A DNA stretch of 64,000 nucleotides, taken from Methylovulum psychrotolerans (GTDB lineage Bacteria; Pseudomonadota; Gammaproteobacteria; Methylococcales; Methylomonadaceae). The position numbers were made by a program, and so were the translations under genes. The stretch lies in contig NZ_PGFZ01000004.1 in the NCBI RefSeq assembly GCF_002923755.1, positions 1 to 64,000 on the forward strand. The letters run 5' to 3'. Under the pieces are notes generated by a model. It was not told where the DNA came from and made no database searches. It saw nothing but the letters and a program-made list of their open reading frames with translations. Within the stretch, counting starts at the first letter, position 1. Each line of letters starts with the position of its first letter. This document shows, one piece after another, positions 1-64,000 of the stretch.

Positions 1-75
1 CAGATCATTTTAGCGATAAACGAAATGCTTCAAACGGAGAAACGGGGCAGCGCCAATCCGCTGCAATGGCAATGA
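1..75 (+). CDS. C-terminal end of a gene entering from the left (partial)
   Basis: Frame 1 is open from the first base to TGA at 73-75 and would encode 24 residues ending in PLQWQ. The stretch is hydrophilic. It is too short to assign to a family and could be open by chance. Sequence left of the window would decide. Confidence 0.3.
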   Translation, partial: QIILAINEMLQTEKRGSANPLQWQ

Positions 76-441
76 CACTATCTTAAACTAGGCTAAATAT
101 TGTCTGGACAATGGGGGCCACTTAACCCATTGCTGATGTAATTGCTACAGTTGATAGGGTTGCAGTAGGGCGGTTGCTACCGCAACGTGGTAAGGCGTAA
201 TCCATAGCGCGCATTAGCAAGTAGCCAAGGATACGCATGGCTTCTTCGTTACCCTCCCGATAATCAGCCGGGGATTCTGTCGACACGCCAAGCCAACCGC
301 GCGGCACCGAACGGCCAGACCCGCATAAAAGCAGGCATTCCCCCTTTCCCCGCAATTTTTTTGCCGCGCGGCGGCTATCGCCCTTATACTCTCTACGGTT
401 AATCCCCCTCTTTTTCCTGCGCTTCTGACCGAGATACCCGC
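76..441. other. Intergenic region upstream of the sensor kinase
   Basis: About 365 bases with no convincing gene. The open frames here (for example 122-355 on the minus strand) lack a recognisable protein pattern and a Shine-Dalgarno sequence. It presumably carries the promoter of the two-component operon, but no clear promoter can be picked out by eye. Confidence 0.4.
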
Positions 442-2217
442 ATGACCATCCGTTATACTTTGCTGATGTCTTATCTGCTGATTAGTTTGGCGTCGGCGTT
501 GCTGATCACGTTGATGATTTTTGTGCATTTGCGGGAGATTTTGCGTGAGGAGATTGATAATAAGCTCCAGTCGCAAGCGTCGACGATTATGCAGCAAATC
601 GACACGGCGTTGTTTGAGCGGTTTGAGAATATGACGATGTGGAGCCAGTTGGAGGTGATGCAGGAGATTCGGGTGGGGGATGTCGATAAGCGGTTGGCGC
701 ATGTCCTGAACGAGCTGCACAGCGGTTATGGCGGCATTTATGGGCAGATTTTTGTCGTCGACAATCAGGACAAGATCATTTCCGCCAGTGATAAGAAGCT
801 GATCGGCGAATGGTATCCGCATACCGAGCCATGGCTTAGCGTCACCCATAAAGACCATACCCACGCGCTGCATTTTCTGGATGCCGAGCTGGAGCAGTTA
901 TATTTTTCCATCCCTATCCGCGATGCCTTTAAAAACGGTACGCTGGGGCAGTTGTATGCCAGTTTTGATTGGCGGGAGATGTTCCGGCTGTTGGATACGC
1001 CGTTGCCGTTCAGCCTGAAAGACTCGGCGACCTATGCGTTGCTGATTGACGGGGCGGGTAAGGTGATCGCTACGTCAACGGTGTTGCAAGGTCGGCCTTT
1101 GCCGTTTGCCAGTTTGCCGGAGCTGTTGCCGTTGATGGGGCAGAAAATGACGGGGTCGCTGACGACGACGGTGGATTTTTTGCATCATGAAGCCGTTTTG
1201 GTGGGTTATGCCAATTCGCAGGGCTACCGTTCGTTTAGCGGCTTTGGCTGGCGGGTGCTGATTCTCCAGCCCAGTAAAAACGCGCTGTTGCCGGTTTGGG
1301 ATTTATGGGCGGCGATTCTGGCATTTTTAAGCTTGACCTTGGTGCTGGGTATTGTGGTGTCGTTTTGGATGTCGGCAAAAATTGCCCGCCCGATTGTCCA
1401 GTTGGCCAAGTTTACCCATGATTTTATGCTCGGTAAGCCGGTGGTGCCGCCGCTGGTCAATTCCAGCCAAGAAATTACCGATTTAAGTAGTCAGTTTGCG
1501 TTAATGATTGAGCATTTGGAGCAGTCGCGGCAGGATGTGGTCAGGGTTGCCAAATTGGCAGTGATTGGTGAAATGGCGGCGAGTATGGCGCATGAGGTGC
1601 GGACACCGTTGGGGATTTTGCGCTCGTCTGCACAAATTTTGCAGCGCGAACCGGAGCTGAGCGAGATCGGTCAGGAAATGGCGGGCTATATCCTGAGCGA
1701 AACCCAGCGCCTGAACGGTTTGGTGACGATGCTGTTAGAATGTGCCAAGCCGCGTGCGCCGCAGTTTGCCTATAATGATGCCCACGCGATTATCCGGCGT
1801 ACCTTGGAATTGGTGCAAAGTCATGCCGAAGCGCGGCAGGTGCAGATTAGCGCCGATTTGGCTGCGACAAATTCACACTTGGATTGTGATAAAGATCACA
1901 TCATTCAGGTGTTTTTAAATTTATTATTAAACGCCACCCAACACGTTAAGCTGGGCGGCCATATTGTGGTGGCAACCCGCAACCATGCCGACAGTTTTGA
2001 GGCGACCGTCAGTGACGATGGCCCTGGTATTACTGATGCCAATAAGGCTAAGGTGTTCGAGCCGTTTTTCACCCTGCGGCAAGAAGGGGTGGGGCTGGGG
2101 TTGACGGTTGTCCAGCAAATTGTTTTGGCACATCAGGGACGGATTTTTGTGACTGATAGCCCGTTAGGGGGCGCGTGTTTCCATGTCGTTTTACCTATGA
2201 TCCATCAGGAAATTTAA
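442..2217 (+). CDS. Sensor histidine kinase of an NtrB/ZraS-like two-component system
   Basis: Membrane sensor kinase that should phosphorylate the sigma54-activator encoded 4 bases downstream. An N-terminal membrane helix (about 8-30) is followed by a periplasmic sensing region of about 250 residues and a second helix near 285-310, then a HAMP-like linker. The H-box MAHEVRTPLG carries the phosphoacceptor His near residue 384. The ATPase domain shows an N-box (FLNLLLNATQHV), G1 (DDGPGI) and G2 (GVGLGLTV). The sensed signal is unknown. The family call is secure and the regulon is not known. Confidence 0.93.
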   Translation: MTIRYTLLMSYLLISLASALLITLMIFVHLREILREEIDNKLQSQASTIMQQIDTALFERFENMTMWSQLEVMQEIRVGDVDKRLAHVLNELHSGYGGIYGQIFVVDNQDKIISASDKKLIGEWYPHTEPWLSVTHKDHTHALHFLDAELEQLYFSIPIRDAFKNGTLGQLYASFDWREMFRLLDTPLPFSLKDSATYALLIDGAGKVIATSTVLQGRPLPFASLPELLPLMGQKMTGSLTTTVDFLHHEAVLVGYANSQGYRSFSGFGWRVLILQPSKNALLPVWDLWAAILAFLSLTLVLGIVVSFWMSAKIARPIVQLAKFTHDFMLGKPVVPPLVNSSQEITDLSSQFALMIEHLEQSRQDVVRVAKLAVIGEMAASMAHEVRTPLGILRSSAQILQREPELSEIGQEMAGYILSETQRLNGLVTMLLECAKPRAPQFAYNDAHAIIRRTLELVQSHAEARQVQISADLAATNSHLDCDKDHIIQVFLNLLLNATQHVKLGGHIVVATRNHADSFEATVSDDGPGITDANKAKVFEPFFTLRQEGVGLGLTVVQQIVLAHQGRIFVTDSPLGGACFHVVLPMIHQEI

Positions 2218-2221
2218 CAGA

Positions 2222-3589
2222 ATGCCCAAACAAACGATTCTGGTCGTCGATGACGAGCCAAAAATGCGCCGCTTATTGGAGATTATGCTCACGCAGATGG
2301 AGTATTGCGTGGCGCAGGCGGGTAATGGCCTGCAAGCGTTGGCGATGCTGGCCGAGCAAACGTTCGATTTGGTGATTACGGATTTACGGATGCCGGAACT
2401 GGACGGCATCGGCCTGTTGCGGCAGTTGCGTGAACAAAATAATGAGGTGCCGGTGATTGTGGTCACGGCTTATGGTACGGTGGAGAGTGCCGTGGAGGCG
2501 ATGAAATACGGGGCTAGCGATTATATTGTCCGCCCCTTTGAGTTGGATGCGGTGACTGCTTCGGTGCAACGGGCGTTGCGCTTAGGCAAGATGCAGCGGG
2601 AAAACCGTTATTTGCGGCAAGCGGTCGCGCAGGGTTGGCAGGGCTTTATCGGCAACAGCCCTGCCATGCAGCAAATTTACACGCAAATTCAGCAAGTTGC
2701 CGCGACCAAAACCAGTGTGCTGATCCAAGGCGAAACCGGGACGGGTAAGGAATTGGTGGCGCGGGCCATCCATAATGCCTCCCCCCGTGCCAAAGAGCTG
2801 TTCGTGTCGATCAATTGCGCGGCGATTCCGGCGGATATTTTGGAGAGCGAACTGTTTGGCTACAGTAAAGGCGCGTTTACGGGGGCGAATAAGGAGCGGG
2901 TCGGTAAGTTTGAATTGGCGGACGGCGGCACGTTGTTTTTGGACGAGATTACCGAAATGGACATCGGTCTGCAAGCGAAGTTGTTGCGGGTATTGCAGGA
3001 GCGCAGTTTGGAGCGTTTGGGTAGTAACCGTACCATTACGGTCGATGTGCGGGTGATTGCCGCGTCGAACCGTAATCCCCGGCAAGCGATTGTCGACCAG
3101 AAGTTGCGTGAGGATTTGTTTTATCGTCTGAATGTGTTCAACATCGCCTTGCCGCCGTTGCGGGAGCGGCGTGAAGACATTTTGCCGTTGGCGACGTTTT
3201 TCGTCGAAAAACATGCGCGTGATTTCGGGTTTGCCAGTCACGGTATTGAGGCCGATGCCCAAGCCTGCTTGCAGGCTTATAGCTGGCCGGGCAATGTCCG
3301 TGAGTTGGCGAATATGATGGAGCGGGCGGTGGTGTTAAGTGGCGGCAAAACCATCGGTATCGGCCATCTGCCCAGTGATGTGCTGGAGGATATGGCACCC
3401 GCGCAGGCGCAAGCCCAGAGTCCTACGGCGACGCTGGGCAGCCTTAACCAGCAGGTTGAGCAATTGGAAAAGCAACTGATTGGACAGGCGTTAAGCCAAA
3501 CGGGTGACAATAAGGCTAAGGCCGCGCAGTTGCTGGATATTAGCGAGCGGTCTTTATGGTATAAGCTAAAGAAGTATTTTCCGGGCTGA
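2222..3589 (+). CDS. Sigma54-dependent response regulator (NtrC/AtoC type)
   Basis: Transcription activator and cognate partner of the preceding kinase. The receiver domain (1-120) has acidic residues VVDDE near the N-terminus and the phosphoacceptor Asp54 in ITDLRMPELDG. The AAA+ domain (about 140-370) has Walker A GETGTGKE, the sigma54-contacting loop GAFTGA and Walker B GGTLFLDEI. The last 45 residues are a Fis-type helix-turn-helix (NKAKAAQLLDISERSLWYKL). The length of 455 residues is typical. The 4-base gap to the kinase gene indicates one operon. Target promoters were not identified. Confidence 0.95.
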   Translation: MPKQTILVVDDEPKMRRLLEIMLTQMEYCVAQAGNGLQALAMLAEQTFDLVITDLRMPELDGIGLLRQLREQNNEVPVIVVTAYGTVESAVEAMKYGASDYIVRPFELDAVTASVQRALRLGKMQRENRYLRQAVAQGWQGFIGNSPAMQQIYTQIQQVAATKTSVLIQGETGTGKELVARAIHNASPRAKELFVSINCAAIPADILESELFGYSKGAFTGANKERVGKFELADGGTLFLDEITEMDIGLQAKLLRVLQERSLERLGSNRTITVDVRVIAASNRNPRQAIVDQKLREDLFYRLNVFNIALPPLRERREDILPLATFFVEKHARDFGFASHGIEADAQACLQAYSWPGNVRELANMMERAVVLSGGKTIGIGHLPSDVLEDMAPAQAQAQSPTATLGSLNQQVEQLEKQLIGQALSQTGDNKAKAAQLLDISERSLWYKLKKYFPG

Positions 3590-3840
3590 TATGGGTTGCG
3601 GAGACTACGCTTTAGTGAGTCAGAAATTAGGGCATCCCCCGTTCTTTAAGTAAGTTTTTGTCAAAAAATTCGTTACTTCACTGTATTTGTCATCAATTTT
3701 TGGTAAAGTCCGCACTATCTGTATAACTATCCGTTTACAGAACAATAACAGCCGCCTGTTTTAGCCTCTATTACTGCGTTTAAGGCGGCCATGGCTGGGG
3801 CAGGCGGTTTTTCAGTAATCTATAATGAGAGATATTAACA

Positions 3841-5055
3841 ATGGCTATTATTAGTGGCAATCAAAAAAGCAATACGCTGAGCGGAACGGGTCAAGCGGAT
3901 ATCATTTATGGCTATCAAGGCAATGATGTGCTGTCAGGTTTGGACGGTAACGATGTCTTGTTTGGTGGTAATGGTGATGATGTGTTAACAGGGGGCTTGG
4001 GCGACGATACCTTGGCGGGTGGTCAAGGCGCCGATACTTATCTGTTTGCCAGCGGTGACGGTGTCGATACCATTTATGATAATGGCGATTCCCAAAACAT
4101 CGTCAAGTTTAGCAATATTGCGTCTACGGACGTGACCGCGCTGTATGACGACAGCAGCAACCACAGTTTGGTGTTAGAGTACGCTAATGGCGACCAAATT
4201 ACCGTCAATGATTTTTTTGGCGGCGGCGCAGATGCTATCGGCCAATTCCAATTTACCGATACCACTTGGACGCTGGCTTATATTGCCAGCCATCACAATG
4301 GTACGGCGGCTAACGACCGTTTACAGGGGATTGATACCTTAAATAACACGATTAACGGTCTGGCTGGCGATGATACCTTAATGGGCGGCAGTCTGGCGGA
4401 TACCTTGAGCGGTGGTGACGGTAACGATATGCTGCTCGGTTCTTTGGGTAATGATACGTTGGATGGCGGCGACGGCAACGATAGGCTGGGCGGCGGCAAT
4501 GGCAGTGATGTATTGATGGGCGGTAGTGGCGATGATTTCTTGTTCGGGGGCAATGGCAGCGATACTTTCGTCGGCGGTTTAGGCAAAGATACGAATGTCT
4601 TAAGCGAAGAAAGAAGCCTGTTAGATGTCGTGCAGATCAGTGCAGGCGATAGTTTGGTCGGCAGTTATGATGTGGTGAATGGCTTTACCTTAGGCAAAAG
4701 CAGTGGCTCTGACCAATTGGATTTGGACAGTACGGCTATCGCCGCCAATACCACGGGTGTGGACGGCATTAATGCCGGGATTATCCATAGCCACGCCATT
4801 AGCCATGGCATTATCAGTTTTGATGATGCGGATACCTATAGCTCTGCTTTAGCGTTGCAAGGCAAAAATTTAGGCGATATTTTTACTTATTTGCAAACCA
4901 ATTTGACGCAGGGCGAAACGGTCGCCTTTACGGATATTGGCAATACTTATGTGTTCCAAGATGAGGGTACACTGGACACGCTGGTGCAATTAACGGGTGT
5001 AACCGCTGCCCAATTGGCCACTACGTCCGTCGCTGGCGGGGTGTGGTTGGTGTAA
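3841..5055 (+). CDS. RTX calcium-binding protein, probably type I secreted
   Basis: 404-residue acidic, glycine-rich protein with no N-terminal signal peptide. Two blocks of nonapeptide repeats of the GGxGxDxUx type lie at about residues 24-66 and 172-250 (for example [20 protein letters not shown]). Such repeats bind calcium and fold outside the cell into a beta roll. Between them (about 67-135) is a segment like the haemolysin-type middle domain. The C-terminus, with [19 protein letters not shown], resembles the 'bluetail' surface-protein ending. No type I exporter genes are in the window. A 250-base leader separates it from the two-component genes. Confidence 0.85.
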
Positions 5056-5065
5056 GCTTCTGTTT

Positions 5066-5086
5066 GCCGCCTAGATTATAGGCGGC
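5066..5086 (+). other. Small hairpin just after the RTX gene
   Basis: The sequence gccgcc-N9-ggcggc forms a 6-bp stem 11 bases past the stop codon. There is no T-run, so it is more likely a processing or stabilising hairpin than the terminator, which lies further on at 5133-5162. Confidence 0.4.
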
Positions 5087-5132
5087 ATTCTGCCTTGGAG
5101 GGGTAAGGCCAGTGGTTTGCCTTACGCCCTTA

Positions 5133-5162
5133 AGCCACCGCCGATACTGGCGGTGGCTTTTT
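5133..5162 (+). terminator. Rho-independent terminator of the RTX gene
   Basis: A perfect 10-bp GC-rich stem (agccaccgcc / ggcggtggct) with a 6-base loop is followed by a run of T at 5158-5162. It sits about 80 bases after the RTX stop codon. Confidence 0.85.
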
Positions 5163-5534
5163 AAAGGCTTCTGGTATGCTACCACTCGATCATCAAGTTT
5201 TTCATAAAGTCACCTCTAAATAGTGGAAAAGATTAGCGAAGAGCCAAGGCTTGTCAAGGTAGACGGCTCCCTCCCCTGATGGGTTGGGGTGGGGAGAATA
5301 AAATCAATGACTTATACATATAGCTCAGAGATTTTAATCAGACTGATTTCAGTCCGTTTAATGAAAAAAGCCTTGTTTAGATTCTCCCCACCCCAGCCCT
5401 CCCCATCAGGGGAGGGAGCCGGATTCCATTGCAACTTGTTGTTTTAAATTAATTTGTTAAAACTTTCAATACCCAGTAGCTGAACTATTTATCCGAATGT
5501 TAAAAACTTGATGATCGAGTACCAGAAGCCTTTT
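5163..5534. repeat. Nested inverted-repeat element, MITE-like
   Basis: Outer arms 5163-5202 and 5502-5534 are inverted copies of each other (core aaggcttctggta plus ctcgatcatcaagttttt). The left arm carries 8 extra bases, tgctacca. A second inverted pair is nested inside at 5265-5300 and 5381-5420, built from ggctccctcccctgat and cacccc units. No open reading frame of any size lies inside. The structure suggests a non-autonomous mobile element or two elements nested. It fills the gap between the RTX gene and the convergent secreted-protein gene. Confidence 0.75.
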
Positions 5535-5544
5535 TTTCATCATC

Positions 5545-6879
5545 TTAGTTAATCACTAAGCTCTTGGCTAAGACAATGCCGGTGGCCTTGTCGCGTAGCC
5601 CTTTCCACTCGGCTATCATGCCGACTTTGATTTGTGCGGCATTTAAGGTGTAGCTGGAGGTGCTGTTCCAGATGATTTTTTTAGTGCCGACAAACACATA
5701 ATGGTCGCCAAACGCGGTGATTTTTTTGCGGCCTTCATCCTTAACGGTATAGTTACCCACTGTGGGGGCTGGTTTGACGGTCATGCTGGTGGCATAACAG
5801 CCTGCTACTGGATCTAACGTGCCAGTAAAGTCAACCAGTTCGCCGGTCAAGAATCCGGTGGTGCCGCCCGTAAAGGTGGTGCCTGCCGCTGATGGTGTGT
5901 ACCAGACATGGTCGGCCAGGTTCAGGCCACCATTCACGACAATAAAGTTGCGTCCTACCGAGGTGATGACGGCATCTTTGTTAGAACAAGTGGCGACGGC
6001 AGGGTTAATCACTACCGAGTAAGTATGGCTGGCGCTTGCTTGGGTGCTGTCGCTTAGGCCAATATTGACGCTGTAAGTGCCGGGGGTGGTGGGTGTGCCC
6101 AAGATGCTGCCATTACTGAAAGTCAGGCCGTTGGGCAAGCCGGTTGCTGTCCATACATAAGGCGGTGTACCGTTGGTGACGGTCAGACTGGTGCTGTACG
6201 CCGTTCCGACGGTTCCGGCAGGGAATGTGCCGTTAAAGTTGATGGTGGCGGGCGGCGGGTTGGTGTTGTCTTGGCTGATTTGCCACCATGAACCGTTGGT
6301 GTGGGCGGGGTTGATGATGCCGCTGTAGGAATAGCCATAAGGTTGTCCGTTACCCGCTAGCGTACAGTTAGTGCCTGCGGGTGCGTTGGCACAGCTGCTA
6401 TAAAAGTTAACAATGGTGGCTTGTTCGTAATTGTACGCGCCCGTGACCAAGCCGACCGCGCCGGGAATGTCCGAGCCGGGGATGAAGACCAGCGTGTTCA
6501 TGGAGTACGCTTGGGTGTCAGTGCCTTGCATGGTCGGCGCTAACCCGGTTAAGGTGCTGATGCCGCCGAAGATGTTCCACGCGTCGATATTGCCGGCGCT
6601 GTCGGTATGCACTTGTAGCGATTCGATAGGCGTGTTCAGGCCGGGGACGATGCCGTTAGTGTTCATGACCGTGACATAGCCGCTGACGAAATTGGCCGAA
6701 GGTAGGGTGATGTAGCTTTTCGAGGGAGCTAAGGGGGTGGTCGTGGTAAAGCTGATGGACAAATGGTCGCCTGTGCCCGTCAGATTCGGGCCATTATAAG
6801 TATAAATGGTATTGCTATAGGCCAATGCTGACATGCACAACAGTACAGGGGCAAGGCAGAGGGTCGTGGTTTTTTTCAT
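5545..6879 (-). CDS. Secreted protein with a putative Ig-like domain
   Basis: 444 residues beginning with a signal peptide (basic MKKTT, hydrophobic core, cleavage near residue 22, ALAYSN). Residues about 213-295 contain the pattern GTPPYVWTATGLPNGLTF...GTPTTPGTYSV, typical of putative Ig domains of bacterial surface proteins. The last 150 residues hold two related small beta units starting ITSVGRNFIVV and ITAFGDHYVFV, reminiscent of DUF5666-type barrels. The N-terminal 200 residues are unrecognised. It is transcribed toward the nested repeat element. An extracellular structural or binding role is inferred only. Confidence 0.7.
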   Translation of the reverse strand: MKKTTTLCLAPVLLCMSALAYSNTIYTYNGPNLTGTGDHLSISFTTTTPLAPSKSYITLPSANFVSGYVTVMNTNGIVPGLNTPIESLQVHTDSAGNIDAWNIFGGISTLTGLAPTMQGTDTQAYSMNTLVFIPGSDIPGAVGLVTGAYNYEQATIVNFYSSCANAPAGTNCTLAGNGQPYGYSYSGIINPAHTNGSWWQISQDNTNPPPATINFNGTFPAGTVGTAYSTSLTVTNGTPPYVWTATGLPNGLTFSNGSILGTPTTPGTYSVNIGLSDSTQASASHTYSVVINPAVATCSNKDAVITSVGRNFIVVNGGLNLADHVWYTPSAAGTTFTGGTTGFLTGELVDFTGTLDPVAGCYATSMTVKPAPTVGNYTVKDEGRKKITAFGDHYVFVGTKKIIWNSTSSYTLNAAQIKVGMIAEWKGLRDKATGIVLAKSLVIN

Positions 6880-7427
6880 GGCAAATCCTCGTGTTATGGA
6901 ACCGTTGTTAGCGGTAGAGCAGCAACTATGCCAAGGCCTGTGACGCTAGGGAATACGCGGCGTTAAGATAAAGCCCGCCTGTCTTTCCCGCAAAATTGGT
7001 AGGGTTTATGGTGGTGGCATACTTATTTTGCAGGCATGGTTTTGAGGGATAGGGGATGGTGCACTGCTAAAGGTTAAAAAGACGCGGCTGGCCTGTCTTC
7101 GGTCAGGCTATCAGCAGAAAGTGTCTGTAAATCAGCAATAGCCTATGGGTAATTTGGCTGGCCTGTTGGGGGTATGATTGGCTTTAAGCCCTGTCCCAAC
7201 AGGTTTGGCGGCACTTTACCCGTGTTGCGGAGGCGGCAGTTAATGCTTGTCCAGACAAGGCTTGCAACTTGCTTGTCATTTGTTAGGCGCGTGTGCACCT
7301 ATGATGAGGTGATTTTCTGGGAGTGCGGATAAGATGCCCGCGCTCCTAAGGCTTTTAGGGGCGGTCGGCCTGCAACTATCTTGGACGGCAAAGGTCATAA
7401 AGGCCAGGACACTATTTTGGGGACGTT
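6880..7427. other. Intergenic region between divergent genes
   Basis: About 550 bases separating the divergent secreted protein and DUF1800 genes. Apart from a dispersed palindrome at 7320-7346 I see nothing I can name. An ORF at 7334-7525 overlaps the true gene start and has no protein-like pattern. Confidence 0.4.
7320..7346. repeat. Dispersed GC-rich palindromic repeat, copy 1
   Basis: A 27-base palindrome-like unit of the form ggagtgcggRtaagatgcccgcgctcc. It matches units at 12741-12767, 19391-19413 and 43475-43529. All copies are intergenic. Confidence 0.8.
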
Positions 7428-8933
7428 ATGATAAAGCCGTTAACACTAATCGGGTTACTGTGGGTTTTGTTCAGTTCGACAGGGCGGGCTGCGCCGTTGT
7501 CGGGGGAGGATGTCAAATGGCTTAACCGGGTGACTTACGGTATAGACAATGCGACGGTCACCGCGTATTTGGCGCAGGGCAGGGCGCAGTATTTGAACCG
7601 GCAATTGCAAAAATATGTTGATGATCATGTACCCGCCCCAGTGGCTGATCTTATCGCGGCGATGCGCATTTCCCAAGAGCCGCCAAAAATGGCGGCGCTG
7701 GCGATGCAGGACGAGAACCGCCGTGTGAATAAACTGCCGCTTGAGCAACGCCAGCCCGCCAAATTACTGCTTAACCAGCAAGTCGGCGGCAAAATGCTGG
7801 AGGCCATGCAGCGGCATTTGTTACGCGCGGTGTATTCGCCCGCGCAATTGAAAGAGCAGATGGTGTGGTTTTGGTTTAACCATTTTAATGTCGCGCGGGA
7901 TAAAGCGCCGATGGTGAAAATCCTGCTTGCCGATTATGAAGACCGCGCCTTGCGCCCGAATGCCCTAGGCCGTTTCCGTGATTTGGTCATGGCGACCTTA
8001 CAGCATCCGGCCATGCTGGTGTATTTGGACAATACCCAAAATGCCGCCAATAAGATTAACGAAAATTATGCGCGGGAGTTGATGGAACTGCACACCCTAG
8101 GGGTGGACGGCGGTTATGTGCAACAGGACGTGCAGGCCTTGGCGCATATCTTAACGGGTGTGGGTATGAACTGGAGCGACCATTTCCCGCATTTGAGCGA
8201 ACAGATGCAGCCTTATTACCGCCATGACGGCGGTTTTGAGTTTAACCCGAACCGCCATGATTTTTCGGACAAGGTGTTTCTGGGCAAGACCATTAAAGGC
8301 AACGGTTTCGCCGAGGTGGAGCAGGCCGTGGATATGTTGGTGCGCCACCCCGCCACGGCGCGGTTTATCTGCCACAAGTTGGCGGTCTATTGGGTTGCCG
8401 ATGCGCCGCCGCCCGATTTGGAAGCGCGGATGGTGAAGGTCTTTAGCGCCACCGACGGCGACATTGCCGCGACCTTGCGGGTGTTGTTCGAGTCGCCGGC
8501 ATTTACCGCTTCTTTAGGCACTAAGGTGAAAGATCCGATGCACTATGTGGTCTCGGCCTTACGTTTTGCTTACGAAGACCGCCCCATGAGCTATATGCAG
8601 CCTGCCGCCAATTGGCTGAACGATTTGGGCGAACCCTTGTTCGGCCATGACACGCCGGACGGTTACGGCATGACCGAAAAAGACTGGCTTAGCCCAGGGC
8701 AATTGACGCGGCGGTTTGAGATTGCCCAGCGTATCGGCGGCGGCAAAGCCCCATTGACCGGGCAGGGTGTTGACCCGAAAACCTTAACCGCACCCGTACT
8801 GACCAACCGCTTGTATTATCAGGCCTTTGAGCCGTATTGGTCGGCACAAACCAAAGCCGCCTTGGCAAAAGCGACCTCACAACCGGAATGGAACGGGTTT
8901 TTCCTGTCTGCGCCTGAGTTTATGTATCATTGA
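7428..8933 (+). CDS. DUF1800 family exported protein
   Basis: 501 residues with an N-terminal signal peptide (about 1-21, ending GRAAPL). The body has the DUF1800 hallmarks LNRVTYGI near the N-terminus, VWFWFNHFNV and NENYARELMELHTLGVDGGY. The family's function is unknown. It is regularly found beside DUF1501 genes, as here, where the DUF1501 gene starts 36 bases downstream. The pair is likely one operon and exported to the periplasm. Confidence 0.9.
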   Translation: MIKPLTLIGLLWVLFSSTGRAAPLSGEDVKWLNRVTYGIDNATVTAYLAQGRAQYLNRQLQKYVDDHVPAPVADLIAAMRISQEPPKMAALAMQDENRRVNKLPLEQRQPAKLLLNQQVGGKMLEAMQRHLLRAVYSPAQLKEQMVWFWFNHFNVARDKAPMVKILLADYEDRALRPNALGRFRDLVMATLQHPAMLVYLDNTQNAANKINENYARELMELHTLGVDGGYVQQDVQALAHILTGVGMNWSDHFPHLSEQMQPYYRHDGGFEFNPNRHDFSDKVFLGKTIKGNGFAEVEQAVDMLVRHPATARFICHKLAVYWVADAPPPDLEARMVKVFSATDGDIAATLRVLFESPAFTASLGTKVKDPMHYVVSALRFAYEDRPMSYMQPAANWLNDLGEPLFGHDTPDGYGMTEKDWLSPGQLTRRFEIAQRIGGGKAPLTGQGVDPKTLTAPVLTNRLYYQAFEPYWSAQTKAALAKATSQPEWNGFFLSAPEFMYH

Positions 8934-8969
8934 TGGGCGGGTCACTACCCCCTGAGATTGGAGATTATT

Positions 8970-10163
8970 ATGCACCGTCGGTTATTTCTTAAATCTGTCG
9001 CGGCGGCAGCGGGGGCTTTGTCTTGGCGTTCCGGGCTATATGCCGCACCCGCTACCGATACGCGGTTTTTGCTGGTGTTTTTGCGCGGCGGCTACGATGC
9101 CGCCAATATTTTAGTGCCGTACAGCAGCAGCTTTTATTACGAATCCCGCCCCACCTTGGCGATTGCCAAACCCGACCCCGCCGACAGCAAAGCGGTGTTG
9201 CCGCTCACCGCCGACTGGGGTCTACATCCGGCCTTAAAAGACAGCCTGTTGCCGCTGTATAACCAAGGCCAAGCCGCGTTTATCCCGTTTGCCGGGACGG
9301 ATGACCTGACCCGTAGCCATTTTGAAACCCAAGACAGTATCGAATTTGCACCGCCGTTAGGGGGGCATAGCAATTATAGCTCCGGCTTTTTAAACCGCTT
9401 GGCGGGGGTGTTGACGGGGGCGCATCCGGTGGCCTTCACTAATGCCTTGCCGATCAGTTGCAAAGGCGATGTGATTATCCCTAACGTATCTTTAAAAGGG
9501 GTGGCGAAGAAAAACTTCGCCGACCGTCAGGCGGCGATTTTGGCGGAAATGTACCAGAACCACCCGTTGCAAAAATATGTCCAGGAAGGCATGGAAACCC
9601 GTCAGGATGTGGTGCAAAACTTGGCGCAAGAAATGGAAATGGCCAGCCGGGGGGCGATTGCTTCGCAAGGCTTCGCCAGCGAGGCGCAGCGCATGGGCTT
9701 GCTGATGCGCGATAAGTTTAATTTGGGCTTTGTCGATGTCGGCGGCTGGGATACGCACTTTAACGAAGGTGGCGCGGAAGGCCAGTTGGCGAATAAAATG
9801 GCGAAGCTGGGCGAAGGCTTGAACGTATTTGCCACCACCCTGGGCGGGGCGTTGTGGCAAAAGACCGTGGTGTTGGTGATTTCTGAATTCGGCCGCACCT
9901 TTCGGGAAAATGGCGACAAAGGCACCGACCATGGGCATGGTACGGTGTACTGGCTGTTAGGCGGCGGCATCAAAGGCAAGCAAATCGTCGGCGAACAACT
10001 GCGGGTCGAGCAGAAAATGCTCTTGGAAAACCGCGATTATCCGGTGCTGAATGATTACCGCAATATTATGGGCGGGTTGTTTCAGACCCAGTTTGGTTTG
10101 TCTGCCGGGCAAGTGCAGACGGTGTTTCCTAATGCCAAGCCTGTGCAGTTGGGGTTGTTGTAG
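8970..10163 (+). CDS. DUF1501 family twin-arginine-type exported protein
   Basis: 397 residues from the ATG at 8970. A TTG 12 bases upstream is also in frame, but GGAG at 8960-8963 is correctly placed for the ATG. The N-terminus MHRRLFLKSVAAAAG has an Arg-Arg pair before a hydrophobic stretch, suggesting Tat export. Features such as FLRGGYDAANILVPY, GGWDTHFNEGG and SEFGRTFRENGDKGTDHGHG match DUF1501, a sulfatase/alkaline-phosphatase-fold family. The role is unknown. It is partnered with the DUF1800 gene upstream. Confidence 0.9.
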   Translation: MHRRLFLKSVAAAAGALSWRSGLYAAPATDTRFLLVFLRGGYDAANILVPYSSSFYYESRPTLAIAKPDPADSKAVLPLTADWGLHPALKDSLLPLYNQGQAAFIPFAGTDDLTRSHFETQDSIEFAPPLGGHSNYSSGFLNRLAGVLTGAHPVAFTNALPISCKGDVIIPNVSLKGVAKKNFADRQAAILAEMYQNHPLQKYVQEGMETRQDVVQNLAQEMEMASRGAIASQGFASEAQRMGLLMRDKFNLGFVDVGGWDTHFNEGGAEGQLANKMAKLGEGLNVFATTLGGALWQKTVVLVISEFGRTFRENGDKGTDHGHGTVYWLLGGGIKGKQIVGEQLRVEQKMLLENRDYPVLNDYRNIMGGLFQTQFGLSAGQVQTVFPNAKPVQLGLL

Positions 10164-10342
10164 GGGGTGGAGTGCAAAGGTCTTTAGCCTTTGCCAAGGG
10201 TCTAGGAGCGAACTCTTCGCTTAAATCACCAAACGGATTATTTCGCTATTTTTTCTTACTTTGTGAAGTAGTTCATAGAATTGTCAGCACTGAGCGGCCT
10301 ATAATGGCTGTTTGCCTTTAATTGCTGAGTTATTGAGATGCT

Positions 10343-11590
10343 ATGAAAAATTTACAACAGGGAGAAAATATTTCCTTATCCCAAGCTGGAATAACCGGGT
10401 CAAACCTATTTTCTGGCATCAGTTGGATTACCCAATCAGGGCAGCAAGTCGATATAGATGTGAGTGCTTTTTTGCTTAATGCCGAAGGCAAGGTCAGCGG
10501 CGATGGCGACTTTATTTTTTATAATCAAAAAGAAGACGCTTCCAAAAGTATCCTGCTTGATACGGAGCCTAATAATTATAACGATGTGCAGTTGTTTTCT
10601 ATTAACTTAAGCAAGTTGCCCGCATATATCTCTAAAATTGTATTTGTGGCAACCATAGACAATGCCGTAGGGGAACCTAAATGTTTTGGTGGTGTGGGGG
10701 AGCTTTGTATCCGCATTTTTGAACCTGACGCATTTAACGAGAAGACAATCGTGTATAAGCCTAATCAGCTTAATAGAGAAACCTCAGTTTCCTTGGGGGA
10801 GTTGTATTTGCATCAGTCTACTTGGAAATTTAGGGCTTTAGGGCAAGGGTTTGAATCTGGGCTTGATGCGTTGGCGCAAACCTACGGAGTTGATCTGTCT
10901 TGTGATACCCAGCCTGTCGGCGACCGTTTCGTTGATCAGGCGATGGTAGAAAACGAAATTCGTATCAATAAGCAAATAGGGATGTTTTTGCCCAAAATTA
11001 AGAATGCCGTTGAACAAAATCTCAATGAAAGCAATACCAGAATGGTATTAGACCGTATTTTTATGGAGGTTTTAGGCTATAAGATGGAAGAAGTGAGAGC
11101 TGAGGTAAAAATACAAGGCAGAAGGGCGGATTATGTTTTATCGGTTGATGGCAAGGATGTTATTGTTGTTGAGGCCAAAAAAGCGGGTATGGCATTAAAA
11201 GAAGAGCAGATTTTTCAAGCCTCATCTTACGGCGCTTATTCGGGGATAAAATACGTTTTACTGACTAATTTGGTTCAGTTCATCTTGTTTAAGGTTGAAA
11301 CGCATGACATTGTTGAGCAAGAGCTTATTTTTAGCATTGATGTATTAGATGGCTTTGATAGCAAAAATATTAAGGAACTGGCTTTGGTTTCAAGATATGG
11401 GATGACCAGGATTGGGTTATTGGAAAGCTATTGCGATCAAGTTATAGCAACAAGCCCCAGCAATATCGGCAGGCTGTTATTGACTGGCGAAATTTTAGAC
11501 AAGCTAAAAAGTATCATTAAACGCGAGCAGAACATTGATGTTTCCCAAGAGCAAATCCAAGAAACTATAGAATTTTTTCTGAATATATAG
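10343..11590 (+). CDS. TerD domain fused to a PD-(D/E)XK / HsdR-N-like nuclease domain
   Basis: 415 residues in two parts. Residues 1-185 match the TerD family of tellurium/stress proteins: GENISL start, DIDVSAFLL, acidic Ca-binding type segment GDGDFIFYNQ, and LGELYLHQSTWKFRALGQGF. Residues about 205-345 resemble the N-terminal nuclease domain of type I restriction HsdR and related proteins: RRAD with Asp263, then DVIVVEAKK with Glu277 and Lys279, then QASSY with Gln292 and Tyr296. That order is the PD-(D/E)XK signature. The last 70 residues are helical and unassigned. TerD proteins are normally about 190 residues, so this is a true fusion. A small RHH gene follows after 21 bases. A stress- or phage-response effector role is inferred. 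Confidence 0.75.
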   Translation: MKNLQQGENISLSQAGITGSNLFSGISWITQSGQQVDIDVSAFLLNAEGKVSGDGDFIFYNQKEDASKSILLDTEPNNYNDVQLFSINLSKLPAYISKIVFVATIDNAVGEPKCFGGVGELCIRIFEPDAFNEKTIVYKPNQLNRETSVSLGELYLHQSTWKFRALGQGFESGLDALAQTYGVDLSCDTQPVGDRFVDQAMVENEIRINKQIGMFLPKIKNAVEQNLNESNTRMVLDRIFMEVLGYKMEEVRAEVKIQGRRADYVLSVDGKDVIVVEAKKAGMALKEEQIFQASSYGAYSGIKYVLLTNLVQFILFKVETHDIVEQELIFSIDVLDGFDSKNIKELALVSRYGMTRIGLLESYCDQVIATSPSNIGRLLLTGEILDKLKSIIKREQNIDVSQEQIQETIEFFLNI

Positions 11591-11611
11591 GGGACTTAAT
11601 GGGGTGGAATA

Positions 11612-11857
11612 ATGAGTAATGCCGCAACATACCTTTTGCGTTTGCCCCATTCTATGAAAAAGGCGGTGGACGAGATTGCCAAACAAGACGGAACCAGCGT
11701 TAACCAGTTTATAGCAACCGCTGTTGCCGAAAAAATTAGTGCGATGAATACTGCCGAGTTTTTCGCCGAACGCCGCGAGCGGGCGGATATGGGGGCTTTT
11801 ATGCAGATTCTGACCCGCCAAGGTGGGAAACCGCCTTGTCAAGGTGATGAGCTGTAA
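11612..11857 (+). CDS. Small ribbon-helix-helix protein (HicB/Arc-like antitoxin)
   Basis: 81 residues. The N-terminal 45 residues (YLLRLPHSMKKAVDEIAKQD then TSVNQFIATAVAEKI) have the beta-strand plus two-helix pattern of the Arc/HicB ribbon-helix-helix DNA-binding fold. The C-terminal tail is charged and unstructured-looking. No HicA-type toxin is adjacent. The gene starts 21 bases after the TerD-nuclease gene, so it may be cotranscribed and act as its autorepressor or antitoxin-like partner. It could also be an orphan antitoxin. Confidence 0.7.
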   Translation: MSNAATYLLRLPHSMKKAVDEIAKQDGTSVNQFIATAVAEKISAMNTAEFFAERRERADMGAFMQILTRQGGKPPCQGDEL

Positions 11858-12184
11858 ATGACAGCCCTTGCTGATGACCGTGGGTTATGGCAAGGGTATC
11901 TCCTGACCTATTGGGTTAGGCGCGAGGTTAAAGCCCTCGGCAAAGGCTAAAGAGCTTGACTATGTCACCGTTAATTGTTGAAAAATTTTTATTTTCGGCG
12001 CAAAGCCTTATTTAAGGCGGATTGTGGCTTTTACACAAAGCCACGTCATTTAAGTCTTCCACAATTAACGGTGACATAGCCAATAGCTTTGCACTCCGCT
12101 GGAAAAGCCGCACCGAATGGAGTGCCATAGTCTTTGGCTATTGCACGATATAACCGTGTGTATCAACGTTTAGCCCACCTTCTG
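11858..12184. other. Intergenic region holding a MITE
   Basis: About 330 bases between the RHH gene and the convergent DUF2782 gene. The middle is occupied by the MITE at 11960-12079. No gene was seen. Confidence 0.5.
11960..12079. repeat. 120-bp MITE with 23-bp terminal inverted repeats
   Basis: Terminal arms 11960-11982 (ctatgtcaccgttaattgtt...) and 12057-12079 are inverted copies with a single mismatch over 23 bases. The interior has a smaller hairpin at 12024-12043 (gtggctt/aagccac). It has no coding capacity, which is the pattern of a miniature inverted-repeat transposable element. No clear target duplication is visible. Confidence 0.8.
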
Positions 12185-12526
12185 TCACCACTCAAACAAT
12201 TTCCACATATTAACATGGCTGCCCCGGTCTAAGTCGCTGTTGCGGCTGTCGAACAGGCCGTCGCCATTGTTGTCGAGAAAATAGTAGGCAGGACCTATAT
12301 CGGGGACAATTTTGATCATGTATAAGCGGCCACCGCGACGGTATTCTTGGATGATCTTTTTGCCGCTGCGCAGGATGGTGATTTCCGGTTCCATGTTTTC
12401 GCCGCTTTCTACCTGTGCGGGCGGTTCGGGTACGTCCGGCACGTTTTCGGGTGTGGGCGGTGGGGTATCTTCCGCCAGCGTATAGAGCGGGTAAACGGTC
12501 AGGAACAGTAGAATAAGACGGCGCAT
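12185..12526 (-). CDS. DUF2782 family periplasmic protein
   Basis: 113 residues with a signal peptide (about 1-18, ending LYTLAED), a proline/glutamate-rich linker and a conserved C-terminal domain (EITILRSGKKIIQEYRRGGR, then YYFLDNNGDGLFDSR). This matches DUF2782, a small gammaproteobacterial family often linked to polA and thrB. Here polA lies 28 kb away. The function is unknown. Confidence 0.8.
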   Translation of the reverse strand: MRRLILLFLTVYPLYTLAEDTPPPTPENVPDVPEPPAQVESGENMEPEITILRSGKKIIQEYRRGGRLYMIKIVPDIGPAYYFLDNNGDGLFDSRNSDLDRGSHVNMWKLFEW

Positions 12527-12740
12527 AAGGTAAGCCTCCAGCAGGGTTAATCAGGCTTATCTTAGTACAGTTTTTAGTTATTTGCTGAACTAAACCCTAA
12601 TTAACCGCAATGCACTGGGTTAAGCGACGGTTTTTTGGTCGCCCGCTAGTCAGGATGGGCAGAAAATCAGCGTGTTAGGTTGGGTTGCTGGCGATATTTA
12701 AGTGTGTGGATAAAATGGCCTCGGCGCGGGTGGTTTCGCT

Positions 12741-12767
12741 GGAGTGCGGGCAAGATGCCCGCGCTCC
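12741..12767. repeat. Dispersed GC-rich palindromic repeat, copy 2
   Basis: Unit ggagtgcgggcaagatgccc followed by gcgctcc, 27 bases. It is nearly identical to the unit at 7320-7346 and sits directly after the 3' end of the minus-strand membrane gene that ends at 12775. Confidence 0.85.
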
Positions 12768-12774
12768 GGTTTTG

Positions 12775-13287
12775 TTATAAGCAATCGCCGTATTGCATGA
12801 TGAGCAGGCGGCAATCGAATAGGGTGTTTGGGTGTTGGCTGCTGAGGTAAATCCGTAAGGCTAAGTCCAGGTACAGGGCGATGGTCATTGTCCGTGCCAG
12901 TGCGCCATACACTTTATAGCGGCTGTGGCGGGTGCACTGCCAGACCGATACAGTCCACCAAATAATTGGCAGGAACAGCATACCATGCACGGTTTTCCAA
13001 CTGGCGATGGTGTAGGTGACGGCGGCGATGCGGTAGTCGGCGTAATAGAGTACACCGTTAACGAACAGGAAAAATGGCCAGAACGCCCGCCAGAGGCGCA
13101 ATTCGCCCAGCCAGGCGGCTTTGAGGAATTGGTACCAGTTTTTGCCGGGCTTTTCTTGCCAGGTGCGTTGCGGTTCGGGCGTGTAGACATACACCAAGCC
13201 GCCGATTGCCGCCAAGAACACGACAGCTTCTATGGCACTAAAGAGATGGATGTAGGTAAAAATAATCGGTAATGTGGTGATAAACAT
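12775..13287 (-). CDS. Unrecognised integral membrane protein
   Basis: 170 residues from the ATG at 13287, which has a strong AAGGAGG about 8 bases upstream on the minus strand. An in-frame start further upstream at 13344 is less likely. Predicted membrane segments lie at about 5-30, 65-85, 90-112 and 125-145, and both ends look soluble. I do not recognise the family. Cys residues occur in the C-terminal tail (FDCRLLIMQYGDCL). Confidence 0.65.
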   Translation of the reverse strand: MFITTLPIIFTYIHLFSAIEAVVFLAAIGGLVYVYTPEPQRTWQEKPGKNWYQFLKAAWLGELRLWRAFWPFFLFVNGVLYYADYRIAAVTYTIASWKTVHGMLFLPIIWWTVSVWQCTRHSRYKVYGALARTMTIALYLDLALRIYLSSQHPNTLFDCRLLIMQYGDCL

Positions 13288-13651
13288 CGTTTGCCGTCCT
13301 CCTTGGATTAGTGGGTCTACTAAGGGTGTTTGATTTATTGTCAAGTGGATGGCTTGTTTGGTGTCGGTCTTGGCCGGAGCTGTTCGGTTTGCCGCCGCTT
13401 TTAAGCGGTAAATCTTAAAGCGGGTCTGTTGAAGCGGGCGATAGTGGGAAATGTCGGGCAGAAAAGCGTGCCCGACCTACCAAGCAGGTTGGCTTCTATT
13501 GTTATTAAGAGATTGATTTTTTAGTAACTATTTTTATGGCAGTTTGGCAAAGCCACCGATTTTTTTGCTTACCACGAAGGACACGCCGTCCGCTTCTTCT
13601 AAGCTTAGTGTCCTTCGTAGTTAAGGTTTGTCAATGCCGCTGTTTTGGGCG
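13288..13651. other. Intergenic region with two hairpins
   Basis: About 360 bases with no gene. It contains a hairpin at 13453-13476 (gtcgggca / tgcccgac) and an inverted pair at 13572-13621 (accacgaaggacac / gtgtccttcgtagt). Both look like dispersed repeat fragments rather than terminators, because neither is followed by a T-run. Confidence 0.55.
13572..13621. repeat. Short inverted repeat (accacgaaggacac type)
   Basis: Fourteen-base arms accacgaaggacac and gtgtccttcgtagt pair with one mismatch around a loop of about 22 bases, just downstream of the SirB-family gene on the minus strand. It is probably a dispersed bacterial repeat. Confidence 0.6.
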
Positions 13652-14014
13652 TTACAGGAAAAAGAACGGGTTTTTGGTGACGGCGACAATGCCGATATAG
13701 ACAAAACAGGCCATTGCTCCGGCAAAGGCCAGCCAGCGGTCGCGGCCACGGGTTTTCAGGGTGATGATACCTAAGCCGATGTAACCCAGCAGGGCGATGA
13801 CTTTCGCGATTAACCAGCCTGTTTCGCCCGCTAACCAAGGCCCTTGGAACACTAAGATAATGCCGCTGAGCAGCAGTAGGGTATTGATGACGTGCGGGGC
13901 GATTTTTAAGAACGGTTGTTTGAGGAAAGCCGGGTGGGTTTCCGATAAGATGACCCGTCCGACAAAGCTGACAATCGACAGCAAGATAAAGGTAAGGTGG
14001 ATAGTTTTAATCAT
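13652..14014 (-). CDS. SirB family integral membrane protein
   Basis: 120 residues with four predicted membrane helices filling almost the whole protein. The start MIKTIHLTFILLSIVSFVGR and the segments IAPHVINTLLLLSGI and RDRWLAFAGAMACFVYIGIVA match the SirB (SirB2-like) family of small inner-membrane proteins, whose function is not established. It is monocistronic as far as can be seen. Confidence 0.8.
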   Translation of the reverse strand: MIKTIHLTFILLSIVSFVGRVILSETHPAFLKQPFLKIAPHVINTLLLLSGIILVFQGPWLAGETGWLIAKVIALLGYIGLGIITLKTRGRDRWLAFAGAMACFVYIGIVAVTKNPFFFL

Positions 14015-14446
14015 GGGGTTCTCGGTTTGGAAGCATAAGCGCTTCGGTTAAAGGGTGCGCTAGGGCCGCCTCGGCGGCGGTATAGTGCGGCTTAATGTTA
14101 GTTATCAGTAACGGCGTTCACCTATAGGTGCGCCTGGTTTTTGTTCCTTCCCCCCTTTGGCAATGCCATCACAAAGGTGGTTTAGCGACAGATGAGCGGG
14201 ATGTTAGGTTTATTATCCGTTTGGGCTTGGCACAGGAGCGGTGTATTGCCATTATACAGCTTACTGCCTGTCTTATAGGTCTGCACTTATCTTAAGCCTT
14301 CGGCAAAGGTCGCCCGGCACCAGGGCTGTTAGGCGTTACGGATGCTGGCTTTCTGTTTGCCAGTAGCGGCTATTTATCCCCAAGGTGTTTTTATTTTCTC
14401 TAAATCAATCGCTATCGGTAAGTTTATCCCTTTCGCTTGCGGTTTG
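14015..14446. other. Intergenic region, nothing recognised
   Basis: About 430 bases between two minus-strand genes. No open reading frame with protein-like content, no clear palindrome and no RNA gene are visible. Confidence 0.4.
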
Positions 14447-15340
14447 TCACTTGATTTCCGCTAATAACGTTGCCGTCATTTGTTCGGCTTGCCGGGCGTA
14501 GCCGCCGCCGAACAGGTTCAGATGGTTGAGGATGTGGTAGAGATTGTAGAGGGTTTTGCGGGTGCTAAAACCGGGGTCTAGGGGCCAAGCGGCTTGGTAG
14601 GCGGCGTAAAAATCGCGGTCGAAGCCGCCGAACAGTTCGGTCATGGCTAAATCGGTTTCGCGGTCGCCGTAATAACAAGCGGGGTCGAAGATGACGGGCT
14701 GGCCGTGACTGTCCACCGCGCTGTTGCCGCCCCATAAGTCGCCGTGCAGTAGGGATGCTTGGGGTTGGTAGGTGCTAAAGAACGCGTCCAGCCCCAGACA
14801 CAGTTGCTCGCCCAGTTGTTGCAGGCGGCCGCCGTAGCCGTTGGTTTGGGCTAGCCGTAATTGGTGGCCTAGGCGTTGGTCGCGCCAGAAGTTGACCCAG
14901 TCGGTGTAAACGGGGTTGGGTTGCGGGGTGCTGCCGATGGTGTTGTCGCAGATCCAACCAAAATGGTTTTGGCGTTGCCGATGCAGTGCGGCTAGGCCTT
15001 GCCCCAGCAAACGGCTGGCGGCGGGGCTGGAACTGCCCCAATCGATATGCTCTAGGACTAAAAACGCCTGTTCGGCGGTAGCGCCACAGACAATGGGGCG
15101 GGGGACGCGCAGGGTGCGGGTTGCCGTGAGCGCCTGTAAGCCCGTTTGTTCGGCGTTGAACATGGGCAATAGGGCAGGGCGGTTGAGTTTGACAAAATAG
15201 CGCTGGGATTTGCCGTGTAAGCAGTATGCGGCGTTGATGTCGCCGCCAGACAGCGGTTGGGCAGAGAGAAGGGTGAAGGTTTCGCCTGTGCAGGCACTGA
15301 TTTGTCCGGCGATGTGCCGGAAGGTGTCGGTGTGGTTCAC
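14447..15340 (-). CDS. Fructosamine kinase family protein
   Basis: 297 residues, close to the usual 290. Family members phosphorylate sugar adducts on amines or proteins (deglycation), with an aminoglycoside-phosphotransferase fold. Visible motifs are the ATP-binding lobe YFVKLNRPALLPMF, the hinge FLVLEHIDW, the catalytic loop LLHGDLWGGN with its Asp, and the metal-binding segment FDPACYYGDRETDLAM. In E. coli the homologue is YniA. The gene stands alone between small membrane genes and tauE. Confidence 0.9.
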   Translation of the reverse strand: MNHTDTFRHIAGQISACTGETFTLLSAQPLSGGDINAAYCLHGKSQRYFVKLNRPALLPMFNAEQTGLQALTATRTLRVPRPIVCGATAEQAFLVLEHIDWGSSSPAASRLLGQGLAALHRQRQNHFGWICDNTIGSTPQPNPVYTDWVNFWRDQRLGHQLRLAQTNGYGGRLQQLGEQLCLGLDAFFSTYQPQASLLHGDLWGGNSAVDSHGQPVIFDPACYYGDRETDLAMTELFGGFDRDFYAAYQAAWPLDPGFSTRKTLYNLYHILNHLNLFGGGYARQAEQMTATLLAEIK

Positions 15341-15440
15341 AGTGGGGAGTCCGCTGGCAGTAAAGGGGTGCGGATAGTATAAAGCGGTTGGCGGCGGATA
15401 ACAGCCTTGTGGGCGTTGTTATCCGCGCCTAGGGGGAGGT

Positions 15441-16283
15441 TTAGGAAGCGAAGACGAATTTCACGCCGATCAGCAATAACACGGTCGCCAAAACGGGCCG
15501 CAGGAAGCGTTCGGGGATTTTCGCGCTCAGGTGGCTACCGACCCAGATGCCGGGGATGGAGCCGACCAGCAAGCTGCCTAACAGCACCACGTCAACGTTG
15601 CCTAAAGCCCAATGGCCTGCACCCGCCACGGCGGTTAACGGGATGGCGTGTGCCAAGTCAGTACCGACAATTTTGACGGTTTTCATTTTTGGGTATAAGA
15701 ACAATAAGGCGACCGTACCCAAAGCCCCTGCACCGACTGACGACAAGGTGACTAAAATCCCTAAGACCGCTCCTGTTAAAATAGTGGCGGGGATTTGCAT
15801 CCGTTTAAAACGGCCTATAGCTTGCAGGTCTTCGTCTTGCGGTTCGTCGTCGGCGATTTTGTCTTCAATGCCCGCCGCCTCTTTAAGCTGTTTGGCGCGG
15901 CGCATCATGATGCTGCGCACCAGCAAGGACGTGGCGGTCAGTAACAAGGCAATGCCTAAGGTAAAGGTAATCGCGCCAGTGATTTCTTTGCCGATTTCCA
16001 TCAGATGCTTAAGCACCAGCAAGGTGGCGATGGCAAACGGTAAGCTGCCTGCGGCTAACCATCTGACCACTTTCCAATCGACTGAGCTGTGTTTGGTATG
16101 GTGTACCCACACGCCGCCGGTTTTGGTAATGGCGGCGAACATCAAGTCGGTGCCGACCGCTACCGAGGGCTTAAAGCCGAACAAGAACACCAATAAAGGG
16201 GTCATTAAGGAACCGCCGCCCACACCCGTGATACCGACCAGCAGGCCGACCAGCAAGCCAGAAAGAGAATATGCCAGATTCAT
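15441..16283 (-). CDS. TauE/SafE family membrane transporter (probable sulfite or organosulfonate exporter)
   Basis: 280 residues with about eight membrane segments. The opening GLLVGLLVGITGVGGGSLMTPLL and the second-half repeat VGILVTLSSVGAGALGT type glycine motifs are typical of the TauE/SafE family. The gene is divergent from the cysB-like regulator with 118 bases between starts. That supports a sulfur-anion role and possible control by that regulator. The substrate is inferred, not shown. Confidence 0.88.
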   Translation of the reverse strand: MNLAYSLSGLLVGLLVGITGVGGGSLMTPLLVFLFGFKPSVAVGTDLMFAAITKTGGVWVHHTKHSSVDWKVVRWLAAGSLPFAIATLLVLKHLMEIGKEITGAITFTLGIALLLTATSLLVRSIMMRRAKQLKEAAGIEDKIADDEPQDEDLQAIGRFKRMQIPATILTGAVLGILVTLSSVGAGALGTVALLFLYPKMKTVKIVGTDLAHAIPLTAVAGAGHWALGNVDVVLLGSLLVGSIPGIWVGSHLSAKIPERFLRPVLATVLLLIGVKFVFAS

Positions 16284-16401
16284 AAAAAATAGTCCATGCC
16301 ATGATTAAAAATGATATGGCTGCATATTAACAGGGCTTGGCTATAACAATTAATGATATGTTATTCTATGTTTATCTTATTTGATTATATAGAATGGGTT
16401 T
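16284..16401. promoter_or_regulatory. Divergent promoter region tauE / cysB-like gene
   Basis: A 118-base AT-rich intergenic stretch between divergent starts. It contains short A/T-rich near-palindromes (for example near 16350-16395) compatible with LysR-type binding. No exact site can be defined by eye. Confidence 0.5.
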
Positions 16402-17325
16402 ATGAAGTTGCATCAGTTGCGGTATGTGCGGGAGATTGTCCGCCAGAATTTGAATGTTTCCCATGCTGCCGAGACTTTGCATACCTCGCAATCGGGGGTC
16501 AGCAAACAAGTCCAGTTGTTGGAAGAAGAGCTGAACCTGCATATTTTTGAGCGTCACGGCAAGCGCCTGACCGGGGTGACCGAATCCGGCGGGCTTATTG
16601 TAGCACTGGCGGAGCGGGCGTTGCGGGAAATTGAAAATATTAAGCGCGTCAGCGAAGAATTTAGCCAGAAAGAAACCGGGATTTTGACTTTAGCGACCAC
16701 CCATACCCAAGCCCGGTATCGCTTGCCGTCGGCGGTGCAGGCGTTCATCCGGCGCTATCCTGATGTTAAGCTGCATATCCACCAAGGCACGCCCACCCAA
16801 GTCGCCGAGCAAGTCGCCAGAGGCGAGGCGGACATCGGCATCGCCACGGAAGTGATTAATGGTTTTGAGAAGCTGCTGTGCTTCCCCTGTTATGAATGGA
16901 ACCGCTGCATCATTGCCCCACACTCCCATCCCTTATTTGACGGTGAGCCGTTAACCTTAGCAAAAATAGCCCTTTATCCGTTGGTGACGTATGATTTTAC
17001 CTTTACGGGCGGGTCGTTGGTTAACCGGGTTTTTTCCGAAGCGGGGCTGACCCCAAATGTGGTGCTGACCGCGATTGATGCCGATGTGATTAAGACTTAT
17101 GTCAATCTGGGGTTGGGTATCGGCCTGCTGGCGAATATCGCTTATGACCCTGAACGCGACAGCGGTTTGGGGATGGTCGATGCCAGCCATTTGTTTCCGG
17201 CCAGCACGACTTACTTAGGCATCCGCCGCGACACTTACTTGCGCGGCTATATGTACGGGCTTATCCACCTGCTCGCCCCGCAATTTGACCGCAAGGCGAT
17301 AGATGCGGCCTTGTTGGCGGGGTAG
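16402..17325 (+). CDS. cysB: CysB-type LysR transcriptional regulator
   Basis: 307 residues. The N-terminal winged HTH reads MKLHQLRYVREIV...HTSQSGVSKQVQLLEEEL. The effector domain carries LATTHTQARYRLP, the anion/inducer-binding segment characteristic of CysB/Cbl, and VARGEADIGIATE. CysB activates sulfate-assimilation genes in response to N-acetylserine. E. coli CysB is 324 residues, so length fits. It is divergent from the tauE-like gene. It could be Cbl rather than CysB. Confidence 0.85.
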   Translation: MKLHQLRYVREIVRQNLNVSHAAETLHTSQSGVSKQVQLLEEELNLHIFERHGKRLTGVTESGGLIVALAERALREIENIKRVSEEFSQKETGILTLATTHTQARYRLPSAVQAFIRRYPDVKLHIHQGTPTQVAEQVARGEADIGIATEVINGFEKLLCFPCYEWNRCIIAPHSHPLFDGEPLTLAKIALYPLVTYDFTFTGGSLVNRVFSEAGLTPNVVLTAIDADVIKTYVNLGLGIGLLANIAYDPERDSGLGMVDASHLFPASTTYLGIRRDTYLRGYMYGLIHLLAPQFDRKAIDAALLAG

Positions 17326-17465
17326 GGGGGATTATCCATAGTCCGCGTAAGAAAAATAAAGAATTATCGCTTCATTAAGGTATAATCGCCCACTTAAAAA
17401 AGGGGGCATTTAAGCAAGAATAACCACCCCCCGGGCATCTTAAAGTTATTCGGAAATTGAGAGTT

Positions 17466-17792
17466 ATGAAAAAAGTTAACGTTGCGTTAGTCAGAGTGCT
17501 ACAGTTCGTGGTGTTTGTGTCGTTCACCTTTATGGTAATCGCCTATTTTGGGGCAATGGTGTTGTTGCCGCTGGACATTATTGTCCTGTTGACCAAACTG
17601 ATGGGTGTTTTCGGCCTGAATGGCTTTATCGCCGCCTTTATCGCGGTGCCAGCCGTCGGTTATTTGTGCATGATGGTGTACAAAACCCCCGGTTTAAGCC
17701 AAATGATTGTTGATACGGGTATTGATCTGGTGCAAACCGGCAAAACTCGTGTCGAAGCGTTTAACGGTATTGTTGAAGCCGTTAAAGCCTAA
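17466..17792 (+). CDS. Small membrane protein of unknown function
   Basis: 108 residues from the ATG at 17466. A TTG 9 bases upstream is in frame, but GAG directly before the ATG is only a weak ribosome site. Two long hydrophobic segments (about 10-38 and 50-75) are followed by an amphipathic tail. I do not recognise the family. It is followed 40 bases later by a strong terminator, so it is probably a single-gene transcript. Confidence 0.65.
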   Translation: MKKVNVALVRVLQFVVFVSFTFMVIAYFGAMVLLPLDIIVLLTKLMGVFGLNGFIAAFIAVPAVGYLCMMVYKTPGLSQMIVDTGIDLVQTGKTRVEAFNGIVEAVKA

Positions 17793-17831
17793 GGGCGGAC
17801 GCGGGTAGCCCGCTGTAAAGCGGGTGGGCAA

Positions 17832-17868
17832 TAAAAAAGGGCGTGCCTTGGGGTACGCCCTTTTTTAT
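17832..17868. terminator. Bidirectional rho-independent terminator
   Basis: An A-run, then gggcgt...acgccc stem, then a T-run: aaaaaagggcgtgcc and ggtacgcccttttt. It is symmetric, and it serves both the plus-strand membrane protein gene and the convergent esterase gene. Confidence 0.9.
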
Positions 17869-17886
17869 TGCTTGGCGTTTGGGCGT

Positions 17887-18555
17887 TTACTGGAAACGCG
17901 CGTTAATAAATGCGGCAATGTGCTGGATTTCTTCGATACACACCGAATGTTCCATCAGGTAATCGTGCCATTTGACGTGGTAGGCTAGGGCATTGAGCGC
18001 GTCATAAGCGGCTTTGGCGGTTTCAATGGCGACGACGTTATCGAGGATGCCGTGCGCCATAAAAATGGGGGTGTTGTAATTGGCGGCGCTGCCTTCGGTT
18101 TTTAATTGCCCGACGGTGGGCAGGTAGGTGGACAGGGCGACTATCCCCGCCAGTTTGTGCGGATAGCGCAGGCCGGTATGCAGGGCGATCACCCCACCTT
18201 GCGAGAAGCCCGCCAGCAGGATATGGTCGGCGGGGATGCCTTTGTCGATTTCTTTCTGGATCAGCAGGTTGATGGCGGCGGCGGATTGGTAAATGCCGTC
18301 GGTGTCGACTTTTCTGTCTAAGGTCGCTTCGAGGATGTCGTACCACGAGCGCATTTTCGCGCCGCCGTTGATGGTCACGGCCTGGATAGGGGCGTTAGGG
18401 AAGATAAAATGGATATGGGCGGCGGCGTGCAGGTGCAGTTCTGGGACTATCCCTTCAAAATCGTGGCCGTCTGCCCCTAAGCCATGCAGCCAGATCACAG
18501 AATAGGTATGCGCCGCTGTCGGCAGTATTTCAATACAGGTGAGTTCAGAAGCCAT
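17887..18555 (-). CDS. Carboxylesterase/phospholipase, alpha/beta hydrolase (EstB-type)
   Basis: 222 residues from the ATG at 18555, where the family similarity begins (MASELTCIEILPT). An in-frame ATG at 18612 would add 19 atypical residues. Motifs are IWLHGLGADGHDFEGIVPEL, the nucleophile GFSQGG, the acid in HGILDNVV and the His in LMEHSV. Bacterial members hydrolyse short-chain esters or lysophospholipids in the cytoplasm. It stands alone and converges on the terminator at 17832-17868. Confidence 0.87.
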   Translation of the reverse strand: MASELTCIEILPTAAHTYSVIWLHGLGADGHDFEGIVPELHLHAAAHIHFIFPNAPIQAVTINGGAKMRSWYDILEATLDRKVDTDGIYQSAAAINLLIQKEIDKGIPADHILLAGFSQGGVIALHTGLRYPHKLAGIVALSTYLPTVGQLKTEGSAANYNTPIFMAHGILDNVVAIETAKAAYDALNALAYHVKWHDYLMEHSVCIEEIQHIAAFINARFQ

Positions 18556-18714
18556 AGCAAAGTCAGGTAAGTGGGTGAAAGATGGGCTTAATTTACCATG
18601 CCTGTTAGGCAAAGCAATACGCCAGCGGTGCTTGTGTTAAGGCGGCTGCGGCTTTTGTGAAAAAATCTGGGTACAATAGCCGCTTAACCTCCGTTTATTT
18701 TTTGTCATTCTGCC

Positions 18715-19032
18715 ATGATAGACCATTTTATTTTCATTATGTTGCTGTTGTCGGGTTTCTTTTATTGGTATCACGGGCAAAAAGTCAAAGAACTGGCCTA
18801 TAAGGCGACCCGCGAGCATTGCCAAGCGGTGCAGGTGCAGATGCTCGACGAGTATGTCGCCGGGCATAGTTTATGGTTTAAGCGCGATAAGTACGGCAAA
18901 ATGCAGCTGCGGCGCACGTTTACCTTTGAGTTTGCCTCGACGGGTGAGCAGCGTTATAACGGCAAGATCATCATGCTGGGCGAGCAGGTCGAGTCCATCG
19001 TCATGGAGCCGTATCGGGTCGATTGGGGGTAA
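18715..19032 (+). CDS. DUF3301 family membrane-anchored protein
   Basis: 105 residues with one N-terminal membrane helix (about 4-20), then a soluble domain with EHCQAVQVQMLDEYVA, LRRTFTFEFASTGE and a terminal YRVDW. These match DUF3301, a small proteobacterial family of unknown function. The zinc-ribbon gene follows within a few bases, suggesting one operon. Confidence 0.8.
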   Translation: MIDHFIFIMLLLSGFFYWYHGQKVKELAYKATREHCQAVQVQMLDEYVAGHSLWFKRDKYGKMQLRRTFTFEFASTGEQRYNGKIIMLGEQVESIVMEPYRVDWG

Positions 19033-19057
19033 GGTTATGGCTAAACAGGAGACTATC

Positions 19058-19345
19058 ATGCAACATTGCCCTTCATGCGGTCACGAACGGGATTTGACTG
19101 CCATGCGCTGCCCGGAATGCGGCAGCTTTTATTCCAAAGTCATCGAGCTGATCGAGCAGGAAGCCGCCGCTGAAGAACAGGCCAGCTTAAAAGGGCGGTG
19201 GCGGCGGGTGATCGGCGCGGCGGACAAACGCCATGCGCTTGCTGAGGAGTATCGGCAATTTAAGGCGGGCTTGACCTTAACGGCTAAATTTACCTTGTGG
19301 GTGATTGTCGCGTTTGTGTTTGCGCTGGTGGTGACGGTGTTGTGA
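19058..19345 (+). CDS. Zinc-ribbon membrane protein
   Basis: 95 residues from the ATG at 19058, which has AGGAG 7 bases upstream. The ATG at 19037, 4 bases past the DUF3301 stop, is an alternative. Two CxxC pairs (CPSCG and CPECG, 16 residues apart) form a rubredoxin-like zinc ribbon. A charged helix follows, then a C-terminal membrane helix (about 75-95). The function is unknown. It is likely cotranscribed with DUF3301. Confidence 0.7.
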   Translation: MQHCPSCGHERDLTAMRCPECGSFYSKVIELIEQEAAAEEQASLKGRWRRVIGAADKRHALAEEYRQFKAGLTLTAKFTLWVIVAFVFALVVTVL

Positions 19346-19390
19346 GTGGGGATAATCGGTTAGCTTAGGTTGTCTTACTATGGCGGGTGT

Positions 19391-19413
19391 TGCGGGCAAG
19401 ATGCCCGCGCTCC
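19391..19413. repeat. Dispersed GC-rich palindromic repeat, copy 3 (shortened)
   Basis: The sequence tgcgggcaagatgcccgcgc plus tcc matches the right-hand 23 bases of the 12741-12767 copy. The leading ggag is lost. Confidence 0.8.
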
Positions 19414-19440
19414 AGCCCTATCCATTCTATGTTACTAGCC

Positions 19441-19629
19441 TTATGACCTAAGCTTCTTAAGCTCAGGGGCTAATTTTGCCATTAAGGCCAGCATATAATG
19501 TTGGCGGTTAGCATTAGGAATGACTTGGCCGTTCGCTTCATTGAATTTTATCAAGTCAGCGTAAGCAAAATGATCACCTTTTTGTGGTTTATCAAAATCA
19601 TGGCCATCTGGCTTAAAAAGTTGCAGCAA
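19441..19629 (-). pseudogene. Possible remnant of a gene, C-terminal piece
   Basis: An open frame of 62 codons with a natural-looking composition (for example KGDHFAYADLIKFNEANGQV). It has no ATG and no ribosome site, and a stop lies a few codons upstream. It looks like the tail of a longer protein that has decayed. I do not recognise the family. It could also be a chance open frame. Confidence 0.3.
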
Positions 19630-19756
19630 GCCAAGTGATGCTCAGAAACCTTTATGCTAACCGGATTACAAAAGTTTTTTATCGGCTATACTCTTTAAGG
19701 GTGGCGGCATAAAACCATCCGTTAACGATTTTTCAACCCACTTAAAGAGTCTGATT

Positions 19757-20617
19757 ATGAAACTGTCCCACGTTTGGCCGTTGTTCTTGTTACCGCTATC
19801 AGGCATTGCCCTTGCCACCCCCGATCCTTTGTTAAGAGTCGTGGTCGCCTCACCCGCCATGCCCACGAACAGCAACAGCAATAGCTGCACCATAGATGGC
19901 AACGGCAAAGTAATTGTCCAACACACGGTCAACATCTCCACCTCAGGCCCTAGCCTGACATCCAGAGAAGTAAGGGCCGCCAAGTTAAGCGTGGCTGAGA
20001 TAAAAGCCGTCATTGCCACCGCCGCACAAGGCACGATAACCGGCAAGGCCACCACTGGCGGCTATACCCATCAGTATTTCGCCTACCAAACCCAAAATAG
20101 CCACACCCAGAAAATTTTCCTATTGGATAAAGTGGGCGGCGGCTTAATCAACGACTCGCTGGCGGTAACGCCATTGACTAAATTTATGGACAGCGTCTGC
20201 GGTGACTTATCGTTCGTGCCGTACCAAGACACGGCCAAAGCCAAATTCTCCGAAGTGGTTTTTGACACATACGGTGTTAAAGCGGCCGCTGAAGTGTGCG
20301 GCCAGGCCAATAACGGCTTTGGCACACCCGGTTCGGCGGGCGCGTGTGACGGCACACCAACAGGCGACTACTACATGCATATCGCCCTAGATCAAATAGC
20401 CCAAAAAATTGCCGCAACCCCACCCGCTGACGCGACCACAGCGTCCGTCACCGTTGTCCAACCCGATAACAATCATATGACCATTACGGCCACTGCCGCT
20501 ACCACCAATGGCCTGAATGGCGAAACCTATATCCTTAACGGCACGTATTACAACAGCGGTTTCCTTATTTGGAGTGTAGATCCCGTCTCTACCTGCAAAG
20601 GTGTAGGTATTTGCTGA
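19757..20617 (+). CDS. Secreted protein of unknown function
   Basis: 286 residues with a signal peptide (about 1-20, ending GIALATP). The mature part is rich in Thr, Ala and Asn and has cysteines at NSCTID, DSVCGD, EVCGQ, GACDG and the terminal STCKGVGIC, so disulfides are likely. No domain is recognised. It is not clearly linked to neighbours. A small MITE begins 9 bases after its stop codon. Confidence 0.65.
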   Translation: MKLSHVWPLFLLPLSGIALATPDPLLRVVVASPAMPTNSNSNSCTIDGNGKVIVQHTVNISTSGPSLTSREVRAAKLSVAEIKAVIATAAQGTITGKATTGGYTHQYFAYQTQNSHTQKIFLLDKVGGGLINDSLAVTPLTKFMDSVCGDLSFVPYQDTAKAKFSEVVFDTYGVKAAAEVCGQANNGFGTPGSAGACDGTPTGDYYMHIALDQIAQKIAATPPADATTASVTVVQPDNNHMTITATAATTNGLNGETYILNGTYYNSGFLIWSVDPVSTCKGVGIC

Positions 20618-20625
20618 TGGCCTGT

Positions 20626-20715
20626 TGCATAAAATAACCGCGTCGCTTGGCAAACGGCAAAAAATTGTAGAGACGTTGCAGTGCAACGTCTCTACAACGG
20701 GTTATATTTCATGCA
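20626..20715. repeat. 90-bp miniature element with TGCATRAAAT ends
   Basis: Ends tgcataaaataaccg and cgggttatatttcatgca are imperfect inverted repeats. In the middle, 20665-20697 is a perfect palindrome with 16-base arms (ttgtagagacgttgca) around a single G. The element is non-coding. Related ends occur at 50106-50305, and a shared right end occurs at 33844-33889. Confidence 0.75.
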
Positions 20716-20725
20716 CCATCCTAAC

Positions 20726-21175
20726 CTAAGCCGATGCTTTCGACATGGCCATCAGCTCGGCCAAGTTTTCGCCAACAATGGGATCTTGTAACATCAGGGC
20801 TAAGGCGTTTTCCAAAGCGACTTTGTCTTCACAATAATGCTCTTTAGTGCCAAAGCTGATTTTACAGGGATAGCCCGTCCGGTCTTGGCTCCAGGTAGCA
20901 ATTTCTTTTGTTGGTGACACGGGGAATGGGAATAGTGGATTTATGGCGCAGATAGCCTGATATTTTATGTTTCGAAAATCTATGCGGCTACCACCGAGTG
21001 GATTAAAATCAGGTGCTTTTTCACATTCTCTTATTTGAATGTTTACATTCCCCTTGGTCGCGTTAGCAAGCTGTTTGTTCAACTCATCGAAAACCGAGTT
21101 TATTTCACGTTTATTTTTTTCGGCTATTTGGGCCGCATCCAAGCCTTTATTAAAGGCGGCAATAAAATCTACCAT
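20726..21175 (-). CDS. Small protein of unknown function, coupled to an EEP-family gene
   Basis: 149 residues and soluble. The N-terminal helix is rich in charge (AEKNKREINSVFDELNKQLA). It then has GNVNIQIRECEKAPDFNPL and paired cysteines (YPCKISFGTKEHYCED). I do not recognise it. Its start codon overlaps the stop of the upstream EEP gene in a TAATG arrangement at 21173-21177, so the two proteins are translationally coupled and probably act together. Confidence 0.65.
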   Translation of the reverse strand: MVDFIAAFNKGLDAAQIAEKNKREINSVFDELNKQLANATKGNVNIQIRECEKAPDFNPLGGSRIDFRNIKYQAICAINPLFPFPVSPTKEIATWSQDRTGYPCKISFGTKEHYCEDKVALENALALMLQDPIVGENLAELMAMSKASA

Positions 21176-22071
21176 TATGGTTTCCTCGCAAATGTGGCTA
21201 TGACGGGAAGATGGTCAAAAATTGACTTATTTTTTACCATCTGTAAATAACCAGGAATATCTATAATCCCCGTTGATGCTTCATTCAAAGCCCATCCTAT
21301 CTCACCCAAAAACGCCGATGACACCATGATTTGGTCGAAAGTGTGCCATTTTGTCGTAGATCCCTTTTTGTAATAATAGGTTCCGGCATAATCTAAGGCT
21401 TGCAGGTTTGGATAACTTAAATGCCGCCAAAAGGGATTATAAAGCAGTTGCTTTTTTCTTTGCTTGATGACCCATGCTTTATCGCGGGCCGCCATCAGTT
21501 GGCGGCTTAACGGAACATCAAAAGGTTCGTCATTATAATCACCCAGCAAAATAATATACGGGGCGGATTCAGAGTTATCGATAATATCATCCACGGCATC
21601 ACGCAAACGTATTCCCAGCAAATGGCGGTCTGCATCACTTTCGGGACAATAACGCCGACTTTGCCAATGTGACACCAATAGATAAAACCAAGTGCCATCG
21701 ATTAGTTGCACGCCGATTTTTTGGGCGATTTTCATCCTCTTACCACCTCTTGCATAGTCGATGTCTATAGGGGTGCTAATTTGTAATCTATCAGGCCGAT
21801 AAATAAAACAAGTATCAGAGATGACCTTACCTGATTGCGACACACCACTTTCAATGCGGTAGCCCTCTAATCCATCTAGCGATCTTAATAGGGTAACATC
21901 ATCTTTTGATATTTCCCCTAAGGCCAGAAAATCAACGGCACAATCGAATAACAGGCAATAAATCATTTCAATGACAATTTGCTTATCTTCATCACTGGCG
22001 CGGCTTTTTGCCAACGGCGACAAACTGGTGTTCCACCAAGCAAACGCTAACGGCTCAACAACTCTGTTCAA
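21175..22071 (-). CDS. Endonuclease/exonuclease/phosphatase (EEP) family protein
   Basis: 298 residues with the EEP-fold pattern in order: FAWWNTSLSP (Asn), FLALGEIS (catalytic Glu), FYLLVSHWQSRR (His), ILLGDYNDEP (Asp-x-Asn), TFDQIMVSSAFL and a C-terminal FDHLPVIATF (Asp-His). All expected metal and catalytic positions appear present. Members cleave DNA, RNA or phosphoesters, and the substrate here is unknown. It starts 33 bases after the ygiQ stop on the same strand and overlaps the small gene downstream by one base. Confidence 0.82.
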   Translation of the reverse strand: MNRVVEPLAFAWWNTSLSPLAKSRASDEDKQIVIEMIYCLLFDCAVDFLALGEISKDDVTLLRSLDGLEGYRIESGVSQSGKVISDTCFIYRPDRLQISTPIDIDYARGGKRMKIAQKIGVQLIDGTWFYLLVSHWQSRRYCPESDADRHLLGIRLRDAVDDIIDNSESAPYIILLGDYNDEPFDVPLSRQLMAARDKAWVIKQRKKQLLYNPFWRHLSYPNLQALDYAGTYYYKKGSTTKWHTFDQIMVSSAFLGEIGWALNEASTGIIDIPGYLQMVKNKSIFDHLPVIATFARKP

Positions 22072-22104
22072 CGGACAAATCCCTCAACACCGCCCACCAA
22101 AAAC

Positions 22105-24276
22105 CTACCGCCCCTTCCCCTTACTCCCCCCATAAACCTTACTCTTACTAACCCCCGGTTTCTGCTTATCCAAGCCCGTATATTTAGTCTTAAACGCTTG
22201 GGTTTTGCCAGTCTCTGGCACGGTGCCTTTGGGTTGGAACGAGGGGATGAGGTGGTGTTTGCCGTTGCCGATCAAATCCGCACGGCCCATGTCTTTTAAG
22301 GCTTCGCGCAGCAGCGGCCAGTTTTTGGGGTCGTGGTAGCGTAAAAAGGCTTTGTGCAAGCGGCGTTGTTTGACGCTTTTGGGGATGTAGATGTCGGGGG
22401 CTTTGTGGTTGACTTTGTGCAGGGTGTCTTTGCCGGAATGGTACATGGCGGTGGCGGTGGCCATCGGCGAGGGCAGGAAGGCTTGCACTTGGTCGGCACG
22501 GAAACCGTTGCGTTTTAGCCAGAGGGCCAGGTTGAGCATGTCGGTGTCGGTGGTGCCGGGGTGGGCGGCGATAAAGTAGGGGATCAGGTATTGTTCTTTG
22601 CCCGCTTCTTTGGAGTATTGGTCGAACATTTCCTTAAAGCGGTCGTAAGTGCCCATGCCGGGCTTCATCATTTTTGACAGCGGGCCTTGTTCGGTGTGTT
22701 CGGGGGCGATTTTTAGGTAGCCGCCGACATGGTGAGTGACCAGTTCTTTGACGTATTCGGGCGACTCGACCGCCAAATCGTAGCGCAGGCCGGAGGCGAT
22801 GAATATCCGTTTGATGCCGGGCAAGGCGCGGGCGCGGCGGTAGAGCTTGATGAGCGGGGTATGGTCGGTGTTAAGATTCGGGCAGATGCCAGGATACACG
22901 CAGGAGGGTTTGCGGCAGGCGGCTTCGATTTTTTCATCTTTACAGGCCAAGCGGTACATATTGGCGGTGGGGCCGCCCAAGTCGGAGATGTGGCCGGTGA
23001 AGTTGGGCGAGGTGTCGCGGATGGCTTCAATCTCGCGGATGATGGAGTCTTCCGAGCGGCTTTGGATGATGCGGCCTTCGTGTTCGGTGATGGAGCAGAA
23101 GGTGCAGCCGCCAAAACAGCCGCGCATGATGTTGACCGAGTGTTGGATCATTTCAAACGCGGGCACGTTCGCGCCGCCGTAGGCTTTGTGCGGCAGGCGG
23201 GAGTAGGGCAGGTCGAACACGCCGTCCATTTCTTTGGTGGTCAGCGGGATGGGCGGCGGGTTCAGCCAGACTTGACGGTTGCCGTGCTGTTGGATCAGCG
23301 GGCGGGCGTTGCCGGGGTTGGTTTCGGCGTGCATCACCCGTGAAGCATGGGCGTATAAAATCGGGTCGTCTTTGACGGCTTCGTAGGCGGGCAGGCGCAA
23401 CACGGTTTTGGCGCGTTGGCTACGCATCAGCAGTTTGTCGAAGCGGATGGCGTGTTCGCCCGCGTCGAGGAGGCTGCTAGGCGCGTCGGGTTTTAGGTCG
23501 CAGGCAGGCTCTTCTTGGTAGGGGTTGACGGGCGGCATTAATGCCCCGGGCTTGTCGATGTCGGTGGAGTCTTTGACGGCGTAGCCTTTGGGGATGGTTT
23601 TGACGAAGTGCGCGGTGCCACGGATGCCGACCAGGTCGCCGATGGCTTCGCCGTTGGCGAGGCGGTGGGCGATTTCGACGACTTGCCGCTCGGCGTTGCC
23701 GTAAACCAGCAGGTCGGCTTTGGCATCGAGCAGCACCGATTTGCGCACGGTGTCGGACCAGTAGTCGTAATGGGCGATGCGGCGCAGGCTGGCTTCAATG
23801 CCGCCGATGATGATCGGCACGTCTTTAAAGGCTTCGCGGCAGCGGTGCGAGTAGACGTTAACGGCGCGGTCGGGGCGTTTGCCCGCCGCTCCGTCGGGGG
23901 TGTAGGCATCGTTGGAGCGGATTTTTTTGTCGGAGGTGTAGCGGTTGACCATCGAGTCCATGTTGCCCCCGGTTACGCCAAAAAACAGGTTAGGGCGGCC
24001 TAGGGCTTTAAAGTCGGCGGCGGATGTCCAATCGGGTTGCGAGAGGATGCCGACGCGGAAGCCGTGCGACTCTAATAAGCGGCCTATCAGCGCCATGCCG
24101 AAGCTGGGGTGGTCGATGTAGGCATCCCCGGTGACGAGGATGATGTCGCAACTGTCCCAGCCCAGCTCGTCCATTTCGGCGCGGGTCATCGGCAGTAAGG
24201 GGGCGGTGCCAAAGCGTTGCGCCCAGTATTTGCGGTAGCCGAACAGGTAGGGGGCGGCTTGGGTGGTGTCGGTCAT
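22105..24276 (-). CDS. YgiQ family radical SAM protein
   Basis: 723 residues. The B12-binding-like N-terminus ([21 protein letters not shown]) is followed by the radical-SAM cluster CFGGCTFC (CxxxCxxC) near residue 380. Then come [13 protein letters not shown] and the YgiQ-typical C-terminal part with [20 protein letters not shown] and a basic tail. Members are uncharacterised 4Fe-4S radical-SAM enzymes. Its ATG overlaps the stop of the spermidine-synthase-like gene (ATGA at 24273-24276), so the two are one operon. Confidence 0.93.
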
Positions 24277-25082
24277 GGTTTTATCACTTGTTTAAGGGTG
24301 CTGGCGTTATGCTTGTTTAAATCCCGCAAAAACGCCGGAAAATCGATGTGTAATTGCTGCTCCAGCGCGACGGCGCGGGCACGCAGGCTTTTTAAGGAGA
24401 TGCCCGGCACGGCCTGCTTAAAGGCCAAGCCGATGATGTTGCCGCGCCCGACCACGGGCAGGAATAATAACTTCCAGTCGAAGGCTTTGCCCAGCCACAG
24501 TGCGGCGGCTTGGAACAAGGGGTTGCTGGTGCCACCCCAGAGGTTAATGACCAAGATGCCGTCGTCTTTTAACAGGGCTTGGCAGGCATCAAAAAACGCT
24601 TGGTTGCTGATCGAAGTCGCCATGCCTTCGTGGTCGAACGCGTCCACCACCAGGAGGCCATAGCGTCCGTGGTGGCTGTCGGTACGCTGGCGGACATAAT
24701 CGCCGCCGTCGCCGATAATGATTTTTAGGCGCGGGTCTTGCGGCAGGCCGAAATGGCTGCGGGCGACCCGCACCACGCTTTTGCGGCTTTCTATGACGGT
24801 CAGGCGGCAATCGGGGTGGTGGTGGAGCAGATGCCGGGTGATGGAGCCGCCGCCTAGGCCGATGAGCAGCACGGGGTCGGCCAGCGTCTCCTTAAAGAGC
24901 TGCCAACTGGTCATGCTGCGCACATAAGCTAAGGCCAAGTGTTCTGGGTCAGTTAACAGTATCGCGCTTTGGATGGAGGATGAGCCAAAGTGCAACGATC
25001 TTACGCCTGCCGCTTCCACCACTTCGATGATGCCGTCGTCATCGTGGCTTTCGTGGATCAGCAAACCATCATATTTTTGCAT
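24273..25082 (-). CDS. Spermidine synthase-like methyltransferase-fold protein
   Basis: 269 residues from the ATG at 25082. An in-frame TTG at 25097 is less likely. The Rossmann-type motif [16 protein letters not shown], then [15 protein letters not shown] and [11 protein letters not shown] match the polyamine-synthase family (SpeE-like), but the polyamine-binding region is divergent and the protein lacks an adjacent speD. It may be a SpeE paralogue with another substrate. It overlaps ygiQ by 4 bases. Confidence 0.8.
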
Positions 25083-25423
25083 AGGGGGCCGTGTCAAAAA
25101 ACTAACCCGTTATTATACAGGCAAAAAGTGTTTTTGCAGGCGTTAATCGCTTGACTTTTTAACGGTTTGCCTAAATTTGGGCAGTTGCTGCCAGCACTTG
25201 CCCATTAATGGCTTCAAAAATCTTGGGCTATGTCGGCAAGGCTTGGCTTTAGTGCGCTATTTCCTTGTTTTTTGTGGCAAAATAAAATTGATGGGCAATG
25301 TTATGTTTTGGTGCATGGCATGGTGCATCGTTTAACGTTTGCTGTATAATTGGCCGTTTACCCAGTATGCCCTTATTAAGACGGTAACGGGGCTGTTGGC
25401 CTTTTTCTACAATAGAGATAAAT

Positions 25424-25633
25424 ATGATTGAAATCACTGCGTTAGGTTTATTGGCTTTAGCGGTTGTCGCCATTATTTTTGCACCTTCCCAAAAATCTGC
25501 CGCCGCTAAGTTGGCGGCTAAATTGCACATCCCGGAAGATTCAATGTTAAGACGGCATTTCCTTACCCATGTGCGCCACCAAGAGCCTTTGCTGGCTGAT
25601 GCGTTGGAAAAACGCTTGGCTAAAGCCCGATAA
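25424..25633 (+). CDS. Small single-helix membrane protein
   Basis: 69 residues: an N-terminal membrane helix (about 4-22), then a basic, amphipathic tail ending LADALEKRLAKAR. ATG at 25424 is preceded by AGAGAT. The family is not recognised. The reverse-strand frame across the same bases is a shadow. Confidence 0.55.
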   Translation: MIEITALGLLALAVVAIIFAPSQKSAAAKLAAKLHIPEDSMLRRHFLTHVRHQEPLLADALEKRLAKAR

Positions 25634-25946
25634 GCCGCCGCCCGATTTTGCCTTCATGCCGTAGGCCGTAGCGTTGGCCTACCGAAGGCCGGATAAGGTT
25701 TTACCGCCTTATCCGCGCATCCCTTGATTTCCCCTGCCGCTGCTTGCGCGGCTTTTGCCTGTTTTTGCCCGCATTAGCCATTTTTCTCCCACCGCCCATC
25801 CCGTTTGGCGGAAATGTCCTACGTTTAGGATTTTCAAGGCTAAAAAAGCCTGCCGTAAAGGTATTTTCCTGTCTTATACTATTTTTAAGCATTTTTTTTA
25901 CAGGGTGGTTTAGAATGTCTGTTTTAAATAGATTCTAGCTGTGCCG
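25634..25946. other. Intergenic region without a supported gene
   Basis: About 310 bases. Open frames on both strands (25744-25938 plus, 25701-25892 minus) overlap each other and neither has a ribosome site or protein-like pattern. A short inverted pair ccgtagcgttggcctacc... near 25665-25690 is weak. Confidence 0.35.
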
Positions 25947-26546
25947 ATGACTAAAGTGCCCTTAAGATCCGATAATTTTTTTAAAAAAGCCTGTTACTTT
26001 GAGGCCTCGCTAATTCTGGTGGCGATGCTGTTAGGCTGGATCGCCCATCTCAACCCGTTCGCCAACATTCACTTTACTTTCGGCAGCTTGCTGTATGGTG
26101 GGGTGGGGACGTTGCCGCTGTTTATGATGTTTTTGGCGATGGAGAAAGTGCAGGGGCATTCGGTGGCGCAAATCCGCCAGTTTTTGCTCAGAACCTTAGG
26201 CCCCAGCCTGCACCGTTATGATTGGGTTGGGCTGTTGGTTTTGGCGGCGGTGGCGGGGATTTCCGAAGAAATTCTCTTCCGTGGCGTTATTCAGCCTTGG
26301 CTGGAAGTATCGTGGGGGCTGACGGCGGGGTTGTTGCTCAGTAACGTGTTATTTGGTTTGGTACATTCGGTTACGCCGCTGTATTCGGTACTGGCGGGGT
26401 TGGTCGGCATTTATTTGGGGGTGATGATGGATATTCAGGGCGACCGTAACTTGCTCACACCCATCATTATTCATGCCTTGTATGATTTTTTGGCCTTTCT
26501 CGCCCTGATGCGGGCGTATCGGTCAGGGTTGGCGACACAAGCTTAA
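25947..26546 (+). CDS. CPBP family intramembrane metalloprotease (CAAX protease-like)
   Basis: 199 residues from the ATG at 25947. A GTG 6 bases upstream is also possible, and no strong ribosome site favours either. About six membrane segments. The signature SEEILFRG supplies the two catalytic Glu and Arg. FGLVHSV supplies a His and HALYDFLAF the second His motif. Such proteases act within the membrane, and their substrates are mostly unknown. It lies 43 bases upstream of the ParA gene, probably cotranscribed. Confidence 0.85.
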   Translation: MTKVPLRSDNFFKKACYFEASLILVAMLLGWIAHLNPFANIHFTFGSLLYGGVGTLPLFMMFLAMEKVQGHSVAQIRQFLLRTLGPSLHRYDWVGLLVLAAVAGISEEILFRGVIQPWLEVSWGLTAGLLLSNVLFGLVHSVTPLYSVLAGLVGIYLGVMMDIQGDRNLLTPIIIHALYDFLAFLALMRAYRSGLATQA

Positions 26547-26589
26547 TTATGGCTTAGGGTCAGGATGCGCCTAGCGCAGGGAGGAAGGG

Positions 26590-27348
26590 ATGAAAATAGT
26601 CGCGCTGTATAGCATCAAAGGTGGGGTGGGTAAAACTGCCAGCGCGGTGAATTTGGCTTTTCTCGCCGCACAGGGCGGCTACCGTACTTTAGTGTGGGAT
26701 CTTGACCCGCAAGCCGCCAGCAGTTTTTATTTCCGCATTAAGCCGAAGCTGAAAGGCGGTGGCAAGCAATTGTTCGCTGGTGACAGCGAATTGGAAGACT
26801 TGATTAAGGCCACTGATTTTCCGGGTCTGGACTTATTGCCCGCCGATTTTGCCTTCCGCAACCATGATTTTTTATTGGATGCCAAGAAAAAACCCACCCG
26901 CCAACTGAAAAAACGCCTCAAACCCTTGGCGGAAGCCTACGATTTTGTGTTTCTGGATTGCCCGCCGAACTTGTCTTTGTTGTCGGAGGCGGTGTTTGTC
27001 GCCGCCGACGTGATCTTATTGCCGCTGATCCCCACCACCTTGTCGCTGCGCACCTTAACGCAGTTACAAGACTTTATGGCCGGACATGAGTTGGCTAAAC
27101 TGCCTTTGCTGCCTTTTTGTACTATGGTTGACCGGCGCAAATCCCTGCACAAGGATATGATGCGGCAATTGTCGGCGACTGTACCCGAACTGTTGCAGAC
27201 GGTTATCCCTTACGCCAGCGATATTGAGCGCATGGGCTTGGAGCGGCGGCCCTTGGGGGCTTTTTGTAAGTCCGGCCCGTCAGTAAGGGCCTATAATGAA
27301 CTCTGGCAAGAACTATTGGCTCGAATCGGCGTAGTGCCTAGACCCTAA
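26590..27348 (+). CDS. ParA/MinD family ATPase without a ParB partner
   Basis: 252 residues. The deviant Walker A KGGVGKTASA lies at residues 10-19, Walker A' is VWDLDPQAAS, and Walker B is FVFLDCPPNLS. A ribosome site aggaag lies 6 bases before the ATG at 26590. No parB or chromosomal-origin gene is nearby. Orphan ParA proteins position diverse cargos (chemoreceptors, carboxysomes, storage granules) or plasmid-derived loci. Which applies here cannot be told. Confidence 0.9.
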   Translation: MKIVALYSIKGGVGKTASAVNLAFLAAQGGYRTLVWDLDPQAASSFYFRIKPKLKGGGKQLFAGDSELEDLIKATDFPGLDLLPADFAFRNHDFLLDAKKKPTRQLKKRLKPLAEAYDFVFLDCPPNLSLLSEAVFVAADVILLPLIPTTLSLRTLTQLQDFMAGHELAKLPLLPFCTMVDRRKSLHKDMMRQLSATVPELLQTVIPYASDIERMGLERRPLGAFCKSGPSVRAYNELWQELLARIGVVPRP

Positions 27349-27428
27349 AGCCTGCTGTTAAGGCACTATTCAGGCGATTAACGATAGGATGTAGATGCAC
27401 CGCATCCCTAGACCCCGGACAAACTACG

Positions 27429-28877
27429 ATGGAAGCCACTGAAAAACTACATACTGCGCAGTTTTTGCAGCACCAATTGCACGAAATCGTTACCTTACTG
27501 GCCAAACAGCAATTGGAAATGTCGCTGGTGCAGCGCGGCCCCGCCACTAACCATGAGTTGGTGGAGACGGTGCTGCATAAACAGCATCATACGCGCTTGC
27601 GGGAAAAATTCGCGCTGTTGCATCCGGCGGACATCGCCTTTATCCTCGAATCGTTGCCGTTAGACCAACGTAAGGCCGCCTGGGATGCCATTAAGGCCGA
27701 CCAAGACGGGCAAGTTTTGTTGGAAGTGTCGGATGCGGTCAGGCATAGCCTGATTTCCGGCATGGCGGCGGACGAATTGGCCTCGGTGGCGGGTAATCTG
27801 GACGCGGACGAACTGGCCGATTTGGCCGCCGATTTGCCGAAACGGGCGATGCTGCGCATTTTACGTTCGCTGAACAGTACCGAACGCACCCATCTGAACG
27901 CCATTTTGTCTTACGAGGACGATGAGGTGGGGGCGTTGATGGATTTTGGCATGATCACCATCCGCGATGATATGAGCCTGAAAGCCATTTCTTCGTATAT
28001 CCGCAAGCTGGGCAAATTGCCCAGCCATACCGATAAGTTGTTTGTGGTGGACGGCCATAACCGGGTTAAGGGGGTGTTGCCGTTGCAGCGCTTGCTGACC
28101 CATGCCCCGTCTTTGCATGTCGCCGAGGTGATGGTCACGGATTTTGTGGTGTTCCAGACTGACCAAGATACCGGCGAAGCGTCCCGCGCGTTTGAGCGTT
28201 ACGATTTGATTTCCGCGCCCGTAGTCGACCAAAACGGCGAGTTGCAGGGGCGGTTATGCGTCGATAGCATTATGGATTTTATCCGCGAAAAATCCGATGA
28301 GGATTTGCTTAGCCAAGCGGGGGTGACGGAAGAGGAGGACTTGTTCGCCAGCGTCTGGAAAAGCGCCAAGAACCGTTGGGGTTGGCTGTTGATTAATGTC
28401 GCCACCGCCTTCGCCTCGACGCGTATCATCGGCCTGTATGAGGATGTGATTTTGCAGTTGGTGGCGTTGGCCTCGTTGATGCCGATTGTCGCGGCGATGG
28501 GCGGCAATACGGGTAATCAGACCAGTATGCTGATTATCCGCTCTTTGGCGTTAGGGCAGATTACTGCCGCCAATGTGCAGCGGCTTATTAGGAAAGAATT
28601 GACCCTGGCGGCACTGAACGGGACGTTCATCGGCCTGATTATGGGCTTGCTGGGGTTTTTGCTGTATCACGACCTTGCTTTGGCGGGGGTGATGGCGACG
28701 GCGATGTTCATCAATTTGCTGGTGGCGGTCATCGTCGGTTTGAGTATTCCGTTGCTGCGCTATAAGTTTGGCAAAGATCCGGCAGTCGGCACCAGTGTGA
28801 TTTTGACTTCCATCACCGATTCGATGGGGTTTTTTATTGTCTTGGGCTTGGCTAGTTTGTTTTTGTTGGGGAAGTGA
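27429..28877 (+). CDS. mgtE: Magnesium transporter MgtE
   Basis: 482 residues. The N-terminal MgtE-N domain of alpha-helical repeats (about 40-150; LHPADIAFILESLPLDQR) is followed by two CBS domains (about 150-280) and a C-terminal membrane domain of five helices (about 310-482) containing AMGGNTGNQTSMLIIRSLALG, the conserved pore/metal region. Members mediate Mg2+ uptake gated by cytosolic Mg2+. No Mg riboswitch is evident in the 80-base leader. Confidence 0.93.
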   Translation: MEATEKLHTAQFLQHQLHEIVTLLAKQQLEMSLVQRGPATNHELVETVLHKQHHTRLREKFALLHPADIAFILESLPLDQRKAAWDAIKADQDGQVLLEVSDAVRHSLISGMAADELASVAGNLDADELADLAADLPKRAMLRILRSLNSTERTHLNAILSYEDDEVGALMDFGMITIRDDMSLKAISSYIRKLGKLPSHTDKLFVVDGHNRVKGVLPLQRLLTHAPSLHVAEVMVTDFVVFQTDQDTGEASRAFERYDLISAPVVDQNGELQGRLCVDSIMDFIREKSDEDLLSQAGVTEEEDLFASVWKSAKNRWGWLLINVATAFASTRIIGLYEDVILQLVALASLMPIVAAMGGNTGNQTSMLIIRSLALGQITAANVQRLIRKELTLAALNGTFIGLIMGLLGFLLYHDLALAGVMATAMFINLLVAVIVGLSIPLLRYKFGKDPAVGTSVILTSITDSMGFFIVLGLASLFLLGK

Positions 28878-29231
28878 GTGGGCTTAAGTGGCAATTATCA
28901 GTCAAGAGGCTAAAATTTGCACGGTAACGTCTTGAAGCCTCTAGGTCCCACCATCGCTTGGAAAATAGAAATATAATCCAAAATTATACAGGAATTAAAG
29001 ACCAATGAGGAAAACTTGCGCTAAAAATCAATACTTTTAACGCGGTAAGGTGCAATAGGAGAAGCCGTATGGCACCGTATGTTAAGTTGCAATCATTCGG
29101 CGCATTACGGCTATCGTCTAATAAGCCATTATAAGTTTAATAAAATTCTTAAACTTATAACCTATTGTTTTTGCTTGTGTCGCTATTTGTCTAAAACCCC
29201 TTCGTTTGTTAGGCAATCCGTGATTTACCTG

Positions 29232-29261
29232 TTGACACCATACGGCATATTGCCGTATATT
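29232..29261 (+). promoter_or_regulatory. Sigma70 promoter of the tacA-tacT operon
   Basis: TTGACA at 29232-29237 and TATATT at 29256-29261 are separated by 18 bases. Transcription would begin about 7 bases past the -10 box, at or within a base or two of the tacA ATG at 29268, so the mRNA may be leaderless. Confidence 0.7.
29241..29257. promoter_or_regulatory. Palindromic operator inside the tacA promoter
   Basis: TACGGCA-TAT-TGCCGTA is a perfect 7-base inverted repeat lying between and overlapping the -35/-10 spacer. It is the expected place for autorepression by the RHH antitoxin. Confidence 0.75.
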
Positions 29262-29267
29262 CATTAC

Positions 29268-29552
29268 ATGAAAGAATCAAAACCACCAACAGCCCGTCTT
29301 GAAGCCCGCTTGCCCCCCCATATTCACGCGATGCTGAAACGCGCCGCCGAGATAGAAGGGCGGACGTTGACAGATTTCGTTATCGCGGCCTCCAGTGAGG
29401 CGGCACGGCGGACAATAGAGGCCACCGACATTATCCGCCTTTCCGTGGATGATCAGCGTCTTTTTGCCGAAAGTATCCTTAACCCCCCTGAACCAACAGC
29501 CGCTTTACGCCGGGCTTTTGAGAAACGCCGTGAACTGTTCGGTGTTGAGTGA
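29268..29552 (+). CDS. DUF1778 / TacA-type RHH antitoxin
   Basis: 94 residues from the ATG at 29268. An in-frame start far upstream would add 63 residues from non-coding sequence. The N-terminal ribbon-helix-helix reads ARLEARLPPHIHAMLKRAAE...LTDFVIAAS. The C-terminal acidic/helical tail (IIRLSVDDQRLFAESILNPP) is the toxin-neutralising part of TacA antitoxins. It is coupled to the acetyltransferase toxin by a GTGA overlap. Expected functions are operator binding and neutralising the toxin. Confidence 0.9.
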   Translation: MKESKPPTARLEARLPPHIHAMLKRAAEIEGRTLTDFVIAASSEAARRTIEATDIIRLSVDDQRLFAESILNPPEPTAALRRAFEKRRELFGVE

Positions 29553-30055
29553 CCGCCCTTTTCCGCCTCGAAGCCTTAGCCAGCCAGCATGACCGATCCG
29601 CTTTTACCAGCGGGGACGGTAGGCTTGACCTCTATTTCCAAACACAGGCCACTCAGGATAGTCGCCGCCGCATAGCCAATTGCTTTGTGGCTGTCGAAAC
29701 AGCGACCCATCAGGTGGTTGCCTACTATACAATAGCATCCGCCAGCGTATCCACAGCGGATTTGCCCCCGGACGATGCCAAACGCCTGCCCCGTTATCCC
29801 ACTATGCCAGCCGTCCGCATTGGGCGTTTAGCCGTAGACAGGCGGTATCAGGGGCGTGGTTTGGGGAAATCCTTGCTGGCCGATGCCGCCGTAAAGGCGA
29901 TTGCCGCCGCCCCCGCTTCGTTTGCCCTGCTCGTGGATGCCAAAGACGATCAGGCCGTGAATTTCTATAAGCACCACGGATTCCGCCAGCTTGTCGGTAT
30001 GCCCAGAGTTCTGTTTTTGCCTTTAGCCACGGCTGAAAAACTGTTGCTTGCTTAA
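29549..30055 (+). CDS. GNAT-family toxin (TacT type)
   Basis: 168 residues starting at GTG 29549, overlapping the antitoxin stop as GTGA. Motif A RIGRLAVDRRYQGRGLG (Arg/Gln-xx-Gly-x-Gly) binds acetyl-CoA, and VNFYKHHGF carries the conserved Tyr. TacT toxins acetylate aminoacyl-tRNA and stop translation. Length and start (LEALASQHDRSAFTSG) match the family. It appears intact and is paired with its antitoxin. Confidence 0.92.
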   Translation: MTALFRLEALASQHDRSAFTSGDGRLDLYFQTQATQDSRRRIANCFVAVETATHQVVAYYTIASASVSTADLPPDDAKRLPRYPTMPAVRIGRLAVDRRYQGRGLGKSLLADAAVKAIAAAPASFALLVDAKDDQAVNFYKHHGFRQLVGMPRVLFLPLATAEKLLLA

Positions 30056-30134
30056 CGTCTACTTGCCCACGTTAGTCCTTTTTGCGTACCGCACCAGACA
30101 AAATTGGACAATTGCAAACAGTCCTTTGCCGTCC

Positions 30135-30149
30135 TGACAATGTGTGTCA
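30135..30149. promoter_or_regulatory. Operator-like palindrome upstream of the truncated antitoxin
   Basis: TGACA-ATGTG-TGTCA is a perfect 5-base inverted repeat 40 bases before the ATG at 30189. It is followed by the AT-rich tatattgc. This is compatible with an RHH operator over a promoter. Confidence 0.45.
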
Positions 30150-30188
30150 TATATTGCTTTCAGATTTAACTGGCCGGAAGAGCCAATG

Positions 30189-30359
30189 ATGCACCTTGAA
30201 CAAGAACCGAAATCCGAGCGGATCGACATCCGCACCACTCCGCGCGTAAAACGCGCCCTGCAAGACGCGGCGACCGTCACCAGCAAGACGGTTTCCGAAT
30301 GCCTGCTTGACAGTGCCTTGACCCGCGCCGCCGAGGTCTGTATAGCCAATACGATATAA
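30189..30359 (+). pseudogene. Second DUF1778-type antitoxin, truncated by an inserted element
   Basis: 56 residues from the ATG at 30189, with GGAAGAG 6 bases upstream. The RHH domain is complete (KSERIDIRTTPRVKRALQDA, then TSKTVSECLLDSALTRAAE). The usual C-terminal neutralising tail is missing, and the last six residues and the stop come from a MITE-like element that begins at 30341. No toxin gene follows. The DNA-binding part might still be made and act as a repressor. Otherwise it is a broken gene. Confidence 0.75.
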
Positions 30360-30445
30360 ATTGATGATGCCAAAAAGGCGACAGGAAGGACTGTACGTCC
30401 TTGAAGGACGGGCAGTCCTTATCGGCTTATATTGGATTAGCTATA
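30341..30445. repeat. 105-bp MITE-like element inside an antitoxin gene
   Basis: The ends tatagccaatacgatata (30341-30358) and 30428-30445 are inverted copies matching at 15 of 18 positions. An internal hairpin at 30386-30420 has aaggactg...cagtcctt arms. It is non-coding. Its left end coincides with the point where the antitoxin similarity stops. Confidence 0.7.
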
Positions 30446-30548
30446 TTGATTAAGATGAACATGGACTTAGCCCCTCTATCAATAATGGAATTACACGGCA
30501 CCGGACAAAGGCTAAAAAACAGCCCATTCCCCGTTATTCAAGGCAGAA

Positions 30549-30584
30549 AAAAGCCGCCATCCGGTCAAAGATACAGCGGCTTTT
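30549..30584. terminator. Hairpin with A/T flanks, likely terminator
   Basis: Arms aaaagccgc and gcggctttt (9 bp) enclose an 18-base loop and end in T-runs on both strands. It lies between the broken antitoxin and the convergent cysC operon. Confidence 0.55.
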
Positions 30585-30610
30585 CATCACATCGCCCAGC
30601 CTACTCAACA

Positions 30611-30639
30611 CCACCGCTTAGGCATAACCTAAGCGGTGG
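30611..30639 (-). terminator. Strong hairpin after cysC
   Basis: A perfect 12-bp stem (ccaccgcttagg / cctaagcggtgg) with a 5-base loop, 16 bases beyond the cysC stop. A T-run is lacking on the minus strand, so it may act with the hairpin at 30549-30584 or stabilise the mRNA end. Confidence 0.6.
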
Positions 30640-30654
30640 CTTAGCCGTTTACCC

Positions 30655-31290
30655 TCAATCCGCGTCATCAGGCAACGGGGTATCCTTAATGATACCCCGG
30701 TCTATCAACAGGTTAATCACGCAACGTACGCTTTCGGCTAAGGATTGGTCGTGGGTGTTGACTGCTAGCTCCGGCTTTTCGGGGGCTTCGTAAGGCGAGT
30801 CGATACCGGTAAAAAATGGGATTTCCCCGGCGCGGGCTTTTTTGTACAAGCCTTTCACATCGCGTTTTTCACAGGTTTCAATCGGGCATTGGCAATAAAT
30901 TTCTATAAAATCACCGTGTGGGACTAAGCTCCGTGCCGCATTACGGTCGGATTTGAACGGTGAGATGAATGCGGTCAAGGTGATTACGCCCGATTCGATA
31001 ATCAGCTTGGCGACTTCGCCTATCCGCCTGATATTTTCCACGCGGTCATCGTCGCTGAAGGTCAGGTCGCTGCATAAGCCATGACGGACGTTATCGCCAT
31101 CCAAAACAAACGTGGAGATGCCCATCTTATGCAAATAGTCTTCCACCGCATGGGCCAGGGTGGATTTGCCGGAACCTGACAAACCGGTAAACCAGATAAT
31201 CACACTTTTGTGTTGATGGAGTTTTTCCCTGTCAGCGCGGGTGATAGTGGCATGATGCCAGACAGTATTGGTGCTTTTTGTGGTAGTCAT
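30655..31290 (-). CDS. cysC: Adenylyl-sulfate (APS) kinase
   Basis: 211 residues from the ATG at 31290 ([18 protein letters not shown]). An upstream in-frame start at 31365 would overlap the DHH gene. Walker A is GLSGSGKST, followed by [21 protein letters not shown], the APS-binding region, and [13 protein letters not shown]. It makes PAPS from APS and ATP. The DHH phosphoesterase gene lies 37 bases upstream on the same strand. PAPS would supply the sulfotransferases encoded at 36-38 kb. No cysD/N/H is in the window. Confidence 0.95.
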
Positions 31291-31327
31291 ACTCTTTATC
31301 AGGTCTAATGGAGGATAGGGAATAATC

Positions 31328-32284
31328 TTAACGGTATTTTTCGGCAAATGCTGTGATAAATGCACCTAGCTGGTCTAAGGGCAAATGGTTGATACCCGCC
31401 GCGCTTTTGCGGCCACCGCCCGTCGGGAATGATGAGCATAATTCATCCGCACCCGTTTTGTTGGTTAAGGGTGCACGGACGCTGATTTGGTAATCGCCTT
31501 TTTCGGTGAAGCTAAACACGGCATGGGCGCGGCCGGGGTTACGGTTAGCCAGCTCATTGCCGAACACGCCGCTGATGCGCCGTGCCCAAGCGACATCCGG
31601 TAAAATGTACACGCCGATGGCGGCGGTCTCATGCTCTGGTTTAATCTGCAAAGCTTGTGCCATATCTTCCGCGTAACCGCCCAGCAGTTGTTGGTAGCTG
31701 GCGCTGTTGTCGCTCATGAAATCGAACGGCGAGGCATAAGGGGCCAGTTCCCGGAACAGTACATCAGGGGCAAAATGCAAATCTTCCAAGCTGCCGCCGT
31801 AGCCGTTATAGTTGATACACACGCCTAAATCGTTGAGCTTGTCGAGTTGGGCTTGTGACAAACCTAAGGGTTTGGCGGCGGCTTCGGCACTGGCGATGAG
31901 ATTGTCGCCAAAGGCGGCGGTGACTGCCCATGCACGGTATTTGCCTTGCAGGTGTTGGTCTACTAGCAGGCTGGTGCAGATATTGGCATCGGTATTGATC
32001 AGCGTGGTCAGGTTGGGGTGTTCTGGGATAATGCCGGGTTGGTGGTGGTCAACATAAAACACCCGCGCCCCTAGGCTTAAAATGCGTTCCAAAGCGGTGC
32101 AGTTTTTTTCTAAGGAAATGTCCAAAACGGTCACTTGGTCGCCTTCTGCGGCGGTGACTTGGTTAAGCAACTGAATGTCCCGTTTGATACCCGTGACTAA
32201 TTTTGCGTCGGCGGGCTGGGCAAGGCGCAGTTGCACCAACGCACATATACCATCGGCATCACCATTAAATACATCAATTTGCAT
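31328..32284 (-). CDS. DHH/DHHA1 family phosphoesterase
   Basis: 318 residues from the ATG at 32284 ([16 protein letters not shown]). Upstream in-frame codons from 32335 are probably not translated. The N-terminal NGDADGI and [10 protein letters not shown] are the metal-binding DHH motifs. The C-terminal [12 protein letters not shown] is the DHHA1 motif. Relatives include NrnA-type nano-RNases that also dephosphorylate 3'-phosphoadenosine 5'-phosphate (PAP). Its place directly before cysC makes PAP recycling plausible, though this is inference. Confidence 0.85.
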
Positions 32285-32439
32285 CTGTTTATCCTGCTGT
32301 GGTTGTGGACTTGTATTGTAGGGGAAGGCCGCCAATAATTCAAAAGCCTGTTATTGGCATTTGTAAATCAGATGGGGCGAAAAAGGCTATTGGATGTAGA
32401 ATATCGCTAACACCACATAATAAAAATAGCCGATTCTGC

Positions 32440-33540
32440 ATGATAAACCAAGATAAATCCGCCAATCTCCGCTTTTTGAGCAACGCACTACGGCATGTTT
32501 TGCCCAATAATCAAGCGGTTTCGCTGGCCGTTTTGCTGGTGGCGATTTTTTTGCTGGTTTATTTTTTGTCCGACCTGCTGATGCCGGTATTCGCCTCCAT
32601 CGTCATTGCTTACTTGTTGGAAGGTTTGGCAAGCAATGCCGAAAAATTCCGCTTGCCGAGGTTGTTGGCGGTATATCTGGTGTTTTCGGGGTTTATGGCG
32701 TGCCTGATTTTTTTGCTGTTTTATCTGATGCCTATTGTCTCGCAACAGTCGGTCGAATTGGTGCAGCATATCCCCGAAATCATCAGCCGCGCCCAGCACG
32801 GTATCATGCGCCTGCCGGACATGTATCCGAAGTTCATTTCCGAAAACCGTATTCTTCAGATTATGAACGCCGTGCAAAAAGAGTTGCTCACTTATGGGCA
32901 GAACGTGCTGTCGTTGTCCGCCGCATCAGTGATAGGTTTGGTCAGTGTCATGGTCTATCTGTTTTTGGTGCCGATGATGGTGTTTTTCTTTTTGAAAGAC
33001 AAAAGCGTTTTTATCAATTGGTTTTTGCAGTTTATGCCCACAGACCGTTACTTGACCGTGCGGGTTTGGACAGAAGTGGACACCCAAATCGGCAATTATG
33101 TGCGCGGTAAGTTTTCCGAGGTGTTTGTGCTCTGGGCCATCAGTTACATCACGTTTGCCGCGCTGAACTTAAATTACGCCATGCTGTTGGCGGTGCTGAT
33201 GGGCTTATCGGTTATCATACCTTATATCGGTGCGACGTTGGTGACGTTTCCGGTGCTGATTGTCGCTTATTTCCAATGGGGTTTGGAAGGCGACGAGTTT
33301 ATGTATATTGTCATCGCCTATTCGATTATTCAAGCCCTGGACGGCGTGGTGTTGGTGCCGCTGTTATTTTCCGAGGCGGTTAACCTGCATCCTGTCGCCA
33401 TTATCATCGCCATCTTGTTTTTTGGTGGCTTATGGGGTTTTTGGGGGGTGTTTTTGGCGATTCCCTTGGCCACGGTGGTCAAGGCGGTTTTGAGTGCGTG
33501 GCCGCGCCTTGGCGATGCGGAAACCACCATTTGTCCTTAG
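32440..33540 (+). CDS. AI-2E family transporter (UPF0118)
   Basis: 366 residues from the ATG at 32440 (MINQDKSANLRFLSNALRH). The open frame extends upstream without a credible start. About eight membrane segments: two near 35-70, one near 80-105, then a periplasmic/cytoplasmic helical part, and five after residue 160. The C-terminal VLVPLLFSEAVNLHPVAII and FGGLWGFWGVFLAIPLATV are typical of this family, whose members export AI-2 or act in ion antiport. The substrate is unknown. Confidence 0.88.
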   Translation: MINQDKSANLRFLSNALRHVLPNNQAVSLAVLLVAIFLLVYFLSDLLMPVFASIVIAYLLEGLASNAEKFRLPRLLAVYLVFSGFMACLIFLLFYLMPIVSQQSVELVQHIPEIISRAQHGIMRLPDMYPKFISENRILQIMNAVQKELLTYGQNVLSLSAASVIGLVSVMVYLFLVPMMVFFFLKDKSVFINWFLQFMPTDRYLTVRVWTEVDTQIGNYVRGKFSEVFVLWAISYITFAALNLNYAMLLAVLMGLSVIIPYIGATLVTFPVLIVAYFQWGLEGDEFMYIVIAYSIIQALDGVVLVPLLFSEAVNLHPVAIIIAILFFGGLWGFWGVFLAIPLATVVKAVLSAWPRLGDAETTICP

Positions 33541-33623
33541 GGCGGGTTAAGGTGATTTACAAGCGTATGCGGACTCCTTTATAATCGGTGGCTTTACCGT
33601 TATTTCCCTCTCCCACAGTTCCA

Positions 33624-33699
33624 GCCGGTGTAGCTCAGCAGGTAGAGCAGCGCACTCGTAACGCGAAGGTCGTAGGTTCGATTCCTATCATCGGCACCA
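33624..33699 (+). tRNA. tRNA-Thr (anticodon CGT)
   Basis: A 76-base cloverleaf: acceptor gccggtg pairs with catcggc, D-arm gctc/gagc, anticodon loop ctcgtaa with CGT at the centre, T-arm gtagg/cctat with loop ttcgatt, and encoded CCA at 33697-33699. The anticodon stem has an A-C mismatch at its base next to the loop. It reads ACG codons. Confidence 0.93.
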
Positions 33700-34120
33700 T
33701 TAATCAATCAGTTGCAAAGCCTTACGCTTTGTTGTTTTGCCCTTCATGGTAAATTTTCCCCATCCGAAATAGGGGGGGGGGCTGGTTTCTCAACCGCTGT
33801 ACGCCGCCCGGTATTTCGGTACACGCACCAATCTCTAAATGGTGGGGGTTGCCGTACTTTCGCCTCTACAACAGCTTTTATTTCATGCACTTTCCTAAGG
33901 TCTTTGCGCTCTGCTTGAACAGGCCGTATTCTATGAAAGGTTGCTTATCGCGGAAACACGGCGTGATTTTTTATAACGCGCTACAATGTGCGATAGTGAG
34001 GGGCTGCCATGAAAGCAATGCCGTCAGGCCTGTCAGGTTTTAACAAGCCAAAAGGTTTGGTCCGTAAATGTCGGCGCTAACCTTTAACTATAAACTTTTC
34101 CATTCCTTATCCGTCCTATT
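33700..34120. other. Intergenic region with repeat debris
   Basis: About 420 bases after the tRNA with no gene. It includes a run of about ten G near 33770-33781, a repeat tail shared with 50262-50305 (see 33844-33889), and further unassigned sequence. No tRNA-fragment duplication that would mark an integrated element is visible. Confidence 0.5.
33844..33889. repeat. Repeat tail shared with the 50.1-50.3 kb element
   Basis: The stretch gggggttgccgtactttcgc through tttcatgca matches 50262-50305 at about 90%. It ends in the same tgcatRaaat-type terminus as the elements at 20626-20715 and 50106-50305. The left end of this copy is not recognisable, so it may be a broken copy. Confidence 0.7.
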
Positions 34121-34729
34121 ATGAGCCAAGCCTTCAGTATCTTAAATCATGAGATCCTTTATAACGGTTTTTTTCGTTTGGAAAAGTATCGCCTTAAACA
34201 TACCTTATATGCAGGGGGATGGAGCGCTGAGCTAGACCGGGAGCTGTTTATACGCGGCGAATGTGTGGGGGTGCTGTTATATGACCCCAACACGGACCAA
34301 GTGGTGCTGATCGAGCAGTTTCGGGTCGGGGCATTAGTGCAGCCGGACCGTGCTTGGCTGGTGGAGATTGTCGCCGGGGCGATTGAAGAGGGCGAAACCG
34401 CCGCCGAAGTCGCCTATCGTGAGGCCTTGGAAGAGGCGGGTTGCGCCATTGAAGAACTGCTGGAAATCAGCCGCTTTTACACCAGCCCAGGCGGCACGGC
34501 GGAACGCCTGACCCTGTTTTGCGGCAAAGTGGACAGCACGGCGGTGGGGGGCGTTTATGGCTTGGCGGAAGAACACGAAGATATTCTGGTACGCGCCGTA
34601 GACTTTGCCGACGCTTACCGGATGCTGGAAACCCGCGAGATAGAATCGGCGATACCCATTATTGCTATCCAATGGTTGGCGCTTAACCGGACAATGCTCA
34701 GGCAACGCTGGGCGGCCACACCCTTTTAA
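34121..34729 (+). CDS. nudF: ADP-ribose pyrophosphatase, NUDIX hydrolase (NudF-like)
   Basis: 202 residues. The Nudix box reads GAIEEGETAAEVAYREALEE then AGC, with the REALEEAG catalytic glutamates. VGVLLYDPNTDQVVLIEQFR precedes it and SRFYTSPGGTAERLTLF follows, as in bacterial ADP-ribose/ADP-sugar pyrophosphatases. The role is to hydrolyse ADP-ribose to AMP and ribose 5-phosphate. It is followed after 14 bases by the NlpC/P60 gene, possibly cotranscribed. Confidence 0.9.
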   Translation: MSQAFSILNHEILYNGFFRLEKYRLKHTLYAGGWSAELDRELFIRGECVGVLLYDPNTDQVVLIEQFRVGALVQPDRAWLVEIVAGAIEEGETAAEVAYREALEEAGCAIEELLEISRFYTSPGGTAERLTLFCGKVDSTAVGGVYGLAEEHEDILVRAVDFADAYRMLETREIESAIPIIAIQWLALNRTMLRQRWAATPF

Positions 34730-34743
34730 CAGCACGCCCCCTT

Positions 34744-35262
34744 ATGACGAGCTATCCGAGAGTATTATCCTGTTTGCGGCTACTCAGCGTGAGTTTACCC
34801 ATTCTGCTGGTTGGCTGCGCCGGTACGCCAGAAAACCAAGCTCAGCCGCCCCAGGCGGTCGCCCCTTCTGGCCGTCGCCCGCCTGCCGTCAATTATGCCT
34901 TAAGCCTGCAAGGCGCACCTTACCGTTACGGTAAGGAATCACCCGAAGAGGGCTTTGATTGCAGTGGCTTTGTCCGCCACGTCTATCGGCGGCACGGTAT
35001 CGTTCTGCCCCGCACCACCCGGCAAATGGCGGCGGCCTTACCGCCCATTTCCAAACATGCCGTACAATCGGGCGACTTGGTGTTTTTTAATACTGACGGC
35101 AATGCCTTCTCGCATGTCGGTATCTATATCGATGATAGCCAATTTATCCACGCGCCTAGCGAACGCACGGGTTCAGTTATAGTGTCTAACCTGAAAAACC
35201 ATTATTGGAAAAAACATTTTACCGGTGTCCGAAGGCCATCTTTACACCGCGCCGCCAATTGA
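34744..35262 (+). CDS. NlpC/P60 family lipoprotein (cell-wall endopeptidase)
   Basis: 172 residues. A lipoprotein signal ends in the lipobox LLVGC (Cys near 25). A proline-rich linker is followed by the C40 peptidase domain with the catalytic Cys in GFDCSGFVRHVY, His in SHVGIYI and a further His in FIHAPS. Such enzymes cut peptide bonds in peptidoglycan stems. The length matches Spr/NlpC-type lipoproteins. Outer-membrane anchoring is inferred from the lipobox. Confidence 0.92.
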   Translation: MTSYPRVLSCLRLLSVSLPILLVGCAGTPENQAQPPQAVAPSGRRPPAVNYALSLQGAPYRYGKESPEEGFDCSGFVRHVYRRHGIVLPRTTRQMAAALPPISKHAVQSGDLVFFNTDGNAFSHVGIYIDDSQFIHAPSERTGSVIVSNLKNHYWKKHFTGVRRPSLHRAAN

Positions 35263-35303
35263 TGCTGGCCATCAGAATTTCCCGCCCTTAACAGACAGGG
35301 GGT

Positions 35304-35876
35304 TTAGGTCTCTTCCCCTGTTAACAAGCGTTCGATATTGGTTTTGTGCCGCCAGAGCAAAAAGACCGTCATCACCGCTGTGGCGCTGACAATAGCGGGA
35401 TCGCCAATCAGGAACCACGCATACAGCGACGACAAGACCGAGGCGACCAAGGCCGACAGCGAGGAAATTTTACCGATTTTATACATCAGCAGCCAAGTCG
35501 CCATAACCGCGCCCCCCAACAGCCAAGAAAAGCCCAGTAACACCCCAACCGAGGTAGCGACACCTTTACCACCTTTAAAGCCAAAAAACACCGGGTACAA
35601 ATGTCCCATAAATGCCGCCAAGCCAATAATGGCCAGCAACTCCGTCGGTACGCCCAACATTTTTCCGGCATAGACCGGCAGCAGGCCTTTGAGCGAATCG
35701 CCCAGCAGGGTAATCCCCGCCGCCTTCTTACCGCCAAAGCGCATGACATTAGTCGCCCCCGGATTACCCGAACCCTGCTCACGCGGGTCAGGCAGACCCA
35801 TTAAGCGACAGACAACAATCGCACTACAAACAGAACCCACGCTATAGGCGAGCGGCACCAACAACCATTCCATCAT
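35304..35876 (-). CDS. plsY: Glycerol-3-phosphate 1-O-acyltransferase PlsY
   Basis: 190 residues with five membrane segments. The PlsY motifs are present in order: GSGNPGATNVMRFGGK, then GHLYPVFFGFKGGKGVATSVG. PlsY transfers acyl from acyl-phosphate to glycerol 3-phosphate, the first step of phospholipid synthesis. It converges on the NlpC/P60 gene. Confidence 0.95.
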   Translation of the reverse strand: MMEWLLVPLAYSVGSVCSAIVVCRLMGLPDPREQGSGNPGATNVMRFGGKKAAGITLLGDSLKGLLPVYAGKMLGVPTELLAIIGLAAFMGHLYPVFFGFKGGKGVATSVGVLLGFSWLLGGAVMATWLLMYKIGKISSLSALVASVLSSLYAWFLIGDPAIVSATAVMTVFLLWRHKTNIERLLTGEET

Positions 35877-36083
35877 TCTTTACCTTTACCCTTAAAGACC
35901 CGTAAGCCGGAAGCACCTCCGCCGCTTACTGTTTAAAAAAAGGTAATCATACCGGAAATTGGCTGGGCGTATTATTTTTTGGCTTTGGTGTTGGCGGGAG
36001 GATAGGCTTATTGTTATCATGGCCGAATAGGCCAGATACCGCCCAATCCCCATGAAGCCCCATAAAAATGTCTAAATGATTGC

Positions 36084-36833
36084 ATGGAAATAAAAGTTAA
36101 TTTTTTAATCGCCGGCACCCAAAAATCAGGCACAACCGCATTAGATGCCTATCTTCGATTACACCCTAATCTCGGTATGGCCAGTGAAAAAGAGGTGCAT
36201 TTTTTCGATAACGAAACCTACTTTACCAATGACCCGATAGACTATTCTCCATATCACCAAGCCTTTGCCCCAAAGCCAGAACATCGGTTATTTGGCGAAT
36301 CCACCCCCATCTATATGTATTGGCGCACAGCCTCCGAAAGGATTTGGCGCTATAACCCCGACATGAAATTCATCCTTATTTTAAGAAACCCCATCGAGCG
36401 GGCATTTTCACATTGGAATATGGAGTGCAGCAGAGGTGCCGAGCAACTGAGTTTTTGGGAAGCGATCACTAACGAACAGCAACGTTGCCAAGCAGCTTGG
36501 CCTTTACAGCACCGGGTCTATTCGTATATTGACCGGGGATTTTATAGTAAGCAGTTGGCCGACATCTGGCGTTATTTCCCCCGCCAAAATACCCTACTGC
36601 TCAAACATGAAGAGCTAAAGGCGAGTCCTCAAAAAATTGTCAATCAAGTGTTTGATTTTTTAGGGGTTGATAGGCTGATTGACATCAAGCCCCATGAAAT
36701 ATTTGCCATACCTTATGGGCAAACAATAAGCCCGAAAGAAAAAGCCTTTCTTCTGGAGCGTTTCGCCGAGGAAATCAACACGCTCGAACAGCAATTAAAT
36801 TGGGACTGCACTGACTGGAAGAACAATGGCTGA
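36084..36833 (+). CDS. Sulfotransferase family protein
   Basis: 249 residues. The 5'-phosphosulfate loop near the N-terminus reads FLIAGTQKSGTTALDAYLR, and the 3'-phosphate site reads MKFILILRNPIERAFSHW, both diagnostic for PAPS-dependent sulfotransferases of the heparan/NDST-like class. The downstream glycosyltransferase gene overlaps it by 8 bases. It is expected to sulfate a sugar or other small acceptor using PAPS from CysC. Confidence 0.9.
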   Translation: MEIKVNFLIAGTQKSGTTALDAYLRLHPNLGMASEKEVHFFDNETYFTNDPIDYSPYHQAFAPKPEHRLFGESTPIYMYWRTASERIWRYNPDMKFILILRNPIERAFSHWNMECSRGAEQLSFWEAITNEQQRCQAAWPLQHRVYSYIDRGFYSKQLADIWRYFPRQNTLLLKHEELKASPQKIVNQVFDFLGVDRLIDIKPHEIFAIPYGQTISPKEKAFLLERFAEEINTLEQQLNWDCTDWKNNG

Positions 36834-37770
36834 ACAAAAAAAGGTTTTATTTTTTAGGGATTATGAAGGCTTTAGCGGCGGACATCTAAAAGTCTGGAAT
36901 TATTTCAACCATTTTATTGCAAGGGATTATGCCCCCTCTATCTCTTTTTCAGAACAGAGCTTATGGGATAGCAACAATCCGTGGTTTGCGGCAAAAGACA
37001 AGGTTTTATCTGACATCGGTGCGATCACACCTGATATTGTGTTTCTTGCGGGTATGGATTGGCTAAGAAAGCCTGAGATTAAAAACTGTCCGGCCACAAC
37101 TCCTATCATTAATTTAGTGCAAGGCATCCGGCATAGGGAACCCGGCACGCCGCTATATTCATTTTTAAAAAATAAAGCCATCCGCATTTGTGTCAGCGAA
37201 CAGGTGGCGGAGGCCATTCGCCAAACCCAACAAGTTAACGGGCCGGTTTATACGATACCTAACGGCATTGATTTGCCGCCGTTACCCCAAGCCATACCTT
37301 TTGCAGACCGCCCCATAGACATCTTAATTTCCGGCTTAAAGCACGGCCTATTGGCGCAGCAGCTGGCTGAAAGCTTAAGGCCTTTAAATAAAAACGTCAC
37401 GGTCTTAACGGGCTATCAGTCGCGCGCAGACTATCTAAAACAAATTAGCCAAGCCAAAATAGCCGTTTTTTTACCGCTGCATGAGGAAGGTTTTTATTTG
37501 CCCCCGTTAGAAGCGATGGCTATGGAAACACTAGTTATTTGCCCCGACTGTATCGGTAACCGTTCTTTTTGTCTGCCGGATGACAATTGCTTCCGTCCCC
37601 AACATGATTTTGTCGCCATTTTAGATTCAGTTCATCAAGCTGTCTCGCTTTCAATGCATAAAAGACAACAATTATTATCTAATGCGAAACAGACAGCGCT
37701 TAAGCATAACCTTCATACTGAACAACAAGCATTTTTTGAAATTTTAGACAATCTACCTAACATTTGGTGA
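36826..37770 (+). CDS. Glycosyltransferase, GT4-like
   Basis: 314 residues. Short N-terminal Rossmann half (KVLFFRDYEGFSGGHLKVWNY), then YTIPNGIDLPP and, in the C-terminal half, LPLHEEGFYLPPLEAMAMETLVICPD, the E-x7-E type nucleotide-sugar binding motif. The N-terminal domain is shorter than in standard GT4 enzymes. It overlaps the preceding sulfotransferase by 8 bases (ATGGCTGA), and the next sulfotransferase starts 7 bases later. The acceptor and donor sugars are unknown. Confidence 0.82.
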   Translation: MAEQKKVLFFRDYEGFSGGHLKVWNYFNHFIARDYAPSISFSEQSLWDSNNPWFAAKDKVLSDIGAITPDIVFLAGMDWLRKPEIKNCPATTPIINLVQGIRHREPGTPLYSFLKNKAIRICVSEQVAEAIRQTQQVNGPVYTIPNGIDLPPLPQAIPFADRPIDILISGLKHGLLAQQLAESLRPLNKNVTVLTGYQSRADYLKQISQAKIAVFLPLHEEGFYLPPLEAMAMETLVICPDCIGNRSFCLPDDNCFRPQHDFVAILDSVHQAVSLSMHKRQQLLSNAKQTALKHNLHTEQQAFFEILDNLPNIW

Positions 37771-37776
37771 GACAAA

Positions 37777-38622
37777 ATGAACCATTCAAACATTATCTTA
37801 ACAGGCCTGCCCCGATCAGGTTCCACATTAGTTTGCCATTTATTAAATAAGGTCAATAACACGATTGCCCTTAATGAACCCATGGCGGGCAATTTTCCGG
37901 AAGGCGCAACACAGCAGGAAATTTGCGGTGAAATAGCAGAATTTTTTGCCAGTAGCCGCCAATCAATTTTAGAAAAAAAACAAGTATTAACCAAACATAT
38001 CAAAGGCAAGGTTCCAGATAATTCATTTGGGCCTGAAAAAAACAGCAGCGGCTTAAGAACAAACCATCAGATGGAAAGGTCTTTTATTGACATAGAAAAT
38101 GAGGTCTCTGATAATTTTACACTGTGCGTCAAACACAATGGCTTATTTGCATTGCTTTTAGGTGAGTTAACTTCATTTTTTCCCTGTTATGCCATTATCC
38201 GAAATCCGTTGGCCGTGTTAGCCTCATGGAATAGTGTTGATATCCCTGTAAATTATGGGCATATCCCCGTTGCCGAAAATGCAGACCGAGAGCTTTTCCA
38301 GGCATTAAGCGCGATACCGGACAGGTTAGACCGGCAGTTTCACATCTTATCTTGGTTTTTTGGCCAATATAAAAACGCCCTTCCTAAAGAAAAAATAATC
38401 CGTTATGAAGAGGTGATTGAGTCAGGGGGGTCGTCGCTAAAAATGGTAACTTCTGGTGCAAGCAAGCTTGCCGAGCCCTTGGTTAATAGAAATGTAAATG
38501 ATTTATACGACAAAGCACTGATGCTTTCATTGGGGGAGAGGTTGCTAAATACGGAAGGAGAGTATTGGCAATTTTATACCCCTGAAGATGTAAAAAGCCT
38601 GCTGTCTAAAATTATCGGGTAG
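37777..38622 (+). CDS. Second sulfotransferase family protein
   Basis: 281 residues. The PAPS-binding loop NIILTGLPRSGSTLVCHLL lies at the N-terminus and FFPCYAIIRNPLAVLASWN forms the 3'-phosphate site. It differs strongly from the sulfotransferase at 36084, so the two are not a recent duplication. It is the last gene of the three-gene operon and is followed by a terminator at 38631. Confidence 0.87.
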   Translation: MNHSNIILTGLPRSGSTLVCHLLNKVNNTIALNEPMAGNFPEGATQQEICGEIAEFFASSRQSILEKKQVLTKHIKGKVPDNSFGPEKNSSGLRTNHQMERSFIDIENEVSDNFTLCVKHNGLFALLLGELTSFFPCYAIIRNPLAVLASWNSVDIPVNYGHIPVAENADRELFQALSAIPDRLDRQFHILSWFFGQYKNALPKEKIIRYEEVIESGGSSLKMVTSGASKLAEPLVNRNVNDLYDKALMLSLGERLLNTEGEYWQFYTPEDVKSLLSKIIG

Positions 38623-38630
38623 AATCGACA

Positions 38631-38676
38631 GCATTTCAGCGGAACTGGAAATGATCCATTCCGCTGAAATGCTTTT
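38631..38676 (+). terminator. Terminator of the sulfotransferase operon
   Basis: A 13-bp stem gcatttcagcgga / tccgctgaaatgc encloses a 16-base loop and is followed by TTTTA. It begins 8 bases after the stop codon. Confidence 0.85.
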
Positions 38677-38702
38677 ATTCTGTAAAGAATACTGACGGGG
38701 GG

Positions 38703-39440
38703 TTAGTTTTTACGGCGACGTGTCGCAGTCAAAGCTAACATGCCAAGGCCTAAAAGTGCGATAGTCTCTGGCGCATCTATGGGTGAAGCGTCTGAAGTAA
38801 ATTCAACACGAAGACCCGTAGGATTAGATGAAGGATCAGTTTGGCCTGCCAGCAAGGCATTATTGACAACAAAATCAATATAATTAGAGCCGCTAGTAAA
38901 ATAGGCGCTTAATGAAGCGAGCGTAAACGCATGTAAGACACTTCTTTGGGTCGCCGCTGTGGCATAAGTTGCCGTTAAAGCGTCGCCTGCTATAGTGTGT
39001 CCATTTAAGCTTATGCTTTGTAATTGGTTGTCACTTGCCCACATCCCGCTAATGCTCGCACTATTCGCGTGATAGCCACTTAAATCAAATGTGACACGGT
39101 AGGTATAGTTAGCAACTGCTACGCCCATGTGATCGGCTGCCGATGAGATCCAAGAAGAAGTCTGACCGCTAGGATTGGTACTGCCTACCCAGTAAGTTGT
39201 GCCGCTAGGAGGGTTGGACAGGACACCCGAACCGCCCGCAGACGCACCATAAGCAGTGCCTCCGCTATTGACTGTCCAATGGCTGTCGGCAACGCCATTA
39301 GCAACCAATGTCGTGCCGGACACTACACCCGTATTGAACAATGTTGAGATGCTGGCCGCTTGTGCACCATCCGCCCAAAGGGAAAAAGCGACAACCGCTA
39401 AGGCCGAACAGCCAAATATGCTTTTATTTATTTTTTTCAT
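38703..39440 (-). CDS. PEP-CTERM-like sorted surface protein
   Basis: 245 residues. A signal peptide (about 1-28, ending GAQAAS) is followed by a Ser/Gly/Thr-rich body. The C-terminus ends with APETIALLGLGMLAL, then TRRRKN: a Pro-Glu motif, a short membrane helix and a basic tail. That is the PEP-CTERM/exosortase sorting signal, with PET instead of PEP. No exosortase gene is in the window. A role at the cell surface or in exopolysaccharide is usual for the class. Confidence 0.82.
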   Translation of the reverse strand: MKKINKSIFGCSALAVVAFSLWADGAQAASISTLFNTGVVSGTTLVANGVADSHWTVNSGGTAYGASAGGSGVLSNPPSGTTYWVGSTNPSGQTSSWISSAADHMGVAVANYTYRVTFDLSGYHANSASISGMWASDNQLQSISLNGHTIAGDALTATYATAATQRSVLHAFTLASLSAYFTSGSNYIDFVVNNALLAGQTDPSSNPTGLRVEFTSDASPIDAPETIALLGLGMLALTATRRRKN

Positions 39441-39993
39441 TACTTATTTCCTCGTATTCATCAGAAAAATAAAATTCAGTGGCTGCTAAGAAATCACGAT
39501 TTATAACAACAACACACAAGCGAACCAAGCATATTTCATACCACTCAAAAATAAATATTAATTGCTTTATTTTTTAATATATTAGGGGTGTGTGAAAAAA
39601 GACATTCATTAGCTATGTAAATTTATTTGACGCTATAACCGTCATTTCTCCGCGTCCATTCATTTTGGAATTACATGCCTCCCCAGTCAGATTGGGATCC
39701 GTGGCTTTGGTTTTTGCCCTTTTTTTGCCTCTTTTAGAGGAAGGGGCAAAATGCCTATAGCACAGACATATAAAATAAGGCCTAAACCGCGTAGTGATGA
39801 TTTGTTAAGACCGTACCCCATAAATACACCGCCGTACTATGGTTATGATACCAAACTATAAGGCGGTTTGCCTACTGAGACGGGAAAGCATAGACAATAT
39901 AGGCTATTATCAAATAGCCATAAGCAAGCACAACGCATTATAATTATTTACATATTTTCTTTATGGCTATGACCAAAATACACTACAACGCCA
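39441..39993. other. AT-rich intergenic region
   Basis: About 550 bases between divergent genes, very AT-rich near 39530-39600. An inverted pair (gcccttttttt / gaggaaggggc) lies near 39714-39748. No gene or RNA was recognised. Promoters for both divergent genes should lie here. Confidence 0.45.
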
Positions 39994-40701
39994 GTGAATA
40001 CGCCCATTATCCCCAAAAAAATCATTCAGTTTTGGCATAGCTTCCCTGTGCTTCCTGACGTTTACCAGCAGGCAATGGCTGCTAATAAAGCGAATAATCC
40101 TGATTTTGAAACACTGTATGTAAATGACGAATTTATGCTTAATCTAATAAAAGATAAGTTTACCCCCTGTTTATTAGATTTATATAAAGCCAATAAAATT
40201 GCCGCATCAAGATCGGATATGGCAAGGCTTATCCTATTATATGAATACGGCGGCTTTTATTTAGATGCGGCGCTGCAATTAAACGCCTCGCTGAACGCCT
40301 TTATCGGCTTGCAAGCAGAAATCCTTTTGTTACAACGCGATGATATGCCAAGATACCAAGACTGTCCCGATAAAGCCCATGTCTGGAATGGCATGATCGG
40401 TGCCAAACCCCAATCCGAATTTATTAAACGGTGCATAGAAACACAAATCCGCAACTTGCTGGGTGGCGATTATAACTATGATGTCCGCGCCGCTACAGGC
40501 CCTGTTGTCATCAATAGAATGATAGACGCAAGTCCCGATTTTCCGCTTAAAAAACTTAGCTTTAAAACACTCAAGAATGGCTTTCTTAGTCATATTAGGA
40601 TAGCAGGCTTAGCTAATTCTTGGATTCCGTTGCAAGAAAAAGGGATTATTGACGGCGGGCAATTAACAGTATTAAAAACAATGTATCCTGATTTTAGGTA
40701 A
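39994..40701 (+). CDS. GT32-like glycosyltransferase (DXD-containing sugar-binding family)
   Basis: 235 residues from a GTG at 39994. No ATG is available in frame and the ribosome site is poor. The start PKKIIQFWHSFP and RSDMARLILLYEYGGFYLD match the GT32/'glycosyltransferase sugar-binding region' family. After FYLD the usual second Asp of the metal-binding DxD is replaced (LDAAL). VWNGMIGAKP and ATGPVVINRM complete the pattern. Activity may depend on another residue. It is adjacent to but not in operon with polA. Confidence 0.78.
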   Translation: MNTPIIPKKIIQFWHSFPVLPDVYQQAMAANKANNPDFETLYVNDEFMLNLIKDKFTPCLLDLYKANKIAASRSDMARLILLYEYGGFYLDAALQLNASLNAFIGLQAEILLLQRDDMPRYQDCPDKAHVWNGMIGAKPQSEFIKRCIETQIRNLLGGDYNYDVRAATGPVVINRMIDASPDFPLKKLSFKTLKNGFLSHIRIAGLANSWIPLQEKGIIDGGQLTVLKTMYPDFR

Positions 40702-40749
40702 CATAAAAAATACAGAATAATTTCACTTTTCCTTATCTTAACGCCACTC

Positions 40750-43464
40750 ATGTCCACCCCCCAACGCCACATTCTCGTAGACGGCTCATCCTTTCTGTTC
40801 CGCGCCTACCATGCCGTACCGCCGCTAAACAGCCCTGACGGCAAACCGACCAACGCCATTTACGGGGTCAGTAACATGTTGCGTAAGCTTATGGCCGACT
40901 ATGCGGGTGATGTAGTGTCGGTCATTTTCGACGCGCCGGGTAAAACGTTCCGCAATGACCTGTACAGTGAGTACAAGGCCCACCGTCCGCCGATGCCGGA
41001 TGATTTGCGGGTGCAGATTGAACCGTTGCACCAATTGGTCAAGGCGATGGGTTTGCCTTTATTGATGGAGTCGGGCGTAGAGGCCGATGATGTGATGGGC
41101 ACCTTGGCTTGCCGCGCCCAAGCCTGCGGCCATCAGGTCATTATTGTCACGGGCGACAAAGATATGGCGCAACTGGTCAACGCCGACATTATCCTAGAAA
41201 ACACCATGTCCAATACCCGCATGGATATTCAAGGGGTTGTCGATAAATTTGGCGTAAGGCCAGAGCAAATTATCGATTATCTGGCTTTAATGGGCGATAG
41301 CGTCGATAACATCCCTGGTGTGCCGAAAGTCGGCCCAAAAACCGCCGCCAAATGGCTGGAGCAATACGGCACACTGGAAAATCTGATTAGCCATGCCGCC
41401 GAGATTAAAGGCAAAATTGGCGAGAACCTGCGCAATGCCTTAGCGCAATTACCGCTGGCCAAGCAACTGACGACCATCCGTTGTGATCTGGAACTGCCTT
41501 TTGGTGTCGATGATTTAAAACCACAGCCCATGGATAAGGCGGCGTTACGGGCGTTACTGACAGAATTGGGGTTTCTATCGTGGCTAAAAACCTTAGATAA
41601 CACGGTTACCGATACTCCCGCCACACTTGACCCCGAACCCGAACCCGAAACGGCTCCAGCCCTTTACGAAACCATTTTCACCGAAACCCAGCTTGACGAT
41701 TGGCTTAAACGCTTGGAAGCCGCCGACCTGTTCGCGTTTGACACCGAAACCACCAGCCTGGACTACCGCCAAGCGCAAATTGTCGGCGTGTCTTTTGCCG
41801 TCACCGACGGCCATGCCGCTTATCTGCCTTTAGCGCACAACTACCCGGAAGCCCCTGCCCAGCTAGAGCGCACCGCAACGCTGGCAAAACTCCGACCGCT
41901 CTTAGAAAACCCTAACGTAGCCAAGCTGGGGCAAAACCTGAAATACGATAGCCATGTTTTGGCTAACCACGGCATTTGCTTACGCGGCATTGCCCATGAC
42001 ACCATGCTGGCTTCTTATGTGCTGAACAGTACGGCAACCCGCCATAATATGGACGATTTGGCGAAAGTGTATCTGGGGGTGGATACCATCCATTACGAAG
42101 CTGTCGCGGGCAAAGGTGCGAAACAAATCGGTTTTGAACAGGTGGCGATTGACCAAGCCACGCCTTACGCCGCCGAAGATGCCGATATTACCCTGCGCCT
42201 ATATCAAGTGCTGGTAGCCAAGCTGCAAGCGTTGCCGAGTTTATGGCAGTTATATAAGGACTTGGAAGTGCCGTTGCTGAGCGTCTTAGAACGTATTGAA
42301 GCCAACGGCGTGTTAATCGACACCGCCATGCTTGCCCAGCAAAGCTTGGAGCTGTCCAGCCAGATTATTTCGCTGGAACAACATGCCCACGATTTGGCCG
42401 GACGCGCTTTTAACCTGGGCTCACCCAAGCAAATTCAGGATATTATTTATACCCAGCTAAAGCTGCCCGTGCTTAAGAAAACCCCCAAAGGCCAGCCGTC
42501 CACGGATGAGTCGGTTTTGCAGGAGTTGGCGGAAGACTATCCCCTACCGAAAGTGATTTTAGAATACCGCAGCCTCAGCAAGCTGAAATCGACGTATATC
42601 GACAAACTGCCGCAACAGGTGGATGCAAAGACCGGGCGTGTCCATACCTCTTACCATCAGGCGGTCGCCGCGACCGGACGGCTGTCCTCATCCGACCCGA
42701 ACCTGCAAAATATCCCGATTCGCAGCGCCGAAGGCCGAAAAATCCGCCAAGCTTTTATCGCCTCACCCGCCCATAAAATCGTCGCCGCCGATTACTCGCA
42801 AATTGAGTTGCGCATTATGGCGCATTTGTCGGCTGACGAAGGTTTGTTACGCGCGTTCAGCCAAGGCGAGGACATCCACAAAGCCACCGCCGCCGAAGTG
42901 TTTGGAGTTGAACTAGGGCAAGTCACCCAAGAGTTGCGCCGTTCCGCCAAAGCCATTAATTTTGGCCTGATTTATGGCATGTCGTCATTTGGTTTAGCCA
43001 AACAACTGGGCTTGGGGCGTAACCAAGCGCAAGACTATATCGACCTGTATTTTGCCCGTTACCCAGGGGTGAAACAGTATATGGATAACATCCGCGCCCA
43101 AGCGCGGGAGCAGGGCTATGTCGAAACGTTATTTGGCCGCCGCTTGTATTTGCCGGACATCAACGCCCGCAACGCCAATATCCGCCAATACGCCGAGCGT
43201 ACGGCGATTAACGCCCCCATGCAAGGCACTGCCGCCGATATTATCAAACGCGCCATGCTCGCCACTGACGCTTGGCTATGCCAAGACCAGCCTGCGGCAA
43301 AAATGATTATGCAGGTACATGATGAACTGGTGTTTGAAATCGCCGAAACCGAGCTGGAAGCCTGCACGGCGAAAATTAGGGAACTGATGAATGCCGCCGC
43401 CACCCTTAAAGTGCCGTTGGTGGTGGATATTGGTATTGGCGACAATTGGGATGAGGCGCATTAG
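40750..43464 (+). CDS. polA: DNA polymerase I
   Basis: 904 residues with all three domains. 5'-3' exonuclease is at about 1-290 (LVDGSSFLFRAYHAVPPL; DSVDNIPGVPKVGPKTA). 3'-5' proofreading exonuclease is at about 315-500 with FAFDTETTSLDY intact. The polymerase is at 520-904 with motif A ADYSQIELRIMAHLS, motif B RRSAKAINFGLIYGMSS and motif C MQVHDELVFE. It is full length. A palindromic repeat just after the stop may serve as terminator. Confidence 0.97.
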   Translation: MSTPQRHILVDGSSFLFRAYHAVPPLNSPDGKPTNAIYGVSNMLRKLMADYAGDVVSVIFDAPGKTFRNDLYSEYKAHRPPMPDDLRVQIEPLHQLVKAMGLPLLMESGVEADDVMGTLACRAQACGHQVIIVTGDKDMAQLVNADIILENTMSNTRMDIQGVVDKFGVRPEQIIDYLALMGDSVDNIPGVPKVGPKTAAKWLEQYGTLENLISHAAEIKGKIGENLRNALAQLPLAKQLTTIRCDLELPFGVDDLKPQPMDKAALRALLTELGFLSWLKTLDNTVTDTPATLDPEPEPETAPALYETIFTETQLDDWLKRLEAADLFAFDTETTSLDYRQAQIVGVSFAVTDGHAAYLPLAHNYPEAPAQLERTATLAKLRPLLENPNVAKLGQNLKYDSHVLANHGICLRGIAHDTMLASYVLNSTATRHNMDDLAKVYLGVDTIHYEAVAGKGAKQIGFEQVAIDQATPYAAEDADITLRLYQVLVAKLQALPSLWQLYKDLEVPLLSVLERIEANGVLIDTAMLAQQSLELSSQIISLEQHAHDLAGRAFNLGSPKQIQDIIYTQLKLPVLKKTPKGQPSTDESVLQELAEDYPLPKVILEYRSLSKLKSTYIDKLPQQVDAKTGRVHTSYHQAVAATGRLSSSDPNLQNIPIRSAEGRKIRQAFIASPAHKIVAADYSQIELRIMAHLSADEGLLRAFSQGEDIHKATAAEVFGVELGQVTQELRRSAKAINFGLIYGMSSFGLAKQLGLGRNQAQDYIDLYFARYPGVKQYMDNIRAQAREQGYVETLFGRRLYLPDINARNANIRQYAERTAINAPMQGTAADIIKRAMLATDAWLCQDQPAAKMIMQVHDELVFEIAETELEACTAKIRELMNAAATLKVPLVVDIGIGDNWDEAH

Positions 43465-43474
43465 GGCGGGCCGT

Positions 43475-43529
43475 ATTGGAGCGCGGGCATCTTGCCCGCC
43501 ACTTGTCGGCAAGATGCCCGCGCTCCAAT
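43475..43529. repeat. Dispersed palindrome, copies 4 and 5 as an inverted pair
   Basis: Left arm attggagcgcgggcatcttgc plus cc (43475-43497) and right arm (43508-43529) are inverse copies of the dispersed unit. They form a 20-bp-plus hairpin 10 bases after the polA stop, and may double as a transcription terminator for polA and the convergent gamma-carbonic anhydrase gene. Confidence 0.85.
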
Positions 43530-43547
43530 CCCCATACCTTAACGAGG

Positions 43548-44096
43548 CTATGCCTTCGGCAAATGGCGGTTTTTCAGCAGCACATAATGCGCGGCGGAAT
43601 ATTCTAAAAACTCTTTTTCCGTCGCGCTTAACGGGCGTGCTTGTTTGGCGGGGGAGCCGACATACAAAAAACCAGAAACCAAACGCTTGCCGGGCGGTAC
43701 TAACGACCCGGCCCCCAGCATGACATAATCTTCCAGCACTGCGTCATCCATAATGATGGCACCGATTCCGATCAGGCAATAATCACCGATAGTACAGGCA
43801 TGGACGACCGCCCGATGGCCGATGGTCACGCCTTTACCGATGGTCAAAGGATGCCCCAGCGGGGAAAACTTACCCGCATGGGAAACGTGCAGCACCGCGC
43901 CGTCTTGCACATTGGTTCCCGCACCGATGCGGATACGCTCGACATCGCCACGGATGACCGTCATCGGCCATACTGACACGTCATCCCCCAAACTGACATC
44001 CCCAATCACCACGGCGCTGTCATCAATGTAAACTGCCGCTCCTAACTGCGGATAGTGGTCTTCAAACGCCCTTATTGGCACAACTCTCTTTGGCAC
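43548..44096 (-). CDS. Gamma-carbonic anhydrase family protein (YrdA-like)
   Basis: 182 residues built of hexapeptide repeats (VVIGDVSLGDDVSVWPMTVIRGDVERIRIG region) forming a left-handed beta helix. Histidines in VLHVSHAG, GHRAVVHA and the surrounding positions match the zinc ligands of gamma-carbonic anhydrases and YrdA/CaiE relatives. Enzymatic activity of this subgroup is uncertain. It is divergent from the RND pump gene. Confidence 0.88.
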   Translation of the reverse strand: MPKRVVPIRAFEDHYPQLGAAVYIDDSAVVIGDVSLGDDVSVWPMTVIRGDVERIRIGAGTNVQDGAVLHVSHAGKFSPLGHPLTIGKGVTIGHRAVVHACTIGDYCLIGIGAIIMDDAVLEDYVMLGAGSLVPPGKRLVSGFLYVGSPAKQARPLSATEKEFLEYSAAHYVLLKNRHLPKA

Positions 44097-44237
44097 AATT
44101 CTCTCCTTCGCTTATGCTAGTACGCACCTTTTATAAACGCCCAGCATACTGGCATAGCCCTGTACAGGACAATAGCCATACCTAAAAATGCTGGTGTCTG
44201 AAAATTAACACTCTGACTTTTAACCCTTTTTGCCGCT

Positions 44238-47200
44238 ATGCTCGCAACCCTAGTCCGCTTTTCCCTCCGCTTTCACGGCATTGTCATCGCCTTAGCCTTG
44301 CTGATTTTAGTCTACGGCGGCTACCGTTTTGCCAATGCGGGTTTGGATATTTTCCCTGAATTCTCGCCCAAGCGGGTGATTATCCAAACCGAAGCCTCTG
44401 GCTTGGCGGCGGAACAGGTGGAGGTGCTGGTGACACGCACCATTGAAACCGCCATTAGCGGCTTGGCGGGCATGGAGTCGGTACGCTCGGAATCCATCCA
44501 GGGCCTTTCGGTCGTGACCGCGACTTTCCACGAAGACAGCGACATTTACCGCAACCGCCAATTGGTCAGCGAACGCCTCAGCACCCTAATTACCCAATTG
44601 CCCGCCGGAATAACCCCTATCGCCATACCATTATCGTCTTCCTCAGCAACGGTGCTGACTTTGGGGCTACATTCCGACCATAAAGACTTGATGGCAGTGC
44701 GCAGTCTGGTGGATTGGACGGTCGTGCCGCGTTTGCTGGCGGTGCCGGGGGTGGCGGATGTCAATGTCTTTGGCGGCGAAATCGCCCAGTTACAAATCCA
44801 AGTCGATCCGGTACAGTTGCAGCGCTTTAACCTGACCTTGGACGAGGTGATCCAAGCCACCACGCTGGCCACGCAACATCTGGGCAGCGGCTTTATCGAA
44901 AACAGCAACCAGCGTTTAACCCTGCAAGTGGCAGGCTTGCCGTTAAGCCCCGAACAATTTGCCGCTATCCCATTGCCACGGGTGGGGGCAGGGCGTAGCG
45001 TCACCTTGGGCGAAATCGCCGCTATCCGTTACGCGCCAGAGCCGCCTATCGGGGCGGCACAAATCAAAGGCAAAACCGGGGTGGTGCTGATGGTCATCGG
45101 CCAATATGGCGCGAACACCTTAACGGTGTCGCGGCAAGTCGAGCAAGCTTTGCAAGAATTGCAGCCGATGTTTGCGCATGAGGAAGTGACTTTTTACCAG
45201 CACCTGTTCCGCCCCGCCGATTACATCGAGCGGTCGCTGTCGAACTTGTCCGGGCATTTATTAATCGGCGGCTTGTTCGTTTTGATAGTGCTGTATCTGT
45301 TCCTGTTCAATGTCCGCACCGCCCTGATTGCCGCCGTGGCGATTCCGGTGTCGCTGGCGGGTGCGGTACTGGTGTTGTTGGCCTTGGATGTGCATCTGAA
45401 TATTATGGTGCTGGGCGGTTTGGCGATTGCCTTGGGTGAGGTGGTGGACGATGCCATTATTGATACCGAAAACATTTTCCGCCGCCTCCGTGAATACCGC
45501 GCGGACCCGGCGCAGGCCGAACCACCCGCTCCAGCATCCGGCCTGCCGTCAACCATTGCCAATATTATCTATAAGGCTTCGCTAGAAGTGCGCAGTTCGG
45601 TGGTCTATGCCAGCTTTATCGTCGCCTTGGTGTTTGTCCCTCTGCTCACCCTAGACGGCGTGGCCGGGCGTTTGTTCGCTCCGCTGGGTTATGCTTATAT
45701 TTTGGCGATTTTGGCCTCATTACTGGTCGCGTTGACCCTAACGCCTGCGCTATGTTATGCCTTGCTCGGCAGTAACACCGGACGCGCCGCCGAACCGCCG
45801 CTGCTTAAGTATCTGACTCCGTTATATCAAGGCCTGTTAAGGTGGGTACACCGACATTTTAAAGCGGTTTTGGCGGTCAGTATTGTGCTGTGTGCATACA
45901 GCTTTAGCGCCTTCTCGCAATTGCACAGCCAATTTTTGCCGGAATTGCGCGAAGGCCATTATATGGTCCACACCACCAGCCTGCCAGGTACGTCGCTGCA
46001 AGAATCGCTGCGCATCGGCAGCCGCCTCACCGAGCAGTTTTTACAGATTCCCGGTGTGGAATCGGTATCGCAATGGGCCGGACGGGCGCAACGCGGTGCT
46101 GACACCTATGGCAGCCATTACAGCGAATACGAAGTGCGTTTAGAGCCGCTGTCCGGTGCCGGGCAACAGCATATTATGGATCAGCTCCGCGCCATTTTGG
46201 CGGAATTTCCGGGCATTTCCTTCGAGGCCAATACCTTTTTGACCGAACGTATTGATGAAACTCTGTCGGGCTATACCGCCGCCGTTGTGGTCAATTTATA
46301 CGGCAACGATTTGGACATGCTAGACAGCAAAGCCCAGACTATCGCCGACATCATGCGCGGCATGGCCGGGGCGGCGGATGTGCAATTGCGCTCGCCCCCC
46401 GCCACACCGCTGTTACAAGTCCAGCTCAACCTCGACCAACTGGCTTTTTACGGGCTATTGCCCGCGACCGTCGCCGAGACCTTGCAAGCCGCTTATGAGA
46501 CGCGCATTGTCGGCAAAAACGTGCAAGGCAATAAAGTCCTCAATGTCGCCGTCACCGTTACGCCAGAATTGCGCCAACAGCCTGAAGCCATCGGCGATTT
46601 GCCGTTACGCGCCAAAGACGGCAGCTACATCAAACTGCACCAAGTCGCCGATATTCGCCACACCACCAGCCGCTATTCCATCCTGCACCAAAACGCCAGA
46701 CGGCGGCAAAGCGTCACCTGCAATGTCTTAGACCGGGATTTGGATGCTTTTATGCAGGAGTTGAAAACCCGCGTCCACCAAGCCGTTCCGGTCACGCAAG
46801 ACGGCTACCCGGAATTTACCGGGGCGGCGGTCGAACAGGCCACGGCGCGGCAAGCCTTAATTATCCATGCCTTACTGGCGGGTACGGGAGTGCTGATGTT
46901 CATTTATGTGGCTATCGGCAGCGTGCGCCTGATGCTGTTGACCTTATGCAACTTGCCTTTTGCCTTAATTGGCGGCGTAGTGGCGGTATTGCTCACCCAT
47001 GCCAGCTTATCGGTGGGTTCGGTGGTCGGCTTCGTGACCCTGTTCGGCATCACCGTCCGCAACAGCATCATGCTGCTGTCGCATTACCGTTATTTGGTCG
47101 AAACGGAAGGCCGGGCGTGGGATTTGGATACCGCGCTGTTAGGTGCCCAAGAGCGCTTGCCGTCCATTTTAATGACCGCCTTAGTCACCGCCCTGGCCAT

Positions 47201-47351
47201 GTTCCCCATCGCCTTTAACAGCGACAACCCAGGCCGCGAGATTATGGGGCCGATGGCGGCGATTATTGTCGGCGGTTTGGCATCGTCTACGGTGTTGAAT
47301 TTGCTGTTGTTGCCGGGGATATTGTTGCGCTATGGGCGGTTTGGTAAGTAG
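44238..47351 (+). CDS. Efflux RND transporter permease, heavy-metal (CusA/CzcA) type
   Basis: 1037 residues with twelve membrane helices and two large periplasmic loops. N-terminal FANAGLDIFPEFSPKRVIIQTEA matches the HME family start, and in helix 4 the acidic cluster GEVVDDAIIDTENIFRRLRE matches proton relay residues of CzcA/CusA-type pumps. No membrane-fusion or outer-membrane component is adjacent, which is unusual. The neighbours are a gamma-carbonic anhydrase and an NlpE-like protein. The substrate is unknown, possibly a metal ion or organic compound. Confidence 0.92.
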   Translation: MLATLVRFSLRFHGIVIALALLILVYGGYRFANAGLDIFPEFSPKRVIIQTEASGLAAEQVEVLVTRTIETAISGLAGMESVRSESIQGLSVVTATFHEDSDIYRNRQLVSERLSTLITQLPAGITPIAIPLSSSSATVLTLGLHSDHKDLMAVRSLVDWTVVPRLLAVPGVADVNVFGGEIAQLQIQVDPVQLQRFNLTLDEVIQATTLATQHLGSGFIENSNQRLTLQVAGLPLSPEQFAAIPLPRVGAGRSVTLGEIAAIRYAPEPPIGAAQIKGKTGVVLMVIGQYGANTLTVSRQVEQALQELQPMFAHEEVTFYQHLFRPADYIERSLSNLSGHLLIGGLFVLIVLYLFLFNVRTALIAAVAIPVSLAGAVLVLLALDVHLNIMVLGGLAIALGEVVDDAIIDTENIFRRLREYRADPAQAEPPAPASGLPSTIANIIYKASLEVRSSVVYASFIVALVFVPLLTLDGVAGRLFAPLGYAYILAILASLLVALTLTPALCYALLGSNTGRAAEPPLLKYLTPLYQGLLRWVHRHFKAVLAVSIVLCAYSFSAFSQLHSQFLPELREGHYMVHTTSLPGTSLQESLRIGSRLTEQFLQIPGVESVSQWAGRAQRGADTYGSHYSEYEVRLEPLSGAGQQHIMDQLRAILAEFPGISFEANTFLTERIDETLSGYTAAVVVNLYGNDLDMLDSKAQTIADIMRGMAGAADVQLRSPPATPLLQVQLNLDQLAFYGLLPATVAETLQAAYETRIVGKNVQGNKVLNVAVTVTPELRQQPEAIGDLPLRAKDGSYIKLHQVADIRHTTSRYSILHQNARRRQSVTCNVLDRDLDAFMQELKTRVHQAVPVTQDGYPEFTGAAVEQATARQALIIHALLAGTGVLMFIYVAIGSVRLMLLTLCNLPFALIGGVVAVLLTHASLSVGSVVGFVTLFGITVRNSIMLLSHYRYLVETEGRAWDLDTALLGAQERLPSILMTALVTALAMFPIAFNSDNPGREIMGPMAAIIVGGLASSTVLNLLLLPGILLRYGRFGK

Positions 47352-47356
47352 CCAAG

Positions 47357-47403
47357 TCCCTTAAGCCGTTTATTAGCCGCCACGGACGGCTTAAGGGATT
47401 TTA
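47357..47403. terminator. Bidirectional terminator between RND pump and NlpE-like gene
   Basis: A 13-bp perfect stem tcccttaagccgt / acggcttaaggga with a 16-base loop is followed by atttt on the plus strand. It separates two convergent genes. Confidence 0.8.
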
Positions 47404-47406
47404 AGC

Positions 47407-47940
47407 CTAGTGGATATGGACTTCGCGGGATTTGACCGTGTCACTTCTGCGCAACATGTAGCGGTCTGCCCGCCCGTCCGCTATCTGCGAGCCGTCGCTA
47501 TTGAGCTGGATCAGCGTGCCTTCATCTTCAATGCGGTACTGGCGGGTGCTGGCATCTTTACGCGCGGTCAGCACCACGATGCGGGTGTCTTCGTTCCAGG
47601 TGTATTTGCCTTTTTCATAATACTCGCGCGAAGATTCTTTCGCAGGCTGGGTTACTAACAGATAATTGTTGTTTTGCTTCAATGCCAAGGTGGCTTTAAT
47701 CCCGTCACAATCCTTGCAAGGCAGGTAGCCATAAAACACCCCATGAAACTCCAGGGCTTTTTCGACGGGTTTAAGATGGGCGGAGTGGTCGCCTTTTTTC
47801 TCATTATTTAGCACCCGCGCTTCTAGCAAGCGTTGTTGGGAAGCAAAATCGGTTTCCGCCAGCACTTGCTGGGTTAAAAGCAAACTGCCGAAGCAAAGCA
47901 AAGCCATTTTTTGTTTTAATTGTTGTGTTAATGCGTGCAT
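47407..47940 (-). CDS. Copper-resistance NlpE N-terminal domain protein
   Basis: 177 residues. A hydrophobic signal-like segment (about 10-28, ending VLAET) precedes a domain with GVFYGYLPCKDCDGIKATLAL, the CxxC pattern of NlpE. This is followed by YYEKGKYTWNEDTRIVVL and LIQLNSDG. NlpE senses surface/copper stress in E. coli. There is no clear lipobox, so this one is probably periplasmic. Convergent to the RND pump, it could share a metal-stress role. Confidence 0.85.
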   Translation of the reverse strand: MHALTQQLKQKMALLCFGSLLLTQQVLAETDFASQQRLLEARVLNNEKKGDHSAHLKPVEKALEFHGVFYGYLPCKDCDGIKATLALKQNNNYLLVTQPAKESSREYYEKGKYTWNEDTRIVVLTARKDASTRQYRIEDEGTLIQLNSDGSQIADGRADRYMLRRSDTVKSREVHIH

Positions 47941-48187
47941 ATCGAGTATCTCTTAATAGGTCGGACAAGTTGTTTCGTCTGTCTGGTAGACGGCATCATA
48001 AAAGATTAACAGCATTATCTGTTACGTCAACCATAAGTCATTATAAAGGCGGATGTTAGGCGTTATTAATATCCACCTTATTATGACCGGACGACCTTAT
48101 CGTTAAGCTAATGCAGAAAAACTGCAACTCAATCTAAAAAAGGTTATAGTAAACTATTAAAATGTCGTTTTAGTACGAGTTTTCTGC

Positions 48188-49435
48188 ATGTTAATAGAGT
48201 TTTCCGTCAGCAACTTCCGGTCTTTCCGTGACAAACAAACCTTTTCTATGGTTGCCGCCCCGCGCCTGAAAAAGCGTGGGAATGTTTTTAAGCCTGATGT
48301 AAAAGGCGAAAAATTGCCGGATTTGTTAAAAGTTGCCGCTATTTATGGGCCTAATGCTTCGGGTAAGAGTAATTTAATCAAAGCCCTTAACATAATTGAT
48401 AATATTGCCAGAAGAGAACCCAGCACACAATTCACACCGTTTCCAGTAGCTCCTTTCCGTTTTGATCCAGAATTGGCAAACCAACCCAGTTGTATCGAAC
48501 TACATTTTATTTTTGAAGGACTGCGTTATCAGTTTGAGCTAGGTTTAACCGAACAACGGATAATCCATGAACGCTTACTGACGTTTCCGCAAGGCAAAGA
48601 AACGCTTTTATACGAACGCCAGCATTTATCTACTGGTGACCACTATACTTTTGGCGAGCAATTGGAAGGCGGCGATGATTTGCATAAGCTATGGCAAAAA
48701 GCCACCAGCCCACAAGCGCTATTTCTTGCGCAAGCGGTAGCTAACAGCAGCGAAGAACTCAAACAACTGCCCCTTCCATTGACATGGTTGCAATCCGGTT
48801 TTTGGGTTATTGACGACAAAGAATTAGAAAACCTAAAGGACTTTAGCCAACATCAAGTGGAAAAATTCCCTGCTTTCTCGGAAGGGCTTGCGGCTTTTCT
48901 GCAAGAAGTGGATGTGCCTATTGCCAATATCCGTACCGATAAGATAAGTATTTCTTCAGCCAGCTTAGGGTTAAGAGACCCTAAAAAGATTGAGCGCAAA
49001 ACCTTATTAACCCATCGAACAGAATTAGGAGAAGTAGAATTTGATTTTGAAGATGAATCAGAAGGCACTAAAAACCTGATCGGCTTCTGGTCTGCATGGG
49101 ATTCTCATGCCCAAATGAAAAAAGTATCCCCTAGCTTACTGGCTCTCATCGTAGACGAACTGGACACTAGCCTACACCCTGAAATTGTTGTGTCTCTGGT
49201 AGAAAAACACATCAACTCCGCTTCACCTGCACAGTTGATCTTCACCACCCACAACACCCATTTAATGGACGCTAAACTCTTACGCCGCGACCAATTCTGG
49301 CTAACCGAACGCGATGCCAACGGTGCGACGCAATTACGTTCTATCCACGATTTTGCCGGACGGGAAGGGGAAGATTTAGAGAAACGTTATTACGAAGGCC
49401 GTTACCGCAGCCTGCCTTTTATCCGCCGAGGCTAA
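48188..49435 (+). CDS. RloA-like AAA/ABC-type ATPase, defence module part 1
   Basis: 415 residues. MLIEFSVSNFRSF at the start, Walker A AIYGPNASGKSN (residues 52-63), a signature-like DESEGTKNL, Walker B LLALIVDELDTSLHP and the switch His in FTTHNTHLMD define an AAA_15/AAA_21 SMC-like ATPase. With an RloB-type partner 2 bases downstream this is the AbiLi/RloA arrangement known from phage-abortive systems. The ATPase presumably senses and the partner executes. It is flanked by a 200-bp repeat element on the right. Confidence 0.88.
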   Translation: MLIEFSVSNFRSFRDKQTFSMVAAPRLKKRGNVFKPDVKGEKLPDLLKVAAIYGPNASGKSNLIKALNIIDNIARREPSTQFTPFPVAPFRFDPELANQPSCIELHFIFEGLRYQFELGLTEQRIIHERLLTFPQGKETLLYERQHLSTGDHYTFGEQLEGGDDLHKLWQKATSPQALFLAQAVANSSEELKQLPLPLTWLQSGFWVIDDKELENLKDFSQHQVEKFPAFSEGLAAFLQEVDVPIANIRTDKISISSASLGLRDPKKIERKTLLTHRTELGEVEFDFEDESEGTKNLIGFWSAWDSHAQMKKVSPSLLALIVDELDTSLHPEIVVSLVEKHINSASPAQLIFTTHNTHLMDAKLLRRDQFWLTERDANGATQLRSIHDFAGREGEDLEKRYYEGRYRSLPFIRRG

Positions 49436-49437
49436 GC

Positions 49438-50100
49438 ATGGCGCGTACCGCCAAATCATTCAGCCGCGCCAAACCCAGCCTTCTGCCGCAAGCCACGGTA
49501 TTGGTGATTTGCGAAGACAGCAAGTCCGGCAAGCGTTATCTGGAAGATGCCAGCGTCCATTTTAAGGTTAAAGTGCAAGTCGAAATTTGTCATTGCGGCA
49601 AAACCGACCCGCTGAATATCGTTAAAGAAGCCATTCGCCGCCAAAGCAAATTCGACCGGGTTTTTTGTGCGATAGACCGCGACAGCCACGAAACGTTTAC
49701 CGCCGCGCTCGGTTTGGCGCGTGACCACAAGAAAATCGACCTGATTGTCTCCTATCCCTGTTTTGAATTCTGGCTTTTGTTACACTTTGGCTATCACCGC
49801 AAGCCTTATAACGCCACGGAAAAACAGTCGGCGGCGGCATTGCTGATTAAAGACTTACGCGGCAAGCCAGGGTTTGAGAATTACGAGAAAGGTGATACCC
49901 AAAGCATAAAAAGCGATACCAAAAGCCTCTTTAAGTCACTTTTGCCGCAACTTGCCACAGCACAACACATCGCCCCGAAAATCCTCGCCGAAGCCCAAGC
50001 CAGCGGTGAGTTAAATCCCAGTACCCAGTTACATGAGTTGCTGAATGATTTTGCAGAACTGGCTAAACCGCAAAAAATTGCCCGTAGCAATCAACATTAG
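49438..50100 (+). CDS. RloB-like TOPRIM-type protein, defence module part 2
   Basis: 220 residues starting 2 bases after the RloA stop. VLVICEDSKSGKRYLE (Glu26) and VFCAIDRDSHE (Asp80 and Asp82) give the Glu...Asp-x-Asp of a TOPRIM-like nuclease. SYPCFEFWLLLHFG is characteristic of RloB. The family pairs with RloA in AbiL-type systems, and the nucleic-acid target is not established. The C-terminus is helical and basic. The module looks intact. Confidence 0.87.
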   Translation: MARTAKSFSRAKPSLLPQATVLVICEDSKSGKRYLEDASVHFKVKVQVEICHCGKTDPLNIVKEAIRRQSKFDRVFCAIDRDSHETFTAALGLARDHKKIDLIVSYPCFEFWLLLHFGYHRKPYNATEKQSAAALLIKDLRGKPGFENYEKGDTQSIKSDTKSLFKSLLPQLATAQHIAPKILAEAQASGELNPSTQLHELLNDFAELAKPQKIARSNQH

Positions 50101-50105
50101 GAAGG

Positions 50106-50305
50106 TGCATAAAATTAAGTAGGCGTTCCATTGCATCTCTGCGTATTAAACCCCACCCCAGCCCTCCCCTTAGCAGGGGAGGGAGCAAATGACTTTCCCG
50201 TCGTACAGGCGAAAATCAGGGGGAAAAACGCTCCTCCCCCTGCCAAGGGGGAGGCTGGGAGGGGGTTGCCGTACTTTCGCCTGTTCAACAGATTTTATTT
50301 TATGC
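50106..50305. repeat. 200-bp non-autonomous element with TGCATAAAAT ends
   Basis: The left end tgcataaaattaag and the right end attttattttatgc are imperfect inverted repeats. Two GC-rich hairpins lie inside (ccctccccttagcaggggag near 50160-50185 and cctccccctgccaagggggagg near 50231-50252). It begins 5 bases after rloB. Related sequence lies at 20626-20715, 33844-33889 and, for the hairpin, 5381-5420. Confidence 0.75.
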
Positions 50306-50319
50306 TCGCTCCATAACGA

Positions 50320-51189
50320 TTAGCGCACTGTTACAAAAGGTCCCGGAATAATCCAAAACCGTTGTGCGTTCGCTGTGTCCGGCACTTCCACCTGCATACG
50401 GTACTGGGCGGGTGGGCCTTGGAGGATTAAGCGGCCTACTGCCGCGCCATTTTGGGGTTGCAGCACCACGGATGCCGTTTCCCAGCCCTGTGCGTCGACT
50501 TGCAGCAAGCGGGTGGGCAGGGGTTGGTGGTTGCGCGGAGTTAGCCACACTTCTACGGTTTGTCCGGCGTTGACGGTGGCGGGGAGTGGCTGTGCCAGGC
50601 TGGCGTAGACGTTCATGAATAATTGGGTGCAGTAAAACGTCGGCATCCCACCTTCGATGGTTTGGGCGCAGCCTACCCCCAAGTCGGTGCTGTCGGGGCG
50701 TAGCAGATTGGCTTTATGGCCGGGGCTGTGCATCCAGCCTTGAATAAATTCCTCGGCCAAATTCGGGCGGTCGCTCATCATCGCCAGATTTTCTGAAACT
50801 AGGCCAAACAGGGTGCGTACATAAAGGCCTGTGCGCTCGGCGGAACCGAGGCCATCGGGATTATCATGGGCGAAGAACCGACGCGCCACCATATCGCGGC
50901 TATGGGCGGCCGCCACTTCGGCCAAGGTTTCATTGCCCAGTAACGGTGTTTGCCCGGTTTGGCGGCGCTCACGGTTACTGGCGGCTAAAATGTTTTGCTC
51001 AAGCCCAGACAGGTTGGCATCGCGCATTGTCCCCGCTACGGCTAAGGCAGCGGGCAACTGCGGCGGCGGGTTGGCGTTTAACGGTTCGGCGATGGCCAGA
51101 TCCGTCCCCCAAAGCCATGCCAGCAATGATAAAAAGGTTAACGCCAAAATCCAAAAGGTTGGCGAATATCTTGCGTGGGTTCTGAACAT
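50320..51189 (-). CDS. CAP/SCP1-domain secreted or membrane-anchored protein
   Basis: 289 residues. A membrane/signal segment (about 12-32) is followed by a CAP domain at about 60-190 with ASNRERRQTGQTPL, AAAHSRDMVARRFFAHDN, ENLAM and GWMHSPGHKANLL, which carry the conserved His and Glu residues of the CAP cavity. The C-terminal 95 residues form a beta-rich unit of unknown type. Bacterial CAP proteins act extracytoplasmically in sporulation, wall or lipid functions, none of which is established here. Confidence 0.87.
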   Translation of the reverse strand: MFRTHARYSPTFWILALTFLSLLAWLWGTDLAIAEPLNANPPPQLPAALAVAGTMRDANLSGLEQNILAASNRERRQTGQTPLLGNETLAEVAAAHSRDMVARRFFAHDNPDGLGSAERTGLYVRTLFGLVSENLAMMSDRPNLAEEFIQGWMHSPGHKANLLRPDSTDLGVGCAQTIEGGMPTFYCTQLFMNVYASLAQPLPATVNAGQTVEVWLTPRNHQPLPTRLLQVDAQGWETASVVLQPQNGAAVGRLILQGPPAQYRMQVEVPDTANAQRFWIIPGPFVTVR

Positions 51190-51386
51190 AAGGTTTTATC
51201 CTGTTATAAGCGCTAGGTAAAACTAACAGTAAACCGAAAAGCGGCCAAATACAAACAATGGCGTTTTTTCTTCGATATAAGCCAACTCTCAAATACTAGG
51301 CGTACAATGGCCTATAGATACGCCATACATGCCCCCATTACCACAACCATTAGCCATTGCGCCGTTAATGCCGATCAGGATGACTT

Positions 51387-52631
51387 ATGACCCCACATAC
51401 GCAAGCACCTAACCGCCAAACCCTTTATGTCGGCATTGCCCTGTTGCTGGGCATTGCTTTCGGCGAAGCCTTGAATTTGAGTCTGGGCGCGGGCGATCCG
51501 TTGCTCAGCCAAATTGTCGCGGTGCTGTCTGTCCTGACGGATATTTTTCTGCGTCTGGTAAAAATGATTATCGCCCCGCTGGTGTTTGCGACCTTGGTGG
51601 TCGGCATGGCGAAAATGGGCGACATCCAGACGGTCGGGCGCATTGGCCTGAAAGCCATGCTGTGGTTTTTTTCGGCCTCCTTGCTCAGCCTGCTCTTAGG
51701 GATGCTGCTGGTTAACCTGTTCGAGCCGGGCCACGCGCTGCATATCGCTTTGCCGCCTGTTGAAGCCAGCAGCGGCTTGCCGAACGTTAAGCCGACACTC
51801 AGTAACTTTGTCGCGCATATTTTCCCCAAAAGCATTGCCGAAGCCATGGCCGCTAACGAAATCCTGCAAATTGTGGTATTTTCGATGTTTTTTGGTATCG
51901 CTTGTGCGTCCTTAGGCGAATTGGCGCATCCGGTCGTTAAATTGCTCGATTCGCTGGCGCATATCATGCTGAAAGTCACCAGCTATGTCATGCACTATGC
52001 TCCGGTTGCGGTATTTGCGGCGATGGCGGCGGTCATTTCCCAACAAGGCATCGGCGTGTTGCTGTCTTACGGCAAGTTTATCGGTGAGTTTTACTTTGGC
52101 CTGTTCGTGCTCTGCGGCTTGCTGGGCGGCTTTGCTTGCCTGTTTTTGGGGCGGCGGGTGCTGTCGCTGTTGCGCCATATCCGCGAGCCGATGTTATTGG
52201 CTTTCGGCACGGCCAGTAGCGAAAGTGCCTACCCGAAATTATTGCAGCAATTGGAACGTTTCGGTTGCGATGAAAAAGTCTGCGGCTTGGTCTTGCCGTT
52301 GGGCTATTCGTTCAACTTGGACGGCAGTATGATGTATATGACCTTTGCCGTGCTGTTCATTGCCCAAGCTTACGGTATCGACATGCCATTACCCGACCAA
52401 TTGCTGATGTTGCTGGTGTTGCTGTTCACCAGCAAAGGCGTGGCGGGCGTGCCTAGAGCGTCGTTAATTGTGATTGCCGCGACCTTATCGCTGTTCAAAA
52501 TCCCTGAGGCGGGTTTATTGTTATTATTGGGCATTGACCAAATTCTGGATATGGGGCGGAGTGCGACTAATGTGTTTGGCAACAGTATCGCTTCGGCGTT
52601 GGTGAGCCGTTGGGAAAAGGCCTTGCGCTGA
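51387..52631 (+). CDS. Dicarboxylate/amino acid:cation symporter (DAACS family)
   Basis: 414 residues with the glutamate-transporter architecture. GTASSESAYPKLLQQLE corresponds to re-entrant loop HP1, NLDGSMMYM to the NMDGT-type sodium-binding motif of TM7, and VAGVPRASLIVIAATL and DRIL-like DQILDMGRSATNVFGNS to HP2/TM8. It imports dicarboxylates or acidic amino acids with Na+ or H+. Which substrate cannot be told. It is monocistronic. Confidence 0.93.
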   Translation: MTPHTQAPNRQTLYVGIALLLGIAFGEALNLSLGAGDPLLSQIVAVLSVLTDIFLRLVKMIIAPLVFATLVVGMAKMGDIQTVGRIGLKAMLWFFSASLLSLLLGMLLVNLFEPGHALHIALPPVEASSGLPNVKPTLSNFVAHIFPKSIAEAMAANEILQIVVFSMFFGIACASLGELAHPVVKLLDSLAHIMLKVTSYVMHYAPVAVFAAMAAVISQQGIGVLLSYGKFIGEFYFGLFVLCGLLGGFACLFLGRRVLSLLRHIREPMLLAFGTASSESAYPKLLQQLERFGCDEKVCGLVLPLGYSFNLDGSMMYMTFAVLFIAQAYGIDMPLPDQLLMLLVLLFTSKGVAGVPRASLIVIAATLSLFKIPEAGLLLLLGIDQILDMGRSATNVFGNSIASALVSRWEKALR

Positions 52632-52742
52632 GCATCTTGGCAAAACGGTAAAATCGCCAAAACCTTACGCCCGGCTACACACAAAAGCAACGTTGTCTTG
52701 TACAATAGGGCTATTTTATTTTTCCCAAGAGAGAACACGATA

Positions 52743-53786
52743 GTGAGCGCGAAAAACCCAGAGAGCCTGAATTATAAAAGTGCAGGCGTTGATATTGCCG
52801 CCGGCAATGAATTAGTCGAACGCATTAAGCCGATTGCCGCCAAGACCCGCACGGCGGGGGTTATGGCGGGGTTGGGCGGGTTCGGCTCCTTGTTTGAGTT
52901 GCCGCTGGACCGCTATCAACAGCCTGTGCTGGTATCGGGTACGGATGGGGTCGGCACCAAGCTGAAACTCGCCATCGACCTGAATATCCACAATACCGTC
53001 GGCATCGACCTGGTGGCAATGTGCGTTAACGATATTATCGTCCAAGGTGCCGAGCCGCTGTTCTTTTTAGATTATTTTGCCACGGGCAAGCTGGATGTGG
53101 ACACGGCGGCGCAAGTCATTGAAGGCATCGGCACAGGCTGCACCCAAGCCGGCGCGGCGTTGGTGGGCGGCGAAACCGCCGAAATGCCCGGCATGTATGC
53201 CGACGGTGAATATGATTTGGCGGGGTTTTGTGTCGGCATTGCCGAAAAAAGCAAAGTCTTAGACGGCAGCCAAGTCAAGTTGGGCGACAAGCTGATTGCC
53301 ATTGCGTCGTCCGGGCCGCATTCCAACGGCTATTCTTTAATCCGTAAAATCATCAGCCATAGCGGTGCGGATCTGGCCGACCCGTTTGCCGACACGACCT
53401 TAGGCGAAGCCTTACTGACCCCGACGCGCATTTATGTTAAGCCGCTATTGGCCTTGTTGGCACAAGTGCCTGTCCACGCCTTAGCGCACATTACGGGTGG
53501 CGGTATTACCGAAAACCTGCCGCGTGTCCTGCAACCGGGCCTTAATGCCGAAATAGACCTGCAAAGCTGGACGTTCCCGGCGGTGTTCCAATGGTTGCAA
53601 ACCCAAGGCAATGTGCCTTTGGCGGATATGCTGACCACCTTCAATTGCGGTGTCGGCATGATTGTCTGCGTAGCCCCCGAAGATGAAGCGGCAACTTTGG
53701 CGGCGTTGACCGCTTTAGGGGAAACGGTGTTCAGCATCGGCGAGTTGGTTGCAGGCGAAGGCAAGCCGATGGTCATTTACCGTTAG
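52743..53786 (+). CDS. purM: Phosphoribosylformylglycinamidine cyclo-ligase
   Basis: 347 residues from a GTG at 52743, with AAGAGAGA 8 bases upstream. The open frame continues upstream without a better start. [33 protein letters not shown] and [12 protein letters not shown] are PurM/AIR-synthase motifs for ATP and substrate. It catalyses the fifth step of purine synthesis. purN, its usual partner, is not adjacent. A terminator follows at 53799. Confidence 0.96.
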
Positions 53787-53798
53787 ATAGTGCAGTCC

Positions 53799-53832
53799 GG
53801 CTAGCCGCCCTAGTAGGGCGGCTAGCCCTTTA
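53799..53832 (+). terminator. Terminator of purM
   Basis: A perfect 12-bp GC-rich stem ggctagccgccc / gggcggctagcc with a 5-base loop is followed by cttt. It starts 12 bases after the purM stop. Confidence 0.8.
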
Positions 53833-53846
53833 GCGGAGCAGCAATT

Positions 53847-54311
53847 ATGCAATGGTCAGATGTAGTCGATAACCCGTATTTACAAAACTTACCCTTTAAA
53901 ATTGAGCTGAACCGTTACGGAAAAATTGAAATGCCCCCGGCTTCTAATAAACACGGGCGTTTACAAATAAAAATTGGGGCTTTATTAGAACGGAAACTGA
54001 AACAAGGGGAAGCGCTCAGCGAGTGTTCCATCCAAACCGGCGAAGGCGTAAAGGTCGCTGATGTCGCGTGGTGTTCTAAAGCTTTTCTCAAGCTCTATGG
54101 TTATGCCACACCCTACCCACGCGCCCCTGATATTTGTGTCGACATTGTTTCGCCAGCCAATTCGACATTAGAAATGGCCGAAAAAGTGCAACTCTATTTA
54201 CAAGCAGGTGCCAAAGAAGTCTGGATCGTCTAGGAAAATGGCGCGGTGGATTATTACGGCAACACGGGTAAGCTGATGCAATCGGCTTATAACATCAGCG
54301 TTATAACGTAA
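53847..54311 (+). pseudogene. Uma2 family endonuclease gene broken by an in-frame stop
   Basis: The frame encodes a Uma2/DUF820-type PD-(D/E)XK fold protein (RYGKIEMPPAS, VKVADVAWCS, VDIVSPANSTLEM, LYLQAGAKEVWIV), but TAG occurs at 54231-54233 after 128 residues. The frame continues for 25 more codons that match the expected C-terminal strand (ENGAVDYYG) and ends at TAA 54309-54311. A single base change, for example from CAG, would restore it. The N-terminal 128 residues might still fold. Confidence 0.8.
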
Positions 54312-54324
54312 CAAGAAGGCGTTT

Positions 54325-54981
54325 ATGGACACCGATTTATACGAAAGCAAAACCTGCGCAACTTATTTTTCTGACCCCAGAAAGGAGATGTTGGCATTTT
54401 TGCCGCAACAATGCGCCCGTTTATTGGATGTCGGTTGTGGCGGCGGTCATTTTGGCGCTTTAGTGAAAGCGGAAAAAGGCACCGAAGTCTGGGGTGTCGA
54501 TCTCAGTATCCGGGGCATAGACAGCGCCAAAGGCAAGCTGGATCACGCCATCTTAGGGGAATTTTCGCCCGCCACACCCTTACCTGACGGCTATTTTGAT
54601 GCCATTACCTTTAATGACAGCCTTGAGCATTTCGCCGACCCGAAACCGGCTTTGGAATTATGCAAAAGCAAATTGGCTCCAGGCGGGCGTATCATCTGTT
54701 CTTTGCCCAATGTCCGCTATATTGATAATATTCTCCATTTATTGGTCGATATGGACTGGCAATACTGTGATGCGGGTATTTTGGACTATACCCACTTACG
54801 GTTTTTTACTAAAAAAAGCATGGAACGCTTGTTTATCGAAGCGGGTTATAAAGTCGAATCCATCACGGGTATCAGGCCGCACTATTGGACGGGTAAGAAA
54901 ATATTTCTCCTGCGTTTACTGTTCGGCAAGTATGTTGCGGACATGAAATACCTGAACTATGTCGTGGTTGCCACGTTGTAG
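54325..54981 (+). CDS. Class I SAM-dependent methyltransferase
   Basis: 218 residues. The SAM motif I LLDVGCGGGHFG lies near residue 35, followed by motif II acidic residues (VWGVDLS), motif III FDAITFNDSLEHFADP and motif IV LAPGGRIICSLPN. This is a methyltransf_23/11-type fold often acting on small molecules, quinones or glycans. The starting Met at 54325 is preceded by aaggcg. The substrate is unknown. Confidence 0.88.
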   Translation: MDTDLYESKTCATYFSDPRKEMLAFLPQQCARLLDVGCGGGHFGALVKAEKGTEVWGVDLSIRGIDSAKGKLDHAILGEFSPATPLPDGYFDAITFNDSLEHFADPKPALELCKSKLAPGGRIICSLPNVRYIDNILHLLVDMDWQYCDAGILDYTHLRFFTKKSMERLFIEAGYKVESITGIRPHYWTGKKIFLLRLLFGKYVADMKYLNYVVVATL

Positions 54982-55062
54982 CTTATTGCTTATAGGCCTA
55001 TTGGGGCTAACACAAACCTGCTAGTGTGGGGTTGGACTGTTTAAATGGCTGGATAAAGCGAT

Positions 55063-55761
55063 TTAGTCTTTAACCAGCCGTTCCCAAGACACTTGCGCCA
55101 AGCTATCCACCACCACCGCCCCGCACAGCCCGTGTCCCTCCAACTGTTCCGTAGCCGTCAAATCAATAATCCGCCATGTTGTTGCCTCGCCATAACCGTC
55201 GGGCAGCCTTAAAAAAGTCTCCGGTTGTTCGGGATTGATGACGCAATGCTTTAAGCCTAAGGCAATGCCGCGTCCGGTGGCTTTGACAAACGCTTCCTTC
55301 TTAGTCCAGAAGCGATAAAACTCAAGGGTCTGTCGTGTTGGTGGTAAGCCATGCCAGTAGGCGGCCTCTTCGTCGGCAAAGCATTTTTTCACTAAGACGG
55401 CAAGATTGGGGCGGGGGGAGGGCAGTTCAATATCGATACCTAACTGGCAGTGTCCGGCAATGGCGACGATTAAATGCCGGGCGGTATGCGAGATATTGAA
55501 AACAGTTTGCGGATGTGCCGGCAAGTAAGGCTTGCCCGTTTCGGTACGCGCGATGCCGATGGCGGCGGGGGCTTGTTGGAGATAATCCGCCAGCAACAGG
55601 CGTAGATTGCCGCGTACCGCTAAGTAACGTTGCCGTATTAGCGGGTGGCTGAGGGTATGGGCGTGTGCCAGTTCGGTGTCATCCAGCAACGGCAGGTAAC
55701 GGTCAGCATCTGCATCTTCCGCCAGTTCGACATGCCATAAGTGGATATTAGGGTCAGGCAC
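55063..55761 (-). CDS. 4'-phosphopantetheinyl transferase superfamily protein (Sfp/AcpT-like)
   Basis: 232 residues. GIDIELPSPR supplies the first Mg2+-binding Asp and Glu, and FWTKKEAFVKATGRG carries the WxxKEA motif. It transfers the phosphopantetheine arm to carrier proteins of polyketide/peptide synthases or fatty acid synthesis. The Sfp-type length and the pseudo-dimer layout agree. It ends near the methyltransferase and starts 4 bases after the phosphoesterase gene on the same strand. Confidence 0.9.
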   Translation of the reverse strand: MPDPNIHLWHVELAEDADADRYLPLLDDTELAHAHTLSHPLIRQRYLAVRGNLRLLLADYLQQAPAAIGIARTETGKPYLPAHPQTVFNISHTARHLIVAIAGHCQLGIDIELPSPRPNLAVLVKKCFADEEAAYWHGLPPTRQTLEFYRFWTKKEAFVKATGRGIALGLKHCVINPEQPETFLRLPDGYGEATTWRIIDLTATEQLEGHGLCGAVVVDSLAQVSWERLVKD

Positions 55762-55765
55762 GGCG

Positions 55766-57253
55766 TTAAGGCGGGAAGCTAAACGCGTTGCTTAAATCGC
55801 CGACATCGGCGCGGACACCGGGCAATGCCGTCAGGCCATGGCGGCGGGTTAGGAATTTGATAATGGAGGTGGTGTCATACAGGCTATGGTCAACTGTGCC
55901 GCGTTTGGCGAACGGTGAAATAATCAGGGCCGGAATCCGTGAACCGGGTCCCCAGCGGTCGCCCTTAGGTGGGGCGACATGATCCCAGAAACCGCCGTTT
56001 TCATCGTAAGTGACGATAATCGCCATGTTAGGCCATTGTTTGCTGGCGCGTAGGCGGGTCAGTAAATCGGCGATGTGGGCATCGCCGCTCAGCACGTCGG
56101 TATAGCCGGGATGTTCGTTAAATTGGCCGGGTGGTTTGTAAAACGCCACTTGCGGTAAAGTGCCATCGGCGATGGCTTGCAGGAAGTCGCTGCCGTCTTT
56201 TAAATGTTCGGCACGGTCTGGGCTATCCGGTGCAAAGCGGGCGTAATAGTTAAAAGGCTGGTGGTGGGCTTGGAAATTGACTGATCCTGGGGATTCGGCA
56301 TAAATCACTTGGCGTTGCGGTTTTTGCAGCCTACCGTCGGCGACGGCTTGGTGCCAGCCGCCCGCATACCACGCCCAGCTAACTTTTTTCTCAGACAGGG
56401 TGTCGCCGACAGTCTTTTGGGTTTGCGGCGGCAAATGGTAGGCGTGTGTACCCGCTAAACGTGGGTCGCCGTTTGGATCGGGGGAAATGCCGGACGGTTG
56501 GTAGGGCGGTTGGGCCGTGTTGACGGAATAGCCGTCGGGGCTGAAGGCACCATCAAAAAACGTTGGCGGGCCTTGTAGTGCCGAGGCAGGGCTGTCAGGT
56601 TTGCGTTTTAAGTGTCCTTGTCCGTCTAATTGGGCGCGAAGGGTGGGTGGGGCATTTTCATCGCGTGGGGTACAGGCACACACTAGCCATTGATGGTTAA
56701 GGTAAGAGCCGCCGAACGCGCCCATAAAAAAATGGTCGGCCAAGACATAGTCCTGCGCCCAACGCCACAAGGCCAGTTTGCTGCCGTCATAATGGCCCAT
56801 GGTCAGGCCGCCTGCATCGGACAGGGCGGCGAAACGGTTATTCAGACCACCGTTGATTTGTTCGGTTTGCTGATAATAACGGTGGGTAAGGTCACGGGTC
56901 TCTACCGACAGCGGCAGGTTAATGGGGGCTTGGTCGATGGCGAAAGGCCGGTTAGGCAGTTTAGCGGCAATGAGCGGAGTGGTTTTGCCCGCCCAGATAG
57001 GCGGCAGTTGTGCCAAGGGCTTACCGTCATGGTCAAGTTGGGTAGTTTGTTCGGCGGTCGCTTGGGCGATGCCGTCCGCGCCGGGAAACAGGCCGTACAA
57101 ATTATCAAAGCTGCGGTTTTCGGCATAAATGACGACGACAGTCTGGATGGCTTGGAGCGGGTCGGGCGGTGGGGTTTGCGCCGATACCGCGCAACCTGAC
57201 AAGATGAGGGCGGCGATTAATCCGTTAGCACAAGGGATGAAGGGAGTATTCAT
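55766..57253 (-). CDS. Phosphoesterase (acid phosphatase/phospholipase C-type) lipoprotein
   Basis: 495 residues. The N-terminus has a lipobox-type cleavage site ILSGC. VVVIYAENRSFDNLYG is the N-terminal active-site motif of the PF04185 phosphoesterase family (AcpA/PLC), and the C-terminal part has IIVTYDENGGFWDHVAPP and GSRIPALIISPFAKRGTVDH. Substrates are phosphate esters or phospholipids in the periplasm or at the outer membrane. The next gene downstream, the phosphopantetheinyl transferase, starts 4 bases later. Confidence 0.9.
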   Translation of the reverse strand: MNTPFIPCANGLIAALILSGCAVSAQTPPPDPLQAIQTVVVIYAENRSFDNLYGLFPGADGIAQATAEQTTQLDHDGKPLAQLPPIWAGKTTPLIAAKLPNRPFAIDQAPINLPLSVETRDLTHRYYQQTEQINGGLNNRFAALSDAGGLTMGHYDGSKLALWRWAQDYVLADHFFMGAFGGSYLNHQWLVCACTPRDENAPPTLRAQLDGQGHLKRKPDSPASALQGPPTFFDGAFSPDGYSVNTAQPPYQPSGISPDPNGDPRLAGTHAYHLPPQTQKTVGDTLSEKKVSWAWYAGGWHQAVADGRLQKPQRQVIYAESPGSVNFQAHHQPFNYYARFAPDSPDRAEHLKDGSDFLQAIADGTLPQVAFYKPPGQFNEHPGYTDVLSGDAHIADLLTRLRASKQWPNMAIIVTYDENGGFWDHVAPPKGDRWGPGSRIPALIISPFAKRGTVDHSLYDTTSIIKFLTRRHGLTALPGVRADVGDLSNAFSFPP

Positions 57254-57313
57254 GGAGATGGTCGCCAGCGTCAGGGTATCGGTTGCGGGAATGGCGGGCT
57301 TTGCCGTTCCGGC

Positions 57314-58189
<876 letters not shown>

Positions 58190-58275
58190 TCATTTAACTT
58201 TAATCTACCTGTCATTAAGCTGACACGTTCCTTAATTATTCTGTGCCGAAGATACTCTTCAACACATGGATACTT

Positions 58276-59067
58276 ATGATAAAAAACACTGCTGAGGTAA
58301 ACGTCAAACCGACTAAACGGCTGGAATGTTTTGTTGCCCATTCGGAAGCCTTGATTAAGGAGGCACAAGTATTACGGTACCGTGTTTTCGCGAAAGAAAT
58401 GGGCGCTAAGCTAAAGTCGGAATCGGAAGGCCTAGATTACGATGACGTTGACCAATATTGCGATCATTTAGTGGTTTATGACAACGTTAGCCAAAAAGTG
58501 GTCGGTTATACCCGTTTATTGACCCAATACCAAGCGGATCAGTTGGGGCATTTTTATTCCCAAAGCGAATTTAAGCTGGATCAAGTGTTGGCATTGCCTG
58601 GGCGTTTTCTGGAAATTGGCCGTACCTGTGTTGACCCGGACTTTCGCGGCAGCGCGGTCTTGACCACCTTATGGTCGGCTTTGGTCGAATACGCCTTAAA
58701 AGGCCAGTTCAACTATTTATTGGGCTGTGCCAGTATCACCCCAGGCCCTAGCGGCTTTGCGGTCGATGCCGTATACCGTAATATCGACGCGAAAAACATC
58801 GCCCCGTCAGCATTAGACGTAACCCCGACTATTCCGGTGCCGCAGGCTTTGCGTTGTAACCGCGACGAATCCGGCATTCCGCCGTTACTGAAAGCCTATT
58901 TGCGTTTCGGTGCCTTAATTTGCGGCGAACCGTGCTGGGATGAAGACTTCAATTGTATGGACTTGTTCGTGTTATTGCCCTTAGACCAATTACAAGAACG
59001 TTACAGCAAGCATTATATGCGGGATTATCAGGCCAGTAATGAAATCGAAAAGTCGGCTGTATTATAA
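58276..59067 (+). CDS. olsB: Ornithine-acyl-ACP N-acyltransferase-like GNAT protein (OlsB type)
   Basis: 263 residues from the ATG at 58276. A GTG at 58243 would add 11 residues. LIKEAQVLRYRVFAKEMG, FLEIGRTCVDPDFRGSAVL and LLGCASI are typical of the OlsB/FeeM GNAT-related acyltransferases that make lyso-ornithine lipid from acyl-ACP. The following acyltransferase overlaps it by 29 bases, as in the olsBA pair. The amino-acid acceptor is inferred to be ornithine or a relative. Confidence 0.85.
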   Translation: MIKNTAEVNVKPTKRLECFVAHSEALIKEAQVLRYRVFAKEMGAKLKSESEGLDYDDVDQYCDHLVVYDNVSQKVVGYTRLLTQYQADQLGHFYSQSEFKLDQVLALPGRFLEIGRTCVDPDFRGSAVLTTLWSALVEYALKGQFNYLLGCASITPGPSGFAVDAVYRNIDAKNIAPSALDVTPTIPVPQALRCNRDESGIPPLLKAYLRFGALICGEPCWDEDFNCMDLFVLLPLDQLQERYSKHYMRDYQASNEIEKSAVL

Positions 59068-59821
59068 GCTGTTGAGTGTCGCGCTGTTGGCGGTTGCCGG
59101 GTGCTTTATCTCTGGGGTCATTTTCCCCACATTAAACCTTGTGTGTCCGCCCAACACGGCCAGAGATTACCGCGATGCCCTGAAAAAACGCTGGCTGTGC
59201 TGGTTCAGCGCCATCGTCAAACTGGATGTCACCTTAGAAGGCGCATGGCCTGAGCAGCCCGGCCTGATTGTCAGCAACCATGTGTCATGGCTGGACATTA
59301 TCCTGCTCGGCCAATACCTGCCCGCTTATTTTGTCGCCAAAAGCGACATCGCCAGTTGGCCTATCTTCGGCTTTATGGCGAGGCAGTCCGGCACTATCTT
59401 TATCCGGCGCGGCGAAAAGAAGCATGTTTTTGAGACCGCCGAACAGATGGTCTGGTTGTTAAAGCAACACAGTAATATCTTCGCCTTTCCCGAAGGCACC
59501 ACCACGCGTGGCGACGATGTCGCGCATTTCCACGCGTCGCTGTTCCAAGCCGCTTTGTTGACCAAAGTGCCGGTGCAGCCTGTCGCCATCCAATACCTAG
59601 GCGCGGCGCAACACCTTGCCCCGTTTGTCGATGACGACGACTTATTGCCACATCTGATCAATATGCTGAAACTGGAGCGCGTAGAAGTCCGCCTCAGCAT
59701 CCTGCCACTGCTCGACACCAACGGCAAAACCCGCCAAGCGGTGAGCCAAGAGGCGCGTGGCCTGATTCGCGGCGCGTTCATTGATAATCTGACGGCTGCT
59801 AGCCAGTCTGCACATTCTTAA
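59039..59821 (+). CDS. olsA: 1-acyl-sn-glycerol-3-phosphate acyltransferase family protein (OlsA type)
   Basis: 260 residues. NHVSWLDIILLGQYLPAYFVAK carries the NHxxxxD acyltransferase motif and FPEGTTTRGDDVAHFH the FPEGTRxxG-like second motif. One membrane segment lies at about 10-28. Paired with OlsB it likely O-acylates lyso-ornithine lipid to ornithine lipid, a phosphorus-free membrane lipid. The alternative is a general lyso-phosphatidate acyltransferase. Confidence 0.85.
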   Translation: MKSKSRLYYKLLSVALLAVAGCFISGVIFPTLNLVCPPNTARDYRDALKKRWLCWFSAIVKLDVTLEGAWPEQPGLIVSNHVSWLDIILLGQYLPAYFVAKSDIASWPIFGFMARQSGTIFIRRGEKKHVFETAEQMVWLLKQHSNIFAFPEGTTTRGDDVAHFHASLFQAALLTKVPVQPVAIQYLGAAQHLAPFVDDDDLLPHLINMLKLERVEVRLSILPLLDTNGKTRQAVSQEARGLIRGAFIDNLTAASQSAHS

Positions 59822-59904
59822 AATAGCGGCATCTGTGTTATTGTTGCGCTTTTCTCATCCAGAAAAGCGTACCTATCTTGCAACATCAACTTCTTAGCCC
59901 CGCC

Positions 59905-60930
59905 ATGACTGGCTTTAAATTCCCCGAACTTGCACAACTCGAAGGCCTGATCGAGAAGTTTGGTACGCGTGCGCGTACCGAAGTGATCGACCGTGTCCGC
60001 TATAAACATTTGGAATTCCCCATCTATAGCCTAACGCTAGGCACGACTAAGCCTGATGTGCCGGTACTGGCGTTTTTTGGCGGGGTGCATGGTTTGGAAA
60101 AAATCGGTTCGGAAGTGATTTTGTCGTATCTGCAAACCATACTGCACTTGCTGGATTGGGACGAGGAGTTGCAGCAACGGCTGGAAAATTCGCGATTGGT
60201 GTTTGTGCCTATCGTCAATCCGGTCGGGGTTTATCTGGGGCGGCGCTCCAACGGCAATTGTGTGGATTTGATGCGCAACTCGCCTATTGAGGGCGAGGGT
60301 GAGGGGGCGAAGAAAATTTATAGCGGCCAGCAATTGACGCGCTATCTGCCGTGGTATCGCGGTGATGTCACGCAGATGGAACAAGAGTCCTTGGCCTTAT
60401 GTAAGGTGGTGCAGGAGCAGTTATTTACCGCACCGCTGTCGATGGCGTTGGATTTGCATTCCGGGTTCGGCATTAAAGACCGTTTATGGTTTCCTTATGC
60501 CTCGCGGCAAGTGCCGTTTGCCTATATCCCGCAAGCGATGGCGTTAAAAGATTTGTTTGACCGTTGTTATCAGAACCATGTTTATAAAATTGAGCCGATG
60601 TCGCAGGAATATGTGATTAACGGCGATTTATGGGATTATTTGTTCGACCAGTTTGTCGGCCAGTTTGGTCAGCAGAAGTTTTTTCTGCCCTTGACCTTAG
60701 AAATGGGCTCGTGGCTATGGTTGCGGAAAAACCCGCTGCACTTGTTTTATCGGCACGGCTTGTTCCACCCTATGCTGCCGCACCGCCAACAGCGGGTGTT
60801 GCGCCGCCATTTCGTCCTGTTTGATTTTCTGCACCGGAGTTTGTTGTATCCGGCGCCGTGGGCGCGGCTCACCCCGGAACAACAGGCCGCTAACCAAGCG
60901 AAGGCCGAAGGCTTGTGGTATGGCCGATAA
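59905..60930 (+). CDS. M14-family zinc carboxypeptidase/deacylase-like protein
   Basis: 341 residues from the ATG at 59905. Zinc ligands are the His and Glu of GGVHGLEKIGSE and the His of DLHSGFG, and LEMGSW supplies the catalytic Glu. NPVGVYLGRRSNGNCVDLMRN is the substrate loop of the succinylglutamate-desuccinylase/aspartoacylase and M14 group. It could remove acyl or amino-acid groups. It starts 83 bases after olsA on the same strand and overlaps the hydrolase gene downstream by 11 bases. Confidence 0.85.
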   Translation: MTGFKFPELAQLEGLIEKFGTRARTEVIDRVRYKHLEFPIYSLTLGTTKPDVPVLAFFGGVHGLEKIGSEVILSYLQTILHLLDWDEELQQRLENSRLVFVPIVNPVGVYLGRRSNGNCVDLMRNSPIEGEGEGAKKIYSGQQLTRYLPWYRGDVTQMEQESLALCKVVQEQLFTAPLSMALDLHSGFGIKDRLWFPYASRQVPFAYIPQAMALKDLFDRCYQNHVYKIEPMSQEYVINGDLWDYLFDQFVGQFGQQKFFLPLTLEMGSWLWLRKNPLHLFYRHGLFHPMLPHRQQRVLRRHFVLFDFLHRSLLYPAPWARLTPEQQAANQAKAEGLWYGR

Positions 60931-61690
60931 GCGTGGGCAGCAATGGGTGTTATTGCGCGGTCTGGCGCGTGAATCGGCACATTGGGGGGATTTTCTCCCG
61001 CAACTTCAGGCGCAGTTTCCCGCCGCGACGATAACTGCTTTGGATTTGCCGGGGACGGGGCAATTTTGCGCCCAGCCCAGCCCCGATAATATCGCCGCCA
61101 TTACCGAGCATGTCCGCGCCCAAGCGATGGCGCGGGGGCTGTTGGCGCAACCCGTCACGTTGCTGGCGGTGTCGCTGGGGGCGATGGTGGCGTGGGAATG
61201 GTTACAGCGCTATCCTGATGACTGTTGCGGCGCGGTGTTGATGAACACCAGCTTTGCTAGTCTAAGCCCGTTCTACCAGCGTTTGCGTTGGCAAAGTTAT
61301 CGGCAATTTGCGGCGGCACTGATGCAGCGCGACGTTTATCGGCGCGAGTTAGGGATTGTCCGCTTAGTGGGCAATCGGCCTGGGCAGTATGAGACGGTGG
61401 CGCAGGCGTGGGCGGCTATCCAAACCGCCCGGCCTTTGCAGGTAAGCAACGCCATCAGGCAACTACGCGCCGCTGCCAGCTACCGCCCGGCACTGACACC
61501 GCCCTTAGCCCCGGTGCTGTTGCTTAACGGTCTGGGCGACCGCTTAGTGTCCCCGGCGTGTACCGAGGCGATCCACCAGCACTATGGCTTAACCTTGCGC
61601 CGCCACCCTTGGGCTGGGCATGACCTGACCTTGGATGATGGCGGCTGGGTGCGTGGGCAAGTGTGCGAGTGGTTAGCGGAGCCGGGTTAA
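60920..61690 (+). CDS. Alpha/beta hydrolase
   Basis: 256 residues from the ATG at 60920, overlapping the deacylase by 11 bases. VLLRGLARESAHWGDFLP is the oxyanion segment, LLAVSLGAMVAWEW carries the nucleophile Ser (AVSLG rather than GxSxG), LLNGLGDRLVSP the acid and PWAGHDLTLDDGG the His. The substrate is unknown. Its last 100 bases are duplicated imperfectly near 63740-63826, see findings. Confidence 0.87.
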   Translation: MADKRGQQWVLLRGLARESAHWGDFLPQLQAQFPAATITALDLPGTGQFCAQPSPDNIAAITEHVRAQAMARGLLAQPVTLLAVSLGAMVAWEWLQRYPDDCCGAVLMNTSFASLSPFYQRLRWQSYRQFAAALMQRDVYRRELGIVRLVGNRPGQYETVAQAWAAIQTARPLQVSNAIRQLRAAASYRPALTPPLAPVLLLNGLGDRLVSPACTEAIHQHYGLTLRRHPWAGHDLTLDDGGWVRGQVCEWLAEPG

Positions 61691-62161
61691 TGGCCGTTAA
61701 TCGTTGCAGTAGCTGGCGAGTCGGATGGGTCTTTTATAAAAAGCATAGCGGTATATAACACACTTCGTTATTAGACCTTGCTAAGAGGTCATTTCTTGCG
61801 CATTCCTCAGTTTTTTGTGTTTTTCGTGAGCAAAAACACCGCCGCCTACTATGCAAAACGGCATCACCAAATTACGGAAATCACCTTATTGCTGGCTGGG
61901 TCTATTTCCTTTTATACTGGAATCCCGCGACATTATTGTTGGGCCTTCAAGAAATTAGGATAAAACCCTGCGAAAAATAAAAGCAACCGTAATGAAGTGC
62001 CTAGCCATTATGGAAGCAGATAAGGTGGAGCCGCCATTCAGCCGGACGCTTACATTATCGGACAATTTTTGGGTGATTATCCCTATGAGTACGCTGACTT
62101 GATTGTCAATTTTACCAACTTTTGGCGGCAGCCTTTTCATCCATTTCAACCGAGGTGTCTT
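61691..62161. other. Intergenic region with left copy of a direct repeat
   Basis: About 470 bases. At the left it holds the remainder (61691-61714) of a repeat whose other copy lies around 63740-63853. A plus-strand frame at 61778-61963 and others have no convincing start or protein pattern. The promoter of the secreted gene should be near 62050-62150 but no clear one was seen. Confidence 0.4.
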
Positions 62162-63706
62162 ATGCGCACTAACGCTTTTTTCTGTCTTAGTTTAATCAGC
62201 GGTTTGTTGGCCGCCAACATCAGCCATGCCGATGTCTGGCAAAATCCGGGGTTAGCGCCCAATAGCGGCAATAACATCCATAACGACTCGTATATGAGCG
62301 ACAATTACACACTTCCGGGGCCGACAACGGCGGCCACCCAAGCGGAAGTCAAGCAAGTCAATTTCTTTCTCAGTTTGGATTTGAGCACTAAGCAAGCCGC
62401 GTTTCGCGGTTTAGGCGAATGCGCGGCGCAAACATTTGATGCGTCCGGGCATTTGTACACGATTTGTGCAGGGATACCCGTCAACAACACGCCGTCAAAA
62501 AAACTACTGATGGCGTTTTCTGCCAATTTGCAACCCTTGGCGTGGCATGAATTGCCCAGCAATGGCTCCACCAGCCTGACTGATTTTGGCGGTGGCGGTT
62601 ATTTTTTCTTGGATAACCAATACCGGCCCGTGGTCGTCCAAAATGACGGCCATCTGGTGGTTTACCAAGCCACCTTAGGTACGCCGCTGAGTTTAGGTAG
62701 CTTCACCGCTGTGCGCGATATTGATTTGAGCGGGTATTTGCCGGACGGTGACAAACTGTATTCAGCGATGCCAGACAAAGCTGGGTATATCTGGTGGGTT
62801 AGCAGCCAAGGCATAATCGGCACAATAGCGCCGGATGACAGTGTCAAGCGTGTTGATTTGAATGACCCGGATGGTGACGGTATCCGTGTTGCCGCCGATG
62901 CGTCTAATTTTCAAAAAATCGCCAATTCATTGGCGGTGGACGAAGGGGATAAGGCAAACGGCTACAGCGGCGTTTACATTGTATCCACACATCGCTTATA
63001 CCGCTTTGCTACCAACGCCGACGGTACGCCCGTTAAACGCTGGGCGGCGCATTACCAACGCGGTACGGCGATTAAATCCGGCCAAGTCAGCCAGGGTTCG
63101 GGCTCCACACCTACTGTATTTACGATGGCTGGCCGCCGCTATGTCGCCATTACCGACAATGCGACTCCGATGCACGTTAATATTTACCGTGCCGAAGTTA
63201 AGTTAGGCGCAAACGAAACCCGCTTGTTCGCACAAGCCGTGCCGTTTGCGACGGACAAAAGTGCCGATGAAAACAGCCTGATCGCCTATCCTACCGCAAC
63301 TGGCGTTGCCTTATTCGCCGAAAATAATTACGGCTATTCGGCACCGCAAAGCGTAGGCGGCAACCTGACGACTGAACCCGGTTTTGCGCGTATAGAGGTA
63401 ACCCCGGACGGTGCGGCGGTCAGCAGCGTCAACAATACGATTTCGGTGCCGTCCATCGTGTCCAAAAGCAATTCCGCCGATGGGGTTGTTTATACCTACG
63501 AAAAACGCACAGACGGTTATTGGTATTTAACTGGCTTGTCGGCGGATGATGTTAATCAGGTGCTGTTTTCCGTCAAGATAGGTAACCCTAGCGAAAACCT
63601 GCTGGAACAACAATACAATAACCATTACTCGGCACTGAGTTTAGGTGCGGACGGTTCGATTTACTACGGCACGGTATTTGGCATCACGCAAGTTAAGCTG
63701 CATTAA
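62162..63706 (+). CDS. Secreted protein, possibly beta-propeller
   Basis: 514 residues from the ATG at 62162, with a signal peptide (about 1-23, ending ISHAD). The start 31 codons upstream is not credible. The body is rich in aromatic/Gly turns with repeated patterns such as GYLPDGDKLYSAMPDKAGYIWWV, GVYIVSTHRLYRFATNADG and VALFAENNYGYS, suggesting a beta-propeller. No named family is recognised. It lies alone between two copies of a repeated hydrolase tail, which suggests it arrived or was duplicated with that repeat. Confidence 0.6.
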   Translation: MRTNAFFCLSLISGLLAANISHADVWQNPGLAPNSGNNIHNDSYMSDNYTLPGPTTAATQAEVKQVNFFLSLDLSTKQAAFRGLGECAAQTFDASGHLYTICAGIPVNNTPSKKLLMAFSANLQPLAWHELPSNGSTSLTDFGGGGYFFLDNQYRPVVVQNDGHLVVYQATLGTPLSLGSFTAVRDIDLSGYLPDGDKLYSAMPDKAGYIWWVSSQGIIGTIAPDDSVKRVDLNDPDGDGIRVAADASNFQKIANSLAVDEGDKANGYSGVYIVSTHRLYRFATNADGTPVKRWAAHYQRGTAIKSGQVSQGSGSTPTVFTMAGRRYVAITDNATPMHVNIYRAEVKLGANETRLFAQAVPFATDKSADENSLIAYPTATGVALFAENNYGYSAPQSVGGNLTTEPGFARIEVTPDGAAVSSVNNTISVPSIVSKSNSADGVVYTYEKRTDGYWYLTGLSADDVNQVLFSVKIGNPSENLLEQQYNNHYSALSLGADGSIYYGTVFGITQVKLH

Positions 63707-63739
63707 ACGGTCGCCCGCCGGATGGTGGTTGAAACTTAA

Positions 63740-63826
63740 GCCTCCACCCCGGCAGATGACCTTGAATAATAGCGGCTGGGTGCTTGGGCAGGTGCGGGAT
63801 GGTTGGCGGAGCCGGGTTAAGGTCTG
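63740..63826 (+). pseudogene. Degenerate second copy of the alpha/beta hydrolase 3' end
   Basis: The bases from about 63755 align to 61632-61714 with roughly 85% identity (for example cggctgggtgc, ggcggagccgggttaa, gttaatcgttgcagtagct). In frame it gives MTLNNSGWVLGQVR, matching LTLDDGGWVRGQVC of the intact gene, but there is a frameshift and no start. It is a remnant that marks a duplication breakpoint. Confidence 0.7.
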
Positions 63827-64000
63827 TTAATCGTTGCAGTAGCTGCCGAAGTCCTTAAACATCCTCGGATTGTCCTTAACGATTTGGCGTTTAAAGGCAG
63901 TAAACGCCGAGGCGGCATGTAAGTGGGATTTGATTTTCCGCAGACAGTGCCGTTTTTCGTCGTCATCGTGCGCCTTATAGTAATCAATCAGCCAATCTTG
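63827..64000 (-). CDS. C-terminal part of a gene continuing beyond the window
   Basis: On the minus strand, the frame from base 64000 runs 57 codons to a stop at 63827-63829. The end reads KIKSHLHAASAFTAFKRQIV then DFGSYCND. It is basic and helical with no recognised family. The last residues are also encoded, inverted to the hydrolase, at the left repeat near 61700-61713, so the ancestral arrangement was hydrolase and this gene tail to tail. Confidence 0.6.
   Translation of the reverse strand, partial: QDWLIDYYKAHDDDEKRHCLRKIKSHLHAASAFTAFKRQIVKDNPRMFKDFGSYCND

Follow-up and report, generated by a model that had tools for sequence, protein, structure and literature searches.

Duplication of a short stretch of sequence at the breakpoint of a rearrangement or at a break-repair junction is a known kind of event, and the target duplications of transposons are usually far shorter than about 94 nucleotides (nt). 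The locus described here lies on contig NZ_PGFZ01000004.1 of Methylovulum psychrotolerans, of which we analyzed positions 1 to 64,000 (here referred to as the window; 64,000 nt). It resembles a breakpoint duplication in having a short duplicated junction beside new DNA, with no mobile enzyme recognized, and differs in that the copies are direct, surround a block of ~2 kb, and come without an available ancestral state. As in a transposon target-site duplication, direct repeats flank the block; in contrast to one, they span ~94 nt, and the block has neither a transposase-sized open reading frame (ORF) nor inverted arms at its ends.

The right-hand copy of the repeat runs into a predicted defense cassette. 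Septu consists of the ATPase PtuA and the HNH protein PtuB, and an adjacent, same-strand gene pair at this locus matches the PADLOC models of PtuA and PtuB nearly full length. The same genes score far under the NCBIfam equivalog cutoffs for the PtuA and PtuB of retron Ec78 (116.7 of 500 bits and 26.3 of 150 bits, respectively). Anti-phage activity is reported for another Septu system (PMC13096335).

Results

From left to right, the locus carries an M14-type peptidase gene, an alpha/beta hydrolase gene, a ptuB-like tail, a gene relic, a gene for a propeller-like protein, a decayed hydrolase tail, ptuB, ptuA, and truD (Table 1). The DNA past position 64000 was taken from the same contig. A sequence-only reading of the window had proposed that some 85 to 100 bases at the hydrolase 3' end recur near 63755-63853. 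When 61500-61849 was compared with 63700-64000 by blastn, this repeat was recovered in direct orientation (E 4e-28), with one gap and with differences at 13 of 94 columns. No third copy of the repeat turned up in the M. psychrotolerans genome (97 contigs, 5.19 Mb): at E <= 0.001, a query covering 61590-61730 matched only itself and the right copy (E 2.3e-24), and a right-side query (63690-64000) again returned only the same two copies. Gapped local alignment of the wider repeat region scored 160, compared to a maximum of 55.5 among 300 dinucleotide shuffles, so that the similarity stands well above background; together, the blastn E values and the shuffle test rule out chance resemblance. A gapped leftward extension to 61585/63726 is possible but weak, with 12 of 1,000 shuffles of the near flank and 51 of 1,000 of the wider flank scoring as well as 61585-61608 against 63726-63749. 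The right flank of the core is background (686 and 196 of 1,000 shuffles as good for the near and wider flanks, respectively).

Table 1. Features of the hydrolase-truD region (positions in contig coordinates)
Feature	Position	Strand	Evidence
Alpha/beta hydrolase gene, intact	60920..61690	+	Pfam PF00561, E 6.2e-12; ATG at 60920
Possible weak extension of left copy	61585..61625	+	Gapped alignment to 63726-63756; shuffle test
Left repeat copy, core (hydrolase 3' end and ptuB tail)	61626..61719	+	81/94 identical to 63757-63849
Probable ptuB remnant (stop and last six codons, one changed from Gly to Ala)	61697..61719	-	22/23 identical to 63827-63849
Multicopper-oxidase gene relic (leader and first codons, 61863-61995, firm; internal piece, 62080-62118, weak)	61863..62118	+	DNA identity
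Propeller-like protein gene (514 aa)	62162..63706	+	AlphaFold2 model; PDB matches
Possible weak extension of right copy	63726..63756	+	Shuffle test
Right repeat copy, core (decayed hydrolase end and intact ptuB tail)	63757..63849	+	blastn; LDDG to LNNS, 1-nt deletion
ptuB (predicted HNH protein of Septu)	63827..64501 (in window, 63827..64000)	-	PADLOC PtuB, E 1.7e-54, residues 1-221 of 224
ptuA (predicted)	64508-65719 (beyond window)	-	PADLOC PtuA, E 9.6e-116, residues 4-400 of 403
truD	65847-66881 (beyond window)	-	TruD NF002153, E 1.5e-131

The repeat consists of the hydrolase 3' end (the last 65 nt of the gene lie inside the left core) followed by the stop and last six codons of ptuB. Conservation between the copies is highest in the ptuB tail, followed by 61670-61690 (20/21 identical) and then by 61626-61668 (36/43). 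As the sequence-only reading had it, each copy is intact for a different gene. On the left, the hydrolase end is intact, with LTLDDGGWVRGQVCEWLAEPG and the stop; the right copy carries a 1-nt deletion and reads LNNS in place of LDDG. Only from the right copy does the sequence run on into the intact convergent gene.

Judging from its PADLOC match, that convergent gene is ptuB of a two-gene Septu system with predicted anti-phage activity. Among the 61 relatives, PtuA was found only in M. psychrotolerans itself (0 of the other 60; E 1e-20). PtuB is present in 12 of 301 genomes of the order (E 1e-10) and in 2 of 369 genomes of a class sample (E 1e-15), with M. psychrotolerans included in both counts. 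There is no second ptuA (E 1e-20) or ptuB (E 1e-10) in the M. psychrotolerans genome. PtuB had no match in a phage collection, three relatives in viral contigs (40 to 46% identical), and two in plasmids. One of its relatives, encoded on the Persicobacter plasmid CP012864.1 (L106; Bacteroidota), is 55% identical, which suggests wide transfer of the Septu type seen here. Of the 11 other PtuB carriers in the order, we fetched the surroundings of five. In three (L123, L124, and L125), ptuA and ptuB occur together with flanking genes that vary by place, and two (L126 and L127) sit at the ends of contigs and have no ptuA there; tblastn detected neither hydrolase nor propeller gene nor truD in any of the five. 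In L127 (G633:C97, 7395-7756), which belongs to another genus of the family, the PtuB gene is interrupted by stops and frame breaks and is apparently a decaying Septu remnant.

We aligned PtuB with four sequences from three other genera of the family and the one from the Persicobacter plasmid. In all six, M. psychrotolerans included, a Tyr stands 2 to 5 residues from the C terminus, and the G504 protein and the broken PtuB of G633 have similar ends. Because six nearer PtuB relatives have a Tyr near the end at the same place, the tail is probably native to PtuB and the left copy probably a true ptuB remnant, a view based on the nearer relatives and on few residues. Recruitment of the PtuB tail from sequence downstream of the hydrolase is unlikely, since the PtuB proteins of the six nearer relatives, encoded at other places, stop at this point too and have the Tyr in common; its rejection is tempered by four more distant PtuB proteins (L107, L108, L109, and L112; 40 to 46% identical), which lack the Tyr and have different ends.

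The left copy contains the stop and last six codons of ptuB, and the junction between hydrolase and ptuB would therefore predate the duplication. This supports the proposal of the sequence-only reading that the two genes met tail to tail, with the junction duplicated afterward. A relative with a bare hydrolase/ptuB junction, which that reading had suggested looking for, did not turn up: none of 19 other genomes of the genus matched 63690-64000 (E 0.001), and neither an intermediate state nor an empty junction was found in any genome examined.

We then compared the copies with the hydrolase tails of relatives. All 14 relative tails carry the left base at 61634, 61637, and 61640, positions at which A is found in the right copy. 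None of the 14 carries the left base at 61653, 61664, or 61666, where they most often have the base of the right copy (12, 11, and 9 tails, respectively). Both copies have thus changed since they separated. For this check, 17 of 29 loci were used and 14 tails retrieved, with a picking motif that demands the first Asp. Counted without the motif, the Asp-Asp that is lost in the right copy is kept in 24 of 28 covering loci (exceptions, L016, L026, L027, and L033; L028 does not reach this position). The changes in the right copy fit a loss of constraint.

As had been noted from the sequence, the propeller-like gene lies between the copies. The block also holds the multicopper-oxidase relic, which follows the ptuB-like tail after 143 unassigned bases. 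The firm part of the relic has 75 to 76% DNA identity to the start (leader and first codons) of a gene on contig C7 of the same genome (G000:C7), which matches Cu-oxidase families, and to that of its counterpart in G010:C84. The possible internal piece is weak (blastn E 0.006; 30 and 49 of 2,000 protein shuffles as good). The leader itself is conserved among the C7 gene, the G010 counterpart, and the relic (61863-61995; L079:3667-3788; L078:2593-2725). A 26-nt part of it (L078:4138-4163) also occurs just upstream of a neighboring ORF in G010, and C23 of the M. psychrotolerans genome has a 27-nt match. Genes for a 7TMR-DISM histidine kinase and, by look, an apparent response regulator lie nearby, so that the conserved leader may be an operator.

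The propeller-like protein has no Pfam match up to E 0.1 and none in NCBIfam or PADLOC at the limits used. Its AlphaFold2 model, built from 6 sequences, is nearly all beta, with a mean pLDDT of 70.8 and residues 1 to 52 unreliable. The PDB matches of the model are largely propellers, including designed propellers, streptogramin B lyase, and BamB. The protein is probably secreted, since by eye its N terminus resembles a signal peptide. Between the copies, we recognized no gene for a transposase or an integrase; the ORFs of at least 60 aa there are the propeller gene and frames of 61 to 114 aa. Terminal inverted repeats were likewise lacking: none of six inverted pairs in 61560-63900 falls at both block ends. 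We took a 16-nt inverted pair (61534-61549/63701-63716) with one arm inside the hydrolase gene as chance. No known RNA family was detected in 61500-64000 at E 1.

Finally, we examined the neighborhoods of these genes in relatives, many of them drafts; completeness is 90% or more and contamination 5% or less in 52 of 61. Among the best 29 relatives' hydrolase loci, viewed with ~1.5 kb on each side (L028 is cut by a contig end), a convergent esterase faces the hydrolase in 10, all of them among the 15 same-genus loci and one with a further gene in between. The M. psychrotolerans esterase is on another contig (C1:948404), beside an Hsp20 gene, and no ptuA or ptuB remnant was found next to it. With the esterase on C1 and the genus-typical pairing lost, the hydrolase end is marked as a rearrangement breakpoint. 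A distance of 1.88 Mb separates hydrolase from truD in G019, a genome in a single contig.

The propeller gene is found in 2 of 61 relatives and in 6 of 301 genomes of the order, M. psychrotolerans included. It lies near truD in 1 of 29 relatives' truD loci, that of G034 (Methylobacter sp. DP16D_bin.19), where a propeller gene of 78% amino acid identity is followed by a 214-aa gene and then by convergent truD. Since truD flanks ptuA in M. psychrotolerans, the truD side may be where the propeller gene belongs. The G034 propeller locus showed no hydrolase tail at E 0.01, and no relics of the 214-aa gene were found between ptuA and truD at E 1. No truD lies near the propeller gene of G443 (62% identity) or of G445 (37%). 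Farther along the M. psychrotolerans contig, at 70064-70226 (L003:10064-10226), two inverted arms match L072:10425-10476, ~245 nt upstream of the G034 propeller gene; they are possibly a small palindromic mobile element.

SulP is found beside truD in 2 of 29 relatives' truD loci (G019 and G006), and M. psychrotolerans has SulP homologues on C78 (73%) and elsewhere on C1 (67%). These positions, and that of the esterase beside Hsp20, give no sign of a simple inversion with one break at the hydrolase/esterase junction and the other at truD/SulP.

Discussion

We favor, with somewhat better than even confidence, the view that this locus is a rearrangement scar at which a hydrolase region was joined to a truD/propeller region and the junction was duplicated; we infer both the order of events and the mechanism. 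A Septu cassette (ptuA-ptuB) would first have been placed tail to tail with the hydrolase. When the hydrolase region and the truD/propeller region were later joined, 94 nt, and perhaps as many as ~135, at the junction of hydrolase and ptuB would have been duplicated, leaving the propeller block with a copy at either end. We consider a duplicative join the likeliest mechanism, for example a break in the junction followed by copying of both overlapping ends and then by ligation of a further fragment, or else a single crossover with a DNA piece carrying the junction. The hydrolase would then take its end from the left copy and ptuB its end from the right copy, with the unneeded half of the right copy decaying.

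This history is consistent with the reality of the repeat, the ptuB-like tail on the left, the lost hydrolase-esterase neighborhood, the propeller gene near truD in G034, and the 1.88 Mb between hydrolase and truD in G019. Set against it, no genome examined shows the intermediate state. In G034, the 214-aa gene stands between the propeller gene and truD, and independent arrival there is conceivable; the rarity of the propeller gene and its occurrence away from truD in G443 and G445 would also fit a separate gain. The deviating ends of the four more distant PtuB proteins and the lack of ptuA/ptuB remnants beside the relocated esterase count against it as well. As for decay, Asp-Asp is not universal, and the 14 polarity tails were chosen by a motif demanding Asp.

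The sequence-only reading had pictured an insertion, and its duplicated junction around a 2.1-kb block holds; the position of the esterase on C1, the gene order of G034, and the composite block remove the need for a plain insertion. In its simplest form, hydrolase, ptuB, ptuA, and truD were already in line when a propeller piece of ~2 kb entered and duplicated the junction. We regard this as possible but rather unlikely. Direct copies of one junction do bracket the block, a ptuB tail is on the left, and the propeller gene is rare and patchy. However, the propeller-truD neighborhood of G034 becomes a coincidence, a duplication of ~94 nt is far above those usual for transposons, the only transposase-sized ORF is the propeller gene, and the block ends lack inverted arms.

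It is improbable that the Septu piece was what moved, with hydrolase tail, ptuB, and ptuA copied between the propeller gene and truD and the hydrolase side then breaking within ptuB and joining upstream of the propeller gene. The propeller-truD order in G034 and the other surroundings of Septu in the five carriers fetched (of 11 others in the order) would suit such a movement, but it requires that joins to the left and to the right of the propeller gene end in the same 94 nt, and the genome holds no second ptuA or ptuB at the thresholds given above.

Far less probable is a site-specific island, in which an integrase put a small element into the 3' end of the hydrolase gene, with the repeats as attachment sites: a repeat at a gene 3' end whose left copy keeps the hydrolase whole is what such an island would have, but the repeat includes part of ptuB, and the only integrase-sized ORF between the copies is the propeller gene, which has no Pfam match and models as a propeller. 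Least probable of all is an assembly error joining two contigs at the repeat, for although this is a 97-contig draft and none of the relatives examined shows a comparable join, an assembler would hardly confuse copies that differ at 13 of 94 columns, the window contains no N, and the genome is 99.99% complete and 0.15% contaminated.

Annotators should take neither the hydrolase-like stretch at 63757-63820 (perhaps starting at 63726) nor the ptuB-like tail at 61697-61719 for a gene; both are leftovers. Read as a junction-copying join, the scar is clear but of an ordinary kind, a record of genome rearrangement beside a known defense system, and it would document how a two-gene defense cassette and an accessory gene became neighbors of core genes. 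More broadly, small defense cassettes without mobility genes, such as Septu, might settle at gene 3' ends by homology-poor duplicative joins, with the same events driving wider chromosome rearrangement and the present scar as a legible case, a generalization that we consider quite doubtful. If many defense cassettes have such scars, comparison of gene ends could trace the movement of cassettes that lack mobility genes.
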